A DNA stretch of 48,806 nt from Bacillota bacterium (GTDB lineage Bacteria > Bacillota > UBA4882 > UBA10575), in the NCBI GenBank assembly GCA_012838955.1, contig DUOH01000004.1, positions 1 through 48,806 on the forward strand, in the 5' to 3' direction. The translations under genes were made by a program, and so were the position numbers. Positions 1 to 48,806 of this stretch are shown here, piece after piece; the first letter of the stretch is position 1, and every line of letters begins with the position of its first letter. The notes below the pieces were generated by a model. The model had not been told where the DNA came from, made no database searches, and saw only the letters and a list, made by a program, of their open reading frames with translations.

Positions 1-347
1 AGGGAGACCGGAAGAAAACTTCTCCGTCTTTCTTCACCGGTGATCTGCGGCAAAAAGAACACCTTCAAGTTATGCAGTTCATACTTTAACAGATAGTGCT
101 GAGTGAAGGAGTCCCGGGTAGTAACCGAGCGAATAAACTCGGCGGTCTCTGCCAATTCACGCCAAAAGACCTCTTCATATTGGTGATACTTCTTGCCCTC
201 CATCCAACGGCCGTATACGGTTTCCCCAAGAATCCTCCAGACCTCCTCCGGGGAGGTCGCCCCGGTCAGTCGATCCCATTGGCTGCGGTCAATTAACTTA
301 TTCTCAAGCGCCCGTACCCGGGCGACGGCATATGCGTAACCAGCCAC
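1..347 (-). CDS. ntpC: V-type ATP synthase subunit C, 5' part only (cut by window edge)
   Basis: The visible N-terminal ~115 residues include YAYAVARVRALENKL, the typical opening of the archaeal/bacterial V-ATPase d/AC39-like subunit C, which seats the central stalk on the membrane ring. The gene runs off the left edge, so its C-terminus and the downstream F, A, B and D genes are not seen. I place the start at a GTG at 347 because GGAG lies 8 nt upstream; an in-frame GTG at 356 is possible but has no well-spaced ribosome-binding site, and a stop closes the frame further upstream. It follows subunit E after about 175 nt containing only short inverted repeats (416-430 and 466-500). Confidence 0.88.
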   Translation of the reverse strand, partial: MAGYAYAVARVRALENKLIDRSQWDRLTGATSPEEVWRILGETVYGRWMEGKKYHQYEEVFWRELAETAEFIRSVTTRDSFTQHYLLKYELHNLKVFFLPQITGEERRRSFLPVS

Positions 348-523
348 GGCGTTCACTCCAGATTCAAACTTATTTTCCTTGGTTGGCGGGAAGACCTGCC
401 CTCACCGCCTCTTTTCAGTTGTAACAACTGCCAAAGGCCTACGGTGATACTGCTGATCACAAAGCTCTGAAAAGATCCGAATTTGCTTTGAGTTTTCAGA
501 CTCTCATTTGACCGGAAAGACTG

Positions 524-1153
524 CTAGGAAAAGAGTCTCCGGCCGATCTCCGGCAGCAACTCTTCCCGTTTGGCATTGACCAGGTTATCCAAGGAGTAAT
601 TCTGGATAATCTTCCCTTGGCGCAGGAAGAACCCTCCTGATAAGGCCGGATCTGCTTCGCCCAGCGTCAATCCGCCCCGGAGAGTTATACCCTCCTTCTT
701 CAGCTCTTGGGTGACTTGCTCCAGAAATTTCCTACCCAAGCGTTCCCGATCCCTGGGAGAGAGGATGAGTTGGGCAGGGTTGTCTCCGGCCTCCTGTGCG
801 TCGGCGCGCAGCGCCTCGATGATCAGTCGCAGCATCATCCGTTGATAGGCTCCGACCTCCATCTGCGTCAGGCGGTCCCGGACGGTTTGGAAGAGCCCGT
901 CAATGATCTTGGCCTTCTCTTCCAAAAGCTCTCTTTTCATCTCCAACTGGGCTTGAATCTTCAGTCTGCTCTTTTCTTCCTTTGCCTTCTTTTCCGCGTC
1001 CGCCAAGAGCTCCGACCGGCGCTGCTCGGCTCGGGCCTTAAACTCTTCCTGCAAATTACGGGCTTTCAAGCGCCCGGCTTCCCTGATCTCCTCCGCTTCC
1101 TGGTTTGCCTCATCTAGAATACTATTGAGCAGCGGTTGTACCTCATTCATCAT
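524..1153 (-). CDS. ntpE: V-type ATP synthase subunit E
   Basis: This 209-residue protein is the peripheral-stalk subunit E that pairs with G/H to hold the catalytic head. Its first ~90 residues are highly charged, alanine/glutamate/lysine-rich coiled coil. The C-terminal part carries the globular domain with the family-like GGFFLRQGKI segment and a final basic/acidic helix. The length is normal for the family. GAGGT precedes the ATG at 1153, with a second ATG immediately behind it. The start lies 11 nt after the stop of the K gene, within the order G/H-I-K-E-C seen in other bacterial V-ATPase operons, so it is almost certainly co-transcribed with them. Confidence 0.93.
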   Translation of the reverse strand: MMNEVQPLLNSILDEANQEAEEIREAGRLKARNLQEEFKARAEQRRSELLADAEKKAKEEKSRLKIQAQLEMKRELLEEKAKIIDGLFQTVRDRLTQMEVGAYQRMMLRLIIEALRADAQEAGDNPAQLILSPRDRERLGRKFLEQVTQELKKEGITLRGGLTLGEADPALSGGFFLRQGKIIQNYSLDNLVNAKREELLPEIGRRLFS

Positions 1154-1164
1154 CTATACCTCAC

Positions 1165-3592
<2,428 letters not shown>

Positions 3593-3593
3593 A

Positions 3594-3905
3594 TTAATTC
3601 ACAACCTTCTCTATGGTCCACCTAATGGTCTCTTCCATCCGTTCCCTGGCTACAGCCAGCAGTCTTTCTTTTTCCCGGTGAAACGCGCCTCTTTCTACCG
3701 CAATCTCTGCTTCCGCTTCCTGTCTATACTTCTCCTGCAGCCGGTCTCCGCTCTGCTTGGCCTCTTCCTCAAACTCCGCCAAGAGCTTTTCTCCGTCATT
3801 TTCCGCTTGAACCAGCATTTCCCGGGCTTCCTTCTCCGCTTCTTCCTTAATGGCAGCAGCTTTTTCTTCGGTTTGCTTGATCAGATCCAGTACTTCTTTG
3901 GCCAA
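3594..3905 (-). CDS. V-type ATP synthase subunit G/H (peripheral-stalk coiled coil)
   Basis: This is a short, almost wholly helical protein of about 103 residues, rich in Glu, Lys and Ala, with heptad character (AKEVLDLIKQTEEKA onward). That is typical of the NtpG/AhaH stalk subunit that dimerises with E. I choose the TTG at 3905 because a near-perfect GGAGGTGA lies 7 nt upstream; the ATG at 3938 would add residues unlike the family and has no such site. It is the first gene of the V-ATPase operon. The ~95 nt upstream, to the neighbouring stop, are AT-rich and could hold the operon promoter, but I see no convincing -35/-10 pair. Confidence 0.87.
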   Translation of the reverse strand: MAKEVLDLIKQTEEKAAAIKEEAEKEAREMLVQAENDGEKLLAEFEEEAKQSGDRLQEKYRQEAEAEIAVERGAFHREKERLLAVARERMEETIRWTIEKVVN

Positions 3906-4001
3906 GGAATCACCTCCAGCAACTCTAGGATAATACATAAATTACTATTTAAACTTCTTTAAAAGTAAGTAAATATCCTGCCACATGCGTGAAAAAAATC
4001 G

Positions 4002-5639
4002 CTAAAAAGAAAGTTTCAACTCCTTAATGCGCTCCTCTTCCGACAAAACCCGCTTCCCGTCGGCGGAAAGAACGCGACAAGCCCCCTGCACGATACCGGT
4101 TTTGATCCATCCCTTCCCTTCGGGATTACCTTTTAACTGCGGCGCGTCCAGTAAACCGCTGTGCACGGCAGAGGCCAAAACCTCCGGTTCGGTAAACGGA
4201 TCGTCAGTGCTCTCCTCTCCCAGTTGAGCAAGGGAGTCCAGTAAGAAATCGGCCTCCGCAATCAACTCTTCTTTTCTGGCCAACACTTGCGGATCACAGC
4301 ATAAGTCCGCAAAGTCAAAGAGAGCGTTCTTAAAGACTCCTTGCACTATCCCACAACTTTCAATGATATCCTCCGGGGTGGCCGCATGATCGGCTTCACA
4401 GAAGGCTACCACATGGACGATCTCCGGTTGCAAAGCCAACCCCAGTAAAGTAGAAGTGGCTAGCTGACCTTTGGCCACGTGCGGCTTTACGGATAGACTG
4501 GCTAAACCGGCTCTGATCTCCCGGTGGATCCGAAAATCCGGACCGGCCAGGCGTTCCACCATCTCCAGCCCAGCCAGGGCTTTACCTAAATCCATCACTC
4601 CGCTAAGGCCCGGAGGGTTATTCAACATGATCTGCGCCACATAATCCCTGACACCCACTTGCTTGGCGTTATAAGCAGCCAAATAAAAGGCGGCCACCGC
4701 CACAGAGTCCGGTCCGCCCCGCAGGCTCCAGTGGTGGGCCTCGTTGACTTCCACCGGAATCCCCTGCCTGGCATACCAGGCCATGGCGGCTTGATTCTCC
4801 CTGATCGCCTCCGCCAAGGGCCTGTCCGAACGGCCGTCCAACCGACTGTACCAGAACAGAGGAATCGCCGCCCAGGCATTATTGATGGTGCGCGCCGCCA
4901 CCCGGCCCCAGTCCAAAAGATCCCTGGTCCCGCTATAGATTCGTAACAGGGGGTAATTACCGGTTCTGGAAGCCTCATAAATTGCCCTCAGGTCCGCCTC
5001 AGTCCGGACGGGAACACCGCCGGCGCCATCTTGCGTGGGATCCATCTCCTGTGGACGAAAGAAACTCTCTTGGGCGTTTTGGTCGGGACCAATGGAGATG
5101 ACATCCAATACCTCCGCTGCCGCCAGTCTTCTGACCCCCGCCAAGGTCTCTTCCAGGGTGGGAAGACCGAAGTGGTGCCGGATAATAGGATAAGGCCTGT
5201 TCTTTTCGATCCGTTCTAAAAGCGTATTACCGTAATCCCTCTTTTCCCTGACGGTCTCCTCTCCTTTGAGGAAAGCCACGATCTCCCGCTCTTCTTCTTC
5301 TCCGCTGAAGACCCGGAAGAAGAGTCCGCTCTCTTTCGCCACCTTCGCCACGGGCGGGGTTCCGCCGAAGAGCAGTTTTTTATGTGCAAGTCCCGCCTCG
5401 GCCAAGGCGTTCTTTAAGTCCTGAAATAACTTGGCGGCTACTTCCGGGGTTAGCCTGTAACTAAGCGCCAGATAAGTAGGGTCATCCTCCAGTAGCACAC
5501 CAATCAGATCGGAAAAGCCCAGGCTTGTTCCTAAAAATGTGCATTGGTAACCGCAGGCCTCGGCGAGGCGCAGAAAGTTCAGCACCCCGGCGACATGAAC
5601 ACAATGTCCGATGCTGGCGCCAATGATTCTTTTGGTCAT
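4002..5639 (-). CDS. B12-binding-domain/glutamate-mutase-E-like protein
   Basis: This 545-residue protein has two parts. Residues 1-120 resemble a cobalamin-binding Rossmann domain, with C13-V-H15-V-A-G18 in the place of DxHxxG, a later SYRL at the SxL position and LLFGG for the GG motif; the aspartate of the canonical motif is Cys here. Residues ~165-530 resemble the TIM-barrel catalytic subunit of glutamate/methylaspartate mutase (GAGGVPVRTEADL, IPVEVNEAHHWSLRGGPDS). An adenosylcobalamin-dependent mutase or a methyltransferase-like role is inferred; the substrate is unknown. ATG 5639 has GGAGGGAG upstream and overlaps the opine dehydrogenase stop by four bases (ATGA), so the two are translationally coupled. 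Confidence 0.72.
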   Translation of the reverse strand: MTKRIIGASIGHCVHVAGVLNFLRLAEACGYQCTFLGTSLGFSDLIGVLLEDDPTYLALSYRLTPEVAAKLFQDLKNALAEAGLAHKKLLFGGTPPVAKVAKESGLFFRVFSGEEEEREIVAFLKGEETVREKRDYGNTLLERIEKNRPYPIIRHHFGLPTLEETLAGVRRLAAAEVLDVISIGPDQNAQESFFRPQEMDPTQDGAGGVPVRTEADLRAIYEASRTGNYPLLRIYSGTRDLLDWGRVAARTINNAWAAIPLFWYSRLDGRSDRPLAEAIRENQAAMAWYARQGIPVEVNEAHHWSLRGGPDSVAVAAFYLAAYNAKQVGVRDYVAQIMLNNPPGLSGVMDLGKALAGLEMVERLAGPDFRIHREIRAGLASLSVKPHVAKGQLATSTLLGLALQPEIVHVVAFCEADHAATPEDIIESCGIVQGVFKNALFDFADLCCDPQVLARKEELIAEADFLLDSLAQLGEESTDDPFTEPEVLASAVHSGLLDAPQLKGNPEGKGWIKTGIVQGACRVLSADGKRVLSEEERIKELKLSF

Positions 5640-6763
5640 GTTGAATCTCCCTCCAACGCCAAGCGGCGAATTTCTGCTACGGAAAGCCCGGCCAAACCCA
5701 TCTTTGCGGTGGTCCGGCCTATACTCCAATAGTCGGTCTGGTTCATTAAGGAAGCCAAGTGAATGATATTATTAATAGTGGGGGTCGGTACCCCGAGCTG
5801 CTCGCCCAGGGAGGCGATGGGCACCAGACTCATGGGCACATCTTCCCATAAGTATCTGTGGTCCACTACGGAAGGGGCATTGATCCCTTTATAGCCGTGA
5901 TTATTCCGCATGGCGTCATACAGGTTTTTCCCGGCGGCGTCATAGGCCACATACAGCCATTCTCTGGCGGACATGGCCCGGATTCCCAAAGCCGCGGCCA
6001 CCGCCACTCTCTCCGCGTCCAACGCTTCGAGCACGTGCGCCACGGAACTGGTGACCCCTTCCATATAAAACTGGAACTCTCCTCTGGTTGATTCGATCCG
6101 AGCGGCATTTAAGACAGTCAAGGCCGGGTGGAAGATGGCTCCGATATTGTCCAGACTGGTTTTCAGGACATTATCCCCCGGTACGAACTGAGGAAAGACC
6201 GACCGCAGTTTCGTCACGAGTTCGGCGGTTCTCTGTCCGGGCAGGGCGGAAACGGGAATGGTATTCTTCAGACCAAAGATCTGCACTTGGGCCGGGTTAA
6301 TACTCCTGCTGGCGTAGAGCAGGGTTTGAGCTTCCCCGATCAAGACATCAGCGGTCACACCCATCTTCTTCCGGAGAATACTGTTCACTTCCAACGCCCC
6401 CCCGGTTCTACCGGGATTCAGCACGATGGCTTGCCCGTCCCGCAGGTAAGGGGCGATGGTCTCCGCGATGAAGCGATGACCGGTGGCCGGAACAACTACC
6501 ATTAAGATATCTGCATCACAAACGGCATCGGCAATATTCGAGGTGGCCAGGTTAATCTCGCCAAAGCCTTCAATGATCCCGGACAATTCGATCCCCCCCA
6601 TCATTTGGATGGGGGTAATCCGCGATTCTGAACGGTTAAAGAGGTTCACTTTATAACCCATCAGTCCGAGGTGACCGGCCATGGCCAAACCGCCGTGACC
6701 GGCGCCTAATACGCAGAAACGGGGTTGAGGGCCGATTTCATGGTCGTGAAATTCTTTGTTCAT
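5636..6763 (-). CDS. NAD/NADP octopine/nopaline dehydrogenase family protein
   Basis: Members of this family reductively join an amino acid to a 2-oxo acid through an imine, or run the reverse. The 375-residue protein opens with the nucleotide-binding GAGHGG after a beta-strand (RFCVLGAGHGGLAM). It has NPGRTGGALEV in the Rossmann domain and, in the C-terminal helical domain, NIGAIFHPALTVLN, which carries the conserved His of the opine dehydrogenase domain. The ATG at 6763 follows GGAGGGTG at ideal spacing; the longer frame to 6814 only adds an untypical basic stretch. It is the first gene of a two-gene operon and is preceded by a ~258-nt leader with an intrinsic terminator. The substrates cannot be read from sequence. 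Confidence 0.85.
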   Translation of the reverse strand: MNKEFHDHEIGPQPRFCVLGAGHGGLAMAGHLGLMGYKVNLFNRSESRITPIQMMGGIELSGIIEGFGEINLATSNIADAVCDADILMVVVPATGHRFIAETIAPYLRDGQAIVLNPGRTGGALEVNSILRKKMGVTADVLIGEAQTLLYASRSINPAQVQIFGLKNTIPVSALPGQRTAELVTKLRSVFPQFVPGDNVLKTSLDNIGAIFHPALTVLNAARIESTRGEFQFYMEGVTSSVAHVLEALDAERVAVAAALGIRAMSAREWLYVAYDAAGKNLYDAMRNNHGYKGINAPSVVDHRYLWEDVPMSLVPIASLGEQLGVPTPTINNIIHLASLMNQTDYWSIGRTTAKMGLAGLSVAEIRRLALEGDST

Positions 6764-6903
6764 TGCTTTCACCCTCCTTCTGATAGCATGTCTAAACAAA
6801 AAAGTAAAAAACATAGCCCCTTTTAGGACTATTCAACTAATTATATATCTAGAACGTCCAAGTTTTTACCGGTTTAAGCGGCGGGCTAAACCTGAAAACC
6901 GGG

Positions 6904-6929
6904 AAAAAAAGACAAGATATTTCTTGTCT
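6904..6929 (-). terminator. Intrinsic terminator inside the leader of the opine dehydrogenase operon
   Basis: A perfect 7-bp stem (AGACAAG/CTTGTCT, loop of 6 nt) is followed on the minus strand by seven U residues. It lies ~90 nt after the predicted start of transcription and ~140 nt before the opine dehydrogenase start codon. That position suits attenuation of the operon rather than termination of hppA, which has its own hairpin at 7126-7143. A second hairpin (CCGGTTT/AAACCGG) follows it. Confidence 0.7.
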
Positions 6930-7027
6930 CTTTATAGCTTATATTAAATATGACTTGATCATCACAACAAAATAAAAGAGCTTTACTTATCTTAACCTTA
7001 TTGTCAATAATCTCTCTACAATATTTT

Positions 7028-7056
7028 ATTATACTTTATTTCCGTTCCTTTGTCTA
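7028..7056 (-). promoter_or_regulatory. Sigma-A promoter of the opine dehydrogenase/B12 protein operon
   Basis: Read on the minus strand, TAGACA (7051-7056) and TATAAT (7028-7033) are separated by exactly 17 bp, close to consensus. Transcription would start near 7021 and give a long leader of about 258 nt to the ATG at 6763. The stretch 6764-7181 between genes is otherwise AT-rich and holds no ORF that I can support. Confidence 0.72.
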
Positions 7057-7111
7057 ATCAAAATCTTGCCCGGGCCCATACTGTCCGCAGAAACCAGGCA
7101 AGCCGTCCCCC

Positions 7112-7143
7112 ATGAAGATAAAGAACCCGGGCTCGCGCCCGGG
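7112..7143 (-). terminator. Intrinsic terminator downstream of hppA
   Basis: A GC-rich 7-bp stem (CCCGGGC/GCCCGGG around TCGC) starts ~39 nt after the hppA stop and is followed by a T-rich run on the minus strand. It closes the long sua5-to-hppA direction of transcription before the next promoter at 7028-7056. Confidence 0.65.
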
Positions 7144-7181
7144 CGCCCTTAGAAATATTTACTTGGTCGGCAACCGCTAGA

Positions 7182-9305
7182 TTAGAGTAGATTCGTTAAG
7201 GAGTTCGCCAGAATAAAGGCGGCAAAAACTACGGAAACCATTGAGGTCAGCTTGATCAGGATATTCAGTGAAGGCCCGGCCGTATCTTTAAAAGGGTCAC
7301 CAACCGTATCGCCGATTACAGCCGCCTTATGGGCGTCCGAACCTTTGCCGCCGTGGTTACCCTCTTCAATATATTTTTTAGCATTATCCCAGCTTCCGCC
7401 TGAGTTAGCCATCATTACCGCTAAAATAAACCCGGAAACCGTGGCCCCGGCCAGTAAACCGACTACTCCGTTGACGCCTAAAAGCAGACCAACGACGATC
7501 GGGGCCAGAATCGCAGTAAGCGCCGGTAAAATCATCTCTTTCTGAGCGGCCTTTGTGCATATGTCTACACTGGCCGCATAGTCCGGTTTGGCCTTTCCTT
7601 CCATAATCCCGGCAATCTCTCTAAATTGCCGACGCACCTCTTCCACGATTTTCTGGGCGGAACGGCCTACTGCGCTCATGGTCATCGCGGAAAAGACATA
7701 GGGCATCATACCGCCGATGAAGAGTCCGATCAGAACCATGGGATTAGTTATGCGCAGATCAAACCGGAAAGAGGGATCAATCATCCGTACCTGCTCTGTA
7801 AAGGCGGCGATTAGCGCCAAGGCAGTCAGTGCCGCAGAACCGATGGCAAACCCCTTCCCGGTGGCCGCCGTGGTATTGCCCAGGGCATCAAGGGCATCCG
7901 TCCGCTGCCTAACCTCAGGCGGTAACCCTGCCATCTCCGCAATTCCGCCGGCATTATCGGCGATGGGTCCATAGGCGTCGGTGGCGAGGGTAATCCCTAA
8001 AGTGGAGAGCATGCCCACTGCCGAGAGGGCAATTCCGTATAATCCGAGTTCAAACTCTCCTCCGCCAGCCAGAAAGTAACTGGCAAAGATGGCAACCCCT
8101 ACGATGATTACGGGCAGGGCGGTGGAGAACATCCCGGCCGACAGGCCGCTGATGATGACCGTAGCCGGTCCGGTGACTGCGGTGGCGGATACACTCCGGG
8201 TGGGCTGATACCCGGCTGAAGTATAGTACTCAGTGGCGCGGCCGATTAATACCCCAGCCACCAAACCGGTGACTGTGGCAAAGAATAATCCGATATACTC
8301 AAGGCCCAGAGTGAAATAGATGACGAAGAACCCGCCGATCATGACCAACAGCGCGCTGATATTGACCCCCCTCCGGAGGGCGCCAAGTAAAGCGGACTGA
8401 TCAACCTTTTCTTCCGTTCGCACAAAAAAGGTGCCGATGATGGAGGCCAAGACCCCGATGGCCGCCAAGATCATGGGAAGCAAGGCTCCACGTAACTGGA
8501 GTCCGCCGGTGAAAGCCGCGGTGGATAGGGCGGAAGCCGCCACAATGGAACCGACATACGATTCGAAGAGATCCGCGCCCATCCCGGCCACATCCCCGAC
8601 GTTGTCTCCTACATTATCCGCGATTACCGCCGGATTTCTCGGATCATCCTCCGGGATACCGGCTTCAACCTTTCCCACCAAATCAGCGCCGACGTCCGCA
8701 GCTTTCGTATAGATTCCCCCGCCCACTCTGGCAAAGAGCGCCATCGAACTGGCGCCCATGCCGAAGTTCAACATAATGCTGGTGATCTCGACAATCCCTT
8801 TATCCAGATACTTCAGAAGATAAAACCAGGCGCTTAAGTGCAGCAGACCCAGGCCGACCACGACTATACCCATGACTGCCCCGCTCTGGAAAGCCACCCG
8901 TAAGCCCGAGTTCAAACTCTCTCTGGCGGCATTGGCGGTTCTGCTGTTGGCCATCGTGGCGGTGGTCATGCCGATAAACCCGGCTAAGGCGGAGAAGAGC
9001 CCGCCGGTAAGAAAAGCGAAGGGTACAAAGATGGAGATTAAAGGCTGCCCCTTACTGTCCCGGAGAAAATGGAGGATGATTAAGATGACAAACATCACTG
9101 CAAAAAAGAGGGCTACTCCTTTGTATTGCCTACGCAGGTAAGCCCGGGCGCCGTCGCGAATCGCTCCGGACACCTCTTTCATCAGGTCGGCGCCTTCCTC
9201 ATGCTGTCTGACTTTGATGTAGAGATACGCGGCGAAGGCTAACGCTAATAAGGAACCCACCGGCACCAGGAGAAATAAGGAATTAACCATCGCGTCATTA
9301 AGCAT
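7182..9305 (-). CDS. hppA: Membrane-bound K+-dependent pyrophosphatase (ion-pumping)
   Basis: This enzyme couples pyrophosphate hydrolysis to H+ and/or Na+ export. The 707-residue, ~16-helix protein has the substrate-site motifs [40 protein letters not shown] and, near the C-terminus, [16 protein letters not shown]. The segment [10 protein letters not shown] has Ala at the position that is Lys in K+-independent enzymes, so this is predicted to be the K+-dependent class. Whether it moves H+ or Na+ is not decided here. ATG 9305 is preferred over GTG 9314 because GGGGAG lies 10 nt upstream. The 150 nt upstream, to atpZ, hold a small AAGCA/TGCTT inverted repeat. Confidence 0.96.
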
Positions 9306-9455
9306 ATTAAGCACACTCCCCTCAGAATTTGATAATCTCCATAATCTGCTGAACTAGAAGAAAACCGATGAATAATATATAAGCACACTGCTTAAAAATA
9401 TTACACTCTTCTTCCCGTTTATGCTCCGGCCTCCCTCGGGGAGACGGGCATCCGG

Positions 9456-9680
9456 TCATTCTTTCTTCATCTCCTTCATGGCTGTTCTATACAGAATATA
9501 CAAGCCGGAAAACAGGCCAAGCAAGACCCCGCCGAGGAGAAAAAAGGGCGTCGTGCCCCACTGCCCGTCAAAGTAACGCCCGCCGAAGAAACCCAGAATG
9601 ATCCCGAGGGAAAACCGGAAGATCAACCCCGAATATTTAGTAACTCTCCTCAAGACACAGGCTAAATCCGATTCACTCAT
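9456..9680 (-). CDS. atpZ: AtpZ/AtpI-type small membrane protein
   Basis: This 74-residue protein has two membrane segments (FRFSLGIILGFFGGRYF and FFLLGGVLLGLFSGLYILY) with the G-rich, YxD-like spacing of the AtpZ family. AtpZ proteins normally sit in front of F-type ATP synthase operons and act with AtpI in assembly or ion supply. The start at 9680 has AAAGGA 8 nt upstream and overlaps the wecA stop by 8 bases; a longer frame starts at 9701. No F-ATPase gene follows: the next gene is hppA. It may be an orphan left from a lost atp operon, or may serve another ion pump. Confidence 0.75.
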   Translation of the reverse strand: MSESDLACVLRRVTKYSGLIFRFSLGIILGFFGGRYFDGQWGTTPFFLLGGVLLGLFSGLYILYRTAMKEMKKE

Positions 9681-10791
9681 GAGACAATTCCTTTCCTTCA
9701 TTGGTCTGCGCCTCTCCGGCGGTGGCCGTCCTTTGCTTGACGGCCGTTTGCAACAAGCCCAGACCGTAAAAGGTGAAGAAGACCGCGCCTAAACCAAGCA
9801 GCAGAATAATTGCGCCGAAGAAGAGCTCAACCCGGGAGAGGAAGATGGAGCTGACCCCCAGCAGCAAGCTGATTCCATAGAGGATGAGCACAACTTGGCG
9901 TTCCTCCGCTCCGGAATGAACCAAGAGATAATGAATATGCCCCCGATCCGCGACGGCCAAGGGTTTTTTCTGCCTCCACCGGCGCCAGATCGCCCAGAGC
10001 GTATCTAAAACCGGCACACCTAAAGCAAAAACCGGAACGGCAAAAGCCAGGACGGTCGGTAGCTTAAGCGCTCCCAACACTGAAATCACGCCAATTATGT
10101 AACCGAGAAAATAGGCGCCAGAATTGCCAATAAAGATCCGGGCGGGATAAAAGTTATAAGGTAGGATCCCGGCGAGAACGCCGATCAACAAGGCGCTGAG
10201 CAAAGCCGCAGGTATCTGCCTTAGTCCGAAGCCGATAATCATCAAACTAACGGAGGCGATTAACGAGATGCCCACCGCCAGACCGTCCAGACCGTCAATG
10301 AGGTTAATCATATTCATGGTCGCCAGTAGCCAAAGGACGGTTAAGGGATATCCGATCCAGCCCAAGGTAACCATGTTTCCAAAGGGATTGGTCAGAAAAT
10401 AGATCCGTACTCCCAAACCGGCCGTGACTAAAGCGATTACCGTTTGCCACAGCAGTTTAAGTCCGGACGCCAAATCATAACGATCATCCAGATAACCAAG
10501 GGTCAGAGTGAGCAGCCCCCCCAGGAGAACCGTACGGAAATGGGGAAACCGCAGTCCCCCTACGAGTAAAAGGCTGAGATAGTAAGTAAAGCCAATGGCC
10601 AGCCCGCCGGTGAAGGGGACCGGATACGCATGAGCCTTTCTCCCCTTTGGCAAGTCAAGTAACTGCCACGCGGCACCGAACTTAATCCAAAAGGGGGTTG
10701 ACAGGTACATAACCAAAGCTCCGAAAAGAATCGGCAGAAAGAGGGCATATTTTAAATTTTCCGTAGGTATGTTAAAAACGGTTGAAGACAA
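9673..10791 (-). CDS. wecA: Undecaprenyl-phosphate GlcNAc-1-phosphate transferase (WecA/TagO, MraY family)
   Basis: This enzyme transfers a sugar phosphate from a UDP-sugar to undecaprenyl phosphate at the membrane, starting teichoic acid or other wall polymers. The 372-residue protein has about ten hydrophobic helices and the family motifs DLPKGRKAH, GYLDDR, NMINLIDGLDGLA, GNSGAYFLGY and the C-terminal RGHIHYLL. The start appears to be TTG 10791, with AGGGGG 7 nt upstream; there is no ATG nearby in frame. It overlaps atpZ at its 3' end and follows upp by ~100 nt. The sugar specificity is inferred only from family. Confidence 0.9.
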   Translation of the reverse strand: MSSTVFNIPTENLKYALFLPILFGALVMYLSTPFWIKFGAAWQLLDLPKGRKAHAYPVPFTGGLAIGFTYYLSLLLVGGLRFPHFRTVLLGGLLTLTLGYLDDRYDLASGLKLLWQTVIALVTAGLGVRIYFLTNPFGNMVTLGWIGYPLTVLWLLATMNMINLIDGLDGLAVGISLIASVSLMIIGFGLRQIPAALLSALLIGVLAGILPYNFYPARIFIGNSGAYFLGYIIGVISVLGALKLPTVLAFAVPVFALGVPVLDTLWAIWRRWRQKKPLAVADRGHIHYLLVHSGAEERQVVLILYGISLLLGVSSIFLSRVELFFGAIILLLGLGAVFFTFYGLGLLQTAVKQRTATAGEAQTNEGKELSHE

Positions 10792-10892
10792 AAGAGCGCC
10801 CCCTATACTTCATAATCACCATAATTAATCAATCGCTTGGTAACTGCTTATTTACCAATTGATATCATCTCTTCCTTTTCCGGCGCCATGTC

Positions 10893-11543
<651 letters not shown>

Positions 11544-11591
11544 CTAAAGATTCTTACGGTGCCGCGAATTTTGTTTTGTCCTCCCAGATCC

Positions 11592-12032
11592 TCACTGGTT
11601 TTCCAAAGCCATCATCTTCGCGACCCTCTGCTCATGCCTGCCCCCGAGGAAAGCCTCGTTTAAGAAGGCTTCCACGATAGCCAGAGCCAAGCCGACTCCT
11701 ACCACTCGCGCGCCTAAGGCCAAGACATTAGCGTCATTATGCGCCCGGGCCATCCGGGCGGAGTAAACATCACTGCAGAGAGCCGCTCTGATCCCTTTGA
11801 TCTTATTGGCGGAGATAGAAATCCCAATGCCCGTACCGCAGATGATGATCCCTTTGGTAAATGCACCGGAAGCCACCGCCTTCGCGACTAGCAGGGCTTG
11901 ATCCGGATAATCCACCGGATCGGCGGTCAGCGGACCGAAGTCCTGAAAGTCAAAGCCCTTTTCCTTCAGATAAGAAGTGATCTCTTTTTTTAATTCGTAA
12001 CCGGCATGATCCGAACTGACGGCAATCTTCAT
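11592..12032 (-). CDS. rpiB: Ribose-5-phosphate isomerase B
   Basis: This enzyme interconverts ribose 5-phosphate and ribulose 5-phosphate. The 146-residue RpiB/LacAB-fold protein has SSDHAGYELK at the N-terminus, the anion-hole segment CGTGIGISISANK and HNDANVLALGAR. ATG 12032 overlaps the ywlE stop by four bases (ATGA), and GGAGGAG lies about 11 nt upstream. It is paired with the arginine phosphatase gene as in many Bacillota. Confidence 0.94.
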   Translation of the reverse strand: MKIAVSSDHAGYELKKEITSYLKEKGFDFQDFGPLTADPVDYPDQALLVAKAVASGAFTKGIIICGTGIGISISANKIKGIRAALCSDVYSARMARAHNDANVLALGARVVGVGLALAIVEAFLNEAFLGGRHEQRVAKMMALENQ

Positions 12033-12550
12033 TTTTCTTGGTTCTCCTCCTTGCAATCAAGATACATTTTTAGCTTTGGAATAATTGCTTGCAATGCTTC
12101 TTTAATAGTTGCGGCGCATTGTTGATAAACTTCAATTCCCTGTCCGAACGGATCCGGGATCTCACCCTGCTTTTCACCGGACCCATACTCAAGCAAGGTA
12201 TAGACCTTCTTTTTGGCCTCCGGATACATCTTGAGCAGCAGGTCTTTATGGGCGGAGGTCATGGTTAAAACCAGATCCGCCTGTCCCAGTAGTATCTTGT
12301 CCAACCGCTGCGCTCGATGGCGGGAAAGATCAAGCTCCTCTCCTCTAAGGACTTCTTCCGCTTCCTTACTGGCAGGCGCCCCAGTAAAGGCGCTGACGCC
12401 AGCGGAAAGAATCCGAAAGGACTTACGGACCGGCTCCTCACCCCACTCCGCTTGGAGCAGTTTTTCCAGAAGGGGCGCAGCCATGGCGCTTCGGCACGTA
12501 TTTCCCGTGCAAACAAAGAGAATAGTAAAGATCTCTATCCCCCTCCCCAC
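12029..12550 (-). CDS. ywlE: Low-molecular-weight protein arginine phosphatase (YwlE-like)
   Basis: The protein has the LMW-phosphatase signature CTGNTCRSA near the N-terminus and DPFG for the general acid near the C-terminus. Thr in the third position of the P-loop is the feature linked with arginine-phosphate specificity, as in YwlE, so removal of phosphate from arginine residues is inferred. The start is unclear: the open frame begins at GTG 12550 without a good upstream site, while the polypurine GGGGAGGGGG lies inside the first codons and would suit a start at a non-standard codon just before FTILFVCTG. The gene begins ~115 nt after the DUF3108 stop, beyond a terminator, so it may have its own promoter. 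Confidence 0.88.
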   Translation of the reverse strand: MGRGIEIFTILFVCTGNTCRSAMAAPLLEKLLQAEWGEEPVRKSFRILSAGVSAFTGAPASKEAEEVLRGEELDLSRHRAQRLDKILLGQADLVLTMTSAHKDLLLKMYPEAKKKVYTLLEYGSGEKQGEIPDPFGQGIEVYQQCAATIKEALQAIIPKLKMYLDCKEENQEK

Positions 12551-12621
12551 TTAAGCTGTTCGCAACAACCTCCGTTTTTAACTATATCACAAGAGGCCGC
12601 TGTTTTTAAGGATCAGATGGT

Positions 12622-12650
12622 AAAAAACCCCTCTTTCGCTTAGAAGAGGG
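12622..12650 (-). terminator. Intrinsic terminator after the sua5-DUF3108 pair
   Basis: On the minus strand CCCTCTT and AAGAGGG form a 7-bp stem followed by six U. It starts about 15 nt past the stop of the DUF3108 gene and separates it from ywlE-rpiB-upp. Confidence 0.82.
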
Positions 12651-12664
12651 ATTTTGCCCGGAGG

Positions 12665-13462
12665 TTATTCCACCTCCACCAACCGGGAGTTTATCACACC
12701 AAAATCAGCGGTCGCGCGGATCGCGACCGGAATAGCCGCTTCGTCCTTGGAGATCCACACAGTGATCCGGGCGTTCTCGTCTTCAATCCTATCCGCCTCC
12801 AGCTTCCGGTATGGCGTTGAAATCTCCTCTGTTCCGGCAAAACTAAGGTTATAGACTTGTGGACCGTCGGAGGTTAAAAAGAGAAGAGACTCTTCTCCCC
12901 GGTACCAAGGACGGCTACGCAAATAATACACAATGGACAGGTTTTCCAGGCAAGGTTGGTCCAGGGGAAAGCTTTTCTTCCGTACTTTTCCGTTTTTATC
13001 CTGAACCATCTCTACCCGTTTTTCCTCAATGAAAAATCTGATCTCTTCAGTCTTTAGTCTCTTTTTTTCCTGGATTTCCCGTTTAATATACCTGGGATAC
13101 AGGGTTGCTTGATCCAAAAACACTTCATCCACTTCATGAAATTTATACAAGAGCCTCAGCGCGGCATAGCTGGAGAGTTCCATCTTGATATGATAAACCG
13201 GATGTCCTTCGAAAAGGGTTTCCCCGATGACAGTAAGGACTTGGCTGCCCACAGGGATCCCTTTTGCTTCCACCCGGTATACCAACTTTTCTCCGGTTTT
13301 CCAAAATGGATTATGTCCAGCCGGCGCGCTTAACGCCGTGTTGTCTTGGGCCGGTTCATCGAGGGCAGTCTGGTCTTGCGCCAGTCCGTAACCAGTAGCC
13401 GACCAGCAGAGAAGAGCGCTACAGACCAACGTCAACCAAATGGTCAGGTCAGTTCGTTTCAT
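12665..13462 (-). CDS. DUF3108 domain protein, exported
   Basis: The 265-residue protein begins with a signal peptide (TIWLTLVCSALLCWSATGYG). A low-complexity Asp/Gln/Ala-rich linker of ~30 residues follows, and then a beta-rich domain from FWKTGEKLVYRVEAKGIPVG to the end that matches DUF3108, a family of extracytoplasmic proteins of unknown biochemical role. There are no catalytic motifs I can name. The start ATG 13462 overlaps the sua5 stop by four bases, so it is translated with sua5, and it is followed by a strong terminator. Confidence 0.8.
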   Translation of the reverse strand: MKRTDLTIWLTLVCSALLCWSATGYGLAQDQTALDEPAQDNTALSAPAGHNPFWKTGEKLVYRVEAKGIPVGSQVLTVIGETLFEGHPVYHIKMELSSYAALRLLYKFHEVDEVFLDQATLYPRYIKREIQEKKRLKTEEIRFFIEEKRVEMVQDKNGKVRKKSFPLDQPCLENLSIVYYLRSRPWYRGEESLLFLTSDGPQVYNLSFAGTEEISTPYRKLEADRIEDENARITVWISKDEAAIPVAIRATADFGVINSRLVEVE

Positions 13463-14529
13463 ATCTCCACCACATTTCCTCCAGCTGCTTTCCGCAGACG
13501 ATTATAGACCGCTTCTCCCACTCCCTGCCGGGGCGGAGCAACCGCGTAGATTCTCTCCACTCCTTCTTGATCGCAAAGGCGCAGATACCGGAAGAGGTTA
13601 TGCGCTGCCTCTTCGGGCCGTGCTTTGCTGCCCAGTGAATACAGGATGACATTCGTCGGCAACTCCTGTTTGGCCAGTTCGCTCTCGGTAAAAGTCAAAA
13701 TCGCCACTTTTTCTTCTGCCTCCACCTGGGAGGCCAACCTTTTGCAAATCTCTTCCTCCACGGCCGACAGCTCACCGTGGAAGAGCAGAAGCGGCGCTTT
13801 TGGGGCATAGTGCCGGTACTTCATCCCCGGAGCCAACGGCCGCTCAACGTCGAGCGTCTCCGGGGCTTCCACGGTATCGCCCAAGACTTCTCTCAGCATT
13901 TCCAGGCTGATCCCGCCCGGCCGGAGAATCCGCGGTCTTTCACCGGTCAGATCCAGGACTGTGGATTCCACCCCCACACCGGTCGGACCGGCATCCAAGA
14001 TCATCTCTACCCTCCCCTGTAAATCGTCGATTACGTGTGACCCCAGGGTAGGACTGGGCCGCCCGGATAGATTGGCGCTGGGCGCGGCCACCGGGACGGC
14101 GGCTTCCGCCAAAAGCTTGACGGCTACCGGATGAGCAGGGATCCGAATCGCCACCGTAGACAATCCGGCGGAGACTACAGCGGGTACTGACTGCTTTTTA
14201 GGTAGAATCATGGTTAAGGGACCGGGTAGGAACCGGTCGGCCAAAATCCGGAAGGAGTCGGGGATGGTCTCCGCTACCTCCGGTACTTGCTCTATACTGT
14301 ATAAATGAACGATTAAAGGATTATCCCCGGGGCGTCCTTTAACCCGGTAAATCCGTTTTATACTCTCCGGGCGATAAATATTCGCCCCTAAGCCGTAAAC
14401 CGTCTCGGTGGGAAAAGCGACCAGCCCACCGTCCCGCAGAACCCTGGCAGCCTCCTCAATGTAGTTTGCTTCCGGTTGGTCCGGGTTCACCCGAAAAATC
14501 TTGGTGGTCGCATCCGTTCTGGTAGCCAT
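13459..14529 (-). CDS. sua5: L-threonylcarbamoyladenylate synthase (Sua5 type)
   Basis: This enzyme makes threonylcarbamoyl-AMP from threonine, bicarbonate and ATP for tRNA t6A37 formation. The 356-residue protein has the YrdC domain (residues ~20-215: PTETVYGLGAN, KGRPGDNPLIVHL, PSANLSGRPSPT, ESTVLDL, LRPGG). A PLAPGMKYRHYAPKAPLLL linker and a C-terminal Sua5 domain follow, which sets it apart from the short YrdC/TsaC form. The ATG at 14529 has AGAGG upstream. It is divergent from the CPBP protease gene, with ~220 nt between them in which I see no clear promoter. Confidence 0.95.
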   Translation of the reverse strand: MATRTDATTKIFRVNPDQPEANYIEEAARVLRDGGLVAFPTETVYGLGANIYRPESIKRIYRVKGRPGDNPLIVHLYSIEQVPEVAETIPDSFRILADRFLPGPLTMILPKKQSVPAVVSAGLSTVAIRIPAHPVAVKLLAEAAVPVAAPSANLSGRPSPTLGSHVIDDLQGRVEMILDAGPTGVGVESTVLDLTGERPRILRPGGISLEMLREVLGDTVEAPETLDVERPLAPGMKYRHYAPKAPLLLFHGELSAVEEEICKRLASQVEAEEKVAILTFTESELAKQELPTNVILYSLGSKARPEEAAHNLFRYLRLCDQEGVERIYAVAPPRQGVGEAVYNRLRKAAGGNVVEI

Positions 14530-14750
14530 CTTTAATTCAACCTCTTATTCTCTGTCTCCGATTACCCTTTACTATTTCCGCGGAAAGCATGGAAATTCCT
14601 CCTCTCCGCTCCAAGATCATTATTATTTTTCCCGTCAAGCCCCGACCCCGCCCATGCGAAATCTTCTTTACAAAAAGATTAAACTTAAGATAGCAGGATT
14701 ACACAGAAAACTCTCTAAATATAACTACTACTTTAACACAGGAGGTACAC

Positions 14751-15641
14751 ATGGAGCTGAACACGAAGTCAAGTTGGGAGTCTCTTCGCCCTCTGCTCAT
14801 CATTGTCACCGTCTATCTTCTCCACTTGTCAGCGGGAACAGGCTTTTACTCCTTAAGCATCCTTCTTCTGCGATCTTTTGGTCTGGAGCAGCCATTCCCC
14901 GGCTCAATCTTTTCCTTCTCCGGTTTCATCTTCAGCCTGATGCTGCTCCTGTTTTTTCTGGGCACAATGCGTCTGAGTGAAAAGGTGATCTTCAAAGAGA
15001 GTCTGCTGCCCCATGCCTATCAACGGCACAAAGAGATGGGACGGGAAATTCTACTGGGCTTGGCCACAGGGCCCGTCCTCTTCTCCCTGCTCTTCTTGGT
15101 CTTTTTCTGTGTAAACTGGCTGACTGTGTCCGGAACCGTTTTTCCCAAGCCATTCAGCCCGGCGAGGACGGCACTCTACTGGGCAATACCGGTACTGTTG
15201 GTAATGGCCGTTTATGAAGAACTGTTAGTCAGGGGTTTTTTCCTTTCGTTCTTAAAAAAGTATTACGGAGCGCCGGTCGGGATCGCCTTCTCCGCCCTCA
15301 TCTTCAGTCTGCTGCATGTCTACAACCCCCATCTCAATGAGGCCGGTTTAATCGGAATCCTGCTGGCCGGCGCTTGGTTGGGACTGGCCTATGAAGTCAC
15401 GGACTCGCTTTACTTTCCCACCGCCTTGCATTTCAGTTGGAATCTAGCCCAAACACTCTTAGGTTTTCCAGTCAGCGGCTTGGATACACCCCATCTGATT
15501 GAGGCCAGGATCTCCGGCCCGCCTTTCTGGACCGGCGGGAACTTCGGCCCGGAGGCCGGGATGGCCGGATATCTCCTGATCGGCATCGGAATCGCCATTG
15601 TGCTCCTGTACGGAAAGAAAAAGCAGAGGGCCTCCTCTTAA
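14751..15641 (+). CDS. CPBP-family intramembrane metalloprotease
   Basis: This 296-residue membrane protein has about eight hydrophobic segments. The Abi/CPBP active-site motifs are present in order: EExxxR (EELLVRG, residues ~156-162), FxxxH (FSLLH) and HxxxN (HFSWN). Bacterial members act as membrane proteases or as immunity and anchoring factors; the substrate here is unknown. A strong AGGAGG lies 7 nt before the ATG. It is one of three plus-strand genes and stands alone, with a terminator overlapping its stop. Confidence 0.87.
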   Translation: MELNTKSSWESLRPLLIIVTVYLLHLSAGTGFYSLSILLLRSFGLEQPFPGSIFSFSGFIFSLMLLLFFLGTMRLSEKVIFKESLLPHAYQRHKEMGREILLGLATGPVLFSLLFLVFFCVNWLTVSGTVFPKPFSPARTALYWAIPVLLVMAVYEELLVRGFFLSFLKKYYGAPVGIAFSALIFSLLHVYNPHLNEAGLIGILLAGAWLGLAYEVTDSLYFPTALHFSWNLAQTLLGFPVSGLDTPHLIEARISGPPFWTGGNFGPEAGMAGYLLIGIGIAIVLLYGKKKQRASS

Positions 15642-15659
15642 GCGTCCTCTGCTTTTTTT
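15621..15659. terminator. Bidirectional intrinsic terminator between CPBP gene and cysS
   Basis: AGCAGAGG (15622-15629) and CCTCTGCT (15646-15653) form an 8-bp stem with a run of seven T on the plus side and an A-rich run on the other. It can therefore serve both the plus-strand CPBP gene, whose stop lies inside the loop, and minus-strand cysS. Confidence 0.82.
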
Positions 15660-15685
15660 CCGGATGCCCGCGTCAGCGGACGCGA

Positions 15686-17167
15686 CTAGCTCCTCCTCCA
15701 TCTGACCCCCTGGGGAGTGTCTTCCAGGACGATCCCTTTCTCCTTCAGGTGATCTCTAATCTGATCCGCCTTTTGAAAATTCCTTTCCGCCCTGGCCTTT
15801 TGCCTCTCTTCGATTAACTCCGCGATTTCTTGGTCGGAGATTCCGCTCTCCTCTTCTGGTTCGTCGAACCAAATCCCAAGCACCTCACCGCAACGGTCCA
15901 GCACGGACAAGGCCGCCGTCAAGGCCTGCTTCTCCATGTCCATCAATACAAATCCTTCCGCCAAACACCATTTGTTAACGTCCCGCACCAGTTCGTAAAG
16001 GACGCCCAAGGCCAAGGCAGTATTAAAGTCATCCTCCATGGCTTCGACAAACCTTTTTTCGGCTTCTTCCGCCAACGCCTTGATCTTTTCCGCAGCGGCC
16101 GCCCGCATCCCTTCCTCACCTGCGGCTTGGTCCGTCTGAACGGTTCCGGTCTGCTCCGCCCTGCCGCTGGCGGTAAGCAGATGCCGCCAGTTCTGTCTGG
16201 CATTTTCCAACCGTTCCAGGCCGCGTGCGGCTGCTTTCAACTCTTCCTCCCCGAAACTCAGTGGATTCCGGTAATGGGTGCCTAAAATCCAGAAACGGAC
16301 CGCCTTGGCAGTGAATCTCTCACAAGCCTCCCGGATGGTGACGACATTGCCCAGGGATTTGGACATCTTGTCGTTTCCCATGTTGATAAAGGCGGAGTGC
16401 AGCCAGTAACGGGCAAAGGGCGCCTCTCCGTTGAAGGCCTCGGACTGGGCGATCTCATTTTCATGGTGGGGAAAGATCAGATCCGTACCGCCGCCATGAA
16501 AATCAAACCCGGACCGCAAATACTTGAGGGACATGGTCGAGCACTCGATATGCCAACCGGGGCGTCCTTTTCCCCAGGGAGAATCCCAGGAAGGCTCGCC
16601 CGGTTTAGCCGCCTTCCAGAGGGCGAAGTCCATCACATCCTTCTTCCGCGTATTCGGTTCCACGCGGGCGCCGGCCATCATCTCCTCGGGTGAGCGCTGA
16701 GAGAGCTTACCATACTCGGGAAAACTCCGGATATCAAAGTAAACGTCCCCGGATAATTCATAAGCGTGCCCCTTCTCCACCAAAGTTTGGATCATCTCAA
16801 TAATCTCCGGAATGTGTTCGGAGACCCGCGGATAGGCTTCCACCCTTTCTACGCCTAAGGCCGCCAAATCTTCCAGATAGGCTTGGGAATATTCCCGGGA
16901 AAGCTCCAACGGGTCCATCTTTCTCTCCTGGGCGCGTCTGATAATTTTGTCATCCACATCGGTAAAGTTTTGCACCATATAAACTTCGTAACCTTGATCC
17001 CGCAGAAAGCGCCGGATGCAATCCCAGACCACCGGAGGCCGGGCGTTACCGATATGCGCGTAATCATAAGGAGTGACGCCACAGACATAGATTGAAACCT
17101 TTCCCGGGTCTCTCGGGATATACTCCTCTTTCTTTCTGGTCAGTGTATTAAAGACTTTGATCGACAT
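15686..17167 (-). CDS. cysS: Cysteinyl-tRNA synthetase
   Basis: This class I synthetase charges tRNA-Cys. The 493-residue protein has HIGNARP (HIGH motif), KMSKS in the second half, and the zinc ligands in YVCGVTPYD, IECSTMS and FPHHENEIAQSEA. The start at ATG 17167 is set by GGGGG 8 nt upstream and the typical opening MSIKVFNTLTRKKE; the frame remains open upstream to 17227. It is the second gene of a T-box-controlled cysE-cysS operon, separated from cysE by 165 nt in which I recognise nothing. Confidence 0.97.
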   Translation of the reverse strand: MSIKVFNTLTRKKEEYIPRDPGKVSIYVCGVTPYDYAHIGNARPPVVWDCIRRFLRDQGYEVYMVQNFTDVDDKIIRRAQERKMDPLELSREYSQAYLEDLAALGVERVEAYPRVSEHIPEIIEMIQTLVEKGHAYELSGDVYFDIRSFPEYGKLSQRSPEEMMAGARVEPNTRKKDVMDFALWKAAKPGEPSWDSPWGKGRPGWHIECSTMSLKYLRSGFDFHGGGTDLIFPHHENEIAQSEAFNGEAPFARYWLHSAFINMGNDKMSKSLGNVVTIREACERFTAKAVRFWILGTHYRNPLSFGEEELKAAARGLERLENARQNWRHLLTASGRAEQTGTVQTDQAAGEEGMRAAAAEKIKALAEEAEKRFVEAMEDDFNTALALGVLYELVRDVNKWCLAEGFVLMDMEKQALTAALSVLDRCGEVLGIWFDEPEEESGISDQEIAELIEERQKARAERNFQKADQIRDHLKEKGIVLEDTPQGVRWRRS

Positions 17168-17332
17168 TTGATAAACCCCCATTCGTATCCAAAGGTTCCC
17201 GCACACGCTTTCCGCGGGCTCCTTCATATATGCAAGTTGATTCTAAGACGGCCCGTTCCAGACCGGCCTTTACTTTTTGATGCAGCGACCGTGTTGGCGA
17301 CCGGCCACATTCATACAGTACAGTCCGAAGTT

Positions 17333-17995
17333 CTAAGGTGAACCGCACTCAGGCGGCGTAGGGGGATGACCGGTGGAGACGTGTTCTTCCAAGGCTGTCA
17401 ACCGCTTTTGCATCTGTTCGAGTAGATTGGCGATGGGGTCCGGCAACTTCCCATGCTCCAGGTCGGCGCCGACCCGTACCCCGTCCTGCACCACCACTCG
17501 ACCCGGAACCCCGACCACCGTCGAATTGGGGGGAACAGGTTTGATCACTACCGCTCCTGCCCCGACTTTTACATTATCCCCGATGGTAATCGACCCTAAA
17601 ACTTTAGCCCCGGCGGCTACAATCACGTTATTGCCGATGGTCGGGTGGCGCTTTCCCTTTTCCTTTCCTGTTCCACCTAGAGTCACACCTTGATAGAGCG
17701 TAACATTGTCTCCGATCTCCGTAGTTTCACCGATCACTACACCCATCCCATGATCGATAAAGAACCCTCTCCCAATCCGCGCGCCCGGGTGGATCTCGAT
17801 TCCCGTAAAGAAGCGGGCGATCTGAGAAATGATACGAGCCAGTAAGTATAATTTATGCTTATAAAACCAGTGGGCGATCCGGTATCCGATTAAGGCATGG
17901 ACTCCGGGATAACAGAGAATCACCTCCAGAAGGCTTTTCGCGGCGGGATCCCGTTCAAAGACTACCCTGATATCCTTCTTCAATTGGGATAACAT
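17333..17995 (-). CDS. cysE: Serine O-acetyltransferase
   Basis: This enzyme makes O-acetylserine, the carbon skeleton for cysteine. The 220-residue protein has an N-terminal helical part and a left-handed beta-helix with hexapeptide repeats ([59 protein letters not shown]). ATG 17995 follows GGAGGTG at ideal spacing; a GTG three codons earlier is less likely. Its C-terminal ~35 residues form a non-repeat tail with a short helix and a proline-rich end. Transcription is predicted to be controlled by the upstream T-box. Confidence 0.96.
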
Positions 17996-18130
17996 TACGA
18001 ACACCTCCTCTCGTTCTGGCTTTAAGCCGTTAATAAATCTAACCGGCTATCGGCAGCCGGTTTGATTGCGCACCCTTACGTAAGATGCTTCTTGCGGTTT
18101 TCAAAAAGACCGGGTAAGCGACGGTTGTAT

Positions 18131-18395
18131 AAAAAAGCCTTCGTCTGTTCAGAGACGAAGGCGTTCTTCGCGGTTCCACTCTGCTTGGATCGAGACATAC
18201 CGATCCCCCTTAGCATCGCATCAAAGCATCCACTGTAACGGGCTAGCCCGGCCGGAGATACTGCAGAATTCCCCCCGGCTGCTCAGGAAGGCACTTCATT
18301 CACGATTCCGGGAGAACGCTTTCAGCCGGTGACGTTCTCTCTCTTGGCCATCCTCGTAAACTACTCTTTCCGTCAACGCATTTCATATTATTGTT
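18131..18395 (-). promoter_or_regulatory. T-box riboswitch (Cys-specific) controlling cysE-cysS
   Basis: The minus strand carries the T-box motif GTGGAACCGCG (about 18169-18179), followed by a terminator with a perfect 10-bp stem (GCCTTCGTCT/AGACGAAGGC) and six U. The bulge sequence UGGA (18175-18178) pairs with UCCA, matching a tRNA with discriminator U73, as in tRNA-Cys. Stem I has AGTA and GAA loop-E elements, and the 3' side of the specifier loop holds UGC (18291-18293), a Cys codon. Uncharged tRNA-Cys should favour read-through into cysE-cysS. A TATAAT (18402-18407) sits just upstream, but the -35 is poor. Confidence 0.9.
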
Positions 18396-18484
18396 TTCAC
18401 CATTATACTCCGCTCTAAAGTCCGTATTTTATATTATATCATATGCCCCAAGCCTATATTTGGTGCGAATCTTCCACCGTTCAG

Positions 18485-18536
18485 GACGTCTTCTTCTTTC
18501 TGAAGTTTATTATAACCTGAAGAAAAGAAAGACGTC
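18485..18536. repeat. Imperfect inverted repeat between DUF6062 gene and T-box
   Basis: GACGTCTT at each end and pyrimidine/purine-rich inner arms form a long imperfect hairpin with an AT-rich loop. It lies 8 nt after the DUF6062 stop on the minus strand. There is no U-tract, so it is an atypical terminator at best and may instead stabilise a 3' end. Confidence 0.5.
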
Positions 18537-18543
18537 AAGTCGG

Positions 18544-19227
18544 TCAAAGCGTTCCGTTCCAGAAACCAATCACCCGTACCCAGGCGTCTCTTTCCGTGCC
18601 TGTCGCTTCTCTAGCAAACCGGTAGTCGGCTTTGCGCTTAATCTCTTCCAATTCCAGAAAAAGCGCTTGGGCGGTGTTAAAAAAGACTTTAATGATTAAG
18701 CGCTTTATATCCCGGGGACAGAACGTTTTTTGGATCCGTAAAAAGTGCGGTCGACAAACTCCGGACGATACGGCATACTTAGCGGAAAACACGGGATCCT
18801 GGAGAAAATTGAGTAAAGACCGGATATATCTCTCCTCCAGTTCCTCCTGGTAGATACAGAGAGGGCAGGCCGCTTCGGCTCTGAGTTTTTTTAAGACGGC
18901 TTTCATATCCCTGGGTGCGGTAGAGGCCCCCGGTTCAGCGCCAATCTGCGGAAGACAGTCACCGGCCAGGAGCAGCTCTTCTAAGAAATGAACATAAATC
19001 AGGGTGTGAGCCAGAGGATTTCCCTCCGCCTGCAGCCGCCAGGCGTGTTTGGAACAGAATCCCCTACTCTTGACGAGAGCGTCCCGAAAACCATGGTCAC
19101 TTATTTTATCATATAGAATGCCTTCCACAAAAGAGTCCAACGCTTCTCCGGTCAGCAGGCAGACCGGACAGTCGGCTTGAGATAAGCTCTCTTGCATCTC
19201 GTAAAATAGATTATGCTTGTCAATCAT
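18544..19227 (-). CDS. DUF6062-like protein with two Cys/His modules
   Basis: The 227-residue soluble protein contains two copies of the same ligand pattern: C20-x2-C23 with C58-x2-H61, then C121-x2-C124 with C158-x2-H161. The spacings are nearly identical (34 and 33 residues between half-sites). The pattern suggests two zinc (or other metal) sites in a duplicated helical fold and matches what I recall of DUF6062. No enzyme motif is visible. The start is uncertain: ATG 19227 has GAGAAG 8 nt upstream, while ATG 19233 and GTG 19236 are alternatives. It follows the chemoreceptor gene by 46 nt. Confidence 0.75.
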   Translation of the reverse strand: MIDKHNLFYEMQESLSQADCPVCLLTGEALDSFVEGILYDKISDHGFRDALVKSRGFCSKHAWRLQAEGNPLAHTLIYVHFLEELLLAGDCLPQIGAEPGASTAPRDMKAVLKKLRAEAACPLCIYQEELEERYIRSLLNFLQDPVFSAKYAVSSGVCRPHFLRIQKTFCPRDIKRLIIKVFFNTAQALFLELEEIKRKADYRFAREATGTERDAWVRVIGFWNGTL

Positions 19228-19273
19228 TTTCATCACTTCTCATCCGGCGCTGTCACAAAATCCCCGGGATAGT

Positions 19274-21397
19274 TTAATCGCCCACCTTAAACCGGGCGAT
19301 GGCCGCCTCCAACTGCATAGCCTGGTCCTTCAGTTCTACGGCCATGGCCTTGACCTGCGCCGCCATACTTGATTGCTGCTCGGAAGAGGCGGAGACTTCT
19401 TCCGCGGAAGCCGCTGTTTCCTGGGATACAGCATTGATGTTCACGATGGACTGGATAGTTTCATTTTTATAAGAGTCAATCTCTTGAATCAAAGCGGTCA
19501 TGTTGTTCATTCTCTCCACTACATTATCCATGGAACTAATAATCGCATCGAATGATTTATGCACAAGGGCAACGGCGTTCTTCTGATCCTCGATAATCAA
19601 ATGGGCATGATCCGCTGTCTGTGTTGAGGTCTTGGTTTTATTCTGAATCCTCTGCAGAATACTGCTGATCGTCTTTACAGCCTCCTGGGTTTGTACGGCC
19701 AACTTGTTAACCTCATCAGCCACCACGGCAAACCCCCGGCCTGCTTCTCCGGCTCTGGCCGCTTCAATGGAAGCGTTTAAAGCCAGAAGATTGGTCTGTT
19801 CCGAGATGGCGGAGATAACCTCTGTGATATCACCGATCTCCTCCGCGCTTACCATTAAGTCTTCTAAGTTACCCAATATTTCCTTTGTGATCTGATCAGT
19901 CTCCGTGGCCTTTTCAATCAGTAGGTCAACAGCATCTTTTGAGTTACGGCTCAAAGCTTTGGCGGCCCCGGAGATCGTCCCGACTTCACCGGCTTTGGTC
20001 ACCACCTCTTCTATCTGCCGCGCCAACAAATCCATCTTTTCCGAAGATTTCTCTGATTCCGCAGTCTGCTCCAGAGTTCCTTTACTGATTTGCTCCATGG
20101 CCACGGCTACGCTCTCCGCGCTTTGCAGGGACTGTTCTGAAGAGTCTTCCAAGGCCTCGCTGTGCTGCCGCACAGAACTGACGGCCTCTTTCGCGTCGGT
20201 AATCAACTGACTAATCTCGGCAATCATCCGATTATAACTCTGCCCCAGCCGGGCAAATTCATCTTCTGATTCAATCCGTACGGTCACAGTCAAGTCCCCT
20301 AATTCCGCCTGTCGCATGGCATCGGATATTTTCCCAACAGATATGGAGATGCTTTCGGAGGCTTTCAAGGAAATAAAAACAGCCAAAGCAGTAAAGACCA
20401 GGCCGACCAGGAAGGTAATCCACCCGACCCGGTTAGCTTCGGCGTACAAATAGGAAGTGGGAATAATATTCAGGAGACGCCAGCCGATTTCAGGCATGGC
20501 CTCATAAGCTATAAAAACCCGTTTACCTTGAACTTTACTGACGAGGTTGCCCCGCCCAGGCTCACTGGTGAAGATCTCCTCAATATCCCTTCTCTTCTTC
20601 AAAAGCCGGGAGACATCTCCCCCTAATAGATCCGTAGTAGGAGCTGAGATGATCTCACCTTTGTTATTCAGGATCAGGCTATACCTGCCACTCTCCTCCG
20701 CACTATCGTGCCCTTCCCCGGCCAAACCGGAGTTGATCACCTGATGCAGGCGCTCCTGATCCAGACAGATGACAAAGATCCCCAGCTTTTCTCCGGTCAG
20801 AGTATTAGCGATCTGCCTGGCTATCATAATAAAGTGCAAATCTCCCTGGCTTTGTTTAAATATGTTAAGATCAGAAAAGACAACTTGTCCGTTGGCCTCT
20901 CTGACCTGCGTAAAATAGTCGGAAGCCCTCAGTTCAGCCAGATACTCATTATCAAAGGCGCTACCCACTAAATAATGGTATTCACTGCCATACGGAAAGA
21001 AGAGCATCGAGATGATATCCTGGTCGTTGAAGGCATATCCCTGGATATGATGGCCCAGTCTCCTGCCTGTTACCAAGCGTTCATAGGAGGTTTGGGCTTG
21101 GCAATACTCTTCCAAACAAAGGTTGATCTCCCGGTTGGAGATCAGCTGATAAGTAATATCAACATACTTGCTGATTACCAGCTGAAGATAGTCGGCGGTG
21201 TTATGCAACGCTTCACCGGAGTAATCCGCAATCTTATTCACCATCGCCCTTCTGGAGCTGGTAAACGAGATCAACCCGACGATTAAGACCGGTCCCAAGG
21301 AAGCGAGCAGAAGTAAGACCAGTAATTTTCTTCTAATCGATTGCTTGGCGTAGCCTGCCACCAAACTACGTATACTTGTCAGTGAAAACTTCATCAT
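19274..21397 (-). CDS. Methyl-accepting chemotaxis protein
   Basis: This transmembrane receptor would signal to CheA/CheW. The ~707-residue protein has a first membrane helix ([19 protein letters not shown]) and an extracellular sensor of ~270 residues with the layout of a double Cache domain, ending in [16 protein letters not shown] second membrane helix, a HAMP domain ([17 protein letters not shown]) and a long signalling coiled coil with the conserved tip [19 protein letters not shown] follow. No pentapeptide tether for CheR is visible at the C-terminus. I start at ATG 21397 (GGGAG 5 nt upstream). No other chemotaxis gene is in the window. The 229 nt upstream hold an AAATTTTCTAGAAATT-like palindrome but no recognisable riboswitch. 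Confidence 0.93.
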
Positions 21398-21626
21398 CGC
21401 CACTCCCATCGGCACAAGTATTTCGCTACAGAAGGATTACTATGAACCCTGTTCTTTTTGTCTACTGTCGCCTACATGACCTGATGTTATAATTTTCTAG
21501 AAATTAGCTCTTTTTTCTCCATGTGGTAAGTTTATCATAAATTTATTTATAATTCCAGTCATCGGCAGTTATCTCCTGCTCTTCTGCTGTGAACCGGGAA
21601 AATTACCGCGTTCTTCTACGACTCAT

Positions 21627-22607
21627 CTAATACCCGTTCGGATGATGTTGATGCCACCACCAAGCGGTCTCGATAATCTCCTCCAAAGCCGGGTACCGGG
21701 GGTGCCACCCCAACTCCGCCCTGATCTTCTCCGCCGAGGCGACCAAGACCGCGGGATCGCCCGGACGCCTTGGTCCGGCGGTCACCTTGATCTCTTCTCC
21801 CGTCACCCGCCGGGCGGTCTCGATCACCTCTTGATTGGAATAGCCCTGCCCGTTGCCGAGGTTATAGATGGAGGAGGCTTTCCCTGCGGCCAAGGCGTTT
21901 AAGGCCAAAAGATGGGCTTGAGAAAGATCGACCACATGGATATAGTCTCTGACACACGTTCCGTCCGGAGTAGGGTAATCGGTGCCGAATAATTGCAGGT
22001 GGTCCCTTTGGCCCAAAGCAGTCTGCAGAACGATGGGAATCAAGTGTGTCTCGGGACGATGATCCTCCCCGATCTTCCCTTCCGGATCAGCACCGGCGGC
22101 GTTGAAATACCGCAAAGAGATGAAACGGAGGCCATAAGCTTCCTCATAGAACCTGAGCATTCCCTCGAAAGTTAATTTGGAAAACCCATACGGATTGGTG
22201 GGGTTCTTCGGATGCTCCTCCGGAATGGGCACTTTTTCCGGTTCCCCGTACACCGCAGCTGTGGAAGAAAAGACAAAGTACTTTACTCCGCAGGCCACCG
22301 CCGCATCCAATAAGGACTGGCCGTTACCGATATTGTTCCGGAAATACTTGGCCGGATTAGCCACGGACTCCCCCACCAAACTATCGGCAGCCAAATGAAT
22401 AATGGCTTCGATCTTCTCCTTGGTCAGAACCTCTTTCACCAGATCAACCCGGCCGATATCGCCTTGGACAAATGTTCCGTGCAGCACCGCTTCTTGATGT
22501 CCTTTACTTAAATTGTCCAGGATAACCGGTTCATGCCCTTCTTTGACCAGGTCCAAAACGACATGGCTCCCAATATAACCTGCTCCCCCCGCTACTAAAA
22601 CCTTCAA
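21627..22607 (-). CDS. galE: UDP-glucose 4-epimerase
   Basis: This enzyme interconverts UDP-galactose and UDP-glucose. The 326-residue short-chain dehydrogenase-fold protein has GGAGYIGSH for NAD, SSTAAVYG and the catalytic YGFSK. RYFNAAGADPEGKIGEDH is the usual substrate segment. It overlaps the galK stop by four bases (ATGA) and is the last gene of the deoR-galT-galK-galE operon. Confidence 0.97.
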   Translation of the reverse strand: MKVLVAGGAGYIGSHVVLDLVKEGHEPVILDNLSKGHQEAVLHGTFVQGDIGRVDLVKEVLTKEKIEAIIHLAADSLVGESVANPAKYFRNNIGNGQSLLDAAVACGVKYFVFSSTAAVYGEPEKVPIPEEHPKNPTNPYGFSKLTFEGMLRFYEEAYGLRFISLRYFNAAGADPEGKIGEDHRPETHLIPIVLQTALGQRDHLQLFGTDYPTPDGTCVRDYIHVVDLSQAHLLALNALAAGKASSIYNLGNGQGYSNQEVIETARRVTGEEIKVTAGPRRPGDPAVLVASAEKIRAELGWHPRYPALEEIIETAWWWHQHHPNGY

Positions 22608-23797
22608 TTATTATTCACCCCATTTTGTATAAGCTCTGCTCCCCCGGCGGCCGTACTGAGATAAACCCGGGCCTCAATCCCAGTTTCTTCCTTATATTTA
22701 GACAATACATAACCGATGAAATCCCGGACGGCATCGGCTCTGATTAAATTGACCGTACATCCGCCAAAACCGCCGCCTGTGATTCTGGCGCCCAAAACCC
22801 CCGGAACCTCCCTGGCCAGTTCTACCAGGAGATCTACTTCCTCGCAACTAACCTCGTAGAAATCACGTAAAGAGTCGTGGGACTGATTGATCAATTCGCC
22901 GAAGGCAACCAAGTCTCCTGCTTTCAGCGCCTGGATACTCTTTAACACCCGTTCATTCTCGGTGATCACATGCAGACATCTTTTATAGACCACCAGCGAC
23001 AACCGGTTTTCACAGTTGTTCAGCATCTCCACGGTAACATCGCGCAAAGCGCGTACAGCCGGATATCTCTCCGCCAAGATCCGGACTCCGGTCTCACACT
23101 GTTCCCGTCTGCTGTTATACTCCGAATCCACCAGACTATGTTTCACTCCGCTCTGACAAATCAATATTTTGTATGTTCCGAGCTGTAAAGGGATCTGTTC
23201 ATACGAAAGGCTCCGGCAGTCCAAAAAGAGGGCGTGACCTCGCTCGCCCATGAGAGAGATGAACTGGTCCATGATCCCGCATCTCATGCCGACAAAATCG
23301 TTTTCCGCCCTTTGACAGAGCCTGGCCAGGGCGGGAAGGGCGCTTTGAAAACCCGTCAACTTCTGCACTACGATTGCGGTAGCCACTTCCAAAGCTGCAG
23401 AGGAGCTGAGCCCGGATCCGAGAGGAATCGTCCCGGAAAAAGCCATCTCCAGGCCGGGCAGACGCGCGCCTTCCTGCTGCATAGCCCAGAGAACTCCCTT
23501 GGGATAATTGCTCCAGCCTTCTTCAGCATCAGGAGTGAGGGGAGTCATCAACGAGAATTCAACGGTTCTTCCCAAATCAACCGCGTGGATCTTCACCATC
23601 TGGTCGGAACGCTTTCTGGCTGCCATAACAATATCAAAGTCAATCGCCATTGGAAAGATGAACCCATCATTATAATCGGTATGTTCACCGATGAGATTGA
23701 CTCGTCCCGGGGCTCTACCAATGGTAAGACCTTGACCATCCCCAAAAGTCCGTCTAAAAGCCTGCTCTATGGTGGCCAGCCTCTCCTGTAGGCCCAT
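22604..23797 (-). CDS. galK: Galactokinase
   Basis: This enzyme phosphorylates galactose at C1. The 397-residue GHMP kinase has GRVNLIGEHTDYNDG (motif 1, galactose binding), PLGSGLSSSAALEVA (motif 2, ATP loop) and ITGGGFGGCTVNLI (motif 3). GGAGGGAT lies before the ATG. It starts 2 nt after the galT stop and its own stop overlaps galE. No galactose transporter is in the operon. Confidence 0.97.
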   Translation of the reverse strand: MGLQERLATIEQAFRRTFGDGQGLTIGRAPGRVNLIGEHTDYNDGFIFPMAIDFDIVMAARKRSDQMVKIHAVDLGRTVEFSLMTPLTPDAEEGWSNYPKGVLWAMQQEGARLPGLEMAFSGTIPLGSGLSSSAALEVATAIVVQKLTGFQSALPALARLCQRAENDFVGMRCGIMDQFISLMGERGHALFLDCRSLSYEQIPLQLGTYKILICQSGVKHSLVDSEYNSRREQCETGVRILAERYPAVRALRDVTVEMLNNCENRLSLVVYKRCLHVITENERVLKSIQALKAGDLVAFGELINQSHDSLRDFYEVSCEEVDLLVELAREVPGVLGARITGGGFGGCTVNLIRADAVRDFIGYVLSKYKEETGIEARVYLSTAAGGAELIQNGVNNN

Positions 23798-23799
23798 TT

Positions 23800-24801
23800 C
23801 TATCCCTCCTGTTTGAGTTCTGCTATGGTTTGCGGACCCACTCCGCGGAGTTCCGCAGCTTTCTCCTCAGCCATGGTATCATTGATATATGTCCCGGCGC
23901 CCGTCTCACACCCGGCCAGATACTTTAGTTTCTGCGCCGTGCGGTGGGGTGGATAGAACTCAAAGTGGAGATGATAATCAGGGTAATCCGCCCCGTCGGT
24001 CGGCGCTTGATGCACGGCCATCAGGTAAGGGAGGGGAAAATTGAAGAGGCTGTCATATTTAAGCAGCAAACCCTTTAACACCAACGCCAAATCCCTGCGG
24101 TCTTCCGGCGTAAACTCCGCCATTGAGGAGAGATGCCTCTTCGGGGCCAGGTAAACTTCGTAAGGGTAGCGGGCAAAGAAGGGAAGGAACGCCACGAACC
24201 GCTCTCCTTCAAAGACAATCCGGCGCCCGTCTCTATATTCTTCTTCCAAAGTTGCGCAGAAAAGGCACTTTCTATGCTGTGTGAAGTATTTTTTAGAGGC
24301 GGCCAACTCCTTCTCTATCTTCGGCGGTATGTAAGGGAAAGCATAGATCTGGCCGTGGGGGTGATGCAGAGTTACCCCCACCTCCTCCCCTTTATTCTCA
24401 AAAATCAATACATATTTTATTCCGGCGGTGGCGCCTAATTCTTCGTAACGATCCTGCCATACGCGAATCAGCCGCTCAATCCTTGGTACCGGCATAGTAG
24501 CTAAAGCGCCGGAGTGTTCCGGAGAGTATAATACCACCTCGCAAACGCCTTGCGCCGGTTGGACCGGGGAAATAGCGGAGCCTTCCACCTCCGGCGGCGG
24601 CGGCACTCGCTGCAGGGAAGGAAATTTGTTCTCAAAGACTACGATATCATAGTGGTCCTTCGGGACCTCTGTTGGAAACCCCCCCGGTTTGGTGGGACAC
24701 AAGGGACAATAATCCGGCGGCGGGAGGAAAGTCCGCTCCTGACGATGGGTGGCTGTAATCACCCACTCTTCTAAAAAAGGGTGCCAACGTAATTCCGACA
24801 T
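23800..24801 (-). CDS. galT: Galactose-1-phosphate uridylyltransferase
   Basis: This enzyme exchanges UMP between UDP-glucose and galactose 1-phosphate. The 333-residue HIT-superfamily protein has the active site HPHGQIYAFP, an N-terminal Cys pair (CPLC) and a second pair (CLFC) near HRK, consistent with metal sites of this family. The C-terminal half keeps HLHFEFYPP. The start ATG 24801 has AAGGAAATG a few bases upstream, which is also the end of a small ORF lying in front of it. Confidence 0.96.
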   Translation of the reverse strand: MSELRWHPFLEEWVITATHRQERTFLPPPDYCPLCPTKPGGFPTEVPKDHYDIVVFENKFPSLQRVPPPPEVEGSAISPVQPAQGVCEVVLYSPEHSGALATMPVPRIERLIRVWQDRYEELGATAGIKYVLIFENKGEEVGVTLHHPHGQIYAFPYIPPKIEKELAASKKYFTQHRKCLFCATLEEEYRDGRRIVFEGERFVAFLPFFARYPYEVYLAPKRHLSSMAEFTPEDRRDLALVLKGLLLKYDSLFNFPLPYLMAVHQAPTDGADYPDYHLHFEFYPPHRTAQKLKYLAGCETGAGTYINDTMAEEKAAELRGVGPQTIAELKQEG

Positions 24802-24804
24802 TTT

Positions 24805-24966
24805 TCATTTCCTTTCTGCGACATTTCTCCGCTCTTCTTCTTCCTGCTGGCGCTGCTGGCGCCCGTCCGTCTTCCGTTCTGTTCCGATAAAATCATAGAA
24901 AATTAAGTATCTGCCGTCTTCCTTGGTCACGACCGTCTTCCGAAGGTCCTCTTCGACTTGGGCCAC
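24805..24966 (-). CDS. Small ORF (53 aa) between the DeoR gene and galT
   Basis: A GTG at 24966, preceded by a polypurine GGGGGGAAGGTGA, opens a 53-codon frame ending 3 nt before galT. The peptide has a compact core, KTVVTKEDGRYLIFYDF, followed by a highly charged Gln/Glu/Arg tail. It sits exactly in the operon and its stop is coupled to the galT start. I recall similar short 'TKEDGRYLIxY' proteins in clostridia but cannot name a function. The clean spacing, the ribosome-binding site and the biased composition favour a real gene; the small size leaves doubt. Confidence 0.6.
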   Translation of the reverse strand: MAQVEEDLRKTVVTKEDGRYLIFYDFIGTERKTDGRQQRQQEEEERRNVAERK

Positions 24967-25045
24967 TCACCTTCCCCCCTTTCTCTGGTAATCTCCGCCC
25001 GTTGCATTGACGCCAAAAACGCGTCAGACCTTCTCCCTCTCCCGG

Positions 25046-25807
25046 TCAGACTGTTTCCACAGGCAGACCGGCCTCCTGAATCAACCGTACTTGTTCCGGA
25101 TCGGCCTGACGGTCAGTGATCAACAAATGAAAATCGCTTACCTTTCCCACCTTGGCCCGGGCCACATTCCCGATTTTACTGGAGTCCGCCACCAGAATCC
25201 GGCGCCTGGCGGCATTAATAAAGCCGATCTTCATCTCCGCTTCGGGTATATTGACATTCGTCACCCCATAGTGCGGATCCACCCCGTTCGCGCCGATAAA
25301 GGCGATATCGGCGTAGAGTTTTTCTAAAACCAACGAGGCATACGGATTAACCAACGAGTGTTGAGTGGCTCTCACCCGGCCTCCGGTGACAATCACCGTA
25401 AGCTCTGGATAATCTTCCAGCAGCGTGACCACGTTAATGGCATTAGTCACGACCGTGAGGTTTTTATACATTGTTAAGTGACGCGCTACTTCCATGACTG
25501 TAGTGCCTACATCAAGGATTACCGTATCCCCATCAGAGACTAATTCCGCCGCCCGCTGGCCAATGCGTTCCTTCTCTTGCCTAAAGGAGGCTTCCTCCAG
25601 TTGATAGGAGCGTTCAAATCCGGTCTTAGGGTTCAGAATTGCTCCGCCATGAGTCCGCCGGAGCAGGCCTTTCTTCTCCAAAAAGTCGAGATCCATCCGG
25701 ATGGTGACCTCTGATACGGATAACTCTTTAGCCAGGGTCGCTACTCTACATCTGCCCTGGTTATTCAATATCTCCAGGATCAGCCTTCTCCGTTCTTCCG
25801 GAAACAT
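25046..25807 (-). CDS. DeoR/GlpR-family transcriptional regulator
   Basis: The 253-residue repressor-type protein has an N-terminal winged helix (EERRRLILEILNNQGRCRVA, then VSEVTIRMDLDFLEKKGLLR and RTHGGAI, the family hallmark). A C-terminal sugar-phosphate-sensing DeoRC domain includes DVGTTVMEVARHL and VTNAINV. ATG 25807 follows GGAGGTGATG. As the first gene of the galT-galK-galE operon it probably controls that operon in response to a galactose-derived sugar phosphate; the effector is inferred. Confidence 0.9.
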   Translation of the reverse strand: MFPEERRRLILEILNNQGRCRVATLAKELSVSEVTIRMDLDFLEKKGLLRRTHGGAILNPKTGFERSYQLEEASFRQEKERIGQRAAELVSDGDTVILDVGTTVMEVARHLTMYKNLTVVTNAINVVTLLEDYPELTVIVTGGRVRATQHSLVNPYASLVLEKLYADIAFIGANGVDPHYGVTNVNIPEAEMKIGFINAARRRILVADSSKIGNVARAKVGKVSDFHLLITDRQADPEQVRLIQEAGLPVETV

Positions 25808-25829
25808 TACATCACCTCCTGTCCTCTAT

Positions 25830-25858
25830 ATTTTACGATTATTTTCTTTTGTTGTCAA
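25830..25858 (-). promoter_or_regulatory. Sigma-A promoter of the deoR-gal operon
   Basis: TTGACA (25853-25858) and TAAAAT (25830-25835) are 17 bp apart on the minus strand. The spacer contains ACAAAAGAAAA, an A-rich sequence of the kind DeoR-family proteins bind, and a related AACGAAAAGAAAAG lies upstream on the other strand (about 25891). An operator there is only a suggestion. Confidence 0.78.
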
Positions 25859-25903
25859 TTGTCTACGTTTTTTTGTTAAAATAGTATATAAACGAAAAGA
25901 AAA

Positions 25904-25943
25904 GCGACTGTATACGCGCGTGATTACGCGTGTATACAGCCGC
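25904..25943 (-). terminator. Long hairpin, likely terminator of the rubredoxin-like gene
   Basis: CTGTATACGCGCG (25908-25920) and CGCGTGTATACAG (25927-25939) form a 13-bp stem with one mismatch around TGATTA. On the minus strand it is followed by TCGCTTTTCTTTTCG, a T-rich but interrupted tail. It lies ~130 nt after the stop at 26072 and ~50 bp upstream of the deoR promoter, so it could also be an operator or insulator. Confidence 0.55.
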
Positions 25944-26071
25944 TGGGTAATGGCCCATCGTATCTATGGGCTAAGGTAAAGCAGTGAACAGCTTTTTTCA
26001 AGACAAGCAAGGGCAAAAATAGACGAAAGGTCCGCCCCGGCCTTGGTAGAATCTATGCGGGGAAAAAGTAA

Positions 26072-26407
26072 TTAACCCCATTTTCCCTTGCTAATGTGCA
26101 CGGCGATCTCGGCTTTGATGGACTGTTGCAGTTCGGTGGCTGACTTCAACGCCTGGTTAAACAGGGATACGCAAGCCGGATCAAGGGCATCTTCCACTCC
26201 CATCTCAGCCACTTCTTTTATACGTTCCAAAAGACTGTAGAACTCCATTTGGAGCTGGTTTGTAATCCGGGAACGCGTAATCAGACTGCTCTCTGCTTCC
26301 GGAATCTCCGCAAATTTTTCTTGCGGCGCTCCGCATTTCGGACAATTCTCCGGCGGGGTGTCCCCGTCATGGACATATCCGCATACTTGGCAACGCCATT
26401 TTTTCAT
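26072..26407 (-). CDS. Rubredoxin-like domain protein with helical tail
   Basis: The N-terminal ~40 residues are a rubredoxin-like metal site (CQVCGYVHDGDTPPENCPKC, two CxxC pairs). About 70 residues of predicted helix with no further cysteine except one follow. It resembles the C-terminal module of rubrerythrin set in front of an unrelated helical domain. The start ATG 26407 has GGAGGG 7 nt upstream. It lies 50 nt downstream of rubrerythrin on the same strand, so an electron-transfer or metal-handling partner in peroxide defence is inferred. Confidence 0.82.
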   Translation of the reverse strand: MKKWRCQVCGYVHDGDTPPENCPKCGAPQEKFAEIPEAESSLITRSRITNQLQMEFYSLLERIKEVAEMGVEDALDPACVSLFNQALKSATELQQSIKAEIAVHISKGKWG

Positions 26408-26457
26408 CGTCAATCCCTCCCATCCTGTTCCTTACTCCTTCCACCACTGACTAAGGT

Positions 26458-26991
26458 TTAATAATTCTCCGCCTTTACTTCAAAGTGGGCTTGGGGATGA
26501 GCGCAAGCCGGGCATTTATCCGGCGCGGTGGGGCCCTCATGCACATATCCGCAGTTCCGGCAGCGCCAGGTCACTGTCTGTTCTTTTTTGAAGACCGTTC
26601 CGTTCTCCAGATTCTGCAGAAGCTTCAGAAACCTCTTCTCATGCTCAACTTCAGATTTGGCGATGGCCTCAAAAACATCGGCGATCTCGTTGAACCCTTC
26701 CTCTCGGGCGGTCTGCGCAAATTCTTTATACATAGTGGTCCACTCATAGTTCTCCCCTTGAGCGGCGGCTTTCAAATTCTCCGCAGTAGAGCCGATGCCG
26801 TTCACTAACTTCAAAAGCCGTTTGGCATGTTCCTTTTCATTATCCGCAGTCTCCAAAAAGACTCCGGCGATCTGTTCGTAACCTTCCTTCTTGGCCACGC
26901 TGGCATAGTATGTATACTTGTTCCGCGCTTGAGACTCCCCGGCAAAAGCCGTTAAGATATTAGCCTCGGTTTTGCTTCCTTTTAAATTCAT
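26458..26991 (-). CDS. rbr: Rubrerythrin
   Basis: This is a non-haem di-iron peroxidase of anaerobes. The 177-residue protein has the four-helix bundle with E-x-x-x-R and ExxH ligands (AGESQARNKY, ETADNEKEHAK, TAREEGFNEIADVF, EAIAKSEVEHEKRF), then a rubredoxin domain (CRNCGYVHEG, CPACAHPQAHF). AAGGAG precedes the ATG. The neighbours are a MarR-type regulator upstream and the rubredoxin-like gene downstream, all on the minus strand. Confidence 0.96.
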   Translation of the reverse strand: MNLKGSKTEANILTAFAGESQARNKYTYYASVAKKEGYEQIAGVFLETADNEKEHAKRLLKLVNGIGSTAENLKAAAQGENYEWTTMYKEFAQTAREEGFNEIADVFEAIAKSEVEHEKRFLKLLQNLENGTVFKKEQTVTWRCRNCGYVHEGPTAPDKCPACAHPQAHFEVKAENY

Positions 26992-27146
26992 TAGTCAACA
27001 CTCCTTTTATTCTTGATTTTACTATCTGTCTTTACTTTCCCATTTTACGTACTGAAGAATACTTGCCTGAATGAAACAGGCCCACCAGATTTTATCCTGT
27101 GGCGCAGCAGTAATAAGGCTGCTGAAAACAGGAAAACAGCTTATAC

Positions 27147-27701
27147 TCAGACCTTCTCCTTCTCCTCGCCGGTCAGCTGCTGATACAGTTGATTTCCCGG
27201 GCAGTCAGGACGATGAGCCCATCCACACCTCAGACAGATCCTGCCGATTACTTCCCGATCGACCAGAGCCGCTTCCATGAAGCTGTTAAGCCCCTGGAAG
27301 AATCGGTCTTTGTCCTCTGCGGAAAGCCGGTCCAAAATTTCTCCAAGCTTTTCTTCCTGTTCTCTTTCTGTAGCATGAATCGCTTCCCGCCCGGCGGCAG
27401 TGAGAATGATCGAGACCTGCCGGCGGTCGGTGGGATTATACTCCCTGCTGATATAGGCTTTCTTCTCCAACCTGTCCAAGAGCTTCGTGACGGCGGCGTT
27501 ACTAATCATCAAAGCATCCGCCACTTCTTTTCCTGAAGGCTTTGGCTGCTTCGGCGAACTATGGTAGTAGATATAGCGCAGACAGGCTTCTTGCACACAA
27601 GAAAGGCATCCCTCCTCTTCTTTAGCTTTTGGCTTATAGATTAGTTCATCCAATGCTCTGGCCAAAAGCTTTAATGTAAGATTCACAGTTTTTAGATCCA
27701 T
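27147..27701 (-). CDS. MarR-family regulator with two cysteine clusters
   Basis: The 184-residue protein has a winged helix (SGKEVADALMISNAAVTKLL, then the wing YNPTDRRQVSIILTAAG) typical of MarR. Unusually it carries C32-x2-C35-x4-C40 before the DNA-binding part and C156-x2-C159-x7-C167 at the C-terminus, which could bind a metal or Fe-S cluster or form disulfides. The start at 27701 has GGAG upstream; the frame extends to 27734 without a ribosome-binding site. It precedes rubrerythrin, and its own promoter is overlapped by two palindromes, so it is likely a redox- or metal-responsive autoregulator of this cluster. Confidence 0.88.
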   Translation of the reverse strand: MDLKTVNLTLKLLARALDELIYKPKAKEEEGCLSCVQEACLRYIYYHSSPKQPKPSGKEVADALMISNAAVTKLLDRLEKKAYISREYNPTDRRQVSIILTAAGREAIHATEREQEEKLGEILDRLSAEDKDRFFQGLNSFMEAALVDREVIGRICLRCGWAHRPDCPGNQLYQQLTGEEKEKV

Positions 27702-27741
27702 AAATACTTCATCTCCATAATCTGAGCTCAGCATAAGAGAT

Positions 27742-27772
27742 ATTTAATATAGTTAAATATTAACATGGTTAA
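27742..27772 (-). promoter_or_regulatory. Two palindromic operators overlapping the marR promoter
   Basis: TTAACATGGTTAA (27760-27772) is a perfect palindrome with 5-bp arms between the -35 and -10 boxes. ATTTAATATAGTTAAAT (27742-27758) has perfect 6-bp arms and covers the -10 and start region. Both share the TTAA half-site, as expected for dimeric winged-helix proteins. Binding by the adjacent MarR protein is inferred. Confidence 0.7.
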
Positions 27773-27785
27773 ACATTTTTGTCAA
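27757..27785 (-). promoter_or_regulatory. Sigma-A promoter of the MarR-family gene
   Basis: TTGACA (27780-27785) and TAATAT (27757-27762) on the minus strand are 17 bp apart. Transcription would begin about 50 nt before the start codon at 27701. Confidence 0.82.
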
Positions 27786-27967
27786 GATTTTTTTCCTTTT
27801 TTTCCATTTTGTTTTCCCGTTGGATTTTATAGCGGTCTTTCCTTACTTCTCCGGCCACGGGAACAAAGAAGGTGAATTCCCCATGTATAATCCGGCAAAC
27901 TGAAAATACAGCGCATTACACCAGCTGGCAAAAAGGTTAAAAGTATGTTGTTTTCCAAGAGGCAACC

Positions 27968-27996
27968 TTGACAGCAGCCGGATTTAGACTTAATAT
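27968..27996 (+). promoter_or_regulatory. Sigma-A promoter of lysC
   Basis: TTGACA (27968-27973) and TAATAT (27991-27996) have a 17-bp spacer on the plus strand. The leader of ~150 nt before lysC shows no lysine-riboswitch motifs that I can recognise and no terminator. The remainder of the intergenic stretch from 27786 holds T-rich sequence and no supported ORF. Confidence 0.78.
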
Positions 27997-28152
27997 TTAT
28001 CTTATTATGGAAAAACTATCGGTTTAATGGAGTCACGTTCATATTATGACCGCCTCAATATAAACGATATGACTGTCTTCCATATTTATAATGGATTTTA
28101 ATGGCGCTTTCAGAAAAACAATCCACTGGTCGTCTTTGAGGAGGAAATACTG

Positions 28153-29469
28153 ATGGGAATAAAAGTGGCCAAATTCGGTGGCAGCTCCCTGGCAGATGCC
28201 GAACAGTTCACGAAAGTGAAGAAGATTATCGAATCCGATCCGGAACGACGTTTTGTAATCCCCTCGGCTCCGGGGAAACGCACCCCGGATGATCAGAAGA
28301 TCACTGATCTCTTTTATCTCTGCCATGCCCGTGTACAACAAGGAGTCTCCTGCAACGAGGTGTTTCAGAAGATCTCCGACCGTTATTTAGAGATCATCAA
28401 AGACCTCGGCTTGAATCTGGATCTAACCCCATATCTCCGGGAGATTAAAGAAGAGATCGCCCACGGCGCTTCCGCCGATTATGCGGCCAGCAGGGGGGAG
28501 TACCTGAACGGTCTGATCTTGGCGGCGCTTTTAAACTACGATTTCGTGGATCCCGTCGAAATAATTGCTTTTCATCCATCCGGCGTCCTGAATTCCGAAT
28601 TAACGCAAGAACTGGTGTCCACAGCTCTACAGAAGCGCCGGACCGCCGTGATTCCCGGGTTCTACGGCGCGCTTCCCACCGGTGAAGTGAAGACCTTCTC
28701 CCGGGGAGGCTCCGATATTACCGGCGCCATCATCGCCCGCGGCGTCGGGGCGGATCTCTATGAAAACTGGACCGATGTCTCCGGTTTTCTCATGGCTGAC
28801 CCCAGAATCGTCCCTAATCCGAAACCCATTGAAAAAATCACCTATCGAGAGTTGCGGGAATTGGCCTATATGGGGGCTTCCGTTTTGCATGAAGAATCGA
28901 TCTTCCCGGTCCGGCAAGCCGGTATTCCCATTCATATTAAGAATACAAATGCTCCGCATGACCCCGGCACCCTCATTGTCAATGACACGGAACCAATCAC
29001 CAATGCGGGCGTCATCACCGGAATCGCCGGCCGGAAAGACTTTACCGTGATTGCGATCGAAAAAACCTTAATGCATCAAGAGCTCGGCTTCGGGCGAAAA
29101 ATTTTGTCGGTTTTAGAACGCAATCAGGTCTCCTTTGAGCATCTACCGTCGGGAATCGATACCATTTCCGTGGTGATCGCCGATTCCGAACTCAATCAGA
29201 AACTCGAACGCATCGTAGCCGAGATTGAGCGGGAATGCCAGCCTGATTGTATTGAAATTCACCCCGATATGGCGCTCATCGCCACCGTCGGGCGGGGAAT
29301 GGCTTATACTCCCGGAATCTCCGGCCGGCTCTTCGGCGCCTTGGGGAAGGAAATGATCAATGTCCGCATGATTGACCAAGGATCCAGCGAGATTAATATC
29401 ATTGTCGGCGTGGAGACCGCTGATTTTGAGAGAGCGGTCAGAGCGATTTACCATGCTTTTGTCGACTGA
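28153..29469 (+). CDS. lysC: Aspartate kinase
   Basis: This enzyme makes aspartyl phosphate, the first step to lysine, threonine and methionine. The 438-residue protein has the amino-acid-kinase opening KFGGSSL, the SAPGKR and FSRGGSD nucleotide/substrate segments and two C-terminal ACT domains (TVIAIEKTLM..., ATVGRGMAYTPGISGRLFGA). The long insert after residue 50 resembles the monofunctional AKIII/ThrD type rather than the DapG type. GAGGAGG lies before the ATG. It is alone on the plus strand with its own promoter and terminator, and no other pathway gene is adjacent. Confidence 0.94.
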   Translation: MGIKVAKFGGSSLADAEQFTKVKKIIESDPERRFVIPSAPGKRTPDDQKITDLFYLCHARVQQGVSCNEVFQKISDRYLEIIKDLGLNLDLTPYLREIKEEIAHGASADYAASRGEYLNGLILAALLNYDFVDPVEIIAFHPSGVLNSELTQELVSTALQKRRTAVIPGFYGALPTGEVKTFSRGGSDITGAIIARGVGADLYENWTDVSGFLMADPRIVPNPKPIEKITYRELRELAYMGASVLHEESIFPVRQAGIPIHIKNTNAPHDPGTLIVNDTEPITNAGVITGIAGRKDFTVIAIEKTLMHQELGFGRKILSVLERNQVSFEHLPSGIDTISVVIADSELNQKLERIVAEIERECQPDCIEIHPDMALIATVGRGMAYTPGISGRLFGALGKEMINVRMIDQGSSEINIIVGVETADFERAVRAIYHAFVD

Positions 29470-29502
29470 TTTGCCATTAAACACAGAGGGATAAGAGAAA
29501 AA

Positions 29503-29581
29503 GCAGAGGCCTCCGCATCGAGTTTTATGATGACAGGTTCAAGTGAAGCATTTATCATAAAAGCAAAGGGGGCCTCTTTTT
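29503..29581 (+). terminator. Extended two-stem terminator of lysC
   Basis: The outer arms AGAGGCCTCC and GGGGGCCTCT enclose an inner hairpin with a perfect 9-bp stem TTTTATGAT/ATCATAAAA (29523-29531 and 29554-29562), followed by five T. It is much longer than a normal intrinsic terminator and begins 34 nt after the lysC stop. Confidence 0.75.
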
Positions 29582-29633
29582 CCTGGGCTCTTGACAAAAA
29601 CCTTTTCCGAACCAGATTAGCAGCTTAATGCGG

Positions 29634-30251
29634 TCAATCTCCGTTCCTATCTGGAAATCCTATGGTTTCAATAATGCCGTCCCGAAGTTTGTTGATCCGC
29701 ATTCTAATCCCGTTAATTACATACTCCTCTCCTTCCACCAGTTTTCTCTGCTCCTCTTTGGCGATATGGGCTACTAAACCGCCTACGGTATACGCAATCC
29801 CCGTCGGCAGATCAAACCCTGTAAGCTTTCTGGCCTTGGAAACCAAAGTCGCCGCGCTGATTGTAAATCCTTCAACAGCACTTCCCTCCGCGGCGAAGAG
29901 GTATCTTCTAATTGCAAATAATATACCGATGGCGATTACGCCTAATAATAGATCAAGGGATGACTCCTCACTGACCACTAGCTTTCGGGCCAAGGCAAAC
30001 AGGAGAACTTCAATGGCGTTACCCGGCGTATGCCTGGAAAGCATCTTCACGAATTCCACAGCGATGACCAGCGCCAGGGCAAAACCGAGAAAGTCATGGA
30101 ATATATCGATCTTGACAACAGGCAAAAGGGCGAATAGTTTTCTGATCAAACCAAAAGAACCGATGGCGACTCCGAACAAGATTACCACAGAGAGGTAGAT
30201 CTCAATATAACTTGATATACGGGAGATATAATATCTCAGGATGTACTTCAT
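29634..30251 (-). CDS. PsiE-like membrane domain fused to CorC/HlyC-type domain
   Basis: The 205-residue protein has about four membrane helices in its first ~135 residues, with the layout of phosphate-starvation-inducible PsiE-like proteins (FHDFLGFALALVIAVEFVKM). A short cytosolic domain, AYTVGGLVAHIAKEEQRKL then EYVINGIRMRINKLRDGII, matches the transporter-associated CorC/HlyC domain. The function is unknown; the cytosolic domain suggests ligand sensing or control of a transport step. It is divergent from hslO. Confidence 0.7.
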   Translation of the reverse strand: MKYILRYYISRISSYIEIYLSVVILFGVAIGSFGLIRKLFALLPVVKIDIFHDFLGFALALVIAVEFVKMLSRHTPGNAIEVLLFALARKLVVSEESSLDLLLGVIAIGILFAIRRYLFAAEGSAVEGFTISAATLVSKARKLTGFDLPTGIAYTVGGLVAHIAKEEQRKLVEGEEYVINGIRMRINKLRDGIIETIGFPDRNGD

Positions 30252-30434
30252 GCTGCAATCTCCTCTTCTTTAATTAAGTGACGAGTTGCACTTCTTCTTC
30301 GCGAAAAATCTTTGATTTCCTGCCCGAACCGGAAGATCCGGACAAAAAATTGAGAAAAAGCAGACCGCGCCACATGGTATCAGTGATTGGCGCGCCGCCA
30401 CGCGCGCCATCTAATCCGGAAGGGGGAACGAATA

Positions 30435-31334
30435 ATGTCCAATCTACATTCAAAACCTAATCAGGTTGCCGACCGGTTAATCAAAGGTCTCGCCTTTGAC
30501 GGAAATGTCCGTATTGTAGCCGCCCGCACCACCGGTTTGGTGGAGAATGCCCGGCGGATCCACGACACTTGGCCCACGGCCACCGCCGCCTTTGGCCGGA
30601 CTTTGACCGGCGGGTTATTAATGTCGGCCCTGGCGGACGAAGGAGAAGAGATTACCCTGCAAATCATGGGGTCCGGCCCCATCGGACGTCTGATGGCCAT
30701 CTCTACCGGAACCGGCAAGGTGAAGGGGACCATCGGCGAACCCCATGTCAACCTGCGGTTGAACCAGGAAGGCAAGTTGGACGTAGGAGGCGCGGTGGGG
30801 CTCCCCGGTAAGTTGCTGGTGATTAAGTGTCAAGGAGAAAAAGCGCCTTACCATGGGATGGTGCCGCTGGTTTCGGGAGAGATCGGCGAAGACTTGGCCG
30901 AGTACTATTACCGTTCGGAACAGATCCCAACCGCGGTGGGGGTGGGGGTAAAAGTAAACCCCGGCGGGGAAGTGGTTACCGCAGGGGGATTCATCATTCA
31001 GGCCCTGCCGGGTCTGAGCGGGGAAGAACTGGACAGACTCACTGGCCTACTCTCCGCTTTAACCGGAGTTACCGACGAATTGACGCAAGCCGGCTCGGTG
31101 GAGGATTTCGTCTCCCGGATTCTGGCGGGAGAGGACTGGCGCAAACTTGCTGAATCGGAACTGGTCTATGCTTGCGATTGCCATCGGAAACGCTTTGAAA
31201 AAGCCCTCATCGCCCTAGGTAAAAAGGAAATTGAGGAGTTGTTATCCGCAACCGGCCGGATCGAAACCGTCTGTCAATTCTGCCGCCAAAAGCATGACTT
31301 CACCAGAGAAGATACTAAGAGCTGGTTCAAGTAG
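30435..31334 (+). CDS. hslO: Redox-regulated chaperone Hsp33
   Basis: This is a cytosolic holdase activated by oxidation and unfolding. The 299-residue protein has the N-terminal substrate-binding domain (GGLLMSALADEGEEITLQI, KVKGTIGEPHV). Its zinc switch is C-x-C (CDC, residues ~250) and C-x-x-C (CQFC) near the C-terminus. ATG 30435 is preceded by AAGGGGG; the open frame upstream has no matching site. Its last 8 bases overlap the 3' end of the convergent mscS gene. Confidence 0.95.
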   Translation: MSNLHSKPNQVADRLIKGLAFDGNVRIVAARTTGLVENARRIHDTWPTATAAFGRTLTGGLLMSALADEGEEITLQIMGSGPIGRLMAISTGTGKVKGTIGEPHVNLRLNQEGKLDVGGAVGLPGKLLVIKCQGEKAPYHGMVPLVSGEIGEDLAEYYYRSEQIPTAVGVGVKVNPGGEVVTAGGFIIQALPGLSGEELDRLTGLLSALTGVTDELTQAGSVEDFVSRILAGEDWRKLAESELVYACDCHRKRFEKALIALGKKEIEELLSATGRIETVCQFCRQKHDFTREDTKSWFK

Positions 31335-32451
31335 GCCCGGAACCTTCTTTCACACCGGCGCCGGAATGATTGGCCGAAGCCAACCCGGCTTCCGGTGTTT
31401 TTTGCAGATACAGACTGTGCGTGGGATAGGCAAACTCCACGCCCAATTCGGCGAATTTCTCTGCGATCTGCAGGTTAATCTCCTGTTGAATATCCATATA
31501 GCGGCGGTAATCGCGGCTGTTTACATAGTATACAACCTCAAAAACGAAACTGTCTTCCTTAATCTCCGCAAAGTGGGCCCGATCAAAAGTGGTCTCCGGC
31601 ATATTCTTGACGATTTCCGTGAGGAGTTCAGAGAGAAGCCGCAGCCGCTGCAGATCGGTGGTGTAGGCGACCCGGATGTTAAAGACCACCCTCCTCCGCT
31701 CCATCCGTTTATAATTCCTCACCCGGGAATTGGTCAGATCCGTATTGGCCAGGATTAGTTGTTCTCCGCCCAGACTCCGCAGCCTGGTGGTTTTCAACCC
31801 AATATGCTCCACAGTTCCCCGGTATTCTCCGACGATAATATAATCTCCCACCTCAAAAGGTCGATCAAAGTAGATGGTAAAATAATTGAAGAGATCGCCC
31901 AGGATGGTCTGGGCGGCCAGGGCCACCGCCACCCCGCCGATTCCGAGGCCGGTCACGAGGGTGGAAATCTTCACTCCCAAGTTATCCAAGAGCAGCAAGA
32001 AAGCAAAACCCCAGATCATAAGCTTGACGATGGCAAAGATCCCGTCAAAAATATGCTGCTTATCAGCATTCTGCGCCTTCTTCAGCCAGTAGTTTTTCAG
32101 GAATAATTTCAAGGCGTCCAGGAAGAACCGCACACCGTAAAAGGTCAACAGCACTATGCCCAAGAGATTAAGGCCTTTGGTAATTACCGGAGCCACATGT
32201 AGAAACTGTACTGCGAAAATGAGTAGACCGTAATAGAGAAAAGGCATGATCTTCTCTTTTAGGGTGTGAACCAGAAAATCATCAATGATGCCCGGGGTAC
32301 TCTCCGCCCAGGCGTACAGCCTTTTAATCAATACATTATTGAGCACCCTGGCGACGACAGCGCCGATGATCAGTATCCCTCCGAAGATTAGATAGTCGAG
32401 GAGGCGATTATGAAAAAAGACCTGATTTAACATGCCGGTAAGCGACATCAT
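31327..32451 (-). CDS. MscS-family mechanosensitive channel
   Basis: The 374-residue membrane protein has an extended N-terminal set of four helices. The pore helix and MscS beta domain follow: GLGIGGVAVALAAQTILGD, then DRPFEVGDYIIVGEYRGTVE and the NSRVRNYKR strand. A C-terminal alpha/beta domain and a ~25-residue flexible tail complete it. It would release solutes on hypo-osmotic shock. It is convergent with hslO. Confidence 0.92.
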   Translation of the reverse strand: MMSLTGMLNQVFFHNRLLDYLIFGGILIIGAVVARVLNNVLIKRLYAWAESTPGIIDDFLVHTLKEKIMPFLYYGLLIFAVQFLHVAPVITKGLNLLGIVLLTFYGVRFFLDALKLFLKNYWLKKAQNADKQHIFDGIFAIVKLMIWGFAFLLLLDNLGVKISTLVTGLGIGGVAVALAAQTILGDLFNYFTIYFDRPFEVGDYIIVGEYRGTVEHIGLKTTRLRSLGGEQLILANTDLTNSRVRNYKRMERRRVVFNIRVAYTTDLQRLRLLSELLTEIVKNMPETTFDRAHFAEIKEDSFVFEVVYYVNSRDYRRYMDIQQEINLQIAEKFAELGVEFAYPTHSLYLQKTPEAGLASANHSGAGVKEGSGPT

Positions 32452-32556
32452 CTTTCACCTTCTATCTTCCGGCCCGGTCATTCCTGCATATGCCCGGCGC
32501 GCGGGGAGGTTTCGCTGGGGAACAGACCGGAGACCCAGTCCAGTAAGGACCGATCT

Positions 32557-33939
32557 CTAACTGCGGGTTTTTAGTAGTTTTTCCACAGTTGCCAGTTTTA
32601 CACAGAGAACAAAGACTTCCATGGCTCTTTTCAGCTCAGGCAAGTCCGGGAAGGTCGGGGCCAGTCTGATATTTCGATCCAACGGATCTTTTCCATAAGG
32701 ATAAGTAGCGCCGGCCGGAGTCAGGATTACGCCGGCCTCCGCCGCCAGTTCTACCACACGCTTGGCGCACCCTTCCATGGTATTGAAGTTAATAAAATAC
32801 CCGCCTTTCGGCTCATTCCAAGTGGCGACCCCGGCCAGTTCCGTCCGGAGCATCTCCAAGACCAGCTCAAACTTGGGGGCGATAATGGCCGCATGCTTCT
32901 TCATGTGTGCTTCAATCCCAGCCGGATCCCGGAAGAAGAGCAGATGGCGAAGTTGATTAATCTTGTCCGGACCGATCGTCTGAAAAGCGAGTTCTTTGCG
33001 GATCCGGGCGATATTCCGCGCACTGGCCGCCAGCATGGCGAGACCGGCCCCGGAGAAGCTAATCTTTGAAGTGGAAGTAAAGATGAAGACCCGTTCAGGA
33101 TGGCCCGCTTCCGCACAGGCTTCCAAGATGTTTTTCAATGGTTCAGGCGCGGACGTTAAATGGTGCACCACATAGGCGTTATCCCAAAAAATGCGGAAGT
33201 CAGGGGCCTTCGTACGCATCCGGGCCAACCGCTCCACAGTCTCAGCGGAATAGGTGATGCCCGTGGGATTGCTGTACCTGGGCACACACCAGATCCCCTT
33301 GATGGTTTCATCTGCCGCCACCAACTTCTCAACTTCATCCATATCCGGACCGCGCTCCGTCATTTCAACGGTAATCATCTGGATGCCAAAAAACTCACAG
33401 AGGGCAAAGTGCCGGTCATAACCGGGGCTGGGGCATAAAAACTTCACCACCGGCAGCCGCCCCCAGGGAACCTCCCCGTCCACCACCCCGAATAACATGG
33501 CCCGGGCGATGGTATCGTGCATCATATTCAGGCTGGAATTGCCGCCGATAATAATCTCCTCCGGGCGAACACCTAAAATCGGGGCAAACAGCTCCTTCAC
33601 TTCAGGCAGACCATCCACTCCGCCATAGTTCCGGCAGTCTACTCCGGTGGGGGATTTGTAATGGTCTTTATCCACACATGCCAGCATCCCTAAAGCAAGA
33701 TCCAGTTGTTGCGGACAAGGCTTGCCCCGGGACATATCAAGGCGCAGGTTCTCCCCTTTCACCTTTTCATATTCCGCCCTTAACCCGGAAAAACATCCGC
33801 TCAGTTCCGCCGGTTCCAGTTTGGACAGGCAAGTTAACCCACTGTTGGGAAGCGCCTCACGCTGGCAAGTCGCCCCCTGGTGAAAAGTTAACTTACCTGA
33901 GTTTATCTCTCCGACATCAGTCTGCCCATACTCATACAC
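32557..33939 (-). CDS. PLP-dependent aminotransferase, AspT-like (subgroup 1c)
   Basis: The 460-residue protein matches the class I aminotransferase subgroup that includes Corynebacterium AspT. It has LDMSRGKPCPQQLDL near the N-terminus, RYSNPTGIT, FWDNAYVVHHL and the PLP lysine in TSTSKISFSGAGLA. Transfer between aspartate and 2-oxoglutarate is inferred. The start GTG 33939 has AGGGGG 8 nt upstream and gives a ~45-residue N-terminal extension before the usual family opening (LRAEYEKVKGENL). The promoter is at 34028-34056, and the leader includes a CpG-rich stretch of alternating CG/CA. Confidence 0.87.
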   Translation of the reverse strand: MYEYGQTDVGEINSGKLTFHQGATCQREALPNSGLTCLSKLEPAELSGCFSGLRAEYEKVKGENLRLDMSRGKPCPQQLDLALGMLACVDKDHYKSPTGVDCRNYGGVDGLPEVKELFAPILGVRPEEIIIGGNSSLNMMHDTIARAMLFGVVDGEVPWGRLPVVKFLCPSPGYDRHFALCEFFGIQMITVEMTERGPDMDEVEKLVAADETIKGIWCVPRYSNPTGITYSAETVERLARMRTKAPDFRIFWDNAYVVHHLTSAPEPLKNILEACAEAGHPERVFIFTSTSKISFSGAGLAMLAASARNIARIRKELAFQTIGPDKINQLRHLLFFRDPAGIEAHMKKHAAIIAPKFELVLEMLRTELAGVATWNEPKGGYFINFNTMEGCAKRVVELAAEAGVILTPAGATYPYGKDPLDRNIRLAPTFPDLPELKRAMEVFVLCVKLATVEKLLKTRS

Positions 33940-34027
33940 GTAAATAGCCCCCTAACAGATTGCTCAGGCGCGCGCCCGTCTGCCCACGCGCACGCGCGTT
34001 GTGTAATAAAAAAAGAGTATCGAGACT

Positions 34028-34056
34028 ATTATAAAAGATTTCCGGTGGTAAAACAA
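34028..34056 (-). promoter_or_regulatory. Promoter of the AspT-like gene
   Basis: TTGTTT (34051-34056) and TATAAT (34028-34033) are 17 bp apart on the minus strand. Transcription would start near 34021, some 80 nt before the GTG. Confidence 0.68.
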
Positions 34057-34074
34057 TGAAGATACCAGAGATAC

Positions 34075-34395
34075 ACTGTATACATGAGCGCTGGGTTCGT
34101 CCGGACGCCGGAAGCCGGCGGCTTGCTGTTTGCTATGGGATGATCCCCGTGGATAATCATCTTCAGTTGCAAGTAATCATTACTCGTCTGCGGCTCGGAC
34201 GTTACTTCGGATTACACTGTCCATGTCGGGCGCCGCCTCAAGCACTTCTTTGCCTTCCGCCGCAGGCTATGTATTCTTCCGCTGCTCGACTCCGCGCCTT
34301 TTCACTGTTCACCGCAGCCTGCGCCGGTCCTCCCGAACCTCTGCAGGTAATATCGTCAAGTAAACTCCATATCACCGCCTCCGGGATTTTTTAAC
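34075..34395 (-). ncRNA. Candidate structured RNA in a long intergenic region
   Basis: This ~320-nt block is distinctly more GC-rich than the flanking AT-rich DNA and has no supported gene. It is full of inverted repeats, for example CGCCGG/CCGGCG around AAG (34106-34120) and GATGAT/ATCATC (34139-34161). The minus strand contains GGAGTCGAGCAGCGGAAGA and GCCTGCGGCGGAAGGCAAAG, which I associate from memory with a recurrent clostridial noncoding RNA, perhaps of the raiA type; this is not confirmed. A 45-codon frame within it (34238-34375) has a poor ribosome-binding site. The strand is inferred. The rest of 33940-34567 holds only the aspT promoter and AT-rich sequence. Confidence 0.42.
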
Positions 34396-34567
34396 CCTTT
34401 AGCAACCGGACGATGCTCGGCCCCTATAAACGGGTATCCTTAGCCGAAAATTATCTTTTTATGGTCGATTGATCACGAGCTTTCAAATCACAAAACAGCC
34501 ACTGATGAACAGATTCTGTAAAATACTTCCGCCTAAAAATGGTAGGTTATTCCTTTATAAACCCGGC

Positions 34568-35347
34568 CTATTTAAACCTATCCGCGATCCCCGTTAAGAG
34601 ACGCAAAAACGAGAGAGGCGCCCCGGCCGTCCGGATCAGCTCCAACTGCTGCTGCTCCTGTAAGAGCTGGAGCAATTGCCTATTGGTGGTCACCTTCTCC
34701 GGAAAGATCATGCCCCCCCGGGCCAAGTCCACCCGGCGGTGAAAGTCCGAACCGGAGATCTGTTTCAATCGGTTTTTTTGGGCAAAATGCAACGCCAGAT
34801 GATTCCGGGAGTTGTGCCGGGGATTGCCGTTATAAACCTCCACCCCGTCCAGATCCGCCGGGTTGGCGGGAATGGCCCCCGGCCGAAAGGGATGCGCCTG
34901 ATAGATCAAGAACTGTCCGTCCCCTAGTTTCTCCTGTAAACAGCGGCGAAAATTGGACAGACCCAAACTGTAGAGCTCCGGGTTCTCCCGTAAAAAAGCC
35001 TCGTCAACGCCATACACCAGGTAGTCGTTGCTGGACCCGTCAAACCTGATCTCCATCCCCAACAACACTGTTAAGCCCAGGCGTTTCCCTGCCTCCAGCG
35101 CCCCTTTGTACCCGGAGAGGTATTTATCGATCTTCTCGGACCAGGTCGCCTGCTTCGCCTGCCTGCTGTAGAAGTTTTTCTCAAAGTAGCCTCGGTGGTA
35201 GTGGTCGGTAACGACGATCCCGTCATAACCGGCGGCCTTATACAACCCGGCCACTTCAGCGCCTTTAATCCTCCCGCAGGTACTGGTTTCTCCGGTATGT
35301 AAATGCAGCTCATACTTGTATCCAGGCGTACTTTTCCGCATCATGTC
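34568..35347 (-). CDS. PHP-domain metal-dependent hydrolase
   Basis: The ~259-residue protein has the PHP-family ligand pattern: ELHLHTGETS (HxH), GIVVTDHYH (DH), the central Glu in LLGMEIRF, QAHPF and the C-terminal SGSDFHR. Members hydrolyse phosphoesters or act as nucleases; the substrate is unknown. ATG 35347 is chosen because GGGGAG lies 5 nt upstream and the usual N-terminus follows. The same frame is open to 35473, but the extra ~42 residues look unlike the family. Confidence 0.85.
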   Translation of the reverse strand, partial: DMMRKSTPGYKYELHLHTGETSTCGRIKGAEVAGLYKAAGYDGIVVTDHYHRGYFEKNFYSRQAKQATWSEKIDKYLSGYKGALEAGKRLGLTVLLGMEIRFDGSSNDYLVYGVDEAFLRENPELYSLGLSNFRRCLQEKLGDGQFLIYQAHPFRPGAIPANPADLDGVEVYNGNPRHNSRNHLALHFAQKNRLKQISGSDFHRRVDLARGGMIFPEKVTTNRQLLQLLQEQQQLELIRTAGAPLSFLRLLTGIADRFK

Positions 35348-35534
35348 TGCTCCCCGTTGAAACTTCCGCTGTTCGGGGTGACCCGCTCGGCCCCAAACCC
35401 CGTTGAACGCGCCGCGCGCAAAAGCTCCACTGTATTCTTCCACGAGTGTGTCCTGATTTTTCATCAAGTTCACCGAAGTTTCCGTATAAAATCCATATTA
35501 TATTATCAAAAATCCGTGAAAAAGACAATTACCA

Positions 35535-35835
35535 GCAGAAAAGAACCTCGCCATACACTTGTGCTCGTAATTATCCTGATGAAACCAGACGAGTATCCGA
35601 ACGTAGTAAGAGACTCCTCCCTTTGGTATAAATCAAAGCCTTTACAATTGAGAAATAGCCAAACTCTATCAATTCTGGCGCCTTGACAGTAAATTCATGA
35701 TAAACTGTACTGAAGTTTTAATCTCCGCCCTTTGGCTTTATTGCTGAAGACTAATTTGCTCATAAAAAAGAAACAGTGTTGTCTCTTATAAAGAGACAAC
35801 ACTGTCTTGCTGACTCTCGGCTTATTACTGATCAG
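35535..35835. repeat. ~300-bp direct repeat, copy 1
   Basis: This sequence, starting GCAGAAAAGAACCTCGCC, recurs at 37113-37397 with scattered base changes and a short deletion. Each copy lies directly downstream of a lipoprotein-type gene on the minus strand and contains its terminator. No gene is recognisable in it. It is the 3' part of a tandem duplication that includes the genes at 36015 and 37390. Confidence 0.88.
35763..35804 (-). terminator. Strong terminator downstream of lipoprotein gene copy 1
   Basis: A perfect 14-bp stem (CAGTGTTGTCTCTT and its complement around ATA) is followed on the minus strand by TTTCTTTTTT. Confidence 0.88.
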
Positions 35836-35849
35836 TCTTTCTTGGCTTT

Positions 35850-35972
35850 TTATCTTTCTATGGCATTGGCCAGATCATTCAGAACAGTACCTGTAGCTTT
35901 TCTCACATTTATTCTTCCCTGAGCTCGACCCGGACCTTGTTGGGAGATCTCTGTAATATCACGCCTGGTCAC
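35850..35972 (-). pseudogene. Remnant or replaced second domain of lipoprotein copy 1
   Basis: After the copy-1 stop the DNA still resembles the start of the second domain of copy 2 (VTRRDI here, VTKREI there), but the Trp codon before it has become TAG. After ~12 codons the sequence turns into an unrelated open frame ending in INVRKATGTVLNDLANAIER. Compared with copy 2 about 270 bp are missing. There is no usable ribosome-binding site, so I treat it as a fragment created by deletion or recombination. Confidence 0.5.
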
Positions 35973-36014
35973 TTCCTAATATTCTAGATCAGAACCCCCC
36001 GGGCCTCCAGGACT

Positions 36015-36566
36015 TCAGGATTCTCCAGGATCTCCGGAGTCTTCATCATCAGTCACTGGTACAGCGCCTTCTACCGCAGAAGCATTTGTTTTATATACGG
36101 AAATTGTAGTTTTTCCATCCTCATCCTCTTGAATAAATGTTGCGCTATTACCAGTGATGGTAAAAGTTAATGTTCCTCCCTCATACCTCGCTTTATTCCC
36201 ATCAATACGATAACTCGTTGCATCATCCGGATAATATAATACTTGCGACACTTTTTCCTTGGTGTCTGGGTGGACGGCAGTGAATTTTTCATACATATAC
36301 ATTTTCTTTTCTACGAAACCAAGGATTATTTCCATATCAGCCGGAATTCCCCCTATTTTAACTTCAGAAGGAAATGGAAATTCCATAAGCGGTTCATCAG
36401 GGAACGCTACTTTTTGCACATACCAATAGCCGGCGAGCGGGTCGACATCTCCGCCATTACCGCCACCGCCGCCGCCACTACTTCCACCGCCACCGCAACC
36501 GGCAAAGGAAAACGCCATGATTAATATCAAGGCAACAACTGGTATCCTAAATATAAATTTTCTCAT
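36015..36566 (-). CDS. Lipoprotein, truncated copy of a two-domain family
   Basis: The 183-residue protein has a lipoprotein signal with lipobox FAGC (Cys24) and a Gly-rich linker (GGGGSSGGGGGGNGG). One ~135-residue beta-rich domain running from AGYWYVQK to YKTNASAVEGAVP follows. The ending DDEDSGDPGES is the start of the linker that in copy 2 leads to a second domain, cut here by TGA. The start 36566 has GGGGG 9 nt upstream. It is nearly identical in its first half to the gene at 37958-38368. The function is unknown; the layout is that of a surface-anchored binding or stability protein. Confidence 0.78.
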   Translation of the reverse strand: MRKFIFRIPVVALILIMAFSFAGCGGGGSSGGGGGGNGGDVDPLAGYWYVQKVAFPDEPLMEFPFPSEVKIGGIPADMEIILGFVEKKMYMYEKFTAVHPDTKEKVSQVLYYPDDATSYRIDGNKARYEGGTLTFTITGNSATFIQEDEDGKTTISVYKTNASAVEGAVPVTDDEDSGDPGES

Positions 36567-36605
36567 CTGTCTTTTCCCCCTTTGATCTTCAATTTTTCTT
36601 CTTAA

Positions 36606-36634
36606 ATTATACAATGATTTGTCGATAATTGCAA
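36606..36634 (-). promoter_or_regulatory. Sigma-A promoter of lipoprotein gene copy 1
   Basis: TTGCAA (36629-36634) and TATAAT (36606-36611) on the minus strand are separated by 17 bp. The matching segment of copy 2 keeps TATAAT-like sequence but has lost a recognisable -35. Confidence 0.72.
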
Positions 36635-36655
36635 ATGTTTTGCACAATTATGATA

Positions 36656-37109
36656 GTGTCAACTTTTTGTAGAACATTTAGCTTTGGTCATCCTTTTGGA
36701 TTAATACTAAAGAGAATTACTGCCGTTTTGGAGTCCTCTTAACCAATTAAACCCAGGAACCACCTTTCCTAATACTGTTCCCGCTGGTCGCCCCGATGTT
36801 CAACCACAATCCCTTTTTGTCTTCTACCAGCCTTATCGCTGATAATGGCTTCATCTAGTTGTTCCAGGTAAGCTTTAACCATTTACAAAATAAATCTGTC
36901 CGTCTTTCTCTTTAAAGTCGTCTCTATTTCTTCCAGTGCCAGGATTTTATCCTGACTTAAAAAAATAGTAACTTCACCAATGAATTTTTCGTAGATTTGG
37001 TATAAAATAGTTCTCACAAGAGAACACTCCTTTGGTTTTGGGATTGTGCAATTTTATTTTACCAAAAGGATGATCTCTTGTTTGTTTTTGTCCTACAACA
37101 ATTTTACAC
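36656..37109 (-). mobile_element. Deleted ISLre2-type (UPF0236) insertion-sequence remnant
   Basis: The two ends form long imperfect inverted repeats: both read inward as GTGT, then an AT-rich TTGTAGNACA segment, and end in ATCATCCTTTTGG (36656 onward on plus, 37109 backward on minus). The ~454 bp between hold only the N-terminal part of a transposase. A full element of this family is around 1.5 kb, so most of it is deleted. It lies between the two copies of the duplicated lipoprotein region. Target duplication is not clear (TATG is present on both sides). Confidence 0.72.
36769..37017 (-). pseudogene. ISLre2/UPF0236 transposase fragment
   Basis: From GTG 37017 the frame reads MRTILYQIYEKF..., then ALEEIETTLKRKTDRF, stops, and resumes in the same frame as MVKAYLEQLDEAI with VVEHRGDQRE before another stop. 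This matches the N-terminal region of UPF0236/ISLre2 transposases (helical start, then RxGD...). Internal stops and the absence of the catalytic half show it is dead. GGAGTG precedes the start. Confidence 0.72.
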
Positions 37110-37112
37110 TAT

Positions 37113-37397
37113 GCAGAAAAGAACCTCGCCATACACTTGTGCTCGTAATTATCCTGACGAAACCAGATGAGTATCCGAACGTAGCAATAGACTCCTCCCT
37201 TTAGTATAAATCAAAGCCTTTACTAAACTCTATCAATTCTGGCACCTTGATAGTAAATTCATAATAAACTATACTGAAATTTTAATCTCCGCCCTTTGTT
37301 TTTATTTCTGAAAATTAATTTGCATAAAAAAGAAACAGTATTGTCTCCTGCTAAGAGACAACACTGTCTTACTGACTCTCGGCTTATTACTAATTAG
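37113..37397. repeat. ~300-bp direct repeat, copy 2
   Basis: This is the partner of 35535-35835. It lies immediately beyond the insertion-sequence end at 37109 and runs into the 3' end of the lipoprotein gene at 37390. Base differences are scattered, so the duplication is not recent. Confidence 0.88.
37325..37366 (-). terminator. Terminator downstream of lipoprotein gene copy 2
   Basis: This is the same hairpin as at 35763-35804 with one mismatch in the stem (CAGTATTGTCTC/GAGACAACACTG) and a T-rich tail on the minus strand. Confidence 0.82.
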
Positions 37398-38368
37398 CCG
37401 ACTTTGGAATAGCGCCAGCCAGAATAGAACCATCATCATTTATCACATATATCATCATCTGATCTGTACCTGGGCCTACTTGGGATATCCATGTACCATC
37501 AAATGTCATTTCCACAAATGGTTGATCTCCTTCATAATTACCTGAAATATCCTCATACTTTAGCGTGGTTCCATCAAAGGTGTAATTTCCAAGTACAACA
37601 AAGTAGAATTGATTTGGTACTATGTTTTTCTCTTCAAGAAATTGCCGTCCTTCATCGCTTTGATAACTATATCTCTCATATTGAAGACATTGACCATCAA
37701 TAAAGCCAAGATATAATTCAACTTGGATCCCATCTGCGAGTATTAATGGAAAAATCTCTGTTTTTTGTTCATTTATAATCTCACGCTTGGTCACTTTCCA
37801 ATATCCTTGAAAAGAAACACTGGGACCTCCGGGACCTCCAGGATCTCCAGAACCTCCACCATCTTCAGGTTTAGCGCCTTCTACCATAGAAGCATTCGTT
37901 TTATATACGTAATATGTAGTTTTCTCGTCTTTCTCCTCTAGAATAAATGTTGCGCTATTACCCGTTATGGTAAAAAGTTAATGTTCCTCCCTCATACCTG
38001 GCTTTATTCCCATCAATACGGTAACTCTTTACTTCATTCGATTCACAGTATACTTGCGACACTTTTTCCCCGGTATCTGGGTGAACGCCAGAGTATCTGC
38101 TATACTTATACATTTTCTTTCCTACGAAACCAAAGATCGCTTCCATGTCACATGGAATTCCATTTCGGACCATAGGATAAGGAAACTCTATAGATCCAGT
38201 CTGGTTCACCATTTTCTGCACATACCAATAACCGGCGAGTGGGTCGACATCTCCGCCATTACCGCCACCGCCGCCGCCACTACTTCCACCGCCACCGCAA
38301 CCGGCAAAAGATAACGCCATGACCAAGATCAATGCAATAATTAGTAACTTAAGTACTAATTTATTCAT
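37390..38368 (-). pseudogene. Two-domain lipoprotein gene broken by a single-base frameshift (copy 2)
   Basis: The 5' part (38368-37958) encodes a lipoprotein signal with FAGC, the Gly-rich linker and a first domain nearly identical to copy 1. It stops early because a run of five T (plus-strand A 37972-37976) replaces the four found in copy 1. Removing one T restores TFTITGNSATF, and the frame continues through VYKTNASMVEGAKPEDGGG, a GDPGGPGGPS linker and a second domain (GYWKVTKREI to ILAGAIPKSAN). The second domain echoes the first (GYWxVxK, LGFxxxxxxxYxx, GTLxxxxxx, VxxxxxxxxxGAxP). It may be a sequencing error, a phase-variable tract or a true pseudogene. Confidence 0.8.
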
Positions 38369-38561
38369 CTGTCATATCCCCCTATAATCATCAATTTTCT
38401 TCTTAATATTATTATATTATAATTTGCCTATATTTATAAATCTTCTGTATAATCACGATATATCTCCAAGAATACATTTTCACGAATAATAAAATGGCAC
38501 GTAAATCAGGACTTTAAACTACACAAAGATGAATTTGGTTACAATTCTGGGGACTGAAAAT

Positions 38562-38598
38562 AAAAAAAGAGCCGCCCTGTTCATTCGGGGCAGCCCTT
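38562..38598 (-). terminator. Intrinsic terminator of glnS
   Basis: GCTGCCC/GGGCGGC (one G-U pair) form a stem with a 10-nt loop followed by seven U on the minus strand, ~140 nt after the glnS stop. The rest of 38369-38734 is AT-rich upstream sequence of the lipoprotein gene, without a supported ORF. Confidence 0.8.
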
Positions 38599-38734
38599 TT
38601 ATCTTCATTAATAATCCATTTCGCGCTTTTCAGCGTTGCGCTGAAATTAGGGTTGCAAAAAGAATATCTTCTGCTTTCTCCGGATGCCAAATGTTCATTT
38701 TGTGCTCCCATGACGCTTCCGATTGCTTCTCCAC

Positions 38735-40435
38735 TCACCCCTCAGTCTGTTGCTGAGCAATCTTGGCCCAGGTGTCACGGAGGGAGACACTCCGGTTGAA
38801 GACGAGTTTTTCCGGAGTGGAATCCGGGTCCACGCAGAAGTAGCCCAGACGTTCGAATTGAAATTTATCGCCGGGCCGGGCTGTGGCCAAAGAGGGTTCA
38901 ATCCGGCAGGAAGTCAAGACCTCCAGAGAATTGGGGTTTAAATAATCCAGGAAGGTCTTGCCTTCTTCCACATCATCCGGGTTTTCCCGGTTAAAGAGGT
39001 GATCATAGAGTCTGACTTCGGCCTCCAGGGATTCTTCAGCGGATACCCAGTGTAAAGTAGCCTTGACCTTTCTCCCGTCCGGAGCGGAACCGCCCCGGGT
39101 CGCCGGATCGTAGGTACAGTGCACTTCCAGAACTTCTCCGGTTTTCTCGTCTTTCACCACTTCAGTGCATTTAATGAAGTATCCGTATCTGAGACGCACC
39201 TCCCGTCCGGGGGCCAGCCGGTAAAACTTCTTCGGCGGGTCCTCCATAAAGTCATCCCGCTCAATATAGATAACCTTCGAGAAGGGGATCTTTCTCGTAC
39301 CGGCCTGCGGATCCTCGGGGTTATTCACCGCCTCCAACTCTTCCACTTGGCCGGCGGGGTAGTTATCGATCACTACCTTCAGGGGACGTAAGACCGCCAT
39401 GACCCGAGGCGCCCGTTTATTCAAATCCTCACGCAGGCAATGTTCCAAGAGGGCGATATCCACCGTGCTGTTGCTCTTGGCAACACCAATCCGTTCACAG
39501 AAGTCCCTAATCGCCTCCGGGGTATATCCTCGCCGTCTGAACCCGGCGATCGTCGGCATCCGAGGATCATCCCAGCCGGTCACATGGCCTTCTTTCACCA
39601 ATTGCAGGAGTTTTCGCTTACTCATTACCGTGTAGGTCAGGTTTAACCGGGCAAACTCGATCTGTTGGGGACGACCGGGCGTCTCCAGTTGGTCGAGAAA
39701 CCAGTCATATAAGGGCCGGTGGTCCTCGAACTCCAAGGTACAGATGGAATGGGTAATCTCTTCAATGGCGTCGGAGAGGGGATGGGCAAAATCATACATC
39801 GGGTAGATGCACCATTTATCCCCTGTCCGGTGGTGAGGGACCCGAAGAATGCGATAGATCACTGGATCCCGCATATTCAAATTGGGGGAGGCCATATCAA
39901 TCTTGGCCCGCAGAACCCGGGAGCCGTCGGGAAACTCTCCTGCCCGCATTCTGGCGAAGAGGTCCAGGTTTTCTTCGACCGAACGATTCCGGTACGGGCT
40001 TTCTTTGCCGGGCTCGGTCAGGGTCCCCCGGTACGCGCGGACCTCATCCGGAGTCAAGTCGCAGACATAGGCTTTTCCCGCTTTAATTAGCTCCACAGCG
40101 TACTGGTAAAGCTGTTCAAAGTAATCGGAGGCGTAATAGAGGTGCTCTCCCCAGTCAAACCCCAACCATTTGACATCTCGCTGGATGGATTCTGTGTATT
40201 CCACATCTTCCTTAGTGGGATTGGTGTCATCAAACCGCAGATGGCACCGGCCTTTATTCTCCGCAGCCAGACCGAAATTCAAACAAATGGACTTGGCATG
40301 TCCGATATGTAAATACCCGTTGGGTTCCGGCGGGAAGCGGGTAATCACCCGCCCGTCATTTTTATTCGTTCGCAGATCTTCCGCGATGATACTCCTGATA
40401 AAGTTTGGCGCCGGAGTATATTCATTGATACTCAT
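38735..40435 (-). CDS. glnS: Glutaminyl-tRNA synthetase
   Basis: This class I synthetase charges tRNA-Gln directly. The 566-residue protein has [16 protein letters not shown] (HIGH), the acceptor-stem segments typical of GlnRS ([14 protein letters not shown]), VMSKRK as the second ATP motif and the two C-terminal anticodon-binding beta barrels (EVRLYDHLF..., LNPNSLEVL). The features separate it from GluRS. Most Bacillota instead form Gln-tRNA through GatCAB, so its presence here suggests lateral acquisition. It begins ~87 nt after the M48 protease gene. Confidence 0.95.
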
Positions 40436-40522
40436 CTTTGCCGCTCCCTTCGCTCTGTTTAAGCAAGATAATCTTCAATCTTCGCTTAAAGGTGGCTTTT
40501 TCCTCTTCCGCTACGCAAATAT

Positions 40523-41257
40523 TTACATGGCCTTTATTCTTTCTATGCGTTCCGAAGTCGGGGGGTGCGTGGAGAAGAGCTGTAAGTATTTGGGGACGTC
40601 CTGATCACCGGTCTCCTCCACCATCCGCTGCCAAAACCCTAAGATATCTTCTTTACGGAAACCCGCTTTTTCCATGAAGATCACTCCGTAACGATCAGCC
40701 TCAAACTCCGCCTCCCGACTGTAACCTAACTGGGCCATGTTTATGGCAAAAGCTCCGATTTTAGCCATGGTTTCTTTGGATTTATTCTTATCCAAGACCA
40801 GTTTTAATATTAATCCCATTCCAACCTGCCGTTTTATTGCATCCATCCCGTGTTTCCGGTCCACATGGGCTATTTCGTGAGCCAGTACCCCGGCCAGTTC
40901 ACCATCGTTTTGCACATAGTTTAAGAGGCCGGTGTGGACAAAGATGTACCCGGCCGGCAGGGCGAAGGCGTTTACTGAATCTTCCTCCACCACAGTCAGA
41001 CTGAACTCCAGCTCGTCTTTTCTGCTACAAGCATTAACCAACCGGTTGAAGATGGATTGCAGTCGTTCTTCTTCCTCCGGCTCTAGTTGAACTACGGTCA
41101 TCTCCGCCATTATACTCTCGTAACTGTCCCCACCGATGTCCTTCTCCAAGCTTAACTCCAAGGAGTCAAAGAAGCCGGCATAACCGGAGAAACTAACACA
41201 AATCAGGACTAATAGGGGGAGAACAAGTAAAAACAATGGTCTTCGTCTAATCATCAT
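40523..41257 (-). CDS. M48-family metalloprotease, membrane-anchored
   Basis: The ~244-residue protein has an N-terminal signal or anchor (RPLFLLVLPLLVLICVSFSG) and the zinc-protease motif HEIAHVDRKHG, with the third ligand in EFEADRYG, followed by a C-terminal FSTHPPTSERIERI typical of M48 BepA/LoiP-type proteins. Quality control of exported proteins is inferred. The start is ATG 41257 (GAGG 5 nt upstream) or the next codon; the frame is open to 41293. It has its own promoter at 41311-41339. Confidence 0.92.
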   Translation of the reverse strand: MMIRRRPLFLLVLPLLVLICVSFSGYAGFFDSLELSLEKDIGGDSYESIMAEMTVVQLEPEEEERLQSIFNRLVNACSRKDELEFSLTVVEEDSVNAFALPAGYIFVHTGLLNYVQNDGELAGVLAHEIAHVDRKHGMDAIKRQVGMGLILKLVLDKNKSKETMAKIGAFAINMAQLGYSREAEFEADRYGVIFMEKAGFRKEDILGFWQRMVEETGDQDVPKYLQLFSTHPPTSERIERIKAM

Positions 41258-41310
41258 TTCCACCTCAGTTACTCGTAATGCGTACCTTCGCATCCAATAT
41301 GTTATTAGTT

Positions 41311-41339
41311 ATTTTATATATTTTATCGTTTCTTGGCAA
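41311..41339 (-). promoter_or_regulatory. Promoter of the M48 protease gene
   Basis: TTGCCA (41334-41339) and TAAAAT (41311-41316) have a 17-bp spacer on the minus strand, ~50 nt before the start codon. Confidence 0.68.
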
Positions 41340-41406
41340 GAGTAAGTAAGGTCCGCTCAACCCGCGGGCCCCGGATGGCGAAGAGCGCACAATAGCTACT
41401 AGTGAT

Positions 41407-41454
41407 GATGAAGAAACGGAAGGAGCTCATCTGGAGCGCCCTCCGTCCTTCATC
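41407..41454. repeat. Long hairpin between the MNIO-like gene and the M48 gene
   Basis: Two 22-nt arms (starting GATGAAG and ending CTTCATC) pair with about 18 matches around a 4-nt loop. It lies 41 nt after the stop of the MNIO-like gene on the minus strand. No U-tract follows in either direction, so it is not a standard terminator; a transcript-end stabiliser or a repeat element is possible. Confidence 0.7.
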
Positions 41455-41494
41455 AACCTCAGCCAAAATCCGGTAAAAAATTCCCACCCCTTGC

Positions 41495-42343
41495 TCAAAA
41501 ACAAACCTGCCGCACCCGGTCGATCATCTCCCGTAATTCCCAGGGATCATTTCGCCGAACCGGCTCGTATTCACCATGTAAATTTCTGATTTGATCGGGC
41601 ATCCCCCCATACTCAATGGTGATAATCTCCGGATCGGTCTTGGTCAACACATAGCGGAGGACGACATAGTCGTCCTCTTCCAGTTTGGTATGGGTGTCAA
41701 TTACCCCTTCCGCCCGGGTCCATACCCCGGCCAGGTGAACCTCTTTTACCCGGTCTAAGGGAAGCTCATTCAGGTAAGTACGGAGATCCGTTTGGAAGGA
41801 CCATGCGCTACATCTGGCATGGGCCAGATCAAGTAAGAAACCGCAGTCGCCCTCCAGGCAGATCCTGGTGATAAACTGCGGATCCGCACAGAGTTTATAA
41901 TGTACCCAAAATGAATAATAGGGAAAGTTCTCCAAGACCAGGGGCAGGCCGATCTCCTGCTTTACCTGCTCAATCGTTCGCAGAAAATGAGCGGTTAAGG
42001 CCTCCTCCACTACTGGATTGATCTGGTGTTGAAGATCCTTGTACTCCGGGAAAAAATCCACTGTGGCTTCGAGATGGGTAGAGAGATAGGGCGGATTCGT
42101 TCTCTTGATAATCTCCGCTACAATTTCCCGGTTAAAACGAAGCTTCGCTTGGGGATGACCCAAAGCAAGCACCCCGGTTTGGGCAGGGTGCGGCAAGATC
42201 CTCCGATACTTCTCCCCCGCCTCAAACTGCCGCCAGCATTCGGGAAAAGGAATGGTGGGCGCCTTGATGTAATCAACCGGCAGATCCGGCTCATCCTCCA
42301 ATAATGATACTAAAGCCTGTGAAAAATTGACTGCTAACTTCAT
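41495..42343 (-). CDS. MNIO/DUF692-like TIM-barrel enzyme
   Basis: The 282-residue protein shows the motif series of multinuclear non-haem iron oxidases (DUF692: MbnB, TglH and relatives): H90 in STHLE, E138 in LVLENF, D172 and H175 in LLDLAHA, H203 in EVHLAG, D216/H218 in IDTH and E244 in ITIEYGG. Characterised relatives modify cysteine-containing peptides using iron; some sugar-isomerase-like proteins look similar, so the function is inferred. ATG 42343 follows GAAGGAAGG; the frame is open to 42436. It lies directly behind the BMP-type ABC operon. No precursor peptide is visible nearby. Confidence 0.68.
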   Translation of the reverse strand: MKLAVNFSQALVSLLEDEPDLPVDYIKAPTIPFPECWRQFEAGEKYRRILPHPAQTGVLALGHPQAKLRFNREIVAEIIKRTNPPYLSTHLEATVDFFPEYKDLQHQINPVVEEALTAHFLRTIEQVKQEIGLPLVLENFPYYSFWVHYKLCADPQFITRICLEGDCGFLLDLAHARCSAWSFQTDLRTYLNELPLDRVKEVHLAGVWTRAEGVIDTHTKLEEDDYVVLRYVLTKTDPEIITIEYGGMPDQIRNLHGEYEPVRRNDPWELREMIDRVRQVCF

Positions 42344-42465
42344 GGTCCTTCCTTCGCTTTCTGATTCTTTCTCTATTTCAATCTTCTTTTCTCGAAACAC
42401 TGATGGACAAGACAGTAGCTTTCCCCGGTATTCCAAGAAGTAACGTTCCTCGAAGAGATGGCGGA

Positions 42466-43413
42466 TTAGCGTTTCCCTTTATCATATGGTTCACCGGCCG
42501 CCCGCGGGGCTTGGGATGACTTGGAAAAGATTACTAAAACCAGTAAAGTTACGATATAGGGAAAATTTTTCAATAGGAGTCCGGGAATCTTGGCCAGCGC
42601 GGGGATGGCCTGGGAAACATTGGCGATAGTACTGGCCAGACCGAAGAAGAAAGTAGCACCCAGGATCCCTAAGGGTTTCCACTGTCCAAAGATGAGCGCC
42701 GCCAGAGCCAAAAAGCCGAGGCCGGACACGGTTCCGTTGAACTCACCGGAGTAGGTGACCAGGATTACGGCGCCCCCCAGTCCGGCACAGGCGCCGGAGA
42801 TCAGAACCGCAATATAACGTAGACGATAGACGTTGATTCCAGCCGCATCCGCTGCTTGGGGATGTTCTCCGCAGGCCCGAAGACGCAGACCGAAGGAGGT
42901 CTTGTATAAGACAAACCAGGAAACCAGAAGAATTCCCAGGACCAGCCAGGTGGTGGCGTAGGTCTGTGTAAAGAAGAGTCTCCCCAAGACCGGAATCTTC
43001 GATAAACCCGGAATGTCCCGGCGGATCAAGCCGTGGACAATATGGATATTACCGCTGCCAGTGATATGTCTGGCCAGATAGACTGTTATAGCGCCGGCCA
43101 TCATATTAATGGCTGTTCCGCTGATCACTTGGTTGGCGTTCAGGTTAATACTGGCAAAAGCGTGAAGCAGGGAGAATAGAGCGCCGGCAATCACCGCGGC
43201 CAATAAACCTATCCAGATCGCGACTCCGGGCATCACCGCCTCGAGCTGTGCAATCACAAAAGCGCTGGTAAACAGGCCGATTACCATTAATCCCTCCAAC
43301 CCGATATTGACCACGCCACTTCTCTCGCTGTACAGCCCGCCCAGGGCCGTGATGAGCAAAGGAATGGAATAGGCGACGGCATAAGGAGCTACTTGTTGAA
43401 TTATGCTCCACAT
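42466..43413 (-). CDS. BMP-type ABC transporter permease (NupQ-like)
   Basis: The 315-residue membrane protein has about nine helices and the family segments LITALGGLYSERSGVVNIGL and GLRLRACGEHPQAADAAGIN (cytosolic coupling loop). It is the second permease of the nucleoside-type importer. ATG 43413 has GGGAGG upstream and lies 1 nt after the stop of the first permease; the open frame further upstream lies inside that gene. Purine nucleosides are the usual cargo of this family. Confidence 0.92.
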   Translation of the reverse strand: MWSIIQQVAPYAVAYSIPLLITALGGLYSERSGVVNIGLEGLMVIGLFTSAFVIAQLEAVMPGVAIWIGLLAAVIAGALFSLLHAFASINLNANQVISGTAINMMAGAITVYLARHITGSGNIHIVHGLIRRDIPGLSKIPVLGRLFFTQTYATTWLVLGILLVSWFVLYKTSFGLRLRACGEHPQAADAAGINVYRLRYIAVLISGACAGLGGAVILVTYSGEFNGTVSGLGFLALAALIFGQWKPLGILGATFFFGLASTIANVSQAIPALAKIPGLLLKNFPYIVTLLVLVIFSKSSQAPRAAGEPYDKGKR

Positions 43414-43414
43414 T

Positions 43415-44545
43415 CTATTTTGCACCTCCCACTTTCTCCTGTACGCCCCCAGCGGAGTCCACAGGAAACCGGGGATTTTGGTTCCGGCGCGCGGTAAACC
43501 ATTTTTTCGCGCTCTCCCAGTATCTTTCAATTAACACACTGGTAGCGGAGAAATAAATGATCGTGGCGATAATGGTATCCGCAATCTCCGGCGGCACTTT
43601 GGTCATGGCATTCATAAACCCCTTGCCGGAGTGCAATAAGCCAAAGAAAATTGCGGCAAAGAATACACCCCAGGGCGAGTTGGCCCCCAGCAGCGAAACG
43701 GCGATTCCGTCAAAACCCTGGCTTGGGATGACACCGATTTGCATATTGGAAGCATACCCCACGTAGAAGGCGGCGCCGCCCAAACCGGCCAAAGCTCCGG
43801 AGATCACCATGGACAAAACGATATTCCGGCCCGCTTTTATCCCGGCATACTCCGAAGCATATCTGTTGTAGCCGACCGCTTTCAACTCATATCCAAGGGT
43901 GGTTCGATTCAAGATAAAAGCGATGATCAGCACGGCGATAATCGCCAGAAAAAATCCGAGATTTATATAAGACCCGTCAAACAGGTTTGTCAGCCACTGA
44001 ACCTTCAATGAGGCGCTCTCCGGAATTCTCCTAGATTCGGTCTCCAGGTAGGCTCCTTTAAAATAACCCGGGATCACATAATAAACAGTCCAATAGGCAA
44101 TCCAGTTCATCATGATGGTAGCGACGACTTCGTGCACATTGAATTTGGCCTTGAGCAGGCCGGGGAGCAACCCCCACAAGGCCCCGCCCAGAAAAGCCAC
44201 GCAGATGACGACGGGCAATAGTAAGGGCTTCGGCCAAGAAAAAGTCAACCCCACGGCAGTAGCGCACAATCCGCCGATCAGCATTTGCCCGGCGGCCCCA
44301 ATATTGAAGAGTCCGGTCTTAAAAGCAAAAGCTACGGATAAACCGGTAAAAACTAAAGGGGTAGCCGTAGCCAGTGTGTTTCCAATCCGTTCGATGCTCA
44401 TCAATCCTCCCCGGAACAGATAGACAAACCCGGTGAACGGATTGTTACCGGTGATGGCCATCAATACCGCCCCTGCTGTTAAGCCCAGGGCGACTGCGAC
44501 TAAAGCAACGGAGTATTCTTTATTCAGTTTAAACTTCCTTTTCAA
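43415..44545 (-). CDS. BMP-type ABC transporter permease (NupP-like)
   Basis: The 376-residue membrane protein has about ten helices with FKTGLFNIGAAGQMLIGGL and the coupling segment GYELKAVGYNRYASEYAGIK, as in RbsC-like permeases of BMP systems. It overlaps the ATPase stop by four bases and is followed at once by the second permease. Its last ~30 residues form a soluble basic tail. Confidence 0.93.
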   Translation of the reverse strand: MKRKFKLNKEYSVALVAVALGLTAGAVLMAITGNNPFTGFVYLFRGGLMSIERIGNTLATATPLVFTGLSVAFAFKTGLFNIGAAGQMLIGGLCATAVGLTFSWPKPLLLPVVICVAFLGGALWGLLPGLLKAKFNVHEVVATIMMNWIAYWTVYYVIPGYFKGAYLETESRRIPESASLKVQWLTNLFDGSYINLGFFLAIIAVLIIAFILNRTTLGYELKAVGYNRYASEYAGIKAGRNIVLSMVISGALAGLGGAAFYVGYASNMQIGVIPSQGFDGIAVSLLGANSPWGVFFAAIFFGLLHSGKGFMNAMTKVPPEIADTIIATIIYFSATSVLIERYWESAKKWFTARRNQNPRFPVDSAGGVQEKVGGAK

Positions 44546-46065
44546 GCGGTCTCACCTCTCTTCACCCCAGCCATCATCAGGCCGATCTCACTCTCAGTGG
44601 CCTGACCGGCTTGGACTTCTCCGATCAATTCTCCGTTACTGATTACGACGATCCGGTCGGCCAAGTTCATGATTTCATCCAGTTCCAAAGAGACCAAGAG
44701 CACGGCTTTGCCACGATCCCGTTGTTCCACAATCCGGCGGTGAATATACTCAATCGCCCCCACATCCAAACCGCGTGTCGGTTGGACGGCAATGAGCAAC
44801 TCCGGATTATGGGAAATCTCCCGTCCTACAATGGCCTTCTGCTGATTTCCGCCTGACAGCGACCTGGCGGTGGCAGCCACGCCTTGCGCGGCCCGCACAT
44901 CAAAGTCTTTCATGATCTCCTCAGCGTACTCCCGAATGGCCTCCCGCTGCAACAAACCGTTTTTGGCGAAAGGTTCCTGGTTATAAACTTTGAGAATCAT
45001 ATTATCCTCCACCGCATAATCCAGAATCAAACCGTGTTTGTGCCGGTCTTCCGGAATATAGGCCATCCCGGAACGGAGGCGTTCCCGGATCGGCAAGCCG
45101 GTGATATCGACGCCCTGTAAAAGAATCCTGCCGCTTTCCGCTTTTCGCAAGCCGGTAATGGCTTCCACCAATTCTGTCTGGCCGTTCCCGTCTACACCGG
45201 CCACCCCCACGATCTCACCGGCCCGCACCGTCAAAGAAAAATCCTTCACCGCCGGAAGCTTCCGGTTGTTTAAAACAGAAAGCTTCTCCACTTCCAGGAC
45301 GACCTTTCCCGGCTCTTTGGGGGCTTTTTCCACAGAGAAGCTCACCTCCCGCCCCACCATCATCCGGGCCATCTCCTCCTCGGTGGTGGAAGACACCTCC
45401 ACTGTACCGATGAGTTTACCGCGGCGGATGACCGTGCACCGGTCCGCAATGGCCTTAATCTCTTTCAGTTTGTGGGTGATTAAGATAATGGATTTACCTT
45501 CGGCGGTCAGGTTACGCATAATGCTCATCAGGTCTTGAACTTCCTGGGGAGTAAGAACGGAAGTGGGCTCATCAAAGATTAAGACCTCCGCATCCCTATA
45601 GAGCATCTTCAGAATCTCCACCCGCTGCTGCATACCAACGGAGATGTCTTGAATCTTGGCGTAAGGATCAACATTCAACCCGTATTTTTCAGAGACTGCT
45701 TTAATCCGGACAGCCGCTGTTCTCAGATCAACGACTATCCCCTTCTTCAGCTCCATCCCTAGGATGATATTCTCCGTCACTGTAAAGTTATGGACTAATT
45801 TGAAATGTTGATGAACCATACCGATCCCCAGTTCATTAGCGACATTCGGGTCGGTAATCTTGACTTCTTCCCCTCTAATCTTGATGATTCCTTGATCCGG
45901 TTGGTAAAGACCGAATAAGATGCTCATCAAGGTGGATTTTCCGGCCCCGTTTTCTCCCAGTAAAGCATGGATTTCGCCGGGTTTCAGTTGGAGCGTAATG
46001 TCATCATTGGCGACAATGCCAGGAAATTCTTTACGGATCTTCAACATTTCCACGACATAATCCAT
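44542..46065 (-). CDS. BMP-type ABC transporter ATPase (NupO-like, two nucleotide-binding domains)
   Basis: The 507-residue protein has two fused ABC domains. The first has GENGAGKS, the ISVGMQQR signature and VLIFDEPTSVL. The second has a degenerate Walker A (GVDGNGQTE), LSGGNQQKA and the Walker B region LLIAVQPTRGLD, as in RbsA-like ATPases. Import of nucleosides with the two permeases and the lipoprotein is inferred. The start ATG 46065 has GGAG 8 nt upstream; other in-frame ATGs lie further up. A terminator-like hairpin stands between it and the lipoprotein gene. Confidence 0.95.
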   Translation of the reverse strand: MDYVVEMLKIRKEFPGIVANDDITLQLKPGEIHALLGENGAGKSTLMSILFGLYQPDQGIIKIRGEEVKITDPNVANELGIGMVHQHFKLVHNFTVTENIILGMELKKGIVVDLRTAAVRIKAVSEKYGLNVDPYAKIQDISVGMQQRVEILKMLYRDAEVLIFDEPTSVLTPQEVQDLMSIMRNLTAEGKSIILITHKLKEIKAIADRCTVIRRGKLIGTVEVSSTTEEEMARMMVGREVSFSVEKAPKEPGKVVLEVEKLSVLNNRKLPAVKDFSLTVRAGEIVGVAGVDGNGQTELVEAITGLRKAESGRILLQGVDITGLPIRERLRSGMAYIPEDRHKHGLILDYAVEDNMILKVYNQEPFAKNGLLQREAIREYAEEIMKDFDVRAAQGVAATARSLSGGNQQKAIVGREISHNPELLIAVQPTRGLDVGAIEYIHRRIVEQRDRGKAVLLVSLELDEIMNLADRIVVISNGELIGEVQAGQATESEIGLMMAGVKRGETA

Positions 46066-46096
46066 TCCATCTTCTCCTTTATTCATAAATTTCATT

Positions 46097-46138
46097 TAAG
46101 AAAAAGAAGAGGACGAGTAGTTTGCCATCCTCTTCTTA
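46097..46138 (-). terminator. Intra-operon terminator/attenuating hairpin in the BMP operon
   Basis: AAGAAGAGGA and TCCTCTTCTT form a 10-bp stem around a 14-nt loop, followed on the minus strand by TTTTCTT. It lies between the substrate-binding lipoprotein gene and the ATPase gene, where partial termination would give more binding protein than transporter. Confidence 0.72.
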
Positions 46139-46178
46139 TTTTTAGAATCACCCGCGGAATACCGCGCATTTGCCGGAT

Positions 46179-47246
46179 TTACTTGATCAAGTCGCCTTGT
46201 ACATCAGCCACCGTAATCTCCCCGGATTTCATTTTTTCGTATACCTCAGCCACTTGTTCTTCCACTTCGTCACTGAGGTTCGGGTTTTCCGCCGGAATAC
46301 CAATCCCGTCATTTTTCGCGTCAAAAGTCAAAATTTGCCCTCCCGGGAATTCCCCGTCCTTCTCCGCTTTAATCACATCAAAGGTAGCCGTAGATATTTG
46401 CTTCATTGCGGAGGTGAGAATGACCGATTTTTCGCCTTCATATATCCCTTCCGCATACTGATCCACATCCACTCCAACAACCCAGACTTCCTCTCCTGCT
46501 TTCACCCGGGATTTGGCCTCATTAATCACACCGACGCCGACACCGCCCGCTGCCGCGAAGATGGCTTTCACCCCTCTGTCGTACATCTGAGCGGCCAGTT
46601 GTTGCCCGGCGGCTACATTATCAAAAGTTCCCTGGTAGATAACGTTTTCCGGTTTGATCGACATCTTGGTGCCCAGATTGGCATTGGCATAGGCTACGCC
46701 TTGTTGGAAGCCCCAGTTAAACTTCTGTACCGCCGGGATCTCCATTCCCCCGATGAATCCGAGCTCCCCCTCTTTAAGCTGTAAGGCGGTAGCTACTCCC
46801 GCCACAAAACCTGATTCGTGTTCAGCAAAGAAGATGGAGACGGTATTCTCCTTCACCACCGGTACAAAGTCTCCAGCATGGGGATTGCCGTCTATAATCA
46901 CGAATTTAGCGTCTTTATATCTGTCTTGGGCATGGAAGATCGCTGTTTCAAATTTAAACCCAGGGCAGACAATGAATTTGAACCCGGCGTCGTAAAGGTT
47001 GCCGATTTCTTTCATGTAATCCGCTTCAGTGGTGCCAGCCGGCTTTAGGTATTTGGTTTCTAATTTGAATTCTTCTCCGGCCCGGACAACACCTTCCCAT
47101 GTCCCTTGGTTAAAGGATTTGTCATCGATTGTTCCGGCATCGGTTACCATACCGAGCTTCAAGCCTTCGGATTTCTTACCACACCCGGCTACGACTAGGA
47201 TGACTACTAACAGAACGACTAACATTGCCAAACCTTTTTTCCACAT
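46179..47246 (-). CDS. BMP-family substrate-binding lipoprotein
   Basis: The 355-residue lipoprotein has a signal peptide ending in the lipobox VVAGC (Cys22) and a BMP/PnrA-like periplasmic-binding fold: GMVTDAGTIDDKSFNQ, GNLYDAGFKFIVCPGFKF, FFAEHESGFVAGVATAL and FAAAGGVGVGVI. It captures a ligand, in this family mostly purine nucleosides, outside the cell for the downstream importer. It is the first gene of the operon and has a good GGAGG site. The promoter is at 47346-47374. Confidence 0.93.
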   Translation of the reverse strand: MWKKGLAMLVVLLVVILVVAGCGKKSEGLKLGMVTDAGTIDDKSFNQGTWEGVVRAGEEFKLETKYLKPAGTTEADYMKEIGNLYDAGFKFIVCPGFKFETAIFHAQDRYKDAKFVIIDGNPHAGDFVPVVKENTVSIFFAEHESGFVAGVATALQLKEGELGFIGGMEIPAVQKFNWGFQQGVAYANANLGTKMSIKPENVIYQGTFDNVAAGQQLAAQMYDRGVKAIFAAAGGVGVGVINEAKSRVKAGEEVWVVGVDVDQYAEGIYEGEKSVILTSAMKQISTATFDVIKAEKDGEFPGGQILTFDAKNDGIGIPAENPNLSDEVEEQVAEVYEKMKSGEITVADVQGDLIK

Positions 47247-47345
47247 TTCTAGCGGCCTCCTTTGTTTTCTTCCAAATTACATCATTATACATCTCATCCG
47301 GAATGTTCATGGTCAGGATGTAACTGGAATATGGATTCTACTACT

Positions 47346-47374
47346 ATTCTAGACAATCCGACAAATAGTTTCAA
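47346..47374 (-). promoter_or_regulatory. Sigma-A promoter of the BMP operon
   Basis: TTGAAA (47369-47374) and TAGAAT (47346-47351) on the minus strand are separated by 17 bp. The ~93-nt leader holds CATCC/GGATG and TTACATC/GATGTAA complementary pairs that exclude one another, but no known purine-riboswitch core. Confidence 0.72.
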
Positions 47375-47483
47375 GGTGTAATATTGCGTAAATTGCCATC
47401 TTTTTCGCATTCGCCCATTCCGACGGGGTAAAAAGTTATCCGTCTTATTGATACTGGCAGACAATTTGCGGGCCGTGGAACTA

Positions 47484-47625
47484 AAGTTGCTGCTGTTGTT
47501 GCTGTTGTCGCTCGTCCTCGTTGCTTCATCGTCGCCGTTGCTGTTGTCCTGTTGCTGCTGTGCAGCAGCAGCGGCAACAGACGACGATGACAGAACGACA
47601 ACAACGTCAAAGGCAGCAGTGAACA
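47484..47625. repeat. GTT/GCT-triplet-rich imperfect palindrome
   Basis: Left of centre the plus strand is built of GTTG, GCTG and GTCG units; right of centre the complementary CAAC, CAGC and CGAC units appear. The inner arms GTTGCTGCTG and CAGCAGC..GGCAAC flank a centre at ~47561, and the outer arms pair GTTGTCG with CGACAAC. Every frame gives runs of one residue (poly-Leu, Cys, Ala, Asp, Thr). It is upstream of the BMP promoter and downstream of the hemolysin-III-like gene. I see no gene in 47375-47755. Confidence 0.78.
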
Positions 47626-47755
47626 GTGACAGAGGCTGAAGTAAGCAGAAGTAAAATTATTCGACAGAATCTTTCTTTATACTTATTTTTCTTTGAAATC
47701 ATGAGAACTCCTTCCTTGTGTAAGACTTTCTTTGCAGAAAAGCGCAGACCACCAA

Positions 47756-47785
47756 AGAAAAAACGCCCCAAAGTCGCCGGGCGTT
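47756..47785 (-). terminator. Intrinsic terminator of the hemolysin-III-like gene
   Basis: AACGCCC and GGGCGTT form a 7-bp stem followed by six U on the minus strand, ~100 nt after the stop at 47887. Confidence 0.78.
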
Positions 47786-47886
47786 CAGAACTTACCCCTT
47801 CTCTTACTGGCTGTCTCCCTTTTCTTGGCTTTCGGATTTACAATCACAAAAAATCCAAATCCTCTGCGAGCCTTTGTAAACCGGGA

Positions 47887-48528
47887 CTAGGAAGGCAGGA
47901 GGAACAAAACGGTAAAAAAATGACAGACACTGCCGGCCAAGACAAAAAGGTGCCAGATGGCGTGGGTATACTTAATCTTCTTCCAAGAATAAAAAATTGT
48001 GCCGACCGTATAGAGCAAGCCGCCGGTCACCAAAAAGACCGTGCTAGTCCGGTTCAACGCGGCCAATAAGGGTTTGAGCGCCACCACCACTAGCCAACCC
48101 ATGACCAGGTATAAGATGGTCGAGAGGATACTGAATTTATTAATCCAAAATACTTTGGAGATAATCCCGAGGATGGCTATTCCCCAGACCATACCGAAGA
48201 TGGTCCAACCCAATCCACCCCGTAGCTTAATCAAGGTAATCGGGGTATAGGTACCGGCGATCAATAGAAAAATCGAGGAGTGGTCAAAGATCCGAAATAC
48301 CCTCTTCGCCTTTCCTTCGGGAAGACTATGATACAATGTAGATGACAGGTAAAGAAGGACCAAGGTTGCACCGAAAATGGCAAAGCCCACCACATGCCAG
48401 ACGTTACCGTACTTATTGGCGAACACTACCAGTACAGTCAGGGCTGCCACAGCCAGTCCGAATCCTACTCCGTGTAAAACTGCGTTAGTAATCTCTTCAC
48501 CCAGAGTTTGCCGTCGTTTATTCTTCAT
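47887..48528 (-). CDS. Hemolysin III / PAQR-like membrane protein (TrhA type)
   Basis: The 213-residue protein has seven membrane helices. Conserved residues of the family are present: the Ser/His of SSTLYHS, IFDHSSIFLLIAGTYTP with its Asp/His, and HAIWHLFVLAGSVCHF near the C-terminus. These form a zinc site in relatives. Some bacterial members affect membrane fluidity; toxin activity is not implied. It starts ATGAAAAATAAACGA with AGGAGA upstream. The 278 nt beyond it to the window edge hold no feature I can support. Confidence 0.88.
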   Translation of the reverse strand: MKNKRRQTLGEEITNAVLHGVGFGLAVAALTVLVVFANKYGNVWHVVGFAIFGATLVLLYLSSTLYHSLPEGKAKRVFRIFDHSSIFLLIAGTYTPITLIKLRGGLGWTIFGMVWGIAILGIISKVFWINKFSILSTILYLVMGWLVVVALKPLLAALNRTSTVFLVTGGLLYTVGTIFYSWKKIKYTHAIWHLFVLAGSVCHFFTVLFLLPS

Positions 48529-48806
48529 TAAAAATCTCCTGTTCTCTTAGAATTCAAAGCAGTCATCTCCGACCTGCTTTTGTGGTCTGTCTCCTGTCTT
48601 CTTTGACGACAAACAAGGAAAAAAGTTACTCATAGAAAAAACCCGAAAGCGCGGCAATCCATCATAAATCTTCAGCCGACAAATGGAGGAGACCGAAGAA
48701 CGTCTTCAGCTTAACATCCCTCGAAGAAAAAAGACAGGATGCCTAAACATTAGCTACTCAAGTTTTTCCAGATGGGCTGTTTAGTTCACTTCTACAGTAC
48801 TAAAAC

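Follow-up and report, generated by a model that had tools for sequence, protein, structure and literature searches.

The window analysed here, a stretch of 48,806 nucleotides from a Bacillota genome (assembly GCA_012838955.1, contig DUOH01000004.1), harbours on its minus strand a gene for an opine dehydrogenase (ODH) and, overlapping its 3' end, a gene for a B12-dependent mutase-like protein. The features of this locus are as follows.

4002..5639, minus strand: B12-dependent mutase-like gene, 545 amino acids, ATG start, assigned by fold and motif comparison
5636..5639, minus strand: ATGA overlap of the ODH stop codon (TGA) and the mutase start codon (ATG), read directly from the sequence
5636..6763, minus strand: ODH gene, 375 amino acids, ATG start, with NAD(P)-binding and Octopine_DH domains
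6813..6832, minus strand: terminator-like stem and T-run within the leader, found by sequence scan, no conservation seen
7028..7056, minus strand: candidate sigma-70-type promoter of the ODH-mutase pair, TAGACA-17-TATAAT, 11/12 matches, inferred from a motif scan

The coordinates and the ATGA overlap given in a preliminary description of this DNA proved exact, and a Shine-Dalgarno-like sequence, GGAGGGAG, was read immediately 5' of the mutase ATG. The same description had placed the pair behind one regulated promoter. The candidate at 7056-7028 is weak when taken alone, since three sigma-70-like sites were found by the scan where 2.5 were expected; similar TTRGACA...TATAAT-like sites were recognized by eye 5' of the ODH gene in four relatives (L041, L044, L045 and L059). 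The site is the likely promoter of the pair; for the proposed regulation the data speak neither way: searches of the leader for a riboswitch or attenuator returned no Rfam element worth keeping, with a single snoRNA match far under the cut-off, and the leaders of relatives revealed no visible conservation, the terminator-like stem included.

A membrane-bound pyrophosphatase-like gene (7182-9314, minus strand) lies directly 5' of the leader, and 63 bp past the mutase stop codon a series of V-ATPase subunit genes begins on the same strand. A functional link of the V-ATPase to the pair was considered and rejected; the adjacency was found in the window's own family only and is not kept in distant relatives, hence it was treated as local context. 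Elsewhere in the window, a T-box leader (18148-18385, minus strand, 115 bits) precedes genes encoding a hexapeptide-repeat transferase and cysteinyl-tRNA synthetase, and looks like an ordinary cysteine T-box.

The ODH matched the Octopine_DH family (PF02317) with an E-value of 2e-52 and 177.6 bits, relative to a curated cut-off of 30, carries a Rossmann NAD(P) domain, and is encoded by the single PF02317 gene of the window genome. It shares 42.6% identity with the solved Arthrobacter ODH (ArODH, CENDH; PDB 1bg6), which was also the best fold match (TM 0.89) to an AlphaFold2 model of the window protein (pLDDT 93.5). Its catalytic set comprises the His212/Asp308 dyad, Arg303 and Asn206, of which H212, D308 and R303 align with H202, D297 and R292 of 1bg6 and are invariant in 55/55 mutase-linked ODHs. 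Residues H212 and R324 of octopine dehydrogenase are the aligned counterparts for these catalytic positions (PMC2924402). The window ODH therefore shares with ArODH both its fold and an intact His-Asp catalytic dyad. At Arg44, a position tied to NADPH acceptance, 45 of the 55 mutase-linked ODHs have Arg and six have Lys. This residue corresponds to cofactor position 35 of ArODH, where most of the hot-spring mODHs also have Arg as published (PMC10787698); position 35 of ArODH itself is given as Ala in that paper and is Ile in the PDB sequence of 1bg6.

The substrate of the ODH can be predicted from two further residues. The hot-spring mODHs carry Arg and Gly where ArODH, which prefers neutral amino acids, has Ala111 and Asn198, and favour L-Asp, whilst also accepting L-Glu, with pyruvate; exchanging the two pairs of residues flips the Phe/Asp preference in both directions, a specificity signature validated in one enzyme pair only (PMC10787698). 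The Arg119 and Gly208 residues of the window ODH align exactly with Ala111 and Asn198 of ArODH, and were present in all 55 mutase-linked ODHs. By comparison, only six of 20 control ODHs that are not located beside the mutase had the Arg and Gly combination, the others having Ser, Ala or other residues together with, in most instances, Asn. It is therefore predicted with some confidence that the mutase-linked ODHs make or split N-(1-carboxyethyl)-L-aspartate or N-(1-carboxyethyl)-L-glutamate from pyruvate and the acidic amino acid, which sharpens the earlier suggestion that this enzyme handles an N-substituted amino acid.

Arg/Gly-type ODHs were also found adjoining a symporter gene at three loci of a single family, in genomes with no mutase. 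At each of these (L201:4586-7991, L199:4857-8218 and L213:3516-6995) the ODH gene has an RpiR regulator gene on one side and one for a GltS-like symporter on the other, and two of the three symporters exceeded the Pfam cut-off for Na+/glutamate symporters. These loci may encode an uptake system of their own, for opines or for glutamate.

Sequence searches with the second protein of the pair were far less informative. Pfam and NCBIfam returned a sub-threshold B12-binding match only, with no match to the glutamate mutase family PF06368 at E<=1, MtgC was matched weakly, and no significant match was retrieved from the PDB with phmmer; with these searches near-silent, a fold comparison was needed. 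An AlphaFold2 model built from 21 native sequences (pLDDT 90.1) was most similar in Foldseek to the E subunit of glutamate mutase (1cb7_B, 6e-16), followed by OraE, KamD and MCM; a BFVD fold search gave nothing useful. The protein was modelled with a B12-binding Rossmann domain at residues 1-130, in which CxHVAG replaces the DxHxxG motif, and a GlmE-like TIM barrel at residues of about 140-545, and so folds as had been anticipated in the preliminary description. The B12 domain matched those of GlmS and 2-hydroxyisobutyryl-CoA mutase in Foldseek, as well as MttC-type proteins, and in hhalign it matched the B12 domain of OraE with 94% probability. The relationship to GlmE was likewise supported by hhalign (93% over 350 columns, relative to 0.1% for the unrelated ODH family) and by direct PF06368 matches to several orthologues, that of G036 scoring 27.0 bits against a cut-off of 26.6 and the others being weaker.

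Comparison of 58 mutase sequences provided a view of the putative active site. Within the cobalt-binding motif, His15 and Gly18 were each conserved in 58/58 sequences, whilst residue 13, the Asp of DxHxxG, was Cys in 53 and Asp in five; such a change from Asp to Cys beside the cobalt ligand is unusual. Glutamate mutase binds glutamate by an arginine claw of R66, R100 and R149 (PMC10947579), which in the hhalign alignment with GlmE (93% probability) corresponded to His156, Gln190 and Tyr235 of the window protein, each present in 58/58 sequences. A further five arginines, Arg154, Arg233, Arg270, Arg307 and Arg376, were also invariant. This combination of invariant arginines with invariant residues other than the claw points to an active site that would be anion-binding yet distinct from that of glutamate mutase. 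The PLP-binding lysine of OraE is K629 (PMC4256349); the region surrounding it fell in an alignment gap relative to the window protein, and no invariant lysine was found within residues 1-130. Taken from the model and these alignments, the B12 protein is predicted with some confidence to be a PLP-independent AdoCbl mutase.

The preliminary description had coupled an ODH relative to a fused B12-domain/glutamate-mutase-E-like protein, and the profile, fold and adjacency data agree in this. It named two results that would overturn it, absence of the pair from other genomes and failure of the large protein to fold as a TIM barrel with a B12 domain, and neither was obtained. In a sample of the phylum, the mutase was encoded by 87 of 398 genomes (about a fifth), of which 86 also encoded an ODH, relative to 33 of the 311 mutase-free genomes (Fisher p about 3e-58, a value inflated by relatedness). 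The sole exception, G190, harboured a mutase fragment only. Amongst 61 relatives of the window genome, all 27 with the mutase (a count that leaves out a spurious match in G033) had an Octopine_DH gene, compared with four of the other 34. Both genes were found in three genomes of family f5 (G021, G025 and G028), those of G025 being on separate contigs, and neither in the seven other genomes of this family. Since ORF calling had mis-called several genes in GC-rich loci, adjacency was recounted using tblastn. Across 62 loci, the ODH gene directly preceded the mutase gene in 54, at a distance of no more than 135 bp, and directly followed it in two; in a further two it lay upstream with a MutL gene in between, and in four it was missing from the locus, so that the pair is conserved in its neighbourhood at 58/62 loci. 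A mutase lineage of only about 30% identity (L158 and L159) still keeps the two genes side by side, though its ODH is more distant and octopine-dehydrogenase-like. A mutase member was also retrieved from an Armatimonadetes-labelled record, hence the pair spans more than one phylum. The ODH and the fused AdoCbl-mutase-type protein are thus co-inherited and usually adjacent.

B12 mutases are serviced by an accessory protein of the GlmL type, MutL. A gene for a GlmL-type MutL adjoins the pair at five loci (L052, L169, L185, L187 and L188), and in two families the mutase itself carries MutL as a C-terminal fusion (L158:1739-5380, 1214 amino acids; L159:6306-10007, 1233 amino acids). These neighbours and fusions provide the best evidence that the protein would be a radical mutase requiring maintenance, and favour AdoCbl radical chemistry over methyl transfer. 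The earlier proposal that the protein could rearrange or methylate an amino acid skeleton is accordingly retained in its first half, given the mutase-type fold, the MutL neighbours and the MutL fusion, the same evidence speaking against methylation.

At the genome level, MutL was present in 66 of the 87 mutase genomes and in 83 of the 311 others, and 21 of the 87 were without it; G006 and G016 had MutL with neither the pair nor a mutase of the families searched. The window genome encodes one MutL, unlinked to the pair and in a housekeeping setting between uvrD/amidase and fumarase/RNase PH genes (G000:C5:33431-34789, L063). Searches of this genome for PF06368, PF01642 and PF09043 (glutamate mutase, MCM and KamD/OraE) retrieved no mutase, leaving that of the pair as the only candidate MutL partner among those families. 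Phylogeny did not tie this MutL to the pair, as it groups with GlmE-linked MutLs and not with those adjacent to the pair.

Genes for ligases were a further recurrent feature of these loci. AsnB-type (asparagine synthetase) genes occurred close to the mutase gene at 10 loci, drawn from nine families, Ddl-type (D-Ala-D-Ala ligase) genes close to the ODH gene at 10 loci, from several families, and MurD-like ligase genes at two loci; amongst the loci read, the neighbours of the pair included no recurrent transporter, ammonia lyase or acyl-CoA gene. These ligases are biosynthetic, several of them taking Asp, Glu or products of these as substrates, which is consistent with acidic amino acids as a common theme without proving it. 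With AsnB- and Ddl-type ligases adjacent, the role of the module is more likely to be biosynthetic than degradative.

The reading that we prefer, and whose chances we would put at roughly even, is that the ODH and the B12 mutase form a two-enzyme metabolic module acting on the same metabolite, with the mutase most simply acting on the opine. In such a module, the ODH would couple pyruvate to L-Asp or L-Glu with NADPH (or NADH) to yield N-(1-carboxyethyl)-L-Asp or -L-Glu, or catalyse the reverse. The mutase, holding AdoCbl via His15, would form at the mouth of its barrel a 5'-deoxyadenosyl radical and would rearrange, without PLP, an acidic amino acid derivative gripped by the invariant Arg and His residues, and it would be maintained by a GlmL-type MutL ATPase. 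One metabolite would be shared by both enzymes, and an N-carboxyethyl amino acid is the simplest candidate for the mutase substrate, though that the mutase works on the opine itself is a guess. The product would probably be consumed in several lineages by an asparagine synthetase or a Ddl-type enzyme. A more far-reaching version, which we offer only tentatively, is that an undescribed AdoCbl mutase rearranges the carbon skeleton of the opine to yield new branched amino-polycarboxylates, which would go on to be incorporated by amidation or ligation into a cell-wall component, an osmolyte or a metal-binding compound.

The order of the two enzymes could also be the reverse, with the mutase converting a free acidic amino acid into a branched or altered aspartate-like product that the ODH then N-alkylates with pyruvate. 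In favour of this order, the closest fold is that of GlmE, which makes an analogue of aspartate, 3-methylaspartate, and the Arg/Gly-type ODHs prefer Asp as their substrate (PMC10787698). Nevertheless, invariant residues of other kinds (H156, Q190 and Y235) take the aligned positions of all three claw arginines of GlmE, making free glutamate an unlikely substrate, and the ODH gene almost always comes first, albeit a weak argument; we consider this order somewhat unlikely. We find it unlikely, too, that the module is degradative, with an N-(1-carboxyalkyl) amino acid being imported and oxidized by the ODH, and the released acidic amino acid skeleton being passed on by the mutase to fermentation, as happens in the methylaspartate or ornithine pathways. 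ODH reactions are reversible, B12 mutases of glutamate-mutase-like fold serve amino acid fermentation, the hosts are mostly anaerobe-type genomes, and Arg/Gly-type ODHs lie by a symporter gene in the three mutase-free loci; yet it is biosynthetic ligases, and not transporter, ammonia lyase or acyl-CoA genes, that recur beside the pair.

It is highly improbable that the B12 domain serves as the methyl carrier of an amino acid or methylamine methyltransferase barrel, a possibility to which the matches of the isolated domain to MttC-type proteins, and weakly to MtgC, would point, as the barrel matches glutamate mutase, OraE, KamD and MCM, and MutL occurs as both neighbour and fusion partner. The fold match and the weak PF06368 matches would equally suit a plain glutamate mutase with a chance neighbour, but the claw residues are replaced, the B12 domain is fused and N-terminal, a true GlmE is encoded by a separate gene in some of the same genomes (G004, G005, G021, G025 and G051), and coupling to the ODH is far above chance, such that this explanation is barely credible.

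The mutase of the preferred two-enzyme module resembles glutamate mutase (GlmE/GlmS; 1cb7, 6h9e) in its TIM barrel, B12 Rossmann domain, probable MutL/GlmL partner and absence of a PLP lysine, but differs in being a single chain with an N-terminal B12 domain and a replaced claw, and in its constant association with an ODH; moreover, no methylaspartate ammonia lyase was seen beside mutases of the window type. With D-ornithine 4,5-aminomutase OraE (3kow) and lysine 5,6-aminomutase KamD (1xrs) it shares the fold, its B12 domain being most OraE-like by hhalign, and OraE also has MutL genes as neighbours. In the OraE and KamD pathways the mutase step is followed by that of a dehydrogenase, but these dehydrogenases are unrelated to the ODH, and the B12 domain is C-terminal in those enzymes rather than N-terminal. 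In IcmF-type proteins a B12 mutase is fused to its G-protein chaperone; the fusions of L158 and L159 follow the same principle, with MutL/GlmL as the partner in place of a MeaB-type G protein. The dehydrogenases of opine metallophore biosynthesis (staphylopine, pseudopaline and yersinopine) have opine chemistry and the overall fold in common with the window ODH at a lower structural match, but neither a nicotianamine-synthase-like gene nor a dedicated transporter was seen by the pair.

In agreement with the earlier remark that the pair has no assigned function, no paper on an ODH paired with a B12 mutase was found in the open-access literature. The pathway appears to be undescribed.

It is seldom that a new radical B12 mutase reaction comes to light, and every one known so far defines a pathway. 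The mutase family described here is widespread, has its own MutL fusion and is joined by a near-obligatory partner of predictable substrate, by which an unassigned B12 reaction becomes directly testable with two proteins and few substrates. The Asp-preferring hot-spring mODHs were studied without gene context (PMC10787698), and the pair is a likely physiological home for these enzymes.
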